From NCBI RefSeq assembly GCF_026210795.1, contig NC_089429.1:1240001-1304000 (forward strand): a DNA stretch of 64,000 nucleotides, written 5' to 3'. Both the position numbers and the translations under genes were made by a program. Positions 1 to 64,000 of the stretch are shown here, in pieces. How positions within the stretch are numbered: position 1 is the first letter of the stretch; every line of letters starts with the position of its first letter. A model generated the notes under the pieces. The model had not been told where the DNA came from. It did not search any database and was given only the letters and a program-made list of their open reading frames with translations. This stretch comes from Rhizophagus irregularis. Lineage: Eukaryota; Glomeromycota; Glomeromycetes; Glomerales; Glomeraceae.

Positions 1-1340
1 TACTCTTTTAGCTAAATATAATGAAGATATTTACAATGCAGATGAAACAGGACTATTTTTTCGGATGAACCAAAACATACTCTTGGTTCAAGTAAGATTT
101 CCGGGTGAAAACAAGTAAGAGATTTATATTAAATAATAATTGATCTCTTATTAAAAAATGATTTATCTTGATTAGTGTTGGTCTCCGTAAATAGTTGTAA
201 GTCCAAAAGTCAAGTAAATATAATTTTTGTAAATCAGAATTACTATCTTTTAGCTAACCACAATAGTGTAGTATTTACCTGTTACAGCCAATTTACAGCT
301 TACGTTTATAATATTACAACTACTAAAGGTCGTAATTCGATATATAATAATCGTTACTTATGGCAACCAAAGCCGCATTTCAATTCATTTATGTAGTAAT
401 TCTACAGATTCTCATAAATTTTCACCGCTTGTGATTGGGAAATCAAACACGCTTGTTTTAAAAATATCAACAAGGCTTCTTTTCTTGTAACTTATTATGC
501 CAATTCCAAAGCATGGATAAGGTCAGATATTTTCGTTGAGTGGCTTCACATCTTGATAACTGGTTTCGTATAATGGATTGATAAAGATAGTTCTGATTTA
601 AATGAGGATGAAAAAAAAGCAACAAAAAGCCTAATATTAAACTTACTAATATTGAGTTTATTTATCTTCCTCCAAACACGACCGCCCACCTTCAGCAAAT
701 GGATGCTGGAATTATCCACAGTTTTAAATCCAAGTATAAACGAGAATTTTATAAGCATCTGATTCAACAATTTGATAATGGGATAGATCGAAAAAGTAAA
801 TGTAAATTTTTTTAATTACTTTTATAAACTTTATTTTATTTGATCATTTAATTTATTTCTAATTATAAAATTATTAAAATTATTATAATCAAAAATTAAT
901 AAATGTTTCAGAATATATAGCTGAAGCGTGGGAAAATGTTACTCCAACAACCATTCAGGTATACTTCCAGCTTCCGATTTTCTTGTCAATATGCAAGATT
1001 TTGAAATAGATAATGAATCAGATGAATTAGATGGAATTAATATTGGTTGTTTGCCAGAAGTTGATGAATTACGAGAATATCTCCGAATACTTTGTCAAGA
1101 TATTCCGACTGTAGAACAACCCAATGATGAACAAATCATTAATTTGTTGCAGAATGAAGACGAAAGTGATGATGATAGTTCAGATGAAGACGTACTGCTA
1201 GTATCAGAAAAACAAGTTGATGCATTAAAAATATTTATTAATTATTTTGAGCAACAAGAATTTTAACGTTGATAATTTACGTATTTTTCAAAAATATTTG
1301 AGAATGGCTAGAATTAGAGAGATAAATTTGAAAAAACAAA
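1..1340 (+). pseudogene. Relic of a pogo/Tigger-like DDE transposase
   Basis: The left edge translates to the DDE hallmark NADETGLFFRM (about 38-70), followed by a Pro-Lys-His-Thr-Leu stretch. About 300 bp later the reading resumes with PLVIGKS (about 430-450), then LPPNTTAHLQQMDAG (about 660-715), and a C-terminal acidic tail in the 928-1266 frame, where EDESDDDSSDEDVLL is followed by an amphipathic segment. This is the order expected for DDE superfamily endonucleases of pogo/Tigger (CENP-B-like) transposons. The frame breaks several times: a stop near 104, shifts around 480-560, between 800 and 950, and again at 1264. A repeat copy sits at 160-365. The N-terminal DNA-binding part lies outside the window. 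It is clearly inactive; the family call is secure, the exact subfamily is not. Confidence 0.8.
160..365 (+). repeat. Dispersed repeat inserted in transposase relic (copy 1)
   Basis: The interval from GGTCTCC near 171 through GTAATTC near 345 recurs in inverse orientation at about 29990-30185. Both copies contain AAATCAGAATTAC, a TTAGCTAACCA(A/C)AATAGTGT block and ACGTTTATAATATT. The copy lies between two conserved blocks of the transposase relic, so it looks like an insertion, or an intron that has spread. Ends are approximate and no target duplication could be fixed. Confidence 0.6.
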
Positions 1341-2147
1341 GCACTCTATATGTTTTTTTAGAAAATAGTATCAAATCGTTTATTTTAGTAATTAATATCG
1401 TTACAATATAATATAATCATCAGGAATAGGTAATATAATAGTAATAAAGGAGTTTCGTTACGCAAAATGCAAATACATTTTTTGTGATCGATAGGCGGAA
1501 GATTAAATATATATATTCATTTGAACATTAAAAATTTATATATAATCACATCACTCAAATGTGTGACTATATGAATAGAGGGGCTAACTGTATTCGCAAC
1601 TACAATCCAAGTACGAATTTGACTCAATACCCAAATCTTCGACGCCCTCAAATGTCAAGATGACACCTTCTCCAAGTGATGATGAATCATCTCCCAAAAA
1701 CAAACGTATGAAACAAACCATCACCTATAGAGTGATAATCAGATTATGGAGTGATTATTTAGATCATAGAGTGGTAATCAGATTATATGGTTGTACCATA
1801 ACTAGTCTAAGTGGACTCCGTTATTAGTTTTTTAAAATGCAACTATACTATATAAATCTCGTGCAAATTAAATATATTACATAACTGTTAAACAATGTAA
1901 AATAAATATTTCATCATCACCCGACAATTCGTTATCGTTGGCTAATGTACACAAGGTTTTTGGTGTAACCATATTTGTTGTTGCGAAAGCAATTATTTAT
2001 CATATTTATCATCACTATGGTCATACAGAATATTACGCGAATTTTGTATAAATAAAATCTCACCAACTAAATTTTTTGACATTGTGAAAATTTATATCAA
2101 ATAATAAACATTATTTTCGTTATTATTTTTTTTTTTGGGATAAAAGT
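1341..2147. other. Spacer upstream of F-box gene
   Basis: No supported gene. It holds a short imperfect direct repeat (AGAGTGATAATCAGATTAT near 1730 and AGAGTGGTAATCAGATTAT near 1769) and a TATA-like CTATATAAATC near 1850, about 300 bp before the F-box start. A poly-T run lies just before the gene. Confidence 0.5.
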
Positions 2148-3623
2148 ATGTCCAAACTCAATAAAGATGTTCTTTCCCTAATATTTGATTTATTACAAGA
2201 TGATTCAAGATCCCTCTTTTCATGTCTAATGGTGAATAAACTTTGGTGTGAAACTATTATTCCAATTTTATGGAGGAATCCTTGGCGTTATGCTAGTATT
2301 AATTATAGTAATAAAAGTTATTTATTCACCATTATTTCTTATTATTTATCTAATGATATTAAAGAATTCTTAATGAAGAAAGGAATCCAATTATCAACGA
2401 TTTCATCCAAATCACTATCTTTTGATTATTTATCATTCTGTAGAAGTATCAATATAAATACTTTAAATATTATAATATCAATTGGTTCTTCATTAGCATT
2501 TAATCAATTTCTTTTACAACAAGAATTTTACATCCTCTTCATGAGAAAATTACCCGAGTTGAAGTGCTTAGATATGAGGTCAATTGAACATCAAATATTT
2601 TATTTTCCAGAAGCAAAAACTCGCTTTAAAACATTATGTGAATTAAAATGTGATACATCTATTGATTCTTCATATTTTTATGGATTAGCATGTATTTGTC
2701 AATATATACAGAGTATCATCATTATTAATGTAAAAACTGAGTCCAATCCTGGACTTGTTAAATTAATTGAAGTTCAAAAGAATCTCAAGTATTTTGAATG
2801 GATTGATGATTTTAATGATGATGATTTAGCAGATCCTTATAAAGATATCTTTCTTGAATTAGAAAAAAAGGGAGATATTCTCAATCATTTAGTATTATTT
2901 TTTCAATGGATTGAAGGTCTTGATTATCATTATAAATCAATGCAAAACTTACTCCCAAAACTTCATAAAATAAAAACCTTAATAATTAATGACATCAGTT
3001 TTGTTGACGAAACCCTATCAAAATTATTAGTTTATAATGATCTTGAAACTCTTAATGTAAGTTACATTACAGTATATGAAGCTTCTATCATAATCGAAAA
3101 TAGTGGGGGACGTCTTAAAGAAGTATCATTAAAACCTTGTAGATTTTTAATGTGTGCAAGTAATTTTAGTGTGGACTCTCTCATTTTTATCCGTAAAATT
3201 TATGAAAATTGTCCTTTAATCGAAAGTCTTTCACTTTCATTTTCATTATCAAAAGATCATCTCACTGAACTTGAAAATTTACTAAAAGTTTGTCAAAATT
3301 TGAAATCATTATTATTAATTAGAACAAATATGTATGAAAAAGGAAGTGAAGAAAATTTATTAAAATTATTAATTAAATCAGCACCAAATAATTTAAGAGA
3401 ACTTAGATTTCTTATTAAATTTGAATTCTCTTTGAAAGTCTTTGAGGAATTTTTAAAAGAATGGAGAGGACGACCTGCACTTTCTATATTAACATCTGAT
3501 CCTATTTATGAAAATGAAGATTATAAAAATTTGATTAATAATTATAAAAATGAAGGAATAATTAAAGCTTTTAAGGTAGAATCTATATGGAATATAGAAA
3601 ATATGAACTTCAAAATACAATGA
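2148..3623 (+). CDS. F-box protein with leucine-rich-repeat-like body
   Basis: Single-exon gene of 491 residues. Residues about 3-45 form an F-box-like helix set (start MSKLNKDVLSLIFDLL, then CLMVNKLWCETIIPILWRNPW), with the Trp-Cys and Leu-Trp signatures seen in fungal F-box families. The rest is rich in regularly spaced Leu, Ile and Asn typical of divergent LRR bodies. By family knowledge such proteins bind Skp1 through the F-box and present substrates to SCF ubiquitin ligases through the repeats; the substrate is unknown. The ATG follows a poly-T/A stretch and the F-box begins at once, which supports this start. It is more diverged from the other F-box genes here than they are from one another. 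No break is visible. Confidence 0.85.
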   Translation: MSKLNKDVLSLIFDLLQDDSRSLFSCLMVNKLWCETIIPILWRNPWRYASINYSNKSYLFTIISYYLSNDIKEFLMKKGIQLSTISSKSLSFDYLSFCRSININTLNIIISIGSSLAFNQFLLQQEFYILFMRKLPELKCLDMRSIEHQIFYFPEAKTRFKTLCELKCDTSIDSSYFYGLACICQYIQSIIIINVKTESNPGLVKLIEVQKNLKYFEWIDDFNDDDLADPYKDIFLELEKKGDILNHLVLFFQWIEGLDYHYKSMQNLLPKLHKIKTLIINDISFVDETLSKLLVYNDLETLNVSYITVYEASIIIENSGGRLKEVSLKPCRFLMCASNFSVDSLIFIRKIYENCPLIESLSLSFSLSKDHLTELENLLKVCQNLKSLLLIRTNMYEKGSEENLLKLLIKSAPNNLRELRFLIKFEFSLKVFEEFLKEWRGRPALSILTSDPIYENEDYKNLINNYKNEGIIKAFKVESIWNIENMNFKIQ

Positions 3624-6084
3624 TATCATGTTTTTAATTATGATTTAACGTTAATAAAAGATTTTATTTTATAAAAGTTTAATGTGATTCTTATTACTTC
3701 CACATATGTAAAATTTTGTTTGTTAACGATCATAATACAATCAAGGATTAATATAACAAATACTTAACTAATATGATACTTATTCTTAGATTTCTGAGCT
3801 GGATCAAAGTTATCAAAGTTTTCAATAGTCAGCTGCTATTTTCGTCAATTTTTTGTTACTAGTCGGTCAGTAGTATTTTAGTTATAGACTTTTTATTAAA
3901 GAAAATTATTTTTTTAAGCAATGAATATTCTTTCTTAGTATACCAATTTATAGACTCAAAATAACGCTTACAGAATAAATATATTTTATAGTTGAAATAC
4001 TCAATTACTTGTGTCCTAACCTGATTATACATCTTGATCGAAAAGTTTAGATAGAAATAATAAATATAATTTACATATAATATTCAATTGAAACATAGAT
4101 TGAGCTACAGTATCTACTATCTAGTATATCGACTGTTTATATACACAGTAAGTATGACAATTAACGAAATTATACGCCATTTATATGATCATTTAATAAA
4201 AAATGTAGTGAATGAAATAATAATGAACATCATCCAATGGATCCACCAACTTCAATAGTAGTGTTATAATACTCATCATCTTCTAGACTTCATTATAATT
4301 TTGACTTGAAAAAATTGTTTGTACATTACTATTATTGTCAGATTAAATTGTCCGAAGCGGGAGCGGAGGATTTTTACATAACTACGCAAAATGCAATGTT
4401 CGTCGTGAATTTACACGCACGTGATCAGGTGTATGTACCTTAAATTTTGATATTGTTAACCTACTTTTTTGACTTATTATTTGCTTAGGCTTTGTTATTC
4501 TTAAATTTTGTTAAACTTTAGATTGGACTTATATTGAATTATTTGGATTTAACCTAATCTTTATTTTACAAGAAAAATTTATCTCGAAAACAAAGTTAAT
4601 TAGTATATATAATCAATCTCAATGATGTTCTTTTTAAATCGTTGTCGTTTGAAGACTTCAAAATATAAAAAATCCAAAAAGTTTCGAGAGACTGTTTGAA
4701 GAAAGGTGATTAATTTCAATGATTTCTTAATACAATTTTATTTTATTATCATAAACAATTAAATTATTATTTGATTTCAGTATTTAATTTATTACCACAA
4801 TTATATTGTTAACACAATTACTCTCCAGAACCGTGAACGCTTCGGACGTTTAACGGTCACCGTTGTCTAATTAATTAAACACAAGAGTAAGTGAGCAAAT
4901 AAAAATTTAATGTTGAACAAACGAACAGCTAGCAAATGATCCATACGACCATACCACACTCATACTAGTTATTTAAATATAAAGTTCTTATTATGTAAAT
5001 ATTAGAAATAAAAATATAATATAATTAAATGATTTATAACTTGCATTAATGCATTCTATATTAATGATTTTTCTTTAGTTAGTTTAAATGTTACATAAAT
5101 GTACCTACCTTTTAACAGTGACTAGTACGATAGTACCCAATAAAGAAACGAAAACAAAAAATAATATTTATATCAACCTTAATGCAATAATGATTTATTT
5201 GTAAAGGTAAACTTTCGAAGAATTACTTGTGTTCATTGTAGTCAAATTATTACAATTTTTTTTTTATTTGCAATGCTAAATTTTTGCACTTTAAGCATGC
5301 ATGTATCGATCAATTTTCTCGAAATGACAATTAATTATAACGTTAAATCAATTAAAGAAAAACATATACCTCAAAAAGATTAAGATGAACGTTGGTTAGG
5401 AAGATACAATCGTAAGCACAATTTGTAACATGTAAAGCCTCGTATATTGATAGATACTACGAGCACAAGGTTAATTCAGGGAAGAAATTAATAAATACTC
5501 TATAGAAAAGAAATTGATAAAATAATAAATGGAGAGTGTAACAAGTATGGTATGATGTTAGTGTGTCAAGGTATATGGTAAAAGTATGGCAAAAGTATAA
5601 TATACCCATAATTTTTTTTTAACCATTTTATTAATTATTATATTCGAAGTCAGTGAATAATACAAAAATACATAAAGTAAAGAATAAATTACTGATAGCC
5701 CTATAACTAACCAGTCTATCTAAAAGGACTATAACTAACTAATAAAAAATAAATTCTAATTGTTGAATTTAAAACTAATTGTTCGTTTGGTTACTAAACT
5801 AAAAAAAAAACATTTTTACGAAATTTTTTTGATATTTTCCTGTGTTTTTGAATTTCTACCTATTCTATAATAAACTTGCTACAACTAATACATTGGTAAC
5901 GCTAAATACGAAATAATATAAAATATTAAAAATAAAGCCTAATTAATTCCCGTTAAACGGAAACGTATTAGAATAATAGCCAAAAATTCTTCACTTGACT
6001 ACGATAATCTGTAACCCTTTTCCAACGAAGAAAAAACCTTGACCTTACTTTCAAATTTGTTTACTGTTGAACGACATATTGTTT
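3624..6084. other. Gene-poor AT-rich spacer
   Basis: I see no coding region with consistent protein-like content on either strand. Slightly GC-richer islands occur near 4350-4440 and 4825-4865 but do not resolve into known features. Confidence 0.5.
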
Positions 6085-6400
6085 ATTCGCTATCAGAGTC
6101 GGCTCTGCTTCCCTGAACTGTCACAACGCGTTTCTTATTTTCGTTCAATTTTTCAGTTTCTGATTCCACTTATCTTTTCCTTTACTTATTGTGTCTTCTT
6201 TACCGCTAATCTTGTTAATTTTTTCACTAAAATTGTTGTTTAATTGGTTGAATTTTTCGACTACTTCTTTACTCGGCACTGTTGAAACCATTGATACTAG
6301 GACTCGATAACGCATCTTCAAATTGTTCGTCCTCCGATGGAGGATGTGAACATACCCATAATTCACATGGCACGCATACGTACATATTATTTACCGATAT
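6085..6400 (-). pseudogene. Degenerate coding fragment, unknown protein
   Basis: Read on the minus strand, two overlapping frames give protein-like text: an acidic Ser-rich piece (PPSEDEQFEDALSSPS, about 6290-6350), a Lys/Asn-rich piece (KEVVEKFNQLNNNFSEKINK, about 6205-6275) and a terminal piece (VVTVQGSRADSDSE then stop, about 6088-6130). They lie in different frames, so at least two frameshifts separate them. I do not recognise the family. It ends about 60 bp before the foldback element at 6467. Confidence 0.4.
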
Positions 6401-6466
6401 TTTCTGAATAATATTTAGGTATGATACGATATAAAATATTTGAGAAAATATAGTGGTAAATTTAAT

Positions 6467-6760
6467 CCCTATAAAAAAAGAAAATTCGGAATTTGTCCTG
6501 AAAAGTATGGAAAATGTCCGGAAACTTTCCGTGCGTCCGGAAAACATTCGGAAACGGTCATGTTTTGGAACATTTTCCGGACGCTCGATTCTGGACAAAT
6601 TCTGGACAAATTCTGGAGTGTCAAGAAAATGTCTGGAATTTGTGCGTCCGGAAAGTGTTCCAAAACGTGACCGTTTCCGAATGTTTTCCGGACGCACGGA
6701 AAATTTCCGGACATTTTCCATACTTTTCAGGACAAATTCCGAATTTTCTTTTTTATAGGG
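6467..6760. mobile_element. Foldback element (long inverted repeats)
   Basis: Two arms of about 125 bp (6467-6591 and 6637-6760) are reverse complements with only a handful of mismatches, around a centre of about 45 bp. The arms start CCCTATAAAAAA and contain repeated TCCGGA motifs. AAT flanks both ends (6464-6466 and 6761-6763), a possible 3-bp target duplication. Overlapping open frames on both strands here are only a by-product of the palindrome. Confidence 0.75.
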
Positions 6761-7086
6761 AATTCAGTTATTTGCATTAATAAATACTGTATGATTATCA
6801 TATTGCCACGTTAGTTACTAAAAAAGTAAATAATTATTTTAACGATTAGTTATTTGTTAATAATCGTAAAAACAAGAAATTATAAATTCAAATTATATAA
6901 TGTGTATTTTAGTAAGCATTACGTTATCTCGCTATAACAACATCTTCGGCATTGATATCGTGTAACTATCATGTGTTATGTGTAACATCCCGTGTATCTG
7001 CATTAAACCGTGCATGCTATGTTAAGCTAATAATAGAACTGCGTTACACAGAATCATCCAAACTGATAATTGTTACATCACTCGGC

Positions 7087-7096
7087 CTATAAAAGA
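7087..7096 (+). promoter_or_regulatory. TATA-like box of valyl-tRNA synthetase gene
   Basis: CCTATAAAAG lies 38-47 bp before the ATG. This is a sequence match only; a start so close would give a very short leader. Confidence 0.4.
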
Positions 7097-7133
7097 TTTT
7101 CAATACTTTTCCTCCATTTTTTTTCTTGGAAAT

Positions 7134-10100
7134 ATGTTTTCGAGTCTTTTTTTTAATATAAGAAAAAATTATAGCTTTAAAAGGAATAATAATTTTTTTT
7201 TTCATAAATTTCATCAAAAATTTACAAATTTATCAGAAAATTATGAAATAAAATCAAAAATATTACAAAATAATGTACAAAAACCGTCAAAAAAATTAGG
7301 AAGAAGTTATGATCCAGTAAGATTAATTAAGATAAAAAAAAAAAAATAACTAAATACATAATTAAAAAATTTTTAATAATAATATTATTAAACCTTTTCA
7401 ATTTTTGTAAAGGCCATAGTTGAACAGGGATGGTATGATTGGTGGGATCATAAAGGTATGCTCAATTAAACAATTAAATCATATAATTATCAAATTTTTA
7501 TTTATTTATTATTTAATTAAGGATTCTTTGGATCAACGAATTTGGATTATGAGGATCAAAAAAATTTTATTATGCTTTCACCACCTCCAAACGTTACAGG
7601 ATCTTTACACATAGGACATGCGTTGACATTTAGTATACAAGTAAGAAAAAGAATAAATAATCTAATATTGATCTATCGGTTATTTATAAAATGTTGGAAT
7701 TAAAATAATATTTTTGATAGGATGCTTTAAGTAGATGGTATCGAATGTCTGGATATAATGTGTCTTGGATACCTGGAACAGATCATGCTGGTATTGGAAT
7801 GCAATCGGTTATCGAAAAAAAACTTTTCAATGAAAGAAATGTAGTATTGAATGATATTTATTAATATTTGTGATAAAAGAAAAATTTAAACAATAAAAAT
7901 TTTACCTGATAGATTACTCGACATGATCTTGGAAGAGAGAATTTTGTCAAGGAAGTTTGGAATTGGCGTGAACTTCATGGTGACAAGATAATTAAGCAAT
8001 TGGTGATTAACAGATTTATCCTTTTTTTTATATTATTTTATTCATTAAATTAACGTTGTTTATATTATTTAAGAGACGTTTGGGTTCTTCATTGGATTGG
8101 AATAATTTATTTTTTACAATGGATGCTCCACGCTCAAAAGCAGTAACGAATGCGTTCATTAAATTGTATAATGATGGAATGATTTATCGGGATACTCGAT
8201 TAGTAAATTGGTGTTGTGCTTTAGGAACTGTTATTTCCGATATCGAAGTAAGATAAACTTTTTTTATTATTATTAGTAAGTTTATATTGTATTCAAATAT
8301 TTTAACCATGATTTCGCAAAGGTAGATTACAAATCTATTTCCGAACAGACTTTTTTGAAATTACCTGGAAGAGAAGAGGAGTAATTAGAAGATTCAAATT
8401 TTTTCCTACACTATTTTGTGGCAAATAATGATTAATTATTTTTATAACATTTTTTTATTTAAGAGTTGAGTTCGGTGTTCTTCATAGATTCGCGTATCCT
8501 TTAGCTGATAGTATGTCTAATGTGAAAGAATTAGTTGTGGCCACGACGAGGATTGAAACAATTTTAGGAGATACTGCTGTTGCTATACATCCTGATGACC
8601 TTCGTTACAAGGTATGAATTAAAAAAAAATTAAACGCAATTCAAGTTATATTGCTAAATTTCTTATAAATATTATAGAGTTTACATGGAAAATATGTTAT
8701 GCATCCTCTGCTTAATAAAAGAATTCCAATTGTGTGTGATCCTGAACTTGTTGATATGGAATTTGGAACGGGTGTTGTAAAGGTAAACGAATGAATATAT
8801 GTATAAATATGGCTTTTTAAATTATAAGATTCATTATTATAATATATTTGCACTAGGTAACGCCTGCACATGATACGAATGATTATGCTTGTGCTCGTAG
8901 GAATAAGTTGCCTATTATAAATATATTTAATAAGAATGGGACATTAAATGATAACTGTGGGATAACCGATTTGATTGTAAGTCGAGAGGGAGTCATTAGT
9001 TGCTTTTATTATTTTAAAAGAGAATTACTGTATTAATCTCATAAAATTTAAATTCCTTTTGGATTAAACAGAATAAGGATAGATTCGATGTACGCAAAAT
9101 CATCATTGACGTATTGCAATTTTTGGGATTTTATCGTGGAAAAGATACGAAGCATGAAATGAGGATCGCAATATGTTCTCGATCCGGAGATGTGATTGAA
9201 CCTTTATTACAACCTCAGTGGTAAAGTCATGAATATTTGAAATTTAAAATTCATTCATGATTGTCTAATATATATATATATATAATGTGTTTTTTCAGGT
9301 ATTTAAAATGTAAAGACATGGCTCAGAGAGCTTTACGTGATGTTGAAAGTGAAAAGATCGTAATCAAACCAAATTACCATACCGAAGAATGGAATAGATG
9401 GCTATGTGTGTATTAAAACATGATGTAGACGTACTTTTTTAACGTTATTAACTATGATTCAAAATTTTTATAACATAGGGAATATACAGGATTGGTGTAT
9501 ATCAAGACAATTATGGTGGGGTCATCCTATTCCTGTATATCATTTATCATACGAAGGTCAACCAACCAGTAAGTTATTATAAATATTAATTATATTAATT
9601 TTTTTTTAAAAAAAAATACTTAAATAAATTAATAAATAAATTATTATTTCATTATTTATTTAGGTGATGGTTTGTGGTTTGCTGCTGCTTCAACTAATGA
9701 GGCTGATCAGCTTGTCAAAGAATACTTTAAACAAAATAATATCTCATTACAGACTAATTATGCTTTGAAACAGGTAAGGATAATTGTTATTTTATTTTCT
9801 AAAAATTTATTTTTAACAAGTAACAACTTTATTTTAGGATGATGACGTATTAGATACTTGGTTTTCATCAGCTCTATTACCTTTATCCGCTTTACACTGG
9901 AATGGAAGTAATGAAATTCCCGTATGTACTTCGTTTATTATAGCGGATTATTTTTAGAATAAATCAATAATTTAAGAATAACAATTCACTTTTAATAGAT
10001 AAATTATCCCACAGATATGGTTGAGTCAGGATTTGATATTTTGTTTTTCTGGATATCTAGAATGACAATGTTGTGTACGTATTTTTCTGGAAAACCACCT

Positions 10101-12039
10101 TTTAAAAATATTTTATTACATGCGATGGTAAATATTTTTTTTAAAATTATATAATTAATTTTTTAAAAAAATTTATCAATGTTCTTTTTTGTAAATTATT
10201 AGGTTCGGGATTCAAAAGGACGTAAAATGTCAAAATCACTTGGGAATGTTATAGATCCGATACATGTAATTGAGGGTGTAACGTTAAAAGAAATGCAACA
10301 AGGATTATACAATAGTAATCTTCCAAAAAATGAAATAAATGAAAGCGTTGAATTGTTAGAAAAAGAATTTCCTGAAGGTATCAAAGCATGTGGAACTGAT
10401 TCTTTAAGATTTAGTCTAATATTCTATACACAACAGGTAAATTAGACAAAAATTAGATGGTTAATTTATTACAAAAAATTTCGTAAATTAACACTTTTTT
10501 TTTTGGAATAGACACGTCAAATTAATTTAGATATAACGAACGTTGTATCATCAGGAAACTTTTGCAACAAAATATGGAATTTATTTAAATTTGCACATGA
10601 AAGATTCGATTCATTAAATCATACTATATCAATATACAAAACAATATCAGATTCTTCACTATGCGGATTTACCGAACATTTATCATTAGTTGATAAATAT
10701 ATATTATCCAAATTAGCTAATACAGTAATATGCTCTCAAAATGGATTTCAAAAATTAGAGTTACATGAAGTAACTGATATACTTAGAAATTTTATTATCG
10801 GAGATTTGTGTGGTGTTTATTTGGAATTTATTAAACCAGTCTTATACGGAAATCAGGGAAATATCGATGTAAAAGTAAGTAGTTGTTTACGTGCTTATAT
10901 AATTGACGATTAATAATTACGAATATTTTCTTATATTTTATTTATTTTATTAGGCACAAAAAGCTGCGTTAAAGGTTTTGGAAATATGTTTGGATACTTC
11001 TTTAAGATTACTTCACCCTTTTATGCCATTTATTACTGAGGTATGGCATTATTTATTTATCATTTTTTTTTTTAAAAAAAAAGAGTGGAAATCTAACGAA
11101 TAATTACCTATTGATTCCGATTAATGCATAATCTTTAATTAAATTCCGTTATTTTTATTAGGAATTATGGCAAAGTCTAGTGAATCAGTCAGAAAATAAA
11201 TCTTTACCAGAATCGATTATGTTGGCTGAATATCCTAAAATAAAAGATTTTAATACATGGAAAGATAATAAAGTTGAAGACGCTATGCAGGTAAATCAAA
11301 AATATTTTTATTTTTTATAGGTTTTATAGATTTTAAGGAACCGGACTCAACGGACTCAATACCTTCTCATTATTTTTATATATTTAGACCGTTTTAGGTG
11401 TTATCCGTGCTTCACGTTCTCTAAGACAAAGAAATAACATACCATTAGGACACCCTTTACCTTTTACGATATGGACCAATGATCAAGAATTGATAAGTAA
11501 TCAAGGTCCGATTAAAAAATATTTTAATGATATACAAAAATTTATTCAAGCCTCTGAAATTAAGATTATTGATTCGCAGGTAAATTTTTTAATCTTTACA
11601 AGTTAATTATTTTAATTAGATAATTTATTTAAAATACTTTTTTATTTTTAGGATGAAAATTTATTAAGTAACTTTACAGTTAGTTTCATATCATCGAATC
11701 TTAAAGTATACGTACCAATATCATCTATATATGAAATTCAATCGTCTTTACAAAAAAAAAATAATACAGATAAAGATGAACAATTTAAAAATTTGAATAA
11801 AAAATTGGATAAAGTTAATATAGAATTGGATTCATTAAAGAATAAGACAGAAAATCCCGAATATGAAATAAAAGCTCCTAAAATTGCTAAAGAGAAAGAT
11901 AGGTATGTATTTGAAGAATTATTTTATAAATTATTTTTGATAACGCATGCTCTAATTTATAAATATATTTAGGAAAAAATATGAATCCTTAATTGAACAA
12001 AGAAATGTGTTACAAAAGAACATTGATTTGATAAAGTGA
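7134..12039 (+). CDS. VAS1: Valyl-tRNA synthetase, 23 exons, probable mitochondrial presequence
   Basis: Class I aminoacyl-tRNA synthetase charging tRNA-Val. Exons inferred from GT-AG sites and frame: 7134-7316, 7413-7455, 7522-7640, 7721-7840, 7913-8002, 8074-8247, 8322-8380, 8464-8611, 8678-8782, 8857-8976, 9072-9220, 9299-9405, 9479-9568, 9664-9773, 9838-9921, 9999-10127, 10203-10436, 10512-10874, 10954-11040, 11162-11290, 11388-11579, 11652-11902, 11973-12039. They join to 1050 codons plus stop without a break. Visible signatures are the HIGH motif (about residue 105, in [13 protein letters not shown]), GTDHAGI, editing-domain segments, [16 protein letters not shown] (618-622) and a C-terminal Lys-rich coiled coil after about 985. 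The N-terminus is basic and Phe/Asn-rich with few acids, like a mitochondrial presequence. Fungi often encode both cytosolic and mitochondrial enzymes from one gene, so dual targeting by an alternative start is possible. Confidence 0.95.
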
Positions 12040-12200
12040 TATTAGTAATTGTCGTATTGTTTATAGAAAAAAAAAAATTTTTTTTTTTATTAAATAAATG
12101 TTAATTATGAAATAAAAATACAAAATTTCATCATAATATATAATTAATACAAATTTTCTTAAATTCTATTTTATAATTTTTTTTTTAAATAATATTTTTT

Positions 12201-14015
12201 TTAATCTAAATAAACATCTTTAATATAATCATAAATTTGAAGATTTAAAACATCATAATTATAAACCTTAATACCATATAATTTAAAAAGTTTAACCTCA
12301 TCTATTAAAGAAGATAAATCTTTAAAATTTCCATTTAAAAAAGTAATCTTAAAAGCTAAATATCTAATTCTTCTCTTTTCCATAATATATTTTTTAATAT
12401 AAGGTAAAATATCATGACCACCTATTTGTATTTCATTTCTAATAACTAATTTATTAATAAAAGTATTTTGAGAATTTAATAAAAATGATTCAAAATCATT
12501 TAAATTATTAATTATAAAAGATAATTTTAAATATTCTAATCTAAAAGGAAGAATTTGACCCAAATTTTGTAATACAATAGAACTAATAGGATCATAACCA
12601 ATAGTAAGATAATTAAGATTTTGACCAAAATTTCTAATTAAATCTAAAATTAAATAAATATTTTGAAAATTATTATAATCAAAACCAGGTAATTCAAAAA
12701 ATTTAATTTTTGTACAATATTTTATAATTAATTCAATTAAAGATTTTTTTAAAGAATGATTACCAAAACCAATATTTTCTAAATAATCACCAGATTTTTG
12801 AAATAATAATTGAAAACATTTAATTTGTAACATTTCATTAATAAATAAAGATCTTAATTTAATAGGTTTGTTAATATTAACAATATTTTCAATAAAATCA
12901 AAATTTAAAGAATGACAATCAATAATATGAATTGATTCTAAAACATTTAATCTTTCAAAAATTTCTTTAAAGATTAAAATATTTTTAAAATCAATATGAT
13001 AAAAAGTAATAGTATTTAAAGTATTTGAACAATTAATTGATAATCTTAAAGTAGATAATAAAGAATTATATAAAGGTAAAGAATCAAAATCTAATAAAAT
13101 TTTTTTAAGATTTTGTCTTGAATTAATTATATGAGATGATATAGTATCAATTATTGAATCTTCACTCTTTTTAAATTGAAAATTAATATTTGTAATTGAA
13201 ATACAATTTGTATATAAAAATTTTAAAAAGAGGTAAATATTTGTTAATTTAATATTTCTAAATTTAAAAGAAAATTTTAAATTTTTAATATCACGAATAA
13301 AAAAAGGATTTTGTGAAATTATTTCATAAATATCATTAAAATAATTATGATCTTTTAATCTTATTAATATAATTTCAAAAGTATTTAAATTTACATTATT
13401 TTGAATAAAAATTTTAAATAATGATTTATAAATAAAATTTATAATTTCCATTCTTAATTCAATATTATCAATAATTTTTTTTTCATTAATTTTAAAACGT
13501 GAATTAAAACCTGGTAAATTCAAAGTTGATAAAGAAGGTAAAGATTGTGAATTAGAATTTAATGATAAATTCTTAATAGGAGGTAAAATACATTGACCAA
13601 AATTATTTTGTTGTTGTTGAATAATAAAATTCGAATTTTGTTCATTAGAAGTAGAATTTTGACAAGTTAAAATCCACTTATCAATAGAATAACTAATTTT
13701 AGATGTATTTAAACATTTAATAAAACTAGAATAATTAAATAATGTATTTGATTGAAATAAATTATTATTTATTCCATATTCGTTTAATTTTGTTTTATCA
13801 TAATCGTTCAAATTACGTAAACAAATTCCAATAAAATTATAATTTTTTGTAGGAATTGAAAATGGGTCTTCCCATAATAATGGGATTGCAATACGACACC
13901 ATAATCTATTAACTAAAACGCATGAATGTAACATTGAAAAATCATTTTGAAAATAATGTATAATTTCATTTGCTAATTCAGGCAAATCTCCCAATGATAT
14001 TTTTGAATATGCCAT
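12201..14015 (-). CDS. F-box protein, 604 residues
   Basis: Single-exon, intact. The N-terminus (SLGDLPELANEIIHYF, then LVNRLWCRIAIPLLWEDPF) is the F-box of the same subfamily as the genes at 47.7-53.7 kb. The body is a Leu/Ile/Asn-rich LRR-like solenoid. An extra low-complexity Gln/Asn/Ser-rich stretch at about residues 120-165 is absent from the paralogues, which explains the greater length. Its 3' end lies about 160 bp from the end of the convergent valyl-tRNA synthetase gene. By family it should act as a Skp1-bound substrate receptor; nothing in the sequence tells the substrate. Confidence 0.88.
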   Translation of the reverse strand: MAYSKISLGDLPELANEIIHYFQNDFSMLHSCVLVNRLWCRIAIPLLWEDPFSIPTKNYNFIGICLRNLNDYDKTKLNEYGINNNLFQSNTLFNYSSFIKCLNTSKISYSIDKWILTCQNSTSNEQNSNFIIQQQQNNFGQCILPPIKNLSLNSNSQSLPSLSTLNLPGFNSRFKINEKKIIDNIELRMEIINFIYKSLFKIFIQNNVNLNTFEIILIRLKDHNYFNDIYEIISQNPFFIRDIKNLKFSFKFRNIKLTNIYLFLKFLYTNCISITNINFQFKKSEDSIIDTISSHIINSRQNLKKILLDFDSLPLYNSLLSTLRLSINCSNTLNTITFYHIDFKNILIFKEIFERLNVLESIHIIDCHSLNFDFIENIVNINKPIKLRSLFINEMLQIKCFQLLFQKSGDYLENIGFGNHSLKKSLIELIIKYCTKIKFFELPGFDYNNFQNIYLILDLIRNFGQNLNYLTIGYDPISSIVLQNLGQILPFRLEYLKLSFIINNLNDFESFLLNSQNTFINKLVIRNEIQIGGHDILPYIKKYIMEKRRIRYLAFKITFLNGNFKDLSSLIDEVKLFKLYGIKVYNYDVLNLQIYDYIKDVYLD

Positions 14016-16137
14016 AGTTTAAAGGGAAAGAAAAAGATAAAAAAAGGAAATTAAAAAAAAAAGAGGAAAAAAAAGAAGAATAGGGAAAAGATAAGTAAAA
14101 GTAAGTTAGAATTTTAATTTTATTTTTAAATCTGAAGCGGGTAATCTGTTGCACAATTTGTACAATTTACATTTGAAGTCGATCATTTAAAGTCCCATTG
14201 TCGTATAATTTACATATATTTTTTTTTTCTTTTTTTTCTTTTTTTTTTTATCTGTAGGGCTGTATGTAGACGTACGCAAGTGATAAGTCTGTTACGTTAC
14301 TCGGATCTACCTTACACTTCTATTTGGCGTGGATCCGGATGCATCAATCAATAAAAATATTCTTGGTTATAAATAATTATATCAAAAATATGTATTATTA
14401 TATAATATAATATCAAAGGGGTAAGGTTACGAATTAAAGTTAATATTTTATGCATGTCTTTATATTTATTTATTACACCAAATCGCATATGAGGAAAAAA
14501 TGACATAAAATCTGAAACAAATAAAGTATTTTTAATCCCTATAAAATAAAAAATAGAATTGATGTACGGAAAACATTACCAAATTTGTCTTTATGAGTCC
14601 GGATAATATCCAGAAATGTCAAAAAAAGGGACCGACTTATCTGGACCGTTTCTGCATATCAAATGTTTACATTTCATTGTATTAATCAGATTCGTCAAGA
14701 AATTCAATAATAAATGAATTTATGATACATGTGGAAAAAATGAATGAAATCATGAAATTTATAAAATTTATAATATTGCGTGATTGTATGAAACTTTTAC
14801 GATCGAAAAGTTTCATAATTTAAATAAATAATTCTTAACTATTAATACAAAAAAAAAAATAAAAAAAAATGTAATCTTTATAAATTTTTTAAAAAATACA
14901 TAACACCTAATTCTTTTAAGAAATTTCATATCGTTTAATAAATTATTTTATATGTTTTACATGTTCAAATTTTTTAGATTTATATAAACTATAAAACTAA
15001 GTGTATCAGAACTCTCTTTTTCCATTCAATTTCTCAAATCGCGTTACTATATATAAATCATAATATATATATATATATATAAAACATTTTAATTATTTTA
15101 TGTTATATTTATTTCTTTATGTTTGTTACATAATTTTACTGAACACCCCCTAAAAATCAACATTTCATACATTGTCATACATGTGGACCTTGTACAATCT
15201 TTTATATAACACAATATAATATGTATGACAATGTATGAAATTAAAATTCGATTCTTTATAATGGTTTTATAACATGCAATTAAACGCTTGTTAAAACCAT
15301 AATATACCATATTAATCTCTTTCAACGTTATTGCAATTATTTTATTACGTCATTAGAAGTATAATTTTCGCGTCATAATTTTGCTTATGCAGCGTTACAC
15401 TAGGTAATAAATTAGATTAGTCAACATATTTTACTTAGTACCATCGAAAAAAAAAATTATTTTGACAAATATAATCAAAATATACATAATTGTTTTTCTA
15501 AATTATCGTTAAGATCCTTATATTGAATCATATCATGATTATCTGAAAATCTGGACTTGCGTTTTTTGACTTAATTAAAAATTCTGGAAAAAAACTTAAC
15601 CGTATTATTTTTGTCAGATGATTAAATTTAACCTATTACATACAATACTTTAAATCTCGGCGGGAAAATCATGGATTCAAGCGAAATGACGCAGGGGAAA
15701 TCCATCTTGATTGTCGTTATATAAAATTCCGAAAAGAATAAATTATACGTGGCCAAATCCTTACCAATCATCTTCTATCATTTGTTAATAATTGTGCAAT
15801 AATGATATTATTGTGTGACATTAGTCCTGTTCAAATTCCGGCCGGTTGCATATTTCGGTAAAACTAAACTAATCTATTGGTGAAACATGTTTCAACCGAA
15901 AAAACAAAGTCAAAAGGTCGTGTGTGTTACGCAAAAATTCAGGAAAATCAAAACAAGGACTGAAAAGTGCAACCGACCCGGAATTTGAACATGTTATAAT
16001 TAAGCTCTCATAAATTAAGGTTTCTTTATTATATCGTACGAAAATTCTTTTTTATTGTTAATTATCCTAAGTTTGACTTGATCCAATACAAATAGATTTT
16101 TTTTTCATATATTTGATATATTTCGTCTAAAATAATG
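14016..16137. other. Spacer with F-box upstream region and repeat pieces
   Basis: 14050-14410 is the upstream flank of the F-box gene, of which a degraded copy exists at about 25000-25240. Near 14540 a CCCTATAAAA end like that of the 6467 foldback element appears alone. The segment 14590-14660 (TCCAGAAATGTCAAAAAAAGG) resembles 26605-26665. An AT dinucleotide run lies at 15063-15082. No gene is supported. Confidence 0.45.
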
Positions 16138-16393
16138 TGTACTGGCAAGACCCCGAGCAATATATAAATAAGTCATAAAAAATTAGCAAAAATTTACTAT
16201 ATATTAGCTCTACGCATTTTTTCAGGGCCGGAATTATTATAATGTCGGTCAGATATTAAAATAAGTAATAAAATTCTGACCAACATTATCGAAAATTATC
16301 TAAAAAAGGAAAGATTTTCATGGTTATTTTGGCCTATTCTACGCGTTTATTTCTTGTTACCTATTTCAGTATTGCTCGGGGTCCTGTACTGGA
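16138..16393. mobile_element. Short non-autonomous DNA element, hAT-like target duplication
   Basis: The ends are inverted repeats: AGACCCCGAGCAATA on the left and its counterpart AGGACCCCGAGCAATA on the right. TGTACTGG occurs on both flanks (16138-16145 and 16385-16392), consistent with an 8-bp target duplication of hAT type. The element is about 240 bp with no coding capacity. A rearranged related copy is at 24660-24865, and the 87-bp element at 40939 has the same kind of end. Confidence 0.65.
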
Positions 16394-16945
16394 GCATTAT
16401 CAATTAAAAAGGATAATTCTTCGATTTTTTTGTTTCAATAATTAAGTACTTAATTCTACTTGCTAATTATTTTAATTATTTACGAAACCGATTTCAATGA
16501 TTTTGTTATTATATATTATTGGATGATTAAACTATAATAGTCTAATAGCACGTATAATATTATCGGTTTGACGGGACCGTTATTGCAATTTTTATAACTA
16601 AACTCCCGTTACTATCCAATAATTTTATTATTGTGCTAATACATAGTAATATGAGATAACCGTGAACTTATGAGTATTTATTTTTTGATAACGTATGTAT
16701 GACTTAAAGTTATAAACATCTTACATTGACTTACAATATATATACCGCATCTGCACTTTCGAAAAACTCAGTTTTTCTTTTTTCAATTTCAAAAAAAACA
16801 TTCAACTTTTTCTTTTTTCAACGTCGGATCTTATCATTTTTTTCATCAAATTCACAATTTTCAACATCTGATCTTAACAAAATTAACGTCGGTTCTTTAA
16901 AAAAAATATACAGACAGTGTTTCTCACAATTTAATACTAATTATC

Positions 16946-17460
16946 ATGATGAATTGTCTCAATTTAGGAGAGAACGCTGAAAGGCTTTTCCGATACAAAT
17001 TACTACTAACAATACAGTTTATGATCCACTCGAAAAACTCACAAAGCTATAGATATTGACGCAAAAAATTTAATTCTATGGAAAGTTGAAATCCTTGACG
17101 AAGTAAATGAAAAGACACACTTGTTAACAAAGCATCCTTTTTAAATTGATATCGAAAAAAATCTTGAAGGCATAAAATTGTAAAACTTACTAAATACTTT
17201 CTCGGATTCATCATAATCGTACGACTGTTACCTACCACTGGTAAGGGTTTCAGTGTAAAATATCGATTTTGTCTGATATCACTTTCTTTTTCCACGCTAA
17301 AATAGGTCCTTCGCAAAGCGTTGCACATGATACAGAGAAATTTTACTAAAAGAGATCTTAAAGGATGCGAAATTTGAAGTACTGAAAAAGGACAACTGGG
17401 CTACCTATTCCACTAAAAGAACGGAACACTGAACGTGTTTTACATATAATCGCTAATAAT
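16946..17460 (+). pseudogene. Crinkler (CRN) family relic
   Basis: A short Met-Met-Asn-Cys start at 16946 leads into LGENAE; AFPIQIT follows in another frame, and IDIDAKNLILWKVEILDE (about 17051-17104) in a third. This Cys-Leu...Gly-Glu, Ala-Phe-Pro and Leu-x-Leu-W-K-V order is the ubiquitin-like header of Crinkler effectors, known in oomycetes and expanded in Rhizophagus. A P-loop-like TTGKG at about 17230-17265 follows. At least two frameshifts and several stops make it non-functional. It could once have encoded a secreted or host/nuclear-acting protein; no signal peptide can be judged. Confidence 0.6.
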
Positions 17461-17479
17461 GCTACAAGTCCCTTTACTC

Positions 17480-17875
17480 CTTGGCCTTCAAAACTGGTTT
17501 AAATTTTCTTGTCGCACCGGAATAGGTGAAATACAAATTGTTAGTTAGTAATTCCCATGCATTAGGTAAAACCCGTTGAGGATTGAATTGTTCGAATCTC
17601 TTAAATGTAACTGGACTATCCCGTTTCAGTGGACTAATTCACATTTTCTTTACTTTCTTCTTGATTTTGTCAATGGCGTCCATCTGAGTGAATTCGAATT
17701 TATCTGCGTCAATCATCATTTGTTTCCGCATTACATATAAATTCTTTGCGCAAATAAACTGTCACTTGTTTCCTTTAAATATACTGCGCTTGTTTTCGTC
17801 TCGTACAATTTCCACTTCGGTTTTCGATATTTGAAGTTAATTGACTCCGCATTGGTCGTTCGGTTTTACATAAAT
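17480..17875 (-). pseudogene. Unidentified degenerate coding fragment
   Basis: Read on the minus strand, the interval gives protein-like pieces such as YVMRKQMMIDADKFEFTQMD (about 17675-17735) and KRFEQFNPQRVLPNAWELL (about 17545-17610), with one stop between them. Base composition is less AT-rich than the neighbourhood. I do not recognise the family. Confidence 0.35.
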
Positions 17876-18169
17876 AAATAGAATAAAAAAATGTTTTTGA
17901 AGTCACGATCTATAAAATTTTTTTTTTATTAAAGCACGTTAACATTAAAGCTTGATTATCAATAAAATTTTTGCACTGCGATAACAGATAATATGACTTT
18001 CTCAACTATTATGCTGTTTGTAGGATATTTCAAAATATCAGTTATAAATCATTGTTATTTGCTTCTTCCTGTTTGAGTTAAAAAGGACTAATTTTTTATA
18101 TTATTGCATTGAAATAGGATGATATTTAATAGCTCTTTAGGAAAAAGATTTTAACACGTAAGCATTATC

Positions 18170-18277
18170 CTATAAAAATTTTTCAGAAAAATGATCACGT
18201 GTCTGAGTTTCTTCGGAATTAAAACTAGAAAAATGATCACTTATCGGAGTTTTCCCCAGAATTTTTTTTACAGGGTT
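18170..18277. repeat. Short element with CCTATAAAA/ACAGGG ends and internal direct repeat
   Basis: CCTATAAAAATTTTTCAG on the left and the complement of CCCTGTAAAAAAAATTCT on the right form weak inverted ends. Inside, AGAAAAATGATCAC occurs twice about 47 bp apart. The ends resemble those of the elements at 6467 and 20354. Confidence 0.45.
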
Positions 18278-18629
18278 ATATGAAGATAATATAAATTTAA
18301 TTTAAATGGATTGGTTTAAAACTTTTTCTTAATTAAAAAACAAGAAAGTCCGTCGCGACTGTCTTGTAGTTGTCTTAACACAATTTATAAGTTCCACAAG
18401 CGATTTAGAAACCAACAAGTTTGTTCTTACTTCGCTTTTGTTTAAAATATAACAACAATATCAATGTTATAAGTGTTATCATGAATTCTAAAGTGTAATT
18501 TTGGATTCTTTATATTTTACTTGGTGATTTCTTATTAGATCAGTTGGGCTATAATATGAATGGAGTACATCCCTTTACTTGGTATTAATAGAAAAGTTAA
18601 ATATTAGAAAACAAATTCAGACAAATTAT

Positions 18630-19495
18630 TATATTTGATTCCACAGCTGGTAATGATTTTGCTTTTTAGATAGAAATTGTTTAATCTTGTCTATTTAAAG
18701 ACATTATATTTCCTCTTATAAAATAATAGAGACAGTTCAAAGAGTTGGTGAGAATGTAATATATTCAAATACATCATACGGTTTTAGAATTGTTTATGGT
18801 CCAGCTTTAAATGTATGCAATAGTACTAATGGCCAACAAAAGTAATTATTATATTTAATTTTCTCATATTAAACTTAAAAATCTTTATTATATGATCGAA
18901 TTGTTTCAATCTACCGCAAAACACGTTAAAAGCCATTTGAATTCTAATTTGCCCCTATGTCGAAAACTTGTTGCTTCACAAAATCCCGAAATTATTCCGA
19001 ATAATGCGGAAATGAACTATTTATTTCGACTTTTTATTATCCTGATTAAATTCCAAGCAAAGTCGCGCGCTTATTAACTGGTTAAATCAAAAAGCACACA
19101 ATTCGAAAATACTGTACTTCAAAGTAAGATATTTCTCATTATTGTTTATTTTATGGTATCATCATTATAAATTTTTTATTTATACTCAACGCCTTAGGTC
19201 AATTAAAGTTTATATGCAAATTCACAACGAACATCTATAGATGACTATCTTGCGTTTTTCGTTTGTAAGGATAAACAACAGGCTTATCAAATTAATCCTT
19301 TAATGAAATTAGCAATACGCAAAGTAATCTTTGCGGCTCAAAGAAGCAGACACCATCCGTAATGTGTTTAGCATCTATTAAAATGAAGTTAGTACATTAT
19401 ACATTTATTTCAATTAATCCTTTAATAAAATTAGGCACTCTAAGTTAGAGGTTGATCCGTTGTTTAATTTTGAAGATCGTTCAGATTTATAGTCC
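18630..19495 (+). pseudogene. Possible multi-exon coding relic, unknown
   Basis: Scattered protein-like pieces on the plus strand: ETVQRVGENVIYSNTSYGF (about 18730-18790), an ATG-started stretch with STAKHVKSHLNSNLPLCRKL (18892-19075), and HSKLEVDPLFNFEDRSDL then stop (about 19437-19490). They are separated by AT-rich tracts with possible splice sites, but I could not join them in frame and know no matching family. Confidence 0.3.
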
Positions 19496-20353
19496 TAGTG
19501 ACCCACAGATTAAATGGTTTAGTAGGTAGTCATTGTGCTAATGATCATATATGATGACAAAGTTTTAAAATTTTAATTTCGTAATGTTGTAGTAATTGAT
19601 TTAGAATTTAATATTTGACGGATATCCGGATAACGGATATCCAAAGTGTAATTTGTGTATAGCGAATCTATTGCTATATATAAAATCGAAATAAATTTTA
19701 TGGCTAAAACATCAATTCCGCAAAGAACATTTAAAACACTTATTTGTAACTTTAAATTATAATTTCACTGAAAATTCAAACGGATAACGGATCCAGTCGC
19801 TACTTTAAGTTCACTTACCGTAATAAGATATATTCTAATGAAAACAAATCAATTGATGACAATATCCTAGAATATTGATAATATTGATTCTGAACCAGGA
19901 GGTAAACATGATTTTTTGATATTCGAAAGTTTTCATAATAGCCATTAATGTTTTTAATGTTATTAAATCGTTTATTCTCTAGTTTCGATCAAAAAGGATA
20001 GTTCAACGGTAATATAAATATACGCACACATATATCAGATATCTTATACGCAATCTAGTTTGCGAAAAGATAAATCGGAATATCAAATTATAACTTTCCT
20101 GAAAATACAGTATCTTTCCATATAAATTCAACAAATATTGAACAGCATGAAGAGTCACATGTAAGATCAACTCTTAATCTTAGTTATAAACTCAAAAGAC
20201 ACCTAAGTCTCGTAAACCAAGTGGAAATAGTAAAAGATAAATCAATGAAGAAGGACAACAAACAAGCGGATCAAATGAGTTATATAATACTTTGAAATTA
20301 TAACATTATTACTGCAGAACCATTATTGGAATTTAACAGCTTAAATATAGAAA

Positions 20354-20515
20354 GTTTGGCCTATAAAAAATTTTATCCGTTATTTCTGTAAAAACTCCGT
20401 AAAAACGAGTCTTTCACGGATCCATTCACGGAAAATGTAAATAATTTGATAAATTCCGCCTTTTACGGAAAAAACGGAGTATAAAAACGGATCGACTTTT
20501 TTACAGGGATTGGAA
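20354..20515. repeat. Short element rich in TCCG/CGGA, related to CCCTRTAAAA foldbacks
   Basis: It is bounded by CCTATAAAAAATTTTATCCG on the left and the complement of CCCTGTAAAAAAGTCGATCC on the right, with multiple ACGGA/TCCGT motifs inside. The ends match the foldback family at 6467 only loosely. Confidence 0.4.
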
Positions 20516-20923
20516 GGACTTAATAATGAACCTTCACAAAAAGATTATTTCTCCCACGAACTTTTTTTTTTATTATTTAATAGATTTTTAAAAAGTAAAA
20601 AGGAAGTTTAATATTTTTTAAAGAACCTAAGTGTGAAAAATTGTTATTTATTTTATTTACAATGAACGCGTTTTTTAATAAATTTTATAATATTATTATA
20701 TTAATTTTAACACTTTAGTAAGTAAACAAGACTTGGGTGACTAATAAAAATCATTTAACAAGTATGAAAACGCACACATGTTAATTTTTGTAAATATTAT
20801 TAAAATATTTGCGAAAAAGAGATGTTTTTGTTTCAAGAAAAGCTTAATTAACATTAAAACTGAAATTAAAAATTTTTAATATAAATTTTCAAATTTTGAA
20901 AATTTAAACAGTACATTATCAAA

Positions 20924-21196
20924 TTGACAACAAACTATCTCAACAGCAGAAGTATATATCATTGCTACCTTTATTCAGTATCAAGAGAAATAGATACAAT
21001 AGCAATAGATAAAGCAGATGAAGTACATACAGAAGCAAATACTAAAAGGAATCAAGCTGTTAGGCCAGTAATCATTGAATATTCTCAATGGCAAGAAAAA
21101 TTGTTAGTCAAAGATGCTAAAAATAATGAATTGGGATTGAGATTCACGGTAACAAATACATTGAAAATTCGAGATGAACTTATTGATCGTGAATAG
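20924..21196 (+). pseudogene. Short open frame, probable coding remnant
   Basis: The frame opens at TTG rather than ATG and runs 90 codons. Its second half (VIIEYSQWQEKLLVKDAKNN) looks protein-like in amino-acid mix, with Asp/Glu/Lys enrichment. There is no upstream ATG in frame and no recognised family. It may be an exon or the tail of a lost gene. Confidence 0.3.
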
Positions 21197-21842
21197 TATT
21201 TATAAAAAGTCTAAAAAGTAATTTTTACAAGATAGATATTTAATGTAATAAATCAAAAAAAAAATTGCTGTTTTGTTATTTACTTTGAATTCTTTTATAT
21301 TAAAAATTTTATTATAAAATTTCGACTTTACCAGAAATCTGTGTCCAAAGTCATATGTAACCCTGCACCATTTTTTCCGGTGATGTTAGGATTGTTTTGA
21401 TGTACACGAAACAATAATGAGCCGGAAAACAATTTTCTTATTATTCTATCATGTGTAAAATTTATTTGGTTATAACTTATAACATATTTTCATGCTTTGG
21501 CTATAATTGGCAAAATTTAAATAAATAAAACATTTTTCCAGGTTTAGGCTTTGCCGCTATACTATTCCAACGTTTTTTTTTTAGAGAAAAGATTATTTTT
21601 TTAGACGCACTCTTGGCTTGTATATGTCAGTAATAATTCTGGCCTGCATTATAAATCTGGTCTTAGTGTCACATAAATGTGTTCTTAATTCGGCCAAATC
21701 AATAAATTCTGGTCCGCACTAAGCATTTTGTCCCGGATAGCGGGATAATTTTTTCCGAAATTCGGATGATTTATCCGAATGCACTACAATAAGCCAAGAA
21801 GGATTGGTTTAATGTCACAAGCTATTATTCCGGAGAATTTTC

Positions 21843-21999
21843 TACATAGAAACATTATCTACATAAAATTTCCATAGAATTCTTGTTATTCTTTCATAAA
21901 CTATAAATAGCCTAATATACCACAATATTTTCTATATAAAACATCTTCTACATGGAATTTCCATAGAATTCTCGTTATTCTTTCATAAACTATAAATAG
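21843..21999 (+). promoter_or_regulatory. Tandemly duplicated promoter segment with TATA box
   Basis: Two copies of a unit of about 89 bp. Each contains AATTTCCATAGAATTCT, GTTATTCTTTCATAAA and CTATAAATAG. The TATA-like boxes are at 21901-21910 and 21990-21999; the second is 56-65 bp before the kinase ATG and is the likely functional one. Confidence 0.55.
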
Positions 22000-22054
22000 T
22001 GTCATATAATGCCATGTTCAAAATTTTTTTTTTTTTTTTTTGAAATACAACAAT

Positions 22055-24578
22055 ATGAATACGCCAAAATTAAAAACTAGCTCTATACCTATACTATTTA
22101 TTCCTTTTAACAGCAATGAGAAAAAATGCAATATTTGTGGGAATAGATACTCCAAAACACTTAAATTCGAACAAAAATATTGCAAAAATTGTTTATTTCA
22201 GTATCTTAAATATTCGACAGGAAATAATACATTCTTGGATGCACACATAACTACAAATAATATTCAATGTATTAAATTTAAAAAAAATGGGAATAATTTT
22301 CACACAATGAACATTCAAGAATGGTGTGAGCATTGTTCTGAAGTCTCATACTTTAGACAAGTGATCCCAAATATTTTAACTTTTAATAGATACAATTTAC
22401 CAAAAAATTGTATTCATAATAATTATAGTACAAAAGATTGTGGATTATGTAAAAACATGCTACAGTCATTTGAATACGGACCAGGTTGTTATCAAATTTT
22501 TTCTGGATGGATAAAATCAACTTTGACTAAAAAGTTCATTCCAATTCTATATTTACCATGGTGGGATAATTGTGATCGATGTTTAGTTTGTCCATGGAAA
22601 CTAAAATATATACACCAGAAATCAGAAATAAGTATACAATCTGACCGTCAAAAATGGTGTTCACATTGCTTTATAATTTATACTGGATGTAGTCATTGTC
22701 TAACAACAAATATTATTTTTGGAATCACGGATCAATCTCAATGTAAAAAATGTACAAGGATATCAGTTATTAATATTGATTTCAAAAATATTATCAGTGG
22801 TAATTGTATTATAGATAAATTTCTTGCTTCTACAAGAATTGACAACAAATATCATTATCAGATTGCTAATTATATGAATAATGTTACGAATTCAAATCCA
22901 TTAAATGTATATAAGTTCATAGGGAATTTGCATTTAGAAAAACAAGTAATAGAATGGATTCCATATTGCCGAATTAAAAATTTAAGGAAATTAGCAGAAG
23001 GAGGATTTAGTATTGTTTATCAAGCAACTTTGTCAGGCGGTGTATACATGCATCGTACGAATGTTATGGATATTGCTGTAAAAAAATTAAATAATTCGCA
23101 AAATTCCAGTGAAGGTTTTTTAAATGAGGTAATATTTTACATTTTATATTTTTGCAATGTGTTTTTAAATACTTATTAATGTATTTATAATTTAGTTAAA
23201 ATCCCTTTGTCAACTTAATGATTGGTCTTTTGTGATTAAGTGTTACGGTATTACACAAGATCCTGTAACAAAAGAGTATATGTTGATAATGAATTATGCT
23301 AAAGGTGGAAATTTACATAATTATTTGCAAAATAATTTTATAAATATTACATGGAATGAAAAGCTACATATTTTATGGAGGATTTCAGCTGGGTATTGAT
23401 ACTTTAATAATGTATAAATTTATTATACATATTTAAGAACTAATAAAAATTTCCATTTCCATTTAGACTCAATATTATTCATTACAATAATCTTATACAT
23501 CGAGATATTCATAGCGGAAATATATTGTCGTTATACGACCCATCTTTTCAACATTGGCTAATCGGAGACTTGGGATTATCACAACCTGCAAACAACACTT
23601 TGCCAAATGATGAAATATATGGAGTAATACCCTATATCGCACCAGAAATACTTACTAAGAGTTGTGTATTTTCAAAAGAATCCGATATCTATAGTTTTGG
23701 TATGATAATATGGGAACTCACAACAGGTTGTAAACCTTTTGCTAACGTTGAACATGATATTAATCTTATTTATGAAATTATTGATGGGAAACGACCTGAA
23801 ATTACAAATGATACTCCCGAATGTTTGGCTAATTTAATGGAAAAATGCTGGGATGCCGATCCTTCAAAAAGACCAACCAGTGGGGAAATTTTGAATTCTG
23901 TTGAAGAGTGGTATTATCTTAATGAATGGAATAAAGGGTATTATGTAAATGGTATTTTTAAATCTGAAAATAAAATTATGAAAGTTATAGTATTTAAGCA
24001 AGCAGAAGAAAAAAGATTAGAATTAATACAGCTAAAGAAACTTGGTCCTGAATTTAGTGAAAAGTCTCCAAAAGCAATTTATACAGGAAGTTCTTTGAAT
24101 TCTAAACAGACTACAAATTCATCTCCAACGATTTCATCAAGTATTAAGCATGGTATATTATTAAATCACCATTATTACATGACATGTACATTAACTCCGA
24201 TACTTATCTTTTGTTGATTATTTTAGAATATATTACTAAAGAATTTGAACTTGATATTAATATAAATAATATTCACCAAAGGTAATTAATATACCGAAAA
24301 AAAATTAGTAATAATATAATGAAATATAATAATATACTCTTTTTTTTAGCTCATTCACACAAAGCCGTTCGAAAAATTTCTCATCATCATTAAGTCAATT
24401 AACATCAACTGTAATTGCAAATTCTTTAAGAAAGCGTAATATTGAAGAATTAAAGGTTGACCCTCAAAAAAATAGTAAGTAAAATTTTTTGTTTAAATAT
24501 ATAATAATATTTATTATATCCATTTTAAATTCATTTTTTTTAAATCATATAGGAAAAAATATTAAAACTAACAGTTGA
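22055..24578 (+). CDS. Protein kinase (TKL type) with Cys-rich N-terminal region
   Basis: Six exons inferred: 22055-23128, 23196-23392, 23467-24152, 24227-24281, 24350-24474, 24553-24578, joining to 720 codons plus stop. Residues about 1-250 hold many paired Cys (CNICGNRY, YCKNCLF, CEHC, CSHC, CKKC), suggesting zinc binding. The kinase domain runs from about 300 to 575: glycine loop AEGGFSIVYQA, DIAVKKL, catalytic HRDIHSGN, then DLGLS in place of DFG, and the APE motif. The C-terminal tail is Ser-rich and ends in NSLRKRNIEELKVD. Such Rhizophagus-expanded kinases probably phosphorylate Ser/Thr or Tyr in signalling; the substrate is unknown. The start is the first ATG after a poly-T run; an earlier frame opening uses TTG and was not chosen. 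All catalytic residues appear present. Confidence 0.88.
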
Positions 24579-24659
24579 GATAGAGAAACATATTTCAATA
24601 TAACTAAGTTTATTAATGTTCTTTAATATTACAGACTATAATAGGACGCAGAATTATAT

Positions 24660-24866
24660 ATAAAAGGGTCAGGTTTAAGTTTGCGTATTTTGAACTAAAA
24701 AAAATCATTAATTTTTTATAATGCCAGTCAGAATTTTATTTCCTATTATAGTAACCGACTGACGTTATCATAATTCCGGTCCTGAAAAAATGCTTATAAC
24801 TCATAGTAAAAAAATTTTTTCATCACCTAACTATATATATATTTCTGGGTCATACTATAATCTTTT
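24660..24866. mobile_element. Related copy of the 16138 element, inverted and partial
   Basis: ATAATGCCAGTCAGAATTTTAT, the CTGACGTTATCATAATTCCGG block and CTGAAAAAATGC align with the reverse complement of the element at 16138. One end (TGGGTCAT near 24855) corresponds to its left terminus; the other end is altered. Confidence 0.5.
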
Positions 24867-25001
24867 TATATAGAACACGGTTAAAGAATGTATACATCAT
24901 AGCATATTCATTCAGTTTTATTCTATCATTATTATTTTTACACATTTTTTTTCGTAGATATTTTCAAATAATTCATTTGTTGTTATGAATGCAATGAAAA
25001 A

Positions 25002-25240
25002 AATAATTTCATTTGTTAATTCATGCAAATCTTTCAAATAAATAAAAAAGAGGAAATGAGTGATTAGAATCAATTTATTTTAAATCCTAACAACTTTCGC
25101 AATTCACGTCTGAAGGCGATCATCCAAGTCAATTATCATATGATTTTGTCCGACATCGGTACTATACACGGGTATCAATCAGTAAAAAATATTATTGATT
25201 ATAAAGTATTATTTTAAATATATATATATCAAATTAGTGT
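25002..25240 (-). pseudogene. Scrap of F-box gene start and upstream flank
   Basis: AATTTCATTTGTTAATTCATGCAAATCT on the plus strand mirrors the first codons of the minus-strand F-box genes (the ELTNEII region), and the following bases to about 25200 align loosely with the flank at 14100-14400 (CGATCAT, GATTATAAA blocks). Only the beginning of the gene was copied or survives. Confidence 0.45.
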
Positions 25241-25570
25241 GACCTCCTGTACGTCACCCTCTAAGGAAACCAGTATTCACAAATCTGGAAAATCTGGAAT
25301 TTTCCTTAATAACTATATAGAGAAGGGTCGATTATTAGTGATTTATACCAGAGAAAATCTTGGGAAGTTTTCAGTTATTTAAGTAATTTATGATAGTGTT
25401 GCGCAAAGTTTTAAAACTCACTCATAGGAAACTATTTAAATAATTGAGATTTCTGCATGATTCCGCTAACAATTCCCTTCTCTATATAATTATCCAGGAA
25501 AATTGGGGTTTCCAGATTTTGTAAATACCGATTGTCTTAGAGGTGTGACATGCATAGATCGCACTAATTG
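25230..25570. mobile_element. MITE with inverted repeats of about 105 bp
   Basis: The left end (CAAATTAGTGTGACCTCCTG, GTCACCCTCTAAG, then TATATAGAGAAGGG) matches the reverse complement of the right end (CAATTAGTGCGATCTATGC, GTCACACCTCTAAG, TATATAGAGAAGGG) with indels. The size is 341 bp, without coding capacity. No clear target duplication was found. Confidence 0.65.
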
Positions 25571-25639
25571 AAAACAGCGATAAATAATGTAAACTTACGA
25601 ATTATAGTCAATAATTATTTTGATCTATATATGGGGTAT

Positions 25640-28600
25640 CCGGATATCTGAGAAAAAATAAATATCCGGATAGAAGATATCCGTTTTGACCGATTATATG
25701 AATAAAAATTTTTTAATCATTTAAATTACTTTTATTTATTGAAATTCTTATTTATTGAAATTATCATTTACTAAAATCATAACCCATTTTGCTAAAATTA
25801 CGGTACTATTAGAACATTCGACGATCAAGAAGTAATTCGGGCTGTCTATAATGCTAACCTGAATTTTATAAAATTGACATTGACAACTCCCAGCTATTAA
25901 ACGAAGTTTGGGATTTTTGTAATTCCGACCACCATTTTATGATTGGCCCAAATTACTGTTGACCCATGATTTAAAAATTTTTTTCTTTACAGTTAATTTT
26001 AGTTACAAATAGTATATAAATATAATAAAACCAATTAATTTTATGCTTAATCTTTCATGATCATGTTTTTAATGTTTTTATATTTGTAATGTATTTATTG
26101 TCCACAAATTTGATTTTCGGTTCACGTAACATTGAAATTTGAGGGGACTTGAGTTTTATTGTTTGTTTTTTATAATATAAAATTTTACATGACCCCTTAA
26201 AAATTATAAAAAAATTTTTAATTTTTAAAAAAGTCCATCTGGAAAATTTTATAACAATATATAAAAATTTTTTTTGAAGTTTTACAAAAACTGATCCAGC
26301 CGGGTGACGTAAACCGAAAATTCAAATTTGTGTGGCCTAACATAAAATATTTAGTAAAAATATAGTAATGTAAAATAAGTTATAATTTGACTTTACTAAT
26401 AGAGAAAGAGCAGTTTTTTATCTAATTTGGCCGATTTTTTTTTCAAATTTTCACAAATTGGCATAATTCAGGCAAATTGATAGTGCCGGCCAAAATTAAA
26501 AATATATTTTATTTAAAATTATTTGTTAAGATCTATTTATGAAAAAAAAATTTATATATATAATCTTATCTGGATTTTGATTACTATCTGATTGAAACAC
26601 TAGTAATTTCCAGACATCAAAAAAACGGACAAACTTATCCGTACATTGCAGTAACTGCGGACAAGGATGCAATCATATTATCAATTTTAATAATTGATAA
26701 TATCTTTAATCAAATATTTCACATTAGTTAATATTGTACTTAGGAGATAAAAAATATATATATATATTATGTAAAAAACTTGGATTGGCTAGAACAGTTT
26801 GAAAACGCTATAATTATAAAAAAAAACACTAAAGTTTTTAAGAAAAATTCTTGTGAATTTCTTGCTTTAAACAATGATTATCAAAAATAATAATTTTAAT
26901 AATTTTAATAATTCAAAGTTTTAAAGAAAAATTTGTGGGAATTTCTTCCTTTGAACAATAATTATAAAAATAATGTATAAATATTATGTCTGGGGACGAA
27001 GTTTAAGTAATATTAAGTAATATTATAATATTAGAAAATACATTTTATTGATTCATATTAAAAGTATTACATTAAAATAAAATGTGTTAAAATAAATTTA
27101 GGCTATTGATAAACTTTAAACTTTTCTGTTATGGTCAGATCATACTATAATAATATCACTTATTCTCCTGTACTATAATATATTCAATTTATTATGCATT
27201 CGTAAAACCTGGTATGTAAACCATCGTATAACATCATGTAAATTCTATTCCTCTTCTAAATGAAATAAATCATTTACAATATATTTATAAATAAATTAGG
27301 TAAAATATTTCACTATACCAGCATTAGAGCGGAGTATTTCACAGCTTTTAACCCTGTCTGGAACTCCACCCTATTCGGTAATGATCTGGTGATATTTAGC
27401 AATACCCTATTTTTATACCTTTTAAAAGAAATATAGTAAATCTTTGTTGTATAATTAAAGTAATTAAAGCATTCTCGTCTCACAATTATTCACTTAAATA
27501 AAAAAAATATAGAGTAAAACTTATTTCCTTAACATTAATCCATCGATGTGTTTGAAGGATAGAGTATAATATTTTAGAATAAGGTATACCGTACATTATA
27601 GATATTTTTGCTTCAAAGTGTGACTAACCGCATATATATACTTCATACACAGTTCGTTCAATTGTTTCTGTAATATATGCGAAATTGCTAATTTTGCTCT
27701 CATATTTGATGTATTTTAAGAATAAAAGGCGCGTTTTTATTTATTTAAATGTAGTTTACATGTGTTCAGTCAGAACTACTAGATATAATAATTCAGTAAG
27801 CAAGCCAATATGCACCATATTTTATTTGCGATAAGCCGATATAATCTAGCTCCGGCCGGAATTAATCTAATTATCGGCTTGCGTTTTAATATAAAAGTAA
27901 ATACGATAGTAAAATAATTTTAGCATAAACTAAAATATGGTATTTTCATAAACAAGATTGCGTAACATGTTATATAATAAGAAAATTGGTTTTTGGATAC
28001 TTGATATATTGGCTTAAAAATCATCAGAATGGGTTCATTATAGGTTATTATAACCATATTTCATAATTCTCCTTCCTGATAATAAATTGATTTTTTAAAA
28101 AAAGTAAAATTCAGATATAAACAAATAGTAGTAATTATGTTCTGGATCAATGATGGTCAGTATGAAAATGACCTACTTTTAAAAATTATGTCATGTATTC
28201 ATCATAATCCTTTCTAAATTTTATTTTATTTTATTTTTTTAATGATATCTTTATTCGTAGATAAACTAAAATTTGTCCTAACAAGTTCAATATTAAAGAA
28301 AGGGGAAAATAAAACCAAATCCGAAAAACCTTTTTTTCATATTAGCTTCATAGTGGGTGGTATCTATTGTAATTCTGGTCAAAATTATATACGGCTAATT
28401 TGTAATGATTGAATATTTTTGTTAAAATAATTATTTTTTCTCTCTCAAATTAATAACTTGCAATATTAATACTACTATAATAAAAATTGTGAAAATTTTT
28501 TTATGATAGAAGCAATTAAAGTTTTTATCAACAACCAAAAGTCTAAAGTCCTTTATAAATCTCTTTAACTATTAATAAAACTAAAAAATTTATAAATTAA

Positions 28601-28790
28601 AAGTATGAATCTTTTAATATGTATGAGTCAATAAAAATTAAAATATCTATATTTTTAAGTATTTTATAGTTCAGTAGTGATGCAACCTTATCAGATATAT
28701 AGAGTTATTCTATTACTTTGTCCACTAGTATTTATAATTTTTTTTTGATAAATGTTAATATTAAATGAGAAAATAAGTTAAGTGAATAAT
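25640..28790. other. Gene-free repeat-rich spacer
   Basis: It contains an ATCCGGATA-rich stretch at 25635-25690, a dispersed repeat at 26440-26665 also found near 54290-54500, and AT-rich sequence with no coherent frame. Confidence 0.45.
26440..26665. repeat. Dispersed repeat shared with 54290-54500
   Basis: Both copies contain GCATAATT, GGCAAA, ATAGTGC and later TATC(T/C)GGATTT(T/C)G, in the same order and orientation. Divergence is high, with indels. Confidence 0.4.
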
Positions 28791-28799
28791 TCTAGTTTT

Positions 28800-29720
28800 T
28801 CATTATTAATTTTTTTCTTTTTCCTTTTTATCCTTCTGGAATTCTCTAATTCATCTTGAATATCATCTGTTCCTTACTTATGTTTGTCAGGAATAAAATT
28901 TTTAGTTGACTCCCACAAGTTAGTAAACATAAATGTAGCTGAACATCCTTTCTTATAATTAACAGTTGTAAAAAAAAAATTATATACCTTATGTGCACTT
29001 TAGGATATTAGGTAATATACCAATAGAGTTTGTAAAGGAAATAAATTTAAAAGTATATTTTACTATAACCGTTTTTTAGAAGGACTTTTGATCGAATTAT
29101 TTTATAAGAATAAAAACTGAAAAAAGGATTTTCAGTGTTGTTTATATTCTTTCAGATATAAAGTAATGTTAGTCCAAAAATGCAATTTTTTTTCTTATTA
29201 ACATTCATATATTCTTCTTTATTTGCCTTTTCACTTTGATCTTCACTTTTATTAACCACTATTGTCTCCATGAAAAATTCATAACATTTTTCAAATTAAT
29301 GATATTATTTCTTTTGAATTAATTCTATTTTCAATAATTTTAAATTATATATAATAATATTTTAAAACATTTAGAAGTACTAAACATTTTATTTTGCAAT
29401 AATCCTATAAGAAAACTCTGATCATTTTTAAAAAAAGGAATTTGAATTTTATCTAATGGATTTTTTCAAAAAAATAGGTTGAATACTTATAATCAATCAA
29501 GTGAAAAAATAAAACCTTATTATCCTCAAAATATTTCCATTTCTATCTAGAGAATCCTTTTCAAGTTTACCAACTTAAGATTGTCATCAAGTATATGTTG
29601 TTCAAGGTTTTTTAATTGCAATTGTTAAATATTATATTTTTGAGTTGAAGTGGAAAGTGGAATAAATTTCCCGGGAGTGGGAGAATCATTTGTTGTTGAA
29701 TTTTGTGTGACAGGATCGTC
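28800..29720 (-). pseudogene. Degenerate coding relic, unknown protein
   Basis: Minus-strand pieces read as protein: LKNLEQHILDDNLKLVNLEK (about 29560-29620), VVNKSEDQSEKANKEEY (about 29215-29270) and GTDDIQDELENSRRIKRKKK (about 28825-28885), the last a basic tail. They are in different frames with stops between. The family is not recognised. Confidence 0.35.
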
Positions 29721-29989
29721 TAAGATAGTTATGTGATTTGATTATTTTTTGGACTTTGAGTAATATACTTCAGTTGTCATATATTAATCCACAGATAATA
29801 AAATTACTTCTATCCATTTTTTTTTTTCGGAGATCATGTCATAAGTATATAAAAATGAATCGCTTTGACACCACCATTCCGGAAAAACATCAAGTTGCAT
29901 ATTATTTTCAGTTTGCTAAATAGTATTAGGAAATGATGAATCTGACTATTGTATTTAAGTAAGTAATATTTAAAACTATTTTATATCAT

Positions 29990-30185
29990 CTTGCATAATG
30001 TATATTAAGTTTGAATTACAATCTTTAACGGTTGTATGCAATATTATAAACGTAAGTTGTAATGTAAATACCACACTATTTTGGTTAGCTAAAAGATGGT
30101 AATTCTGATTTACAAACTTGACTTTTGGATTTACAACTATTTATGGAGACCTTCACTAATGTATATAATCTATCTATTTTGGAGT
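29990..30185 (-). repeat. Dispersed repeat (copy 2), inverted relative to 160-365
   Basis: The reverse complement carries the GGTCTCCATAAATAGTTGTAAATC, TTAGCTAACCAAAATAGTGTGG and ACGTTTATAATATT blocks of copy 1 with moderate divergence. Confidence 0.6.
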
Positions 30186-30707
30186 AAAAGTAATAATTTA
30201 AAGAATAATGAAAGAAAGAATGTAACAATATTATTAAAAAATCCAACCATTAAAACTATATATATAAATTATTGTATTGAAAAATAATCTGGTAATTTGA
30301 TAATTTTAAATATCTCTAAATGACTTTCAAAATAACAGGTCATTTAAATCATTAATATAAAGTAAGAATATTAAAATACTTGTGGTATACTGCTTAAACT
30401 TATTTGTAAATAGTACTATTTTTTGTTACTTTTTGTTATATAAATAATAAGTAGTCAGAATTAGAGTACAATTTTTGTTACTTTTGTTATTTAAATAACT
30501 AAACCAGAATGAGGGTAAGATAGATTAAGGGAAAGGTAATTTTCAAAGGAAGGGTTAACATGATAATATTCCATTAAGAACAGCAATCATGGATGTTTTG
30601 TCAAGAATTGTGTCATGCAGAAGGAAAGAACATGCTATGGCAAAGGAAGATAAATTTTGAAACAGCTAGACAAGTTGTATTTATATGTAAAATGCTTTGA
30701 ATACTAT

Positions 30708-30846
30708 TATTACAGAGGGCTGCTGTGTCATAATATAAAAAGGGCTTGGAAAGCCACATTACTAAAAGCCACACTTACATTACAGAGGGCTGTTTAATAA
30801 TAAAAAAAGGCTTAGCAAAATCACATTAAAAGCCACGCAAGCATCT
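30708..30846. repeat. 70-bp tandem duplication
   Basis: Two units starting ATTACAGAGGGCTG (30708 and 30778) and ending AAAAGCCAC(A/G)C. The second has small deletions. Confidence 0.6.
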
Positions 30847-30849
30847 TTT

Positions 30850-33800
30850 CGCATTTTCTTCTCATACTTGTTTAAAATTAATTTGTTAAAACTTTTTTTT
30901 TTTTGAAATAAATTAAGAATTTATATTTGATTTATAAAATATAACCGACTATGACTTATTAAATGAAATCTAAAACCAAAATACTTGAAGCAATTTAACA
31001 AATGTTATGAACACACAAAAAAATAACAAAGCAGTATAGTAAATATTTTAATTGAATATATGTATAATGAAGAAAACTTACTTGTGTTCGTAAAATTGGT
31101 AAACTTGTCATTTATGTTAATAATCATGTGATACAGTGCCATTTTAACATTAAAATTTTCATGGCAGTTTACTTGTTTCAATACGACATTTTTAACGAAA
31201 TAACACTAATAAAAAGTTTACTTAAATTTTTTTACAACACGCTTATTCAAGAAACATTTTATTAACCTTTTTATGTTGAGTACATATATTTTAGCTAGAA
31301 ATAAACGATAAAAAATTTAGGAGAAAAATTTTCCCACGACTAGCTCGCTTCGTTCTTCTATCTTATTTATATTATCATTTCTGTTTCTTCCTATCGTCCA
31401 CTACATCCAACAAACTTCAAGAAAAAACTGAAAACCCATCCTGCAACATATTTTATTGCGCCTTTACAAACAAATTTCGAAGTTCGTTCAACTGTTTGTC
31501 TGGACACAAGACAGGTGAGAGGTGACACTCAAGGGATTTTCACACTGTACAACAACAAGCGAGTACCTACACCGAAAAGAATATTTTATCTACCTCTATT
31601 AGATACGTGATTAGTAATTACCTAACTTACGTATTTTCACTCAATCATCTATTTCCTAAAAGCGTTATGGCAAAATATTTCACTCGCTTGAACCAATTTT
31701 TATTGACAAAATCACCACGGTTCGTGATTGCATAATCAAAAAAGCATAATTATCTTCAGTTGGGTATTTATTACGTGTATTATATTGGATTGATATAGTA
31801 TTTTATATTACTTAGCAATTTAAGAAGGTTTATAATTTTTAAGTTTAATATTTGTATAAATTTATAGTGTTTATTAATCAATAAACAATTTTAATCATAA
31901 TACGTTCATTTAAAAATTACTTTGTTATTTCACAAATCACATTAAATTAATATAAACTTCGAGCTTAATAAAAATTATAAATATAAGAATGTAACAAAAC
32001 ACAATAATTTATGTATCATATGTAAATATAATTATTTAGATCATAATTAAAGAATTTTAAAATCTTACAAAATACACAATACCTTACAATTCAAATTTTT
32101 CAATAATTAATATCATCTATAAAATTCATTATTGTAAGATAAAAACAATAACATTTATTAACCACTTAAAAATCACCAATTTATTAATATATTTTCATCA
32201 TCATAAATCTTTCGCTCGTATCACGCAAAAAAATAAATAAATAAATAAATAACAAATTTACTTTAATATATAAATAATAACAATAAATATGTATATTTTT
32301 TTTTCAAAAAAAAAAATTGTCGTTAACAAATGTTATCCAAATAAACTAAGTTATAAAAATTAATGATGCAGTATACTTTTAACTTTATTAATATACAACT
32401 TCGATTTTTATATGTTTTCCTTGTTACGACCAAAGATGTAACATAAAATAAATTTAGATTAATAAAATTTAAAATCAAAAAATCAAACTCAAAAATTAAC
32501 TCCTAATACCAATATTTAATAAAATCCGCTTTTATAGTATTCTGTAATATTTTAATTTCGTAGAGCCATATACTGTAACTAGTGGTATTATACAAAATTT
32601 TATAGAGATTCATAAATTTTTATGATTTGATTGATAAATTTACAACTAAAAAAATTTGAATTTTTATTACTAATTTATATATACAACAAGATTGTCTTGT
32701 TTTGGCATATTATACGATTGAACCTGGAAAGTTTAAGATCCTTTTCAATTGTAGAATATTAATACTTTTCTATTATTTATTATTGAATATAGATACTCAT
32801 CAATAAATGCAATCCAAAATTTTACCTATAAAAAAATATATATATATATTCTTCAAATTTAGGAAGATTTCTTGTTTAAGTCAAGTTATTTATCCGAGGT
32901 AATCTGAAAATAAATGATAAAAAAATATTAGAAGACTCGAGTACTCTAAGTAAGCTTTGTAGAAATGACAGATTCAAGCCCCCATGCCTACTATCAACTG
33001 ACATTAACGATATATCGTGAGTGATCAAACTCGTGCAGAGGTACTGTCACATTGATAATAAGACATGAGACCCACCACACCAAAGGGAAGGGCCCCACAT
33101 ACAGAAGTCTGCGACATAGCTTGAGATTATTTTCTCATTTAAGGTAACCAGACTTCTAGAAGAGGAGGATAACCAAAACACTCTAGGTGCACAAATCCCT
33201 TATACATCCCAGCTTAGCCATTTCCACTTACCGAAATAATAAAAATCCAAAGATATTTATCTTCATTGTTTGATGTTTAAGTAAAAATCTTCCAAGGCTT
33301 TTTATGATAAAGAATAAGAACAAAAGTCTTAATAAATAAAAATATAATGAATATTAAAAGAAAATGATGAGTATTGAAAGGTGATAAATATATTTAAAAG
33401 AAAAGATAAGAGTAAAATTAAAAGGGAAAAATTTTTCGAAAACTAAAAAAGTCTAATGAGACTTTATAGATAATTTAAAATCATTAAAATCATATACTGT
33501 GAGTCATTGTGATTAGTATGATGTAAGATTGTTTACGCGCTATACCCATTACGCGCATTACGCGATTTACGCGTATGTTGATCACGTTAGTTAATATTAG
33601 TTAAAAGTTGAATTAAAAAGGTAAGTAAATATACATACTTTTAAAACTTTTTTTTCAATAACACTTACTAAATTTCTTTATTAAGCACTTTGCCAGCGGG
33701 TTGTCATAGTTAAAAATATTTTCACTTAATTTATTATTAGGATTCCGTCTGGAATTCGAAAATAAAGGGAAGCTTAATTTTTCATTCCACGGATACCCAA

Positions 33801-35393
33801 TAAATATATTATCCACTAAAATGAAAAAAATCCAAATATCAATAAACGATGACAAACTAATTCAATAAGCATTTTTTAAAATTTTATACTTAAGACGTTT
33901 AAAAGTTTTACTTTTATTGCTTTTATTGTAACTTTTATCATAAAAGCACGAATTACGAATATAATGATTATTGTAGAATAAAGTAATTCATTGAGGAAAT
34001 AAGAACAGAGTTTCCAATAGCATATCTAAAATTGTGAAAATTTAATATGTCTTATAAATTTTATAATTTTCTAGCCCTATTCTGCACGTTATCTAACTGC
34101 CTTTATAGATAAGTTTATCAATTTGTAGCAAAATCGCATAAATTTTTACCGAACATTCTTTAAGATTAAATCTTTTTTATTCAAGTATTTATAATATCAC
34201 TTAAAATTTTTTCCCATAAGATTATGAGGTTAGATTTTATTGTGCAAGTATTAGACATATTAGACATCAATATTGTACAAATCTTGAACATTGTCAATTA
34301 GCTAAATTTTGACATTATTTCTTCATAATTTTGTTTTATCTCCAGTTAGAAGTGATTAATATTAATTCATTTTATGGTGGTACAGTAATATCTAGTAGGA
34401 TATCTTAACTACAGATTACTAATTTTTCAATTATCATTTGTTTATTATTTAATTGCTAATACGCTAATTGAAACCCAATTTTAAACTTAATAATCTAAAT
34501 ATAAACACTTTGCATTATTCAGAATGTGATACTGTTGCGAAGTTATTTAGCTTGAAAAATCAAAAAAAAATTGGAAATTCCAAAAAAAAAAAAAATGGAA
34601 AAAAATGGAAAATTTGCACTAATTTTTGCAACTTTTCTACTTAAAATTTTTTGAAAAATATAGTAGCAGATATTCAAAAGTATATATATACTGTATACAT
34701 ATATAATTTAAAGAAAAAAAGTTTTTTTAATAACTCAAAATAAAGCGAATGAATAAGTGGCAAAAAAAAAAAAAATTTGAGCTTTATAATCAATCAAGAC
34801 TGCACCGCAAGTAATTTCAAGTGAATCACTGCCGGACCTGAATTCACATGACTGCAATAAAAATTGACATGATTAGACTCAGAAATATCGTCGGACTGGA
34901 CGGATTTATCATTTTGTAAAAGTTTAAACCATGCCAAGTTTTATAATACTAGTTAATGTTTCATTATATAAATTGTACAAATATTTCTCAGTTCATTAGC
35001 TATACCCATATTTCACTAAAAATTTTTGTTTATTGTTAATAAACGGCAACAATAAAACACATGATGGTGAAAATAGAGTTAAAGCAAACGATGAAAAAAA
35101 GTTAAATTATAGATCAGATTAATGTAGCACATGATCCGTGCTTTAGTCGGATATGCACAGTCACATGGCGCATATTTAATCTGAAATTTTTCAAAGAAAG
35201 AGTATTAAGATAGGCCTTTATTTTAAAATGTTTATAAAATGATGACATTATGCATATTACATATCATTACGGTTTTTATATTATCACTTTAATCACTATT
35301 TGGTGAAAAATTTAATAAAAGATCAAAAAATTCAGATAATTTATTTCTTCAGCAAATTAATATTATATGACAATATTTCTGATAATCAATACT
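30850..35393. other. Long spacer without supported gene
   Basis: Mostly AT-rich. Notable parts are a GC-richer island at about 32940-33235 with no recognisable frame, an ACGCG cluster at 33532-33573, and a minus-strand frame at 33655-33855 that is protein-like only in part (RNPNNKLSENIFNYDNPL) and matches no family I know. Confidence 0.4.
33532..33573. promoter_or_regulatory. Cluster of four TTACGCG motifs
   Basis: TTACGCG occurs four times in about 42 bp, the last extending to ACGCGT, the Mlu cell-cycle box core bound by fungal MBF. No gene start is close, so a regulatory role is a guess. Confidence 0.25.
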
Positions 35394-37205
35394 TTATGCT
35401 ACATCTTCTGATAATCCATCATTAATATGTTTTAATTTTAGTTGTTTACAAATATCATTACATTTATGATTTGCCAAGAACAACTGATTGATTCCCTCTT
35501 TGCCAAAATTAGTGCTTCCAAATCTTAAAGAATCAATACAATGTATTGCTGGATCAGTTAGTAAGAATTCATTAGTTAGTTCGATTCCTTGAAGATCACA
35601 AACCACTAAGTATCCTTTGGTGTATTCATACGTGAAATGGACAAAAGCTTCAAGAATAGGCCGAAGTTCTGTAATTACACCAGTATTTGCATTAAATCGT
35701 TTATATTCCATATTATGAAGTTTTGGTTCAATAGTATAATATCGAATACTAAAGTCAATGGTTCCACAACGTAAAAGTTTTACATTGAGAAATTTTACTT
35801 TGGAAAGATCTTTTCGCTCTGCAATCAAATTAAATTCTGTAGAGAGAAAAGATGCAATTGTAGAGATTTCTATCGCCTCAATATACTTTTCAAAAGAATT
35901 ATTTCGCCCAACATGAAGGAATTCTTTTATCACCATTTTTTTTGCTGGACAACTTCCGATATCAAGAGCAAAGTAAGCATATCTTTCAACACCTGCAGAA
36001 AATGGTTGTGAAGCAATCTTAAAGGAGAAACTTCTAGAAAAGAGATTCGATTTATTGAAATAATTTGGGTCTTTAAGTTCATCCAAAGTATCAAGATTAG
36101 GATACCACATAACTATTCCTTCTTGCAACGGAAGAATAATCCAATCAGGCTCATTTGGATTCATATCAAGTTTTTTTCGTTGCAAAGAATACATATACTT
36201 GGAGTCGCTTCCAATAGTACTGGTCATTGAAACAGCATAAGTAATAGATGTTGAGGTAGCTTTAATAAATTTTTCAATTAATTTAATTGGATCTCCTCCT
36301 ATAAGATCAAATACTGGAAATTCACCAATTATACCACGGAATATCTGAAGCTTTGTTTCGGTAGTATAATTAATTCTTCCAAAAAAGTAAAGGATATTTT
36401 TTGATTGCAACTTTTTTAGGACATTTTCTGCGGTTAAGCCATATGGATCACCTTTTGGATAATCATCTATCATATCTGTAAATTTTTTACCATGTGGTGG
36501 AGAATCACCAATATGAAGAAGAACACGAGTACCATTTTTCCATTTCATTTTGGTTATTGCTTCATTAAGACCTCCGAGAACATCCTCTGGAGTATCGCCA
36601 CCACCGTAAGGTAATACACTTTGCAAATATGTTGTAAATTTCTCATATTGGTCGGTAAAATCTAAAGATTTTAGATGATCATGTCTATCAATATGATCTC
36701 GATAACCACAAAAGCCGACCCGAAGTTCAATGCTTGGATTTGTATGTTTAATGTAGTTTATCACCTGTAAGATACAATCTCTAGCAGCATCAATATAAGG
36801 CCCCATAGAATTAGTGCAGTCTAAAACAAAGCAAAGATCAACTTTCATTGAAAGTTTGATGCTATTGAGCGTTTTGGATATAGCCTTTTCTCGCAAAAAT
36901 GTAACTTTAGTCCTTAATTCATTTTCTGTATTAGAAGTTACCGTTGTATCAGAAGACAGAGTATCCGCCTCATAAGCATAACGTTTCAAACGTTCTTCAG
37001 TGAGATTTAATTTTTCTAAATCAGATGCGAATGAAGAGGGGTTAGAGGTAGATATAGTATTAGAATCTTTAACCTTTATGTTTATTGGCTTTTCTTCAAA
37101 AGAAAAAGTATTTATCTCATCAGCACATAATTTCAGACGTTCTTCAGTACTTTTGGCTTTCGCCCGTTTTTTTGATTTTTTTTTCAGACAGAACCATTTT
37201 GACAT
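35394..37205 (-). CDS. VWA-domain alpha-kinase (VWKA/MHCK-like)
   Basis: Single exon, 603 residues. After a basic N-terminus with an imperfect internal repeat (TEERLKLCADE at about 20-30 and TEERLKRYAYE at about 69-79), a von Willebrand A domain spans about 120-305, with the MIDAS motif DCTNSMG (D129, T131, S133) and GGGDTPEDV. An alpha-kinase domain follows (about 375-590): KMVIKEF with the ATP-binding Lys, CDLQGIE, the hallmark LLTDPAIHC and a C-terminal GINQLFLANHKCNDIC zinc-binding segment. The architecture matches the VwkA/alpha-kinase family of amoebae and fungi, atypical Ser/Thr kinases. All hallmark residues appear kept, so activity is likely. The target is unknown. The ATG is directly followed by the basic segment, with no upstream in-frame Met. 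Confidence 0.92.
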   Translation of the reverse strand: MSKWFCLKKKSKKRAKAKSTEERLKLCADEINTFSFEEKPINIKVKDSNTISTSNPSSFASDLEKLNLTEERLKRYAYEADTLSSDTTVTSNTENELRTKVTFLREKAISKTLNSIKLSMKVDLCFVLDCTNSMGPYIDAARDCILQVINYIKHTNPSIELRVGFCGYRDHIDRHDHLKSLDFTDQYEKFTTYLQSVLPYGGGDTPEDVLGGLNEAITKMKWKNGTRVLLHIGDSPPHGKKFTDMIDDYPKGDPYGLTAENVLKKLQSKNILYFFGRINYTTETKLQIFRGIIGEFPVFDLIGGDPIKLIEKFIKATSTSITYAVSMTSTIGSDSKYMYSLQRKKLDMNPNEPDWIILPLQEGIVMWYPNLDTLDELKDPNYFNKSNLFSRSFSFKIASQPFSAGVERYAYFALDIGSCPAKKMVIKEFLHVGRNNSFEKYIEAIEISTIASFLSTEFNLIAERKDLSKVKFLNVKLLRCGTIDFSIRYYTIEPKLHNMEYKRFNANTGVITELRPILEAFVHFTYEYTKGYLVVCDLQGIELTNEFLLTDPAIHCIDSLRFGSTNFGKEGINQLFLANHKCNDICKQLKLKHINDGLSEDVA

Positions 37206-37934
37206 ATTTCTTGAATGTCAATAAAAAATAATAAAAATTATTTTTTTTAAAAAAAAATATAAACGAATTTCTAAATTAGTTAAAATGAATTTCCGAATTT
37301 ATTTAAATTAGTTTCCAAATCAATGCAAATAAAAAAAATTGGCGCATGTTCAATGACAATGACTCATATATATATCTGATTAATCCGAATGACTAAATGA
37401 CTTGCATTTCGTCCTCATTTCGTTATATTTATAAATATGATTTTTTATATATATTTTTTATTATCATACATTTATTATTTTTTTCTTTATCCGGATGTTA
37501 AATGAATAGTAGCTATTATCATAACAATACATTTACTGTATTTAGTTAATATTAGCTAATGCGTATAAATTATCGAAATTCTTTTTTAATCGGTAAAATC
37601 ATGTGATCAACAACATCAATAGATGAGTAGAGTTGATAAAAAAAAATAGGAGTCGATTTTATTTTTTACTCGAGGTTTTTAAATTTTATAATTTAAAGTA
37701 ACTTAGAATGGTAAAATGATTTGGAAGTAGTTTTTTTTAAAACATTTTTTTTTATTTGAGTTATGAACTGTGTTTTTTTATTTTAGTTTCTCAATGTCAG
37801 TAACATTGATTTTTTACTATGGTCAGATTTTTCATGTTACATAAATTTAAATTTTTAAATTATTATTTACCGAATTAGTTTTCAAATAATATATTTGCAT
37901 TTTTTCCCGCCTATCATCGATGAGATTTCCCGGG

Positions 37935-38171
37935 TTAAACTTTCGGATATTTAGCCCTAAGTTCCATCAAATCTGAAGCATTGCAACCAATTTCAGTAAG
38001 CGGGACGCTTGATAATCTTAACTTTGATTGCTGAAGGTAGTTGCCATATTTAGAGATTCTATTTATTAAAGAGACCTTTCTTGTTGTTGTTAGTGAAACT
38101 TGGTTTGTTTTACGTGATTGAACTTTTTTTTTGGAAATCTTTAGAATTTTGTCTATTATAAATAATAACAT
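37935..38171 (-). pseudogene. Short open frame, possible gene tail
   Basis: This 78-codon frame has an ordinary amino-acid mix at its end (SSVPLTEIGCNASDLMELRA). I recognise no family, and the upstream sequence has no matching exon. It may be a fragment or chance. Confidence 0.25.
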
Positions 38172-38976
38172 TACTTTATAATTAAAAACACTTAAAAATG
38201 GTTCACCACATAATGTAAACGTGAATTTACCTCCAAATTTTTATGGCAAGTTTATAAACAGGTTGAAAACAAAATTACGTTTAAATATTCAAATATTTTT
38301 TTCTTTATCCTATAAAACTTTAGATATTTAGTACTTTATTATTGCAAATTTACTTTTAAATAAATTTATCAAATTATTTTTAAAATTTTTGTACCAATAG
38401 AAACGTAACCATTTTGAGCTAATTCTTAAGAAAAGTTTCCAACAAAAAGAAAGTTGAAAAAAGAACACAATATTTAGAAGAATTTTCAAAGTTCCGAGTT
38501 TATTTCATAATAAAACTAGCCGCAACCCGTCGCGCTGAGAGTAATAATAAACACACTTATATTTTATTTCCATGCAGTGTGAATAGGTCTAGTTTTTTAC
38601 TAATATTATGAGGTATTAGGAAATATATGTAAATTAAACAATTTATATGATTATACAAATAACAATGGATTGTATGCAAGTGTTATACAGTGTATGAAAT
38701 ATTATTATTAAATGCAAATTTTTTTAACACGAAACAAATGTTATCGTTCAGCCAAATAGGATCATGCAGATTTTCATAGACCGATATTTTTATTAGCAAT
38801 AGCAATAACACAATATTGATATAATAAAGTGGAGTAAAAAAATGGCGTAAATGGCGTAAATGAATATTCTGTAGGAAAAGTTTAAATAAAGCTTATAAAA
38901 ATGAAATTTATAGAAAGCTTATTTATGATGTTATTAATTAATGCATGATCAAAAACGTCAGAACGATAACACTTTT

Positions 38977-39098
38977 ATTGGATGTGGGGCTATATCGGTC
39001 ACAGGGCCCTTCATTGATTGGCGAAAATGGCCACTACGTGGCCCATTTTCATCCAATCATTCGGTCCTGTGACCGATATAGCTACTCCCCCATCCAAT
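38977..39098. mobile_element. Palindromic mini-element, arms of about 54 bp
   Basis: ATTGGATGTGGGGCTATATC on the left and its near complement on the right (reverse complement ATTGGATGGGGGAGTAGCTA) enclose CGGTCACAGG and GAAAATGG(C) arms around a short centre. It resembles the hairpin at 58144 in outline. Confidence 0.65.
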
Positions 39099-39509
39099 AA
39101 TATGTATTTGCAGTACTGTGAAATTTATGATTTATTTATACATTTACAAAGATAATTTTGTATAGTAGTCTATTGTTATATTGTTACAAAAAAAATTTTT
39201 TTTTTTTATCTTAAAAAAATTTCATTGTAGCATTAAAAAAATTACATCTTCTGCTGAAAAAAATACATATATATTGTTATTATATCTCAAAGAAATTCAT
39301 TATAGCAATATATTGTTATAGAAAAAAAATTATCTCACTAATTAATATAAACTTCTATTGTTATGAAAAAAGAAAAAAAAATCCCAGAAATATTAATTAT
39401 AATGATCGACAGTCTAAAAATATTTTATTATTAATAATAAGAATCGGGAATTGTTAAAAAAGTTTTTGTTGTAAATCATTACTCTTCTATTAAAACTTAA
39501 TTATAAAAA

Positions 39510-40210
39510 AAGGTAATCTCCGTTGTGCCGCAGCATCGACCCAAACCTAAATGGTGAAAGAATGTATTTGGGGAAAAAAAATTTGGTTTGAAAAAAAAGC
39601 CAACCCGAAAAGGAAAAGGGGAAAAAAATTTCGGATTGGAGAAAAAGCAAACCGGAAAAAAACGGAAAAAAAATAAAAATCGAAAAATAAAAACGAAAAA
39701 AAAAATTGAAAAAGAACCGAAAAGGAAAAAGAAAGAAAAAACAACAAAAAAATTTGAAAGAAAAAGAAAAAAAAATGAAAAAAATTGGGAAAAGAAAAGG
39801 ATAAAGAAAGAATCGGTTCAAAAAAAGGGAAATTTTTGAAAAAAATAAGTACTGAAAAAAAAAGAATAATAATTCGGTCCAAAAAGACCAAAAAAAAAAA
39901 AAATTCAAAAAAAATTAATAAAAGAAAAAAAATATAAAAAAAAATCGGTCTTAAAAGACCGAAATAATAAGATTATTTAATAATAAAAAAAAAATAATGA
40001 TTTTTCGGTTTGGGAAATCTAAACGGGGAAAGAATGAAAAAAAACAAAAAAAAATTTCAGTTTGGAAAAAAAAACTGAAAAAGAAAAATGAAAATTTGAA
40101 AAAAAAGAAAGAACCGAAAGTAAAAGAACGGTTCAAGAAAAAAAACAAAGGGAACCGAAAAAATTTAGATTGGAAAGAAAAAAAAAAAATTCTGATTTAA
40201 AAATTTCATT
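39510..40210 (+). repeat. Purine-only tract with conserved head
   Basis: From about 39550 to 40195 the plus strand is nearly all A and G, with runs of AAAA and GAAAAG. The open frames seen here on both strands are low-complexity artefacts. The head at 39518-39570 (GTGCCGCAGCATCGAC, CAAACCTAAATGGTGAAAG) recurs at 63785-63830. Confidence 0.7.
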
Positions 40211-40482
40211 AACCGGAATTGGATTAGCTGTACAACATGACTTGCATATTATATAAATTACAAAAAAAAAAAAAATTCCTATTGTTGGCGAAAATAATTT
40301 TTTCCCCGTGAATTATTTATTACTAAAAAAAATTGACATTAATTATCTACTATACTTATTAGTATTAGAATGTGCCGATCATGTAACTGGATAGATCAGG
40401 TGCAGGCATCACATGCCGCTCCTATTCAAAATTAATTTATACAGGTAATCTAAACGTCTACAGATCGACATGAATTATTTTA

Positions 40483-40545
40483 TAGATATAAAATAGATAA
40501 TAGATAATAGATAATAGATATAGATTATATAGATAATATTATAGT
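40483..40545. repeat. ATAGATA microsatellite
   Basis: Several tandem AATAGAT/ATAGATA units. Confidence 0.7.
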
Positions 40546-40938
40546 AAAAATCCTGAAAAACAATGTTGCTGACATAGTTTTGGTTAATTAGTCTGTGTAC
40601 CACCCTAGTTTCTCATGCAAAATAACAGGATGGTAATGTATCGAGAAAAACAGTTTTACAATTAATGAGGATTTTTTTTCATTTTTAAATGGTCACGTTT
40701 AGAATTAACTGAATTTGAACAGGAAACGCGTGATACGTCTGCGCCTGCGACTGAATTTTATGAAATTATAATGCTAACGAAAAAAGTTTGGTTTTTCTTC
40801 GGAATGATGCGACTGGACGTTGAATTTTTTCAGTTTCTTTCCCTTAATTCCAACTCGATTTTTTTTAATATTAAGGTAAAAAATTTAAAATTTGTTACAC
40901 AAAATATCAAATAAAATATATTCACATGAAGATGTGAT

Positions 40939-41025
40939 AGGACCCGAGCTATACATAGAAAGGTCAGGTCCTGGTTTTAAATCATGAAGATCACTTCCAT
41001 TTGTGGATAATGCCGACCGGGTCCT
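40939..41025. mobile_element. 87-bp non-autonomous element with 8-bp target duplication
   Basis: GATGTGAT flanks both sides (40931-40938 and 41026-41033). The ends are AGGACCCGAGC and the complement of AGGACCCGGTC. An 8-bp duplication fits hAT-type insertion. The end sequence matches the AGGACCCCGAGC end of the 16138 element. It lies 165 bp before the Sel1 kinase ATG. Confidence 0.7.
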
Positions 41026-41189
41026 GATGTGATATCATTGTGATTCTGATCATCTTGTAATTCTTATATGTGATACGTGATACGTAAGATCTACAGGATA
41101 TTTATAACTCCGTGTGAAATGGTTCCATGCACATTTGTTTATTTTTTCACTTATTCATTAAGGGTTTGTTTCATACAATAATTTAGAAA

Positions 41190-44100
41190 ATGGCAAAAAG
41201 CTTCAATAGTAAAATTGCCGATACTAACAATTTGGCTCAATGGATTGAGGATGGCATTACTAAAGATTATATTAATCATCATGATTACACTGAATTTCAA
41301 AATATTCAATATATAGATTCTGGAGCATTTGGTAGTGTTTATCGAGCTACTTGGAAAAATCAAGATAGTACATTTATTGCGCTTAAATCCTTTAAATTCA
41401 ATAATGATAAATGTGTTATGAAAGAAATTGTTAATGAGGTATATAAAATTATTTTAAAATTATTAATATTTTTAATCAAATATATACTTAGCTTTCTTTT
41501 TAGGTAAAATTATTATGTAAAGTTAATTCTCACAAAAATATTATTCAATTTTTTGGGATTACTAAAAGAGAGAGTGAGTAGTAACTTATATTTAAAGCTT
41601 GATTTTTAAGAACCATAAATTTAATAATTTAATTATTTATTAGGTAACGAAAATATAGATCCAGACTATTTACTTATTCTTGAATATGCGGATGGTGGTA
41701 CATTGAGAAATTATTTAAGAAATAATTTTGACAATTTAGATTTGGATATTAAATTGCAGTTTGCTATTCAAATTGCTAATGCAGTCTCATTTATACATCA
41801 AGAAGGTATTATTCATCGTGACCTTGTAAGTAGTATTTTCTTATTCTAATTTACATCTAACATAATGTGTACTAAAATAATAATTATATTTATTCCTAAA
41901 AAATAGCATTCTAAAAATGTGTTAGTTCATGAGCAAAATATTATCAAATTAGCAGATTTTGGACTTTCACGTAGAATAGTAGAAGTATCATCAAATAATG
42001 ACATTTTAGGAATGATTCCTTATATCGATCCACAACTTCTCAAGAAACAAATGAACGATAAAAAAAAATATAAAGCAAATAAGAAATCAGATGTATATAG
42101 TGTTGGTGTGCTTCTATGGGAAATATCATCTGGTCAAATACCATTTAAATCTTATAGTGAGCATTATCAAAGGCTAGCATTAATGTCAGAAATTACAGAT
42201 GGAAAAAGAGAAATTCCAATTTCTAGTACACCAGTTGATTATATTAATATTTATACAAGTAAATTACTTTACTATATTATATTAATAATATCATTTGTTT
42301 TAATTTATTTGATATTATTACTAACTTTTATTTTTAATTTTCATAAATACTTTTCTAGAATGTTGGCAAAATAATCCAGATGATAGACCAGATATACAAC
42401 AAGTAGTTTCGGATCTAAAATCAATTAATTCAAAAACAAATGAAAAAGAAATTTACAAGAAAACTGTAAATGTTATTGAAAATGAGGTAACGAATAATAA
42501 TGATAATAGTATTAATGATAGTTCGTTAAAATTTGGTATTAATTATTCATTACAAACCAAATATGATGAATTAATAGAGGAATATGATAATATGCAAAAT
42601 GAAGAAAATTTAATGACAAATAATAATATTCATTTAAATAATGAAAATGAAACCATAATTAATGAGTTATTTTTACTATATGAGGAAGCCACTCAAAAAG
42701 GAATTTGTAAAAATGATTATATTCAATTAATTAAACAAAATATAACATCAAAAAATAAAAATGAAAATGAAATATTTAATTATTTATTAAGTAATAAGAA
42801 TAAACAAAAAAATTTAATTCTTTTAGCAAATTTTTATAAATTTGAAATAGGAACTGAAAGAAATGAAACAAAAGCATTTGAATTATACAAAGAAGTAGCT
42901 GAAAAAGGTAATATTAATGCAATAAATTATCTTGGATATTGTTACCAGCATGGAATAGGAACTGAAAGAAATGAAACAAAAGCATTTGAATTATATAAAG
43001 ATGCATATGAAAAAGGTCAGATTGATGCAATATATAATTATGGGGAATGTTATTATTATGGAATAGGAACTGAAAAAAATGAAACAATGGCATTTAAATT
43101 ATATAAAAGAGCAGTTGAGAAAAATAATATTAACGCAATACATGATCTTGGATATTGTTATCAACATGGAATAGGAACTGAAAAGAATGAAATTGAAGCA
43201 CTTGAATTATATCAGAACGCAGCTAAAAAAGGCCAGATTAATGCAATATACGATCTTGGATATTGTTATCAACATGGAATAGGAACTGAAAAAAATGTAA
43301 TTAAGGCATTTGAATTATATAAAGCAGCAGCTGAAAAAGGTCAAATTGATGCAATATATAGTCATGGATATTGTTATGATTATGGAATAGGAACTGATAA
43401 AAATAAAAGCAAAGCATTTGATTTATATAAAAAAGCAGCTAAAAAAGGTCAAATTAGAGCAACATATAGGCTTGGATATTATTACAAACATGGAATAGGA
43501 ACTGAAAAAAATGAAACTAAAGCATTTGAACTTTATAAGGACGCAGCTGAAAAAGGCCAGATTGATGCAATATATGATCTTGGCTATTGTTATCAAAATG
43601 GAATAGGAACAGAAAAAAATGAAATTAAAGCATTTAATTCATTTAAAGCAGCAGCTGAAAAAGGTCAGATTAATGCAATATATGATTTTGGTTGTTGTTA
43701 TCAAAATGGAATAGGAACAAAAAAGAATGAAATTAAGGCATTTAAATTATATGAAGAAGCAGCTCAAAAAGGTCAGATTAATGCAATACGTGATCTTGGA
43801 TATTGTTATCAAAATGGAATAGGAATCAAAAAAAATGATAATAAAGCATTTGAATTATATAATAAAGCAGCTGAAAAAGGTCAGATTAATGCAATGTATG
43901 ATCTTGTATGTTGTTATCAAAAAGGAATAGGAACTGAAAAAAATGAAATTAAAGCATTTGAATTATGTAAAAAAGCAGCCGATAAATGTCATATTAATGC
44001 AATACGTGACCTTGGATATTGTTATGAATATGGAATAGGGACCAAAAAAAATGAAATTAAAGCATTTAAATTATATGAAAAAGCAGCTGAAAAAGGTCAG

Positions 44101-44454
44101 ATTGATGCAATATATGATCTTGGATGTTGTTACAAAAAAGGAATAGGAATTGAAATAGATGAAACTAAAGCATTTGAATTATGTAAAGCAGCAGCTGAAA
44201 AAGGTCAAATCAATGCAATCCATGGTCTTGGATATTGTTATAAAAATGGGATAGGAACAGAAAAAAATGAAATTAGAGCATTTAATTCGTATAAAGCAGC
44301 AGCTGAGAAAGGTCAGATTGATGCAATATATGATCTTGGATTTTGTTATCAAAATGGAATAGGAACAGAAAGAAATAAAATCAAAGCATTTGAATTATAT
44401 AAAGAAGCAGCTGAGAAAGGACATATTGATGCAAAGAAAATGCTGTTATTATAG
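41190..44454 (+). CDS. Protein kinase fused to fifteen Sel1 repeats
   Basis: Five exons inferred: 41190-41438, 41504-41573, 41644-41825, 41907-42258, 42359-44454, joining to 982 codons plus stop. The kinase domain (about 35-290) has the glycine loop DSGAFGSVYRA, IALKSF, HRDLHSKN, DFGLS and, instead of APE, PYIDPQ. A linker rich in Asn and Glu follows. From about residue 447 to the end there are fifteen Sel1-type repeats of 36 residues (108 bp), consensus DLGYCYQNGIGTEKNEIKAF then LYKAAAEKGQI(D/N)AI. Sel1 repeats form TPR-like helical solenoids for protein binding, so the tail probably recruits partners or substrates. This kinase-Sel1 fusion is a known expansion in Rhizophagus. The repeats are very alike at DNA level, so copy number can change by unequal crossing-over. 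The last intron is inferred from frame continuity with ECW/KCWQNNPDDRP motif placement. Confidence 0.92.
42838..44450 (+). repeat. 108-bp tandem repeats encoding Sel1 units
   Basis: Fifteen coding units in register; GGAATAGGAACTGAAA and AAAGGTCAGATT(A/G)ATGCAAT recur once per unit. Confidence 0.9.
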
Positions 44455-45300
44455 AATAGAAACTGATAAAAATTGATATTGAATGAAACTTTGCTAACAA
44501 CGCTAAATTTTCATAATGAATTGTGCGATCCTTGTACAAGCTTTGTACAAGGTATTTTTAAATTTAATAAATATAGTACAATATTTCCAACAATATTTGC
44601 AAACACTTGTAAAATACATATTATTATGAATATTTGGGTTTACAAAATATCTAATTTATACATATATAATGTACAATAAAATTTGCAATTAATTAATAAA
44701 AAATAAACTTGTGGGATTACTATTTACTAAATATTTTCGCAAATATATAATTAAATTGAATGTAATAGAGTTTTTTACTTTTGTCCAAATCCTCCACTAT
44801 TTTATTTTTATTTTTAAATTCCATGTGAACAAGTCACGATACAAATTACAGAACGAACTATACGTTAGCCTAAAGTAATTCTAAATTAAATCAATTAAAT
44901 CGTGAACCAAACCGCCAAATCTGACAGCGCCACTTTTGCCCAAATCCACAATGACCTTAGCTTTCACAACCACATTCGCGTCAGCGTCCATGTGACCACG
45001 TCCACGAGATCTTGAGGATTCCAATAGATTCAGATCAATATTATTAGTAATAAATAATAAAAAAAAATTTATCTCACATATCGGGGAAAGCCCTACTACA
45101 GTTTGATCTAAACTTTTTTACTCGCTATTTCCCCTTTTCCTTCATTTTTTCACCCATTTCCTTTTCCTTCATTTTCCTTTCGTTCCTTCTCCCCTTCCTT
45201 CATTTCCTTTTCCCTTTCCATCCTTTCTTTTCCGTATTTTATTTAAAAAAGTGTTGAAATCACCCACAAAAAAAAAACAAAATGTTTATACGTTTCTATT
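44455..45300. other. Spacer with a short minus-strand frame and pyrimidine-rich tract
   Basis: 44886-45060 on the minus strand reads SRSRGRGHMDADANVVVKAK, VDLGKSGAVRFGG and a stop, a GC-richer piece of unknown origin. 45125-45240 is a C/T-rich repeat with TTCCTTCATTTTCC motifs. Confidence 0.4.
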
Positions 45301-45312
45301 TTTCCTTTTTAG

Positions 45313-46621
45313 GTAGCTCCTTCAGTCTTCTGGACGCGATATTTTGTAAGTTTTTAATTTATTTTTCATTAATATTTTAATGAACAACTACTAACAGGTC
45401 ATTTTAGTTTTTTAGGCGGTTCTTTGGGTCTCTTTGGACACATGAGATTTTGTTTTTGGTAAGTTTTTTACTATTTTAATTTATCTATTCTAACTAAATA
45501 TATGTTAACGTATCAAATTTTATCTTTTTTATTTAGACGGGCTGAACACTTTGATTTCATATTTCGAATTTTGGTGAACTACATTTTTTTCAAATTAATT
45601 CTTTAACGAAACATTTCTTATGGTTTGTTTTCTTATTTTTTAGATTACCAGGAAGGTTGCTTTGAAGACAGGATTTCGGTAAGTGAAATGAAATTTTTTT
45701 TCAACAAATTTTACTAACAGTTCTTTTTCCTTTTTTTTAGGTGACTTTTCAATTCTTTGGATATGTGGGATGGCGTTCAGAGCTTTTGACATGTTGAATT
45801 CTGTGAGTGAGTTTCTTGTTCTTTTTAATTTACAGTAACAAAACGTTTTACTGACATTTTGATTTCCTCTTTTTTAGACAGCCAATCTTTGAGCACATAT
45901 TATTTTGGTAGGAGTTCCAAAAAAAATATACTTTTTTTAATTTATTTCTTTAGTGAAACGTTTTACAATTTTTTCTTTTTTTAGACGACCAGGTCCCTTA
46001 TCTCGGTAAGGGCTTCCGAAAAAAATATTTTTTTTTCAATTTATTTCTTTAGCAAAACGTTATACTAACGATTTTGTTTTTTATTGTTTTTATTATTTTT
46101 TAGGCAATTCTTTGGACAAGCGGCTTAAGTTGTTGTTTTATTCTTAATTTGAGTTTTCTAGTCTCTTATATGGATATAGGAATTTGGTAAGTGTTTTTTT
46201 TTTAATTCATTTTATTATTAGTTTAACAAACAGTTACTAACTTTCATTTTCTTTCTTTTTTTTTAGATGGTTCTTTGGATATTGGGATTTTTGGCAATAT
46301 AAGATTCATTTTTTTTTCTTTATTGCGCTTTTTAACGAACTGTTACTAACAGTTTTTTTAGGTGGTTCACCGGATCTCTTAAACGTAGATTCAGTGAGTG
46401 GTGTTTTCTTTTATTTTAAATTAACTCTTTCAACGGAACATTTTTAATATTTCAGTTCTTTTTTTTCTTAGGTGGTTCTTTCAGTTTCTTTTAATGCAAA
46501 ATTTCGGTAAGATACTCCCTTTTTTTCTTGAATTTATTTTTTATTTTAATGAATAGTTTCTAATTGTTTGTTATTTTTTTTAGGCATTCCTTTGGTTCTT
46601 TGGATGTGGGATTTGATTTTG
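45313..46621 (+). repeat. Tandem array of about twelve micro-exon-like cassettes
   Basis: Units of roughly 100-200 bp each show a T-rich tract ending in AG, a GC-richer core of 20-85 bp with GGTTCTTTGG(A)T and GGGATTTTG-like text, a donor GTAAG/GTGAG, an AT-rich stretch with AACGAAACGTTTTACTAAC, then the next T-tract. Cores: 45313-45345, 45416-45458, 45537-45573, 45644-45678, 45741-45802, 45878-45907, 45985-46005, 46104-46186, one near 46267, 46362-46393, 46472-46506, 46584-46621. TACTAAC-type branch sites lie before several acceptors. Joining the cores gives stops, so no protein is evident. It reads as an amplified exon-intron unit, possibly of a non-coding transcript. Confidence 0.6.
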
Positions 46622-46639
46622 GTGAGTATATTATTTATT

Positions 46640-47707
46640 TAAATTTTTTATTTCCGTCTTAAAATGATTACTAAATTTTTATTTTCTCCTTTTTTTTTTA
46701 TACAATGCATTATATACAAACCATGTTAAGTTGTTAGCAAAGAAGATAATATGTATTAGGCGTTATCCTGGTCCCTGGCTGCTAGGTACGGAATAAATTA
46801 ATATTAAACTATAAAGGTTCTTAGCTTATAAGAAGCAGTGGTTAATGTTAATGACATAGTCTTGTACATTATTACAAATATGGAATAGAAACAAAAAAGA
46901 TAATATTGAATCTATAAAATTATATTAAAAATAGAATATCGCCAAGCAGTTTGGATGATATTTTAACAACTATTCAATAACTATTTTATTATGCAGACAT
47001 GCTTCATATAAATAAATCCAATAAGCCATTTAGTTACATGATATAGTATTTTATCTGTAAAATTTAGTATATATATACTTAATAAAATAAATTAGTTTAG
47101 AAAATAAAATAAAGGCTCATTTTTTTTTAGAAAAGAAATTTCTAAAAAAGGTAAAACTTATCTTAGTTTCTCAATACTATGGTCCTACCAATAAGGACTT
47201 CCAAAGAGGTGCACTATGCTCCACCCTGAAAAAACTCAACAACAACAAGGAAAGAGATCACTAGTTGAAGGAAAGAAATTAATGAAATATGAAAAAGAAT
47301 TAATTTAGCAGCTTTTATATTTTTATACATCAACTATACTGTAAGTGTAGCAAATTTTATCCTAATTGTTTAATTGCAGTTTAAGGGCTATGGAATTGTT
47401 ACTTACTACTTTAAAATATTAAATTTGATTTAATCTTTTAAAAAAAAATCTATTATTATTGTAACAAGCTTCTGTAATCTATAATATAAACCTCAAATAA
47501 ACTTATATTTGTTAGTTATTCATTTGGTACAGCTAGCAACTAGCAAGCTTTAAAATAAGTGTTAATTAAACGAAAGCATTAAATATTAACTATCAGATAA
47601 TGCAGATTTCGTTCTGGACACTGTCCTCAAATACTTGTCAGAATTGAGCCACTTTTAAATATACATTATTAGATTGGGTAACATCAAAGTGATCAAACAA
47701 TGTTATT
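46640..47707. other. Spacer with a Sel1-repeat scrap
   Basis: 46870-46925 on the plus strand reads YYKYGIETKK then, after a one-base shift, a piece matching the Sel1 repeat of the gene at 41190. Otherwise nothing is supported. Confidence 0.4.
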
Positions 47708-50095
47708 TTATTTAGTAAATTGTAAATAATTAATATATAAATCAAGATATTTTTTAACAATAATATCATATAATCTAAATTCCTTTACTTCATTTATCAA
47801 ATCAACCAATTCACAACTTCCTTTAATGGCCAAATATTTAACCCTTTTCTTCTTCATTATATATTCCTTTGTATAAAATAAGATACTTTCATGGTATAAA
47901 TCTTGCGTCGTATCACTAATCAGAAATTTCTTAACAAAAGTATTTTGAAAATCTATTAAAAACATTTTAAAATCATCTGTACTAAATAAAAGTCCTAAAT
48001 GTAAATATTCTAATTTAGAAGGAAGAACTCGTCCTAAATTTTGTAATATGGCTTGACTTAAATCTTGATCGAACAAATCAATAGAAATATAATTAAGGGT
48101 TCGTCCAATATTTTCAATTAACAGATAAAAATTAAAATTATCAGGCTTATCTGAAATAAAACGTTTGATTTTTGTACAATAATTTATAATAAATTCAAGT
48201 AATAGTGGTCTTAATTCTTCATATGCTTCACCCATATATCCATATTCAAAATTTTCTAAATAATCACCACATTTTTGTAATAGTAGTTGTAATGATTCTA
48301 CATGTAATATTTCATTCATCAACAGAGATCTCAATTTAAAAGGTTTAATAACCTTAATAATTTGTTGAACAAAATCAGAATTTAAAGAACGACAATAAAA
48401 AATATGAGCAGATTCTAAAACATTCAATTGATTAAAGACCTCTTGTAAGACAGTAAGTATATTCTTAAAATCAATGTAATGAAATATAATTGTACTTAAT
48501 TGCTAATTCGGTTAAGATCAGCAGTGTCCTACTATGTAAAATTGGGGAAATTGGTGCAAATAATAAAAATAATTATCATATGATCTAATAATCCAATTTT
48601 GATGAACTTTTTTTTGTTCTGTAAGTCTGGATTACCTTTATAAAATAAAAATAATTTCATTGAAATTGGACCATTAGGTTGTGAGATAATCACAAAAACA
48701 TATTTTACTGACAACGATCAGATTCCATTAATAACAAAGCAGACAATTATCTCCTGATTCAGTGATCCAATTTCGATAAACTTTTTTTTGTTATTTAGAT
48801 CTCAATAATCTCTACATAATAAAAAATTTTTGTCAAAATTGGGCCTCTAGATCGTGAGATAATTGCGAAAACATATTTTGCCAGACGATTTTTAGATTCA
48901 TGATATGGCAAAATATATCTTTGTGATTATCTTCCGATCTAGCAGTCCAATATTGACAAACTTTTTTTTATTGTGCAGAAGAGGTTAAGACCTAAAAGAC
49001 AAAAAAAAATTATTGAAATTGGATCACTGAATTAGGAATCAATTCTTTTTTTATGATTTACTAAAATTTAGTCATAATAATAATATAAAATACTTTTTCA
49101 CGATTTTCTTATAATTTAGTATTTCAATTTCAATAAATTTTTTATTTTATTGAGAAAATCAAGATCTATAAAACAAAAAAAAGTTCATTGAAATTGGATC
49201 ATTGGATCAAGAGATAATTATTTTCTTTTTTTGCCCCGATTTTACATAGTAAGACACTGCCGATCTTAACCGAATTAGCAATTAAAGTATTTGAACAATT
49301 AGAATTTTTTAATGATAAAAATGAATTATAATTAGCATTAAATTCAAATGAAATTGTTTTGAGATTATGCTGTGAAATAATTATTTGTGATATACAATTT
49401 TCAATTAATGATAAATCATTAATATTATCGGTGCTGGGTAAATAACAAAAATTAATTGATGAGATTGAATTGCAATTAGAAGAAAAAAATTTTAAAAAAG
49501 GAATGATATTTATAGTAATTTTAAATGACATATCATAAAGCAATAATGTTAAATCTTTGATATTGTAAGTGAAATTTGGATTTTGTAAAATCAATTCCAT
49601 AGTATCATCACAATAGCTATCCAAAGTAGATATTGCATATTCAAAAGAATGTAATATTCCTTCATTTTTAATGAAAATTTCAAGTAACGACTTACAAATT
49701 AATTCTCCTACTTCATTAAGATCATCATCATCCACTAAAATATCAATCCACTCTTTAACAGAACGATAAGTACCCTCATAATTTAAGTATTTAATGAAAC
49801 TAGGATAATTGAACAATGTATTATTTGAACGTAATAAATCATATTTAATTCCATATTCATTAAATTTTGCTTTATCATCTTCATTTGATTTACTTAAGTA
49901 AATTTCAATGAAGTGGCAATTTTTGGGATCATGCTTTGAAAATGGATCTTCCCATAATAATGGAACCGCTAAACGACACCATAATCTATTAACTAAAATA
50001 CACGAATATAATGTTGAAAAATCATTTCTGAAATGTTGTATAATTTCATTTGTTAATTCGGGTAAATCCCCTGAAAATATTTTTGAGCATACCAT
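47708..50095 (-). pseudogene. F-box gene split by a TTAA-flanked element
   Basis: The N-terminal part runs from the ATG at 50093-50095 (VCSKIFSGDLPELTNEII, then LVNRLWCRLAVPLLWEDPF, the F-box) to 49286. The C-terminal part (47708-48495 plus the duplicated TTAA) continues the LRR-like body to a normal stop. A 782-bp element sits between at 48500-49281. Without the element and one TTAA copy the length is 1602 bp, an exact multiple of three, and the protein text lines up with the paralogue at 52104 across the junction. Hence the gene was intact (533 residues) before the insertion. Unless the insert is spliced out, the product stops soon after the junction, keeping the F-box and about half the body. 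A TTG-started extension upstream of the ATG was not chosen. Confidence 0.85.
48500..49281. mobile_element. 782-bp non-autonomous DNA element with TTAA target site
   Basis: The terminal inverted repeats are about 50 bp: TTGCTAATTCGGTTAAGATC at the left and the same on the complement at the right, with few mismatches. TTAA flanks both ends (48496-48499 and 49282-49285), as for piggyBac-type insertion; a TA duplication of Tc1/mariner type fits the same bases. Inside are about four diverged modules, each with a CCAATTTTGATGAAC-like and a TCATTGAAATTGGA-like block in inverse orientation, so the interior can fold into repeated hairpins. There is no transposase. Confidence 0.85.
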
Positions 50096-50613
50096 GTTTG
50101 TGAAGGAAAAGGAGTAACTTTCATTTTTAAAACGGAATAAATTTATCAATTTTAGTTAGGTTTGTTGTACTACCCTATAAAAAGGCAACAATAGAACCAT
50201 TAATGTGTAAATTCATTCCATTTTGGATATTCCGGCATGCTGATCTCATGTGATCGAATTTTTATTCAAAGATCATTTGATTGAGTAGACGATTTTTACT
50301 ATAAACAATTTTAATAATAAGCATTAGACTTAGGAACCGATTTTATTTTTGAAAATTGAATTTAAAATGGGTGTAACCCTATAATAAATAAATGTCCAGA
50401 TAATATTGCTGGAAATTAAGCATTTTTTGTCCTTAAGTAATGAGCATTCTGATTAGAATTTTCATATGCCTGGAATATGTTCAAATATGCATAAAGATTT
50501 TTTTTTATCAAAAATTTCCTATTTTCTTGTACAAAAGTATTTTGTGCAGAAATTAGAAAAAAATTAGTTATTCATGCGCCACATTTCTATGGCTGATCGA
50601 TGATCGACGTTAT

Positions 50614-51212
50614 TGTCACGGGAATTTTAGACATGGGAATTTTTTTATATATAGTTTATTTTATTTATTTTATAGTTTAATATATATATATTTTATATAG
50701 TATAGTTTATTTATATAGTTTCAGTTATTTATATGATGTGGCTTATGGCTTAGTGGGAACCAATTATGGCTGTGATAGGCGACTCGTACGATGGACGATT
50801 TAGCCGGAAGATGAGTCGTATTTTGGACGATTCGGACGAAGGGTGAGTTGGCCAAAGAACTAATCGTCCCAATTTTCGAACAATATTTAAGGGAAGAATT
50901 TCCGCTGAGGTTTTAAGGGCAGTGATTTTCGGTTATTAACACTTAGATAGAATCTTGGGAATATTACAGAGGCAGTAATATTGTGAAATTCTTTTGTATT
51001 TGTTAATAACCGATCACTCCAATTTTTATACATTTCGTTATTGTTTTTATTGTCAATTTATTTCCGATTGTTATACATTCGATAAAAATACACTGTTTAT
51101 AGTTTTATTGCCAATTATTGACGAACCCTCTCAATTTCTTTATGATTTATTGCCGATTGTTGTCTATTGTTAGCCGTATTCTATAAATTAGCCTGCATAT
51201 ATTTCTGTTACA
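50614..51212. mobile_element. Possible solo LTR
   Basis: It begins TGTCACGGGAATT and ends CTGTTACA (TGT...ACA form), with a less AT-rich interior. No 5-bp target duplication was found, so this is tentative. Confidence 0.3.
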
Positions 51213-51525
51213 ACACTTCCGAACTGCACAAATCGGTGGTAACATTATTATGAGTCTTTAATCAAGTTGGACTACACAAAAGGATGTACTACTGTATGTA
51301 TAAGAAGAACACAAATTTCGAGCACATTTAGAACATCTTCGTCAATAAAATTTATATAGTTTGTCCAAAGCTCCGCATCCGTTAAAACAAAAAAAAAATG
51401 ATGCAAAATAGTAACATATAACGTCAATCTCGCGTGGATCATGTGATCCAACTAAATATTGAAAAATTTTAAAATGTAAACTTCCCTAGTACTTCCCTCC
51501 TTCCTCTCTTTTTCTCTTTTATAAT

Positions 51526-51690
51526 ATGGCATGTTCAAAAATTTTTTCAGGAGATCTACCTGAATTAAAAGTGAAATTATACAGTATTTTTAGCAACTTT
51601 ACCCTCATGTAATATTTTAGTTAAAAGAATCTTTTTAAAAACTATCGCTTTATTGAAGAAATTTACTTAAAAATAAAATACAAAATTAAA
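51526..51690 (+). pseudogene. 5' fragment of an F-box gene
   Basis: From the ATG at 51526 it reads MACSKIFSGDLPEL, the start of the cluster's F-box genes. It then decays through a frameshift (CNILVKR-like piece matching CILVNRLW) and a YRFIEEIYLK piece matching YHFIEIYLNK. It lies on the opposite strand to its neighbours. Confidence 0.75.
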
Positions 51691-52103
51691 TAATTTTATT
51701 AATTATATATATTATAAAAATATTAAATATGTATTAAAATTTATTTTTATTTTCTTAATAATGAATTCAAGTTTTAAGATTATCAATTATTTAACCTAAA
51801 GTAGAATGTATCAATTCAATACTTATAGCTAGATCTAAAATTTCCAAACATTACGTGTCACCTTAGATTACTTCTATTCTCATTGACACACTTAAAGGAA
51901 GTTATCATACATTCAATATATTTTGATGACGATTTTTATATTAGATAATTTTAGTGGTTTAAATGTAAAGCTTGCTTTTTCATAATCAAACATTACACGG
52001 AGCGCTGTTCTTTTAGTAATTAAGTAATCAATATTCACATTAATAAATTGAAATACAACATCTATTTTTTAAAATAAAATACGCAGGTCTTTATTTATTA
52101 AAA

Positions 52104-53747
52104 TTATAAATGATTACTTATAAAATCATATGTACTAATATATAAATCAAAGAATTTTTGAACAATAATATTATATAATTTAAATTCATTTACTTCGTCT
52201 TTTGAAAAAAATCCAAATTCATCCATAAATAAATCATTATTCTTAGAATATGATTTTAAAACAGCCAAATATTTAACCCTTTCCTCCTTCATAATATATT
52301 TCTTTATATAAATTGTAAAATCTTCAAACCTAGTATATTCAACTTTACTCTTAATTAATAATTTCTAAATATAAGTATTTTGTGAATTTTTTAAAAATAT
52401 TTCCAGATCATTTGTCTTAAAAGCAAGTGATAAACATAAATATTTTAATTTAGAAGGAAGAACCTGTCCTAAATTTTGTAATACAGTTGAACTTAAACCA
52501 GTATAATCATCGTGAAAATCTACTTCAATAGTAAGGTAATTAATATTATATCGATTATTTTCAATGAATGGATAAATATTATTATCATCAGATATACCCA
52601 GATTAAAATATCTAATCTTTGTACAATATTTCATAATTAATTTAAATGACTGTCGTTGTTTTTCATCATATTCATTATGCTCTCTATATCCGTAATGAAA
52701 TCCAAAATTTTCTAAACAATCACTAAATTTTTGTAACAGTAATTGTAATGATTCAACATGTAATATTTCACTCATAAACAAAGATCTCAATTTAAACGGT
52801 TTAATAACCTTAATAATTTGTTGAACAAAATCAGAATTTAAAGAACAACAATAAAAAATATGAACAGATTCTAAAACATTCAATTGATTAAAGACCTCTT
52901 GTAAAACAGTAAGTATATTTTTAAAATCAGTGTAATAAAATATAATCGTATTTAAAGTATTTGAACAATTAGAATTTTTTAATGATAAAAATGGATTATA
53001 TAAAATAAAATTAGATTCAAATGAAATTTTTTTGAGATTATGCTGTGAAATAATTATTTGTGATAAATGTGTTTCAATTAATGAACTACTACAAGCAGGA
53101 AAATTAACAACAATAGATGAGATTGAATTGCAATTGGAACATAAAAATTTTAAAAATGGAAAAATATTTCGAGATGAAATAGCATTAACAATTAATATTA
53201 AATTTCTCATATTGTATGTAAGATTTGGATTTTGTAAAACCAAGTCCATATTATCATCAGAAAATCCAAAAGTATAATGATTAATTCCAAAAGAATGTAT
53301 ATTCACCTCATTTTTAATGAACACTTCAAATAAAGACCTATAAACTAAGTTTTCTAGCTTATACCTTAGCTTATTATCATATTTAACCACTAAGGAATCA
53401 ATCCAATAATTAATAGAACGATAAGTTCTATATGTATCTAAGTATTTAATAAAATTAAGATAATTGAATAATGTGTTTGAATGTAATAAATCATATTCAA
53501 TTCCATATTCATTAAATTTTGCTTTGTCATCTTCATTTAATTTATTTAAGTAAATTTCAATGAAGTGGTAATTTTTGGGATAATTCTTTGAAAATGGATC
53601 TTCCCATAATAATGGAATGGCTAAACGACACCATAATCTATTAACTAAAATACATGAATACAATGTTAAAAAATCTTTTCTAAAATACTGTATAATTTCT
53701 TCTGTTAATTCAGCTAAATCTCCTGAAAATATTTTTGAGCATGCCAT
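52104..53747 (-). pseudogene. F-box gene with one in-frame nonsense codon
   Basis: The ATG at 53745-53747 opens MACSKIFSGDLAELTEEIIQ, followed by the F-box LVNRLWCRLAIPLLWEDPF and an LRR-like body. A TAG at 52365-52367 ends the frame after 460 residues. Beyond it the same frame stays open for 87 more codons to 52104 and matches the C-termini of the paralogues (IKKYIMKEERVKYLA). So one base change has cut an otherwise complete gene of about 547 codons. Either it is a young pseudogene or a shortened working protein lacking the last repeats. A TTG start upstream was not used. Confidence 0.85.
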
Positions 53748-53904
53748 GTTTGTAAAGGGGGAAAAAGTCAAAAGAGTTTGCTTTCATTTAAATTTATCAA
53801 TTTTCGGAGTTGTACAATTTATTTATTATTCCATAAAAAGACAACAAATGAGCCAAAAATAATATGTGGATCATTCCTTTTTTTAAAAAATAATTCCGTT
53901 AATT

Positions 53905-54050
53905 CCGGCCTAGTGATTCGATCCGTATCCGGGCCCATCCGGTCGAACCCGAATAATTTTGATATCCAGATAATCGCGGTTTTTATCCGGATAAATATCC
54001 GGTTAAAAAATATCCGGTTTTGACCCGAAATCCGGAAAATAAAAAAAATA
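53905..54050. repeat. TATCCGG-rich repeat
   Basis: Dense ATCCGG motifs (TTATCCGGATAAATATCCGG and others) upstream of the F-box gene; related short stretches occur at 19615-19645 and 25635-25690. Confidence 0.45.
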
Positions 54051-54289
54051 AATAAATTTTTTTTTTTAAATGTTAAGATTAATTTTCTTTTTAAATTTTT
54101 ATTCAGTGAAGGATTGAAATCAATTCCCAAAATGAGAATTGATTCTCGGGTCAATCAATCGTGATTTAAGTTTCAATTCTAAAATTCGGTTTATGATTTT
54201 AACTTATTGATAATAAAGCCATTTTGTGCAACAATCTTCTTGATCACGGACAAAAAAAAAGTTCACATTTTTTCGAAAAATTCAAACCT

Positions 54290-54500
54290 ACAGCATAATT
54301 TGGGCAAAATTCATAGTGCTGACGAAAATTAGAGTTTCTAACCGTAATTGATTTACAATTTAATTTATGGAACTTAATAGTAACTTAACTAAAACTTATA
54401 TCATGAATTTAATTTAATATATGCCATGAATTTTCCAATTTATAAAAAAAATTAATATTAATTCTATCCGGATTTCGGTTTCTATCCGGATATATCTCAT
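54290..54500. repeat. Dispersed repeat, copy of 26440-26665
   Basis: It shares the GCATAATT, GGCAAA, ATAGTGC and ATCCGGATTTCGG blocks in the same order, with indels. Confidence 0.4.
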
Positions 54501-54552
54501 AATTTCATCTAATAATTCAGGTAAATCTCCTGAAATCATGTCATATTGCAAA
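54497..54552 (-). pseudogene. Scrap of F-box gene start
   Basis: The minus strand reads ISGDLPELLDEIM, matching the start of the F-box genes nearby, with a broken ATG region. Nothing of the body remains. Confidence 0.6.
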
Positions 54553-54559
54553 TGACGAG

Positions 54560-56187
54560 AGGAAAAGGAGAAAATTGTTTAATCTATGTCGGTAATATAA
54601 ATTATCGGAATCATCAGAATAATCGGAATTGTAATTCCGTTAGTCGTAAAAAAGTAATATGTCGAATAAGGAATAACTCATCATAAAAACAAATATATAA
54701 TGCTATTATTATTATTTAAACATTGTTCCTTGCTTTTTATTAAAAAAAAAAAATAAATAAATAAAAAAATGCCCAAATACAAATTCCCTATATCCATTAG
54801 AAAGTCTGTATGGAGTGATACAAAAACAATCGGTATTCCAGTTTTGCATAATTGTTACAAAAATTTAAACGAAACGCACGATTTTATTTACTACTTTTTG
54901 GCTTAGTCGCAGTTGATCATAATTGCCGCAGCAAGAATGATTATTCGTAACTAAGTTTTAAGGTTTGTATGATCTCTAATTAATTTTTTTGTTTTTACTT
55001 ATTTTAATCTATCATCAAATTCGGATATATTGTAATACATACTGTATATTGAAACTTAATCCACTTTAATATTTTCCTAATTTTTGCCAACCGTAATTAT
55101 ATTAATACTTTACTCATTTATAAAATAAAACGTCAAAGAAAATCAATTATAAATTAAAAGCTTACGCCAGAAAATTTTATAAATTATTCTTGAATCGCAA
55201 CTCTCCCGAGAATTTTTTTTCGTTCAATCGGACTTTCATCAAATAAATCAAACTTTTATTCTTTAGTTATTTGTCATCCTAAGATATAGTCATAGCTATT
55301 CCATTTTTGTCCTAGCTTTTTTGGTTATCCGTCGATGATTACTTTACCATAAGCTTTCACATATCCGACATGATGTCACTTAACCATAAAAATCACTATT
55401 CATGTGATCAAGCATCACGTCAGACGAAGTTAATAAATTAATTTTTACAAATCGTTATTTATTAAAAATTTATGGTCATATCCCATAAGCCTAAAATAGC
55501 GTCCGTCACAATTCACAAACGAGAATTTATTTCACCACTGAAAGCAATATAATATTTTTTATTTAATTTTATATAAGCTTTAATAATTACAGTATATTAA
55601 TTAAATAAATTACGTAATTTATAAGAGTAAAGCCTGCTTTAAGTTTATGCTTAAGGTTAATATATTATTGAGAAAAAATTGATACATAGAAAAAGGAATT
55701 TTTTTATTAAAATTTTATTGTCAATTCTTCGAAAATTTATTAAAATGTCCATTGTAAATTATTAAAATGTTCATTGTAAATTTATACAAAAAAAATATAA
55801 TTGTTCAAATAAGTTTTTTGTTATAAAGAAAACCAGTAAGAAAAATAAAATAAAAAAAATAAAAAATAATCTTTTTTAAAAAAAACTTGGCAAGTCATAT
55901 GACCGATACCAACTCGACGGGTCAACCTTCAAAGCTTCAATCTAACCAAATATAATAATAAATAATAAATACTAGATTGTTTTAACTATAATAAATATGG
56001 AATAGATCAGGCGCATTTGATTACCAAATTGTCATTTAATAATGTGCGGCTATTACGTCTTAATGACGTTGAAGTAACTGTACGTCATAGACGTAATTAA
56101 ATTTGCAACATAATACAAATTTGCGAGCAAAAGTATTTAAAATCCTAAATCATATTTTCAAAAAAAAAAATTTTTTTTTTTCAAAAA
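54560..56187. other. Spacer upstream of BTB genes
   Basis: AT-rich, no gene seen. A TATTTAAAA box-like sequence lies about 50 bp before the BTB start. Confidence 0.4.
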
Positions 56188-57612
56188 ATGACGAGAGGGT
56201 ATTCATTAGAAAAAGATTTAAGATTACTAATAAATAATCCTAAATACAGCGATATAGAAATTTTATGTGAGGATGAAAAGAAATTACATGGTTGTAGAGC
56301 TATTTTAGCAGCAAGATCTGAAGTATTTGACAGATTACTTTATAATGGAATGAAAGAAAGTCATGAAAATAAAATTTCTTTTCCAAAGATTAACTCTGCC
56401 GGAATGGAGATTATATTAGAATATACTTATACGGGATCAGTTGAAAAGGAATCTTTAACAAAAGATAATATAGTTGAAGCATTTTACGCTGCCGACTATT
56501 TTCAATTACCAGACCTTCAGGATTTTATTACGAAAATTTTCGAAAATACATTAGAAAAAAATAAAAATGAAAATTGTTCCCCAGAATTACTTTCTAAATT
56601 CGCAGAAAAAATACCATTAACAGAAGATAATAGTTTACTAAATCTACTAGTTGAAGCAGTAGCAACTATTCCATTAAATACAATTGGATTTGATCGATTG
56701 TCTATTGCAGGTCTTAAATATCTTTTATCTTGTACACATGAAAAAGATGCTCCTTTTGTAACTCCAGAATATGAAGTTTTTCGGTATAGTGCTATTCTTG
56801 CTGCAAAACAAGTTTCTAATTGTGCATATAAAGCTTTAATGAAACAGTTACCAACCTTGGAACAAATTAAACTAATAGAAAACCCAATGCAAGTAGAAAA
56901 TGAAAATAAACTTGTTACCGATCATCAAAAAGTTGCTAAAGAATTGGAGCCTCTAGTTAGTTTCATTGATTTTAAAAGAATTGAAGGTCAAATTTTGACC
57001 GATATCATTGACCCGCTAGAAATTATCTCAACAAAAATAATTTTAGATGTTTATCGGCAAAGAGTAAGATCAAACATTTCCAATATAAATAATATTCGAG
57101 GGGTACCTATACCAAATTATTCCAATTATGTTTGGGATGAGACAGCATGTGGTTCAAGACTTATTATTGAGGATAACGGAAAAGTTGTATATGCACAAAA
57201 TAATTGGTTTGACCTCCAAAGTGTTAGAGCTAAAGTGGCATTTGAAAATAAAGGTATCTTCGAATGGGATGTTATTATTGAGAAAAATTGTGTATATGCT
57301 TGGGTTGGAGTATGTTCGTTAGAAAATTTTAATTATGAAACCTTTGCAGGATATCAATCTACTGGATGGGTATTAGGTTCCGATGGTAGTTATAGTCATG
57401 CAAGTAATAGAATATACAATAATTATCCATCATTTGGTGATGGCTCAAAAATTACAGTTCATCTGGACATGAATAAAAGAACTTGTGCTTTTACGATCAA
57501 TGGTACAAAATATCCAGCGATATCAAGTTGGAATAATTTACCATCAAAGCTTTATCCAGTAGTAACATTAAAATACCCTGGTCGATTTCGAATTCAGCCT
57601 CATCAAAAATAG
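56188..57612 (+). CDS. BTB-BACK-SPRY protein 1
   Basis: Single exon, 474 residues. The BTB/POZ domain spans about 8-120 (KYSDIEILCEDEKKLHGCRA, ILAARSEVFDRLLYNGMKE, EYTYTG). A BACK-like helical part covers about 125-240 with VTPEYEVFRYSAILAA. A SPRY domain fills about 330-470 (FEWDVIIEKN, WVGVC, GSKITVHLDMNKRTCAFTIN, KLYPVVTLKYPGRFRI). BTB-BACK proteins are usually substrate adaptors of Cullin-3 ubiquitin ligases, with the C-terminal domain choosing the partner; SPRY binds protein loops. The next gene is a close tandem copy in the same orientation. Confidence 0.9.
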   Translation: MTRGYSLEKDLRLLINNPKYSDIEILCEDEKKLHGCRAILAARSEVFDRLLYNGMKESHENKISFPKINSAGMEIILEYTYTGSVEKESLTKDNIVEAFYAADYFQLPDLQDFITKIFENTLEKNKNENCSPELLSKFAEKIPLTEDNSLLNLLVEAVATIPLNTIGFDRLSIAGLKYLLSCTHEKDAPFVTPEYEVFRYSAILAAKQVSNCAYKALMKQLPTLEQIKLIENPMQVENENKLVTDHQKVAKELEPLVSFIDFKRIEGQILTDIIDPLEIISTKIILDVYRQRVRSNISNINNIRGVPIPNYSNYVWDETACGSRLIIEDNGKVVYAQNNWFDLQSVRAKVAFENKGIFEWDVIIEKNCVYAWVGVCSLENFNYETFAGYQSTGWVLGSDGSYSHASNRIYNNYPSFGDGSKITVHLDMNKRTCAFTINGTKYPAISSWNNLPSKLYPVVTLKYPGRFRIQPHQK

Positions 57613-57767
57613 AATAAAATTTCTGTCATTATTTTTAGCTATAGAATTTGGGAATTAAAAAATTTTTTTAGTAAAAATGATATTAGCTTTATTGTTATTT
57701 TTCTTTCTTACTTTATCGACTGAACCACGTTCCCAGCGTAAAAATCAATAAAACTTAAAATTATAAG

Positions 57768-57857
57768 AATAAATACTTTCTCTACAAGTTTGATTAGGGT
57801 TGTTATAGAAATAAATACTTTTTCTACAAGTTGATTAGGGTTGTATACCTTGTAAAA
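57768..57857. repeat. 42-bp tandem duplication
   Basis: ATAAATACTTT(C/T)TCTACAAG with TTGATTAGGGTTGT occurs twice in a row between the BTB genes. Confidence 0.65.
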
Positions 57858-58143
57858 GTTAATCTTAGCAAAAATTGGCATTCAAACTTAATGTTTACTC
57901 CCTAAGTAAACTTGCGGAAAAAGTAAAAATGTATATAGGATTCAATTTTTGGTGTCTTTATCTAAGTTTTATTATGCAGCCAAATAGGATCATGTTGTTT
58001 TAACATTCTAATATTTTTTAGATAAATTATTATTGCGTAAATATCTTTGATATTTTTATCGCATTACGTTATATAGATTAATTATCACATATTTACTATG
58101 CCTTTCATATGGAACATGATCTTGGACGTCTGCATAATAACAC

Positions 58144-58223
58144 AGTTATTAGGTATGGTGGTTAAAATATCATTCGAACTGCTTCGCAGTTCGGTGATAT
58201 TTCAACCCCCCTACCCAATAACT
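58144..58223. mobile_element. 80-bp hairpin element
   Basis: AGTTATTAGGTATGGTGGTT with AAATATCA and TTCGAACTGC on the left faces its near-perfect complement on the right; the loop is only a few bases. The outline (ATTGGGTAGGGGGGTT end) resembles the element at 38977. Confidence 0.6.
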
Positions 58224-58560
58224 ATTACTTATTTTATAAATTTTCTCGTTAACCGGATTATCATCTATTTTGGAAATGATCTGCAAATTTTGATCCCGTG
58301 CCGATGATTTACGTTGGTGAAATATTTTGATCAGCTCATTTAGCTAAATGATTTAGAATGTAAATATGACATAAATATTTTGATGGGCTAATTCATGAAA
58401 GCAAAATTCTATTTTTAGTTCGATTATTCTCATTTATACATGAATGAATTAATGAAAATTTTACGTAATATTTAATACTACTTACTTATTAACCGCAGTT
58501 TACTTTGTCTAATTACTAAAATTGGCAAGTCTAACTTTTTAAATTTTGTACCCAAACCTT

Positions 58561-58573
58561 TATATATAAATAT
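58561..58573 (+). promoter_or_regulatory. TATA-like box of second BTB gene
   Basis: TATATATAAATAT lies about 60-70 bp before the ATG. Confidence 0.35.
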
Positions 58574-58631
58574 CCCTTTCAAAATAATGTTTTTCTTAAA
58601 AATATATATAATATATATTTAACTTTAAAAA

Positions 58632-60077
58632 ATGACGAGAGGAGATTCATTAAAAGAAGATTTAAGATTATTAATAAATAATAAAATGTATAGTGATATA
58701 GAAATTTCATGTGAGGATGAAAAGATATTGTATGGTTGCAGAGCAATTTTGGCTGCGAGATCTGAAATGTTTAACAAATTGCTTTATAATGGGATGAAAG
58801 AAAGCATTGAAACAAAAATTTCTTTTCCAGAAATTAATTCTTCTTCTATGGAAATTATATTGGAATACCTTTATACAGGATCAATTAAAGAAGAAACCTT
58901 AACAAAAGATAATATAATTGAAACTTTTAATGCTGCAGATTATTTTCATTTATTAGACCTTCGGAAATCTGTTGAAAATATTTTCATAAATAATTTAAAA
59001 GAGAATTACGCAAATAGTTGTTTACCAGAATTATTGTCTAAAGTTGTAAAAACAATGTCATTAACAGAAGATAATATTTTTCTAGATTTACTAATAAAAG
59101 CGATATCGGCTATTCCATTAAATACTATCGAATTTGATCGATTATCTATTGAAGGTCTTAAGTGTCTTTTATCCTATACACATGATAAAGAAATTCCTTT
59201 TGTAACACCAGAATATGAAGTTTTTCGATATAGTGCAATACTTGCAGCAAAACAAGTTTCCAATGATGCGTATCACACTATTATGAAACAGTTACCAACC
59301 TTAGAGCAATCAGAACAAATGGAACAATTAAGCCACTTAAACTCATTACAAGTGGAAAAAAAGCTTATTGCCGATAATCAAAAAGTTGCTAGTGAATTGG
59401 AGCATTTAGTTGAATTTATTAATTTTAAGCGAATCGAAGGTCGAATATTAGTTAATATCATTGAACCGTTAGAAATTACTCCAAATGAAGTTATTTTAGA
59501 CGTTTATCGACACAATACATTATCAATTAATTCAGATTCAAATGATATTCGAGGAATACCAATATATAGGCTTAATGATTCTGACCTTGTTTTTGATGAA
59601 TCTGTATGCAGTTCAAAACTTACTATTGAAGATGGTGGAAAAGTTGTTCAAGCATCGGCTAATTGTGTAAAACATCAAAGTGCAAGAATTAACATGTTAT
59701 TAGAGAATAAACGTATTTTTGAATGGGATGTAATTGTCGAAAAAAATTGTAGGTTTATATACATTGGAGTATGTTCATCAGAGAATTTTAATTATGAAGG
59801 ATTTGCAGGAAGTCAACCTACTGGATGGGTAGTAGGTTCATGTGGTTCATGCTGTAATTCCGGAGTCTGGACAAATAATTATTGTCCATCACTCAAAGAT
59901 GGTACAAAAATTACGGTTCACTTAAATATGTATAAAAGTACTTGCGCTTTTACGATCAACGGCATAAAATATCGGGAAGTACCGTCATGGAATAATTTAC
60001 CATCAAGGCTCTACCCTGTAGTATCATTACTTTATCCTGGTCGACTTCGGATTCAGCCTCATCAGAAGGAAATTTGA
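58632..60077 (+). CDS. BTB-BACK-SPRY protein 2
   Basis: Single exon, 481 residues, tandem paralogue of the gene at 56188 and alignable over its whole length. BTB is at about 8-120 (MYSDIEISCEDEKILYGCRA, EYLYTG), the BACK-like part at about 125-245, and SPRY at about 335-475 (FEWDVIVEKN, IGVCSSENFNYEGFAG, GTKITVHLNMYKSTCAFTIN). Small indels sit in the BACK-SPRY linker. The SPRY loop near 410-420 has gained extra Cys (SCGSCCNSG) compared with copy 1, so partner binding may differ. It starts at the ATG with the shared MTRG(Y/D)SL opening. A probable Cullin-3 adaptor by family; no substrate is known. Confidence 0.9.
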   Translation: MTRGDSLKEDLRLLINNKMYSDIEISCEDEKILYGCRAILAARSEMFNKLLYNGMKESIETKISFPEINSSSMEIILEYLYTGSIKEETLTKDNIIETFNAADYFHLLDLRKSVENIFINNLKENYANSCLPELLSKVVKTMSLTEDNIFLDLLIKAISAIPLNTIEFDRLSIEGLKCLLSYTHDKEIPFVTPEYEVFRYSAILAAKQVSNDAYHTIMKQLPTLEQSEQMEQLSHLNSLQVEKKLIADNQKVASELEHLVEFINFKRIEGRILVNIIEPLEITPNEVILDVYRHNTLSINSDSNDIRGIPIYRLNDSDLVFDESVCSSKLTIEDGGKVVQASANCVKHQSARINMLLENKRIFEWDVIVEKNCRFIYIGVCSSENFNYEGFAGSQPTGWVVGSCGSCCNSGVWTNNYCPSLKDGTKITVHLNMYKSTCAFTINGIKYREVPSWNNLPSRLYPVVSLLYPGRLRIQPHQKEI

Positions 60078-61546
60078 TCTGATTCGAGGTCTTATTGAAA
60101 TTTTTTTTTTCTACATCTAATGAAATGAAAACTTACAGTTCAAATTCCAAGAATATTAAAAATATTCATCAAATTTCCTCATATATAAGGTTGTATAAAA
60201 TTCTTAAAACTTTAAAATTACCCGCTCCTTTTCATCACCAACAATCTCCAAAACCATTTTCAGTAAATATTCAGCTATTTGGATGACCGCCATTAGAGTT
60301 GTCCGTTGGACTCCATCACCCTCATCAATGGAGAGTTTGTCCGTCAGGACTATTTATTGTACGGAACTAGATAAATTTTTAGTACCGGTTTAACCCATGT
60401 ATTTTTCCTTCCTTCCATCTACGTCACTATAATTTAGCCCCTGCTTATTTCCTTTTATGTTTTGTATCACATTTTTTGTAACGCTTTATTTTTAGCAACA
60501 CATTTTTTAACACTTTGACACATTTTTGTAATTATTTATATATATATGTAAACGTATTAAGCGACGGACCCTCAACGGTTTCCGTTTTCCTAGTTTTATT
60601 AATTGTGAAATGGGACATGAATAATTTGTTGGTAAATGCAATTGTCGGTGCATACAGTAGGATATCGGGTTTGACTGTACACAGATTACATACAAATTCC
60701 AGTCGAGCTTTATAGTCCAAAATTGAATTGTTTTTTATTTAAATTTATTCCTTTTTTTGTGTTGTAGATAATTCTGTTTTTATTAGAGTATATTTGTACT
60801 GTAATTTTATTGTTGTTTATTAATAATTTCTTAAATAATAAAAATTATTTTAAATGTTTTTACAGAAAAATAAAATTAAAATCAAATTTTTGTACATAAA
60901 AGCTAACTATTTTCAGACAGTATATTAGTCCAAAATACTACCAGTTATATTGTACTGTCACAAGTAATCTTGCAATGATACTTTTACGTTGATCTGGTTT
61001 TTAGGTAACAAAAAAATGAAAGCCAAAGATTAGTTTCATAATTTTATGCAGAATTCCATCTCGAATATAAAAATTGTTGATCACATTTCCCAAGCGAAAA
61101 ATTATTAAAAAAAATGCTAACGTAATATAAAATGGTCAAAATTAAGTAAATATTTTGCCCATAAATTTTTTTGAGAAAATTATCCATTATACTTAAGTAA
61201 CATTTTTATTAAATTTAATACTTCAAAAGACAAATTTGAGCATAGAAATAATAATAAAATTTCAAAATAACTCATCCAGATAGGAAAATACTAATCCTAT
61301 ATTCAAAACAATAGGTGACATTTCCCCCACCATTATTTCGCTGGGGACTGTAACAATAACGATAACTATACTTAGATAGACTATTATTGTAATGTATTAG
61401 ACTAACAAATAGACTTTTATTGCGCTGAATTTAGTTTTGCTTTTACGTTGAAAAAATGATGTTTGTTGTTAGTAGTAAAGTTACATACAGTAAAGTATTA
61501 GGATAAAGAAAGAATTATAATTATCATTAGCTGAATGTACAAGTAA
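60078..61546. other. Spacer, no supported gene
   Basis: 60545-60720 is open on both strands and GC-richer but matches no family on either. Nothing else was seen. Confidence 0.4.
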
Positions 61547-61548
61547 TA

Positions 61549-62281
61549 CAGTGCATTACCTCTATACTCGATCAGTAGCCTATAGTAATAATTAGTCAAC
61601 TTCAAATTCTTAAAAAAAAAATTTTTATTAAATATTTAAAAAAATTAACCAATAATTTTAAAAGTTTATAGCTTAAGCTTTAAGAATTATTGTTTAGTTT
61701 ATCAAAAAATAATAATGGTCGAGCCTTAGCATGATAATTTAATTATAACGTCTAAACTTGAGACTACAATTTTTGTGTAAAAAATTTTAAATTAACGTAA
61801 CATGATGTATTACGTAGATTATAATCATTTTTGTGTAAAAAAAATCATTTTTTTTATTTTTTTAAAATATGCTATGAAAAAAGAAAATTGCTAAAGCTGC
61901 GGAGGTAAGAGTTAAGTTACGAATAAATCATGGAAATATATGGATATTTATAGAAATGGAATTACTGGAAAGGTAGATGAATATGCTGCTGTTAAAAAGT
62001 ATAAATCACATCGTCATGTACCTGATACAATTTAAAATGAAATTACTAAATTATATTTTAACAGTAAATACTAAATAATGTGATTTGCAAATACTAAGTT
62101 ATGATTGGCTCTTATTAATGTCATGTGATGCATACATAATTTGAAAAATTGAGAATTTTTTTTTAATAAATCGATTCCTTTTTATGTATAGAATTTGTTT
62201 TTTTTGTTTGAATAAAATCAGATCACTAGATTAAATTTTATTTTAATTTTTCTAAAAGTTGAGTATAGAGGTAACGCACTG
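61549..62281. mobile_element. Non-autonomous element with pogo/mariner-like ends
   Basis: The inverted ends CAGTGCATTACCTCTATACT and CAGTGCGTTACCTCTATACT (right end read on the complement) are flanked by TA on both sides (61547-61548 and 62282-62283). CAGTG ends with a TA duplication are typical of pogo/Tigger and related Tc1-mariner elements. The 733-bp interior has no intact frame. Confidence 0.75.
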
Positions 62282-62731
62282 TAGGAACTTTTTATATATA
62301 TAATTTATAAATATGAATCAAATAATGTTTAAACCGTTAATAAAATTCATAACTTAAATAAGAAATTATTTTATTAACCTTAGAGTCAAATATCATACAT
62401 AATATAAAAAGTATAATATACATTTGATAACTCCTTTCGACCATATATAAATATTCTATAAAATGATTTCTCACGCCAAAAATCATGCTATTTAGTGTAT
62501 ATTTAGTAACATGAGAAATAAAAACAATAAAAACTTGTAATAAATTTAAAAATATGTAAATAATTTTTAAATAATTCAAAGAACGTAAATTTAAAAAGGG
62601 ATTTAATTTTACTCATAAATCATAATATAATTTGTATAAAATTTATGGGTGGATTAAAACTGAAGGCGGAAATATGATATTTTATGAAATTCAGGACTGT
62701 AATTTCTTTATAAAAAGAAAGTAACTCTGAG

Positions 62732-63122
62732 TAGGGATGGGGTCTGTTCGATTACGTAATTTCGAGCGGTTTTTGGAACCGATCAAAATCCTGTGGGTTT
62801 CGAACTTATACGAGCCAAAAATCTTATTGGGAATAGAGAAACACTAATATTTTTACAATAAATAAAAAAAAAGAAAATTTATAAGTCAAAACAATTTTTA
62901 ATAGCTTTTAAAAATTGAACCGAACCGGTTCAAAATATGATCAACATCAAAATTATGATGATCATGAACAACTATTGATTGTTAACCAATCAAAATTTTT
63001 TTAATGTATAATCAACATATGTTCAACTTGTGTCTTTAATTTGCTCATATTTTTCTTAATGGGAACCGACGTGGAACCGACGGCAAACCGAAATGGAACC
63101 GAACGAACCGTCCCCATCCCTA
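62732..63122. mobile_element. hAT-type MITE, 391 bp
   Basis: The ends TAGGGATGGGG and CCCCATCCCTA are complementary, and ACTCTGAG is duplicated exactly at both flanks (62724-62731 and 63123-63130), an 8-bp hAT-style duplication. The subterminal regions are rich in GGAACCGA/TCGGTTCC motifs. No coding capacity. Confidence 0.88.
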
Positions 63123-63224
63123 ACTCTGAGACCAAGTTATTGATAATTATATTATAACGGAATATTTAATAATATTCACATTTCCAACTAAATATTTTCA
63201 AGATGAACCGAAATTTTATTTTTG

Positions 63225-63292
63225 TCTTAAGTCATGATATAAACCAAGGTCCCGTAGGTATAGACTTTTAATAAAGATTTACTACTACTACA
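63225..63292 (+). repeat. Possible LINE 3' tail
   Basis: CCGTAGGTATAGACTTTTAATAAAG is followed by a short ACT trinucleotide run, the form of some LINE 3' ends with microsatellite tails. No reverse transcriptase is nearby; weak. Confidence 0.25.
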
Positions 63293-63779
63293 GAAGATGT
63301 TTCGATACCAAGAGTCTTCAAGCAACCATTAGAATTATTATTTTTTTTAATAATAACTGAAATATAGTATAATTTAAATCTTTCTTAAAGCTTATTTAGA
63401 ATTTAAAAGAAGATAAATAGTAGGCTTTAAATAATATGAATTTTTATTAAAAACTTATTTAAATTGATAAATCTTATTTTAAAAAAAATTTAGCGTTTGT
63501 ATATTTTGAATAAATTAAATATCCGAATAAATAAATATTAATTAATATAAGTAAATTAGAATGTTTATTTCTAACTTTCATAATTATTAGCTGTAATTTG
63601 TTCGTCGTGTTTACAGCAGGATTAATGAGTTTAAATCATGATGAAATTTCTGATATTAATTTTATTATTTTTTTTTTGGCTGGATATTTTTTAAAAAAAT
63701 ATTTATTTCGATTACATCACAGAAAAAAATTAGGAAAAAGAAAGTAAAAAAAATTAACCAAGAAAAAAAATATTATTAG

Positions 63780-64000
63780 CGCTTGCCGTAGCACCGCCGA
63801 TCATTGACCAAACCTAAGAGGTGAAAGGTACAAAGAAAAAAATATTACTATATAGAAATAAAAAACAAGTAAAAATAAAAAAATTTGTTTAAGGAAAAAA
63901 AAATGGCTTAAAATAAAAAAAAAATAGATATTCTTTCGGCTTCTTGTCAAAAAAATTTTTTTAAAAAAAAAAATCAACGTTCTGCTAATGGAAATAAACT
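63780..64000 (+). repeat. Second copy of purine-rich repeat with conserved head
   Basis: The head TAGCACCGCCGATCATTGAC and CAAACCTAAGAGGTGAAAG matches 39518-39570, and again an A/G-rich run follows. It is cut by the window end. Confidence 0.55.

Follow-up and report, generated by a model that had tools for sequence, protein, structure and literature searches.

A Row of Micro-Exon-Like Units Inside a Dispersed, Non-Autonomous and Putatively Plavaka-Like DNA Transposon of Rhizophagus irregularis

Genomic Context and Architecture of the Array

The window, that is, the whole 64-kb stretch of DNA analyzed here (C1:1240001-1304000 of a Rhizophagus irregularis genome of 146.7 Mb in 32 contigs), contains a non-autonomous transposable element with perfect 13-bp terminal inverted repeats (TIRs) and an AA duplication on either side, and this element encloses a row of micro-exon-like units (Table 1). 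A kinase-like frame followed by a Sel1-repeat frame lies upstream on the same strand (window 41907-44489), and the element begins about 35 bp past the stop codon of the Sel1-repeat frame, so that read-through from this gene would enter the array.

Table 1. Positions, within the window, of the transposon, its ends, and the units of its internal array
Feature	Positions	Strand	Remarks
Left target-site duplication	44487-44488		AA
Left TIR	44489-44501	+	CTTTGCTAACAAC, 13 bp
Whole non-autonomous TIR element	44489-46742	+	2254 bp; C1:1284489-1286742
Pyrimidine-rich stretch, then TATTTTATTTAAAA	45120-45250	+	Possibly promoter-like; read by eye; similar text in several other copies
Micro-exon 1	45313-45345	+	33 nt
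Micro-exon 2	45416-45458	+	43 nt
Micro-exon 3	45537-45573	+	37 nt
Micro-exon 4	45644-45678	+	35 nt
Micro-exon 5	45741-45802	+	62 nt
Micro-exon 6	45878-45907	+	30 nt
Micro-exon 7	45985-46005	+	21 nt
Micro-exon 8	46104-46186	+	83 nt
Micro-exon 9	46267-46293	+	27 nt; donor GC instead of GT
Micro-exon 10	46362-46393	+	32 nt
Micro-exon 11	46472-46506	+	35 nt
Micro-exon 12	46584-46621	+	38 nt; further units 3' of it in other copies
Break	46696-46729	+	Homology to longer copies ends at about 46696; probably through an internal deletion that brought array and right end together
Right TIR	46730-46742	-	Exact reverse complement of the left TIR
Right target-site duplication	46743-46744		AA

The twelve units reported by the initial annotation were found at the places given there, tiling positions 45313-46621 of the plus strand without interruption by a failed unit. 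All 12 acceptors are TAG and 11 of the 12 donors are GT, the exception being unit 9, and the spacers between cores measure 62-98 nt. A strict regular-expression scan detected eight acceptor-donor pairs in the array, compared with 0.53 ± 0.70 (maximum 3) in 1000 dinucleotide shuffles; five of these pairs are exactly the listed units and three use a nearby alternative site, and the best 1340-base slice outside the array, on either strand, holds two strict pairs. The motif TACTAAC, described initially as often preceding the next acceptor, is present in five of the 11 spacers (before units 2, 5, 8, 9, and 10) but not in the rest. Its five occurrences in the array compare with a mean of 0.08 (maximum 3) in 1000 shuffled arrays, and the remainder of the 64-kb window contains three on the plus strand and five on the minus strand. 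The GGTTCTTTGG-like text attributed to the cores does exist, but GGTTCTTTGG occurs just three times and TTCTTTGG five times, so such text marks only some units. Similarity between the cores of the array barely exceeds that between shuffled cores. Scans of the window returned no Rfam family reaching the gathering threshold and no tRNA.

Boundaries, Target-Site Duplication, and Dispersal of the Element

Two patterns derived from the TIRs are strongly enriched in the genome, with 193 matches for CTTTGCAGAAACY compared with 3 for the reversed pattern, and 68 matches for CTTTGCTAACAAY compared with 8 for the reversed control. Inverted pairs of these TIR types were assembled from two sources, 20 being chosen by spacing (drawn from 100 of the 193 CTTTGCAGAAACY sites and all 68 CTTTGCTAACAAY sites) and 11 coming from loci already in the analysis. 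A perfect 2-bp duplication flanks 30 of these 31 pairs, whereas 3 bp match in none and 4 bp in one, and random pairing of left and right flanks gave a 2-bp match in a mean of 12 and a maximum of 19 (2000 pairings). The sole exception, L023, adjoins another TIR. A TA-only, mariner-like duplication was rejected, as the 30 duplications comprise TA (18), TT (6), AA (2), and AC, TG, AT, and GA (one each).

The search for other arrays that the initial annotation had proposed yielded at least 65 genome matches to the window array, its own copy included, a lower bound since scoring covered 40 of the 120 candidate places. Inverted repeats at both ends, a duplication of fixed length, and dispersed copies with shared boundaries identify the element as a TIR DNA transposon. 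In seven loci (L009, L010, L012, L013, L014, L015, and L016) the matches to the window copy stop at 46695-46697, and longer copies of its subfamily carry additional micro-exon-like units 3' of this break, as read by eye.

Splice pairs were also scanned in 13 stretches, namely 12 elements bounded by TIRs and a 4.1-kb part of a 7.9-kb element on contig C13. They were found in 11 of the 13, each time confined to one strand (plus/minus counts: window 9/0, L025 6/0, L031 5/0, L023 6/0, L017 2/0, L019 3/0, L028 0/7, L011 3/0, L046 8/0, L047 0/3, and L048 0/7), and were absent from L089 (0/0) and from the 4.1 kb scanned of the C13 element (0/0). Their number lies above all 200 shuffles in nine of the 13 stretches, while L017 and L047 merely equal the shuffled maximum. 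Three members of a sister subfamily (L023, L025, and L031), situated on three contigs, are 94-99% identical along some 2.88 kb, and elements with arrays have thus moved recently; some splice sites of these young copies already appear broken by eye. Young array copies lie around C22:2816000-2819200, C17:1478000-1481200, and C7:2588400-2591300.

Two further observations concern the ends of the elements. Locus L011 (C3:5602000-5610000) is a hybrid in which B-type TIR ends enclose A-type array sequence. In addition, TIR motifs in the same orientation lie 256-257 bp apart at five places, as if a short end block had been doubled (C3:4993308/4993565 and C11:1737200/1737457, both of mixed type; C8:1162025/1162281; C13:2136983/2137239; and C13:3348195/3348451).

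Transposase Frames and Affinity to Plavaka

Transposase-like frames occur in two larger elements, L089 (7.1 kb, TIRs CTTTGCTAACAACCTAAAAT, duplication TA) and C13:607054-614974 (7.9 kb, duplication TT by reading, outside the 31 pairs). One piece of L089 has at least 150 genome matches (150 of 236 candidates scored). Ten pieces of L089 compared with Pfam matched no transposase family, and the search for a relative of one transposase piece among solved structures gave a chance-level match only (E 0.86). A 530-aa frame of L092, a relative, has 298 homologues; among the 120 matches listed, P0124 (39% identity) carries Pfam Plavaka, and those with a named organism belong to Rhizophagus, Gigaspora, and one Chryseobacterium metagenome bin. 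A hypothetical protein of Rhizophagus irregularis DAOM 181602 matches the L092 frame with 100% identity across 88% of the query, and the frame's own Pfam Plavaka match is sub-threshold (E 0.0063).

According to an excerpt of PMC12730594, Plavaka belongs together with EnSpm, Mirage, Chapaev, and Transib in a group marked by duplications of 2-5 bp and, mostly, CA..TG termini, and the termini of PlavakaA and PlavakaB are TGT..ACA and CATCA..TGATG; Plavaka is described as prevalent in R. irregularis strains in an excerpt of PMC11075540. The 2-bp duplication of the elements described here fits the 2-5 bp of Plavaka/CMCT, whereas their CTTTGC..GCAAAG termini depart from the 5'-CA..TG-3' form of that group and from the termini of both PlavakaA and PlavakaB, which were rejected as assignments. 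The TIRs, the 2-bp duplication, and the putatively Plavaka-like transposase frames enclosed by TIRs of this type relate the elements to Plavaka/CMCT, and the different termini, together with a window copy that contains a micro-exon array and no transposase, distinguish them from it. Since a homologue carries Pfam Plavaka, the frame's own match is sub-threshold, and the PlavakaA/B termini differ, the window element is best regarded as Plavaka-like and not filed as PlavakaA or PlavakaB.

Divergence of Splice Sites, Cores, and Spacers

Within the subfamily, the window was aligned with nine segments taken from eight further loci, with blocks below 65% identity excluded and with pyrimidine tracts, branch sites, and donor positions 3-5 tallied separately. 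Identity between the window and its subfamily is 0.862 in cores, 0.868 in spacers, 0.843 in GT, and 0.933 in AG, and the corresponding values for all subfamily pairs are 0.859, 0.870, 0.886, and 0.875, so that decay in the subfamily is close to neutral. Between subfamilies, identical positions amount to 64/67 for GT, 78/89 for AG, 504/564 for pyrimidine tracts, 2032/2498 for spacers, and 956/1237 for cores, figures drawn from 31 local alignments of the window with 18 loci that are non-independent (L023/L025 and L046/L048 are near-copies) and contain few GT and AG cells. The core identity is thus 0.773, and AG (0.876) is no better kept than the pyrimidine tract (0.894). Equal divergence of cores and spacers, together with lost conservation of GT/AG, had been named initially as part of what would speak against an array of splicing units. 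This pattern is largely what the window's subfamily exhibits, with equal decay and GT/AG little or no better kept, but it does not extend to the comparison between subfamilies. There, GT, and less clearly AG, were apparently kept on the source branches while the cores drifted; since GT is better kept than the cores, splicing apparently mattered in the source lineage and not in the decayed window copy.

Building on the transposon anatomy, the dispersal, the confinement of arrays to one strand, the conservation of GT between subfamilies, and an array without coding signal, the array is probably the transcription unit inside a non-autonomous cut-and-paste transposon that is mobilized in trans by a Plavaka-like transposase, with source copies that were spliced and a window copy that has decayed. 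The rival that survives best, although unlikely, is a passive hitch-hiker, in which slippage or gap repair multiplied an exon-intron unit into a tandem row and its inherited splice signals have no role. The neutral decay among copies of the subfamily speaks for such an origin, as does the finding that recently moved copies contain fewer strict pairs (L025, 6; L031, 5; L023, 6) than the window (9), some of their sites being broken by eye. However, the retention of GT between subfamilies despite drifting cores, the tiling of 12 units without a failed one when the cores resemble each other barely more than shuffled text, and the restriction of arrays to one strand all argue against it.

Intron Hairpins and a Second Array Family

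A second dispersed array family is represented by L093 (C3:76800-80800) and L095 (C1:5228900-5230600), with at least 181 genome matches to L093 (40 of 1156 candidates scored). Most introns of this family fold into a donor hairpin and a branch-point hairpin, with a mean fold z of -4.0 for 14 introns, 10 of them below -2, and of -4.6 for a second set of 6, 5 of them below -2. The hairpin arms differ between introns yet stay complementary, and rows of hairpins of about 28 nt, without exons, lie upstream of the arrays. When two copies of the L093 family were compared at the right end, the shared sequence was seen to run to ...GCTGATGT, which resembles the PlavakaB end TGATG. The stretch CACCTTGTTATGGTTGTGTCACCAGGGG... 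is common, by eye, to L041 (about 1595-1700) and L093 (about 3510-3600), downstream of two different arrays, and could represent a SINE or a 3' end that both have in common.

The spacer motif TTTAACGAA(3-8)CTAACRNTTC has 141 matches in the genome, compared with none for the reversed control. Among the 100 matches listed of these 141, arm position 1 pairs in 88 (shuffle mean 60, maximum 74 of 10,000), and arm position 2 pairs in 61 of 74 (mean 55, maximum 64). For the 61 distinct matches among those listed, pairing is found in 51 of 61 at position 1 (mean 35, maximum 46) and in 34 of 43 at position 2 (mean 33, maximum 38), so the support for pairing lies at one position. A donor-stem test (stem ≥7) was positive for 4/13 in L093 and 1/6 in L095, and for 0/10 in the window, 0/13 in L046, 0/10 in L042, and 0/4 in the 3' part of L009. 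Over 105 introns, a longest stem of ≥6 was found in a fraction of 0.37 compared with 0.27, a weak difference, and a branch-point stem was present in 22 of 84 introns against an expected fraction of 0.108. Ten window-type arrays showed no hairpin excess (mean z -1.24 to 0.34), and hairpins were discarded as a trait of the window array, with a mean fold z of -0.52 over nine introns, two of them below -2.

An extension of the preferred reading, which we consider quite unlikely, is that several Plavaka-like lineages of R. irregularis are armored with long tandem micro-exon arrays, some with twin-hairpin introns (at donor and branch point), and that their over-spliced transcripts would either evade silencing guided by RNA or release defined hairpins from their introns, which would feed the silencing machinery or jam it.

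Coding Potential of the Array

As initially proposed, the array consists of repeated exon-intron units and is neither a coding repeat nor a plain minisatellite. Core lengths modulo 3 are mixed, and the joined cores have no continuous frame. When distinct indels of up to 25 nt were counted, multiples of three made up 13/48 in cores and 27/99 in spacers, and the array indels thus show no coding signal. A micro-exon gene of the MEG type was rejected on the grounds of these exon lengths and the frame not being kept, and an effector of the SP7 type was rejected because the signal peptide and hydrophilic protein repeats described in an excerpt of the SP7 paper do not fit the array.

A decayed protein-coding micro-exon gene inside the element, for a secreted or transposon-helper protein with exons formerly in frame, is improbable. 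A short frame with an ATG at 45282 does run through units 1-2 when these are joined, and protein-like pieces are found inside sister elements; however, most unit lengths are not divisible by three and the lengths vary among copies, indels in multiples of three are no commoner in cores than in spacers, the joined exons do not read through, and the captured fragment of the young copies holds a stop codon.

Host Sequences in Related Elements

At the level of sequence, some sister elements have arrays that include parts of host genes or lead into them. An exon of the sister subfamily (L023, L025, and L031) matches, over 149 bp with 75% identity (E 5.5e-23), a frame of 1298 aa at C16:1705050, and the matched part lies inside a sub-threshold Pfam ZNFX1 stretch of that frame (24.3 bits, cut-off 27, E 3.2e-5). 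The fragment is sense to the array and contains an identical in-frame stop in L023, L025, and L031, and four translated fragments of the sister element matched no Pfam family. On the minus strand of L047 (C9:2046650-2050460), the array leads straight into a stretch of the same orientation with a protein-like frame. At C10:4849000-5013000 there is a dense cluster resembling the gene 3' of copy L009, which is cytochrome P450-like by reading.

The initial suggestion of a single host locus, either an alternative-exon cassette or a splicing decoy, is contradicted by the membership of the array in a dispersed transposon family. A host non-coding RNA gene, cassette, or decoy with coincidental transposon flanks would suit the dense consensus splice signals, but arrays akin to it are found repeatedly between TIRs that have 2-bp duplications, and the window copy decays neutrally, which leaves this explanation highly improbable. 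ZNFX1-like helicases are RNA-silencing factors in other organisms, and DNA transposons commonly capture pieces of genes. Anti-silencing target mimicry, in which the sense helicase piece of the sister subfamily would yield small RNAs against that gene, could draw on the presence of this ZNFX1-like fragment in three recently moved copies, but is scarcely credible given an identity to the closest gene found that is low for RNA silencing, a window copy in which no such fragment was recognized in the course of the other analyses, and the frequency of gene capture among DNA transposons.

Proposed Mechanism and Comparison with Known Systems

For the preferred reading, that of an internal transcription unit of a transposon, the following course of events may be proposed. 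A Plavaka-like transposase (CMC group) would recognize the CTTTGC... terminal repeats and leave a 2-bp duplication, and the window copy would have been moved in trans by such an enzyme. Inside the elements, an exon-intron unit would have been duplicated in tandem, lining up non-coding micro-exons in rows downstream of a promoter-like stretch, from whose pyrimidine-rich sequence transcription would start to produce an RNA that is then spliced. Mobile source copies would have kept their splice signals while the exon sequence drifted; after insertion, copies would have decayed neutrally, including that of the window, which would also have lost its 3' part and is most likely inert. Similar rows in its genomic relatives suggest that the transposons of this family formerly produced RNA that was heavily spliced. 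In other organisms, introns shield transcripts from some silencing systems. The most plausible role of the array would be to supply the element with a much-spliced RNA that the surveillance of the host handles as it would the transcript of a gene, and that, as an intron-rich leader, could also splice captured exons. Either protection from silencing or the splicing of captured exons would explain the upkeep of splice sites in moving copies, and this benefit is the least certain part of the proposal.

Several known systems share features with these elements. Introner elements are repeated introns linked to DNA transposons; here, however, the introns stand in tandem within one transposon, and the TIRs bound the whole element and not single introns. 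Pack-MULE, Pack-CACTA, and Pack-TIR are gene-capturing non-autonomous DNA transposons, and the sense ZNFX1-like host fragment inside the sister elements is reminiscent of them, whereas the main cargo here is a tandem micro-exon array, and the window copy has no recognized host fragment. In the literature searched by titles and abstract openings, no description of such arrays was found; the nearest in theme is a paper reportedly on differential splicing of maize Helitron transcripts (PMC4528327). Schistosome micro-exon genes and aphid bicycle genes have small exons, and the arrays resemble them in that small exons with strong splice sites follow one another in a row, but differ in having no reading frame or symmetric exons and in being mobile and dispersed. 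Aphid bicycle effector genes are named as such in an excerpt of PMC11333574.

According to excerpts of two sources, R. irregularis has abundant small RNAs, with Nanopore and small-RNA data sets in existence (PMC10234402), and about two thirds of its transposable elements are unclassified (PMC11075540). The TIR class with a 2-bp duplication offers a handle for classifying some of these elements. If the source copies were truly spliced so heavily, DNA transposons would furnish rows of exons and introns ready-made, and the elements would provide a natural test of the effects of introns on transposon silencing in a mycorrhizal fungus.
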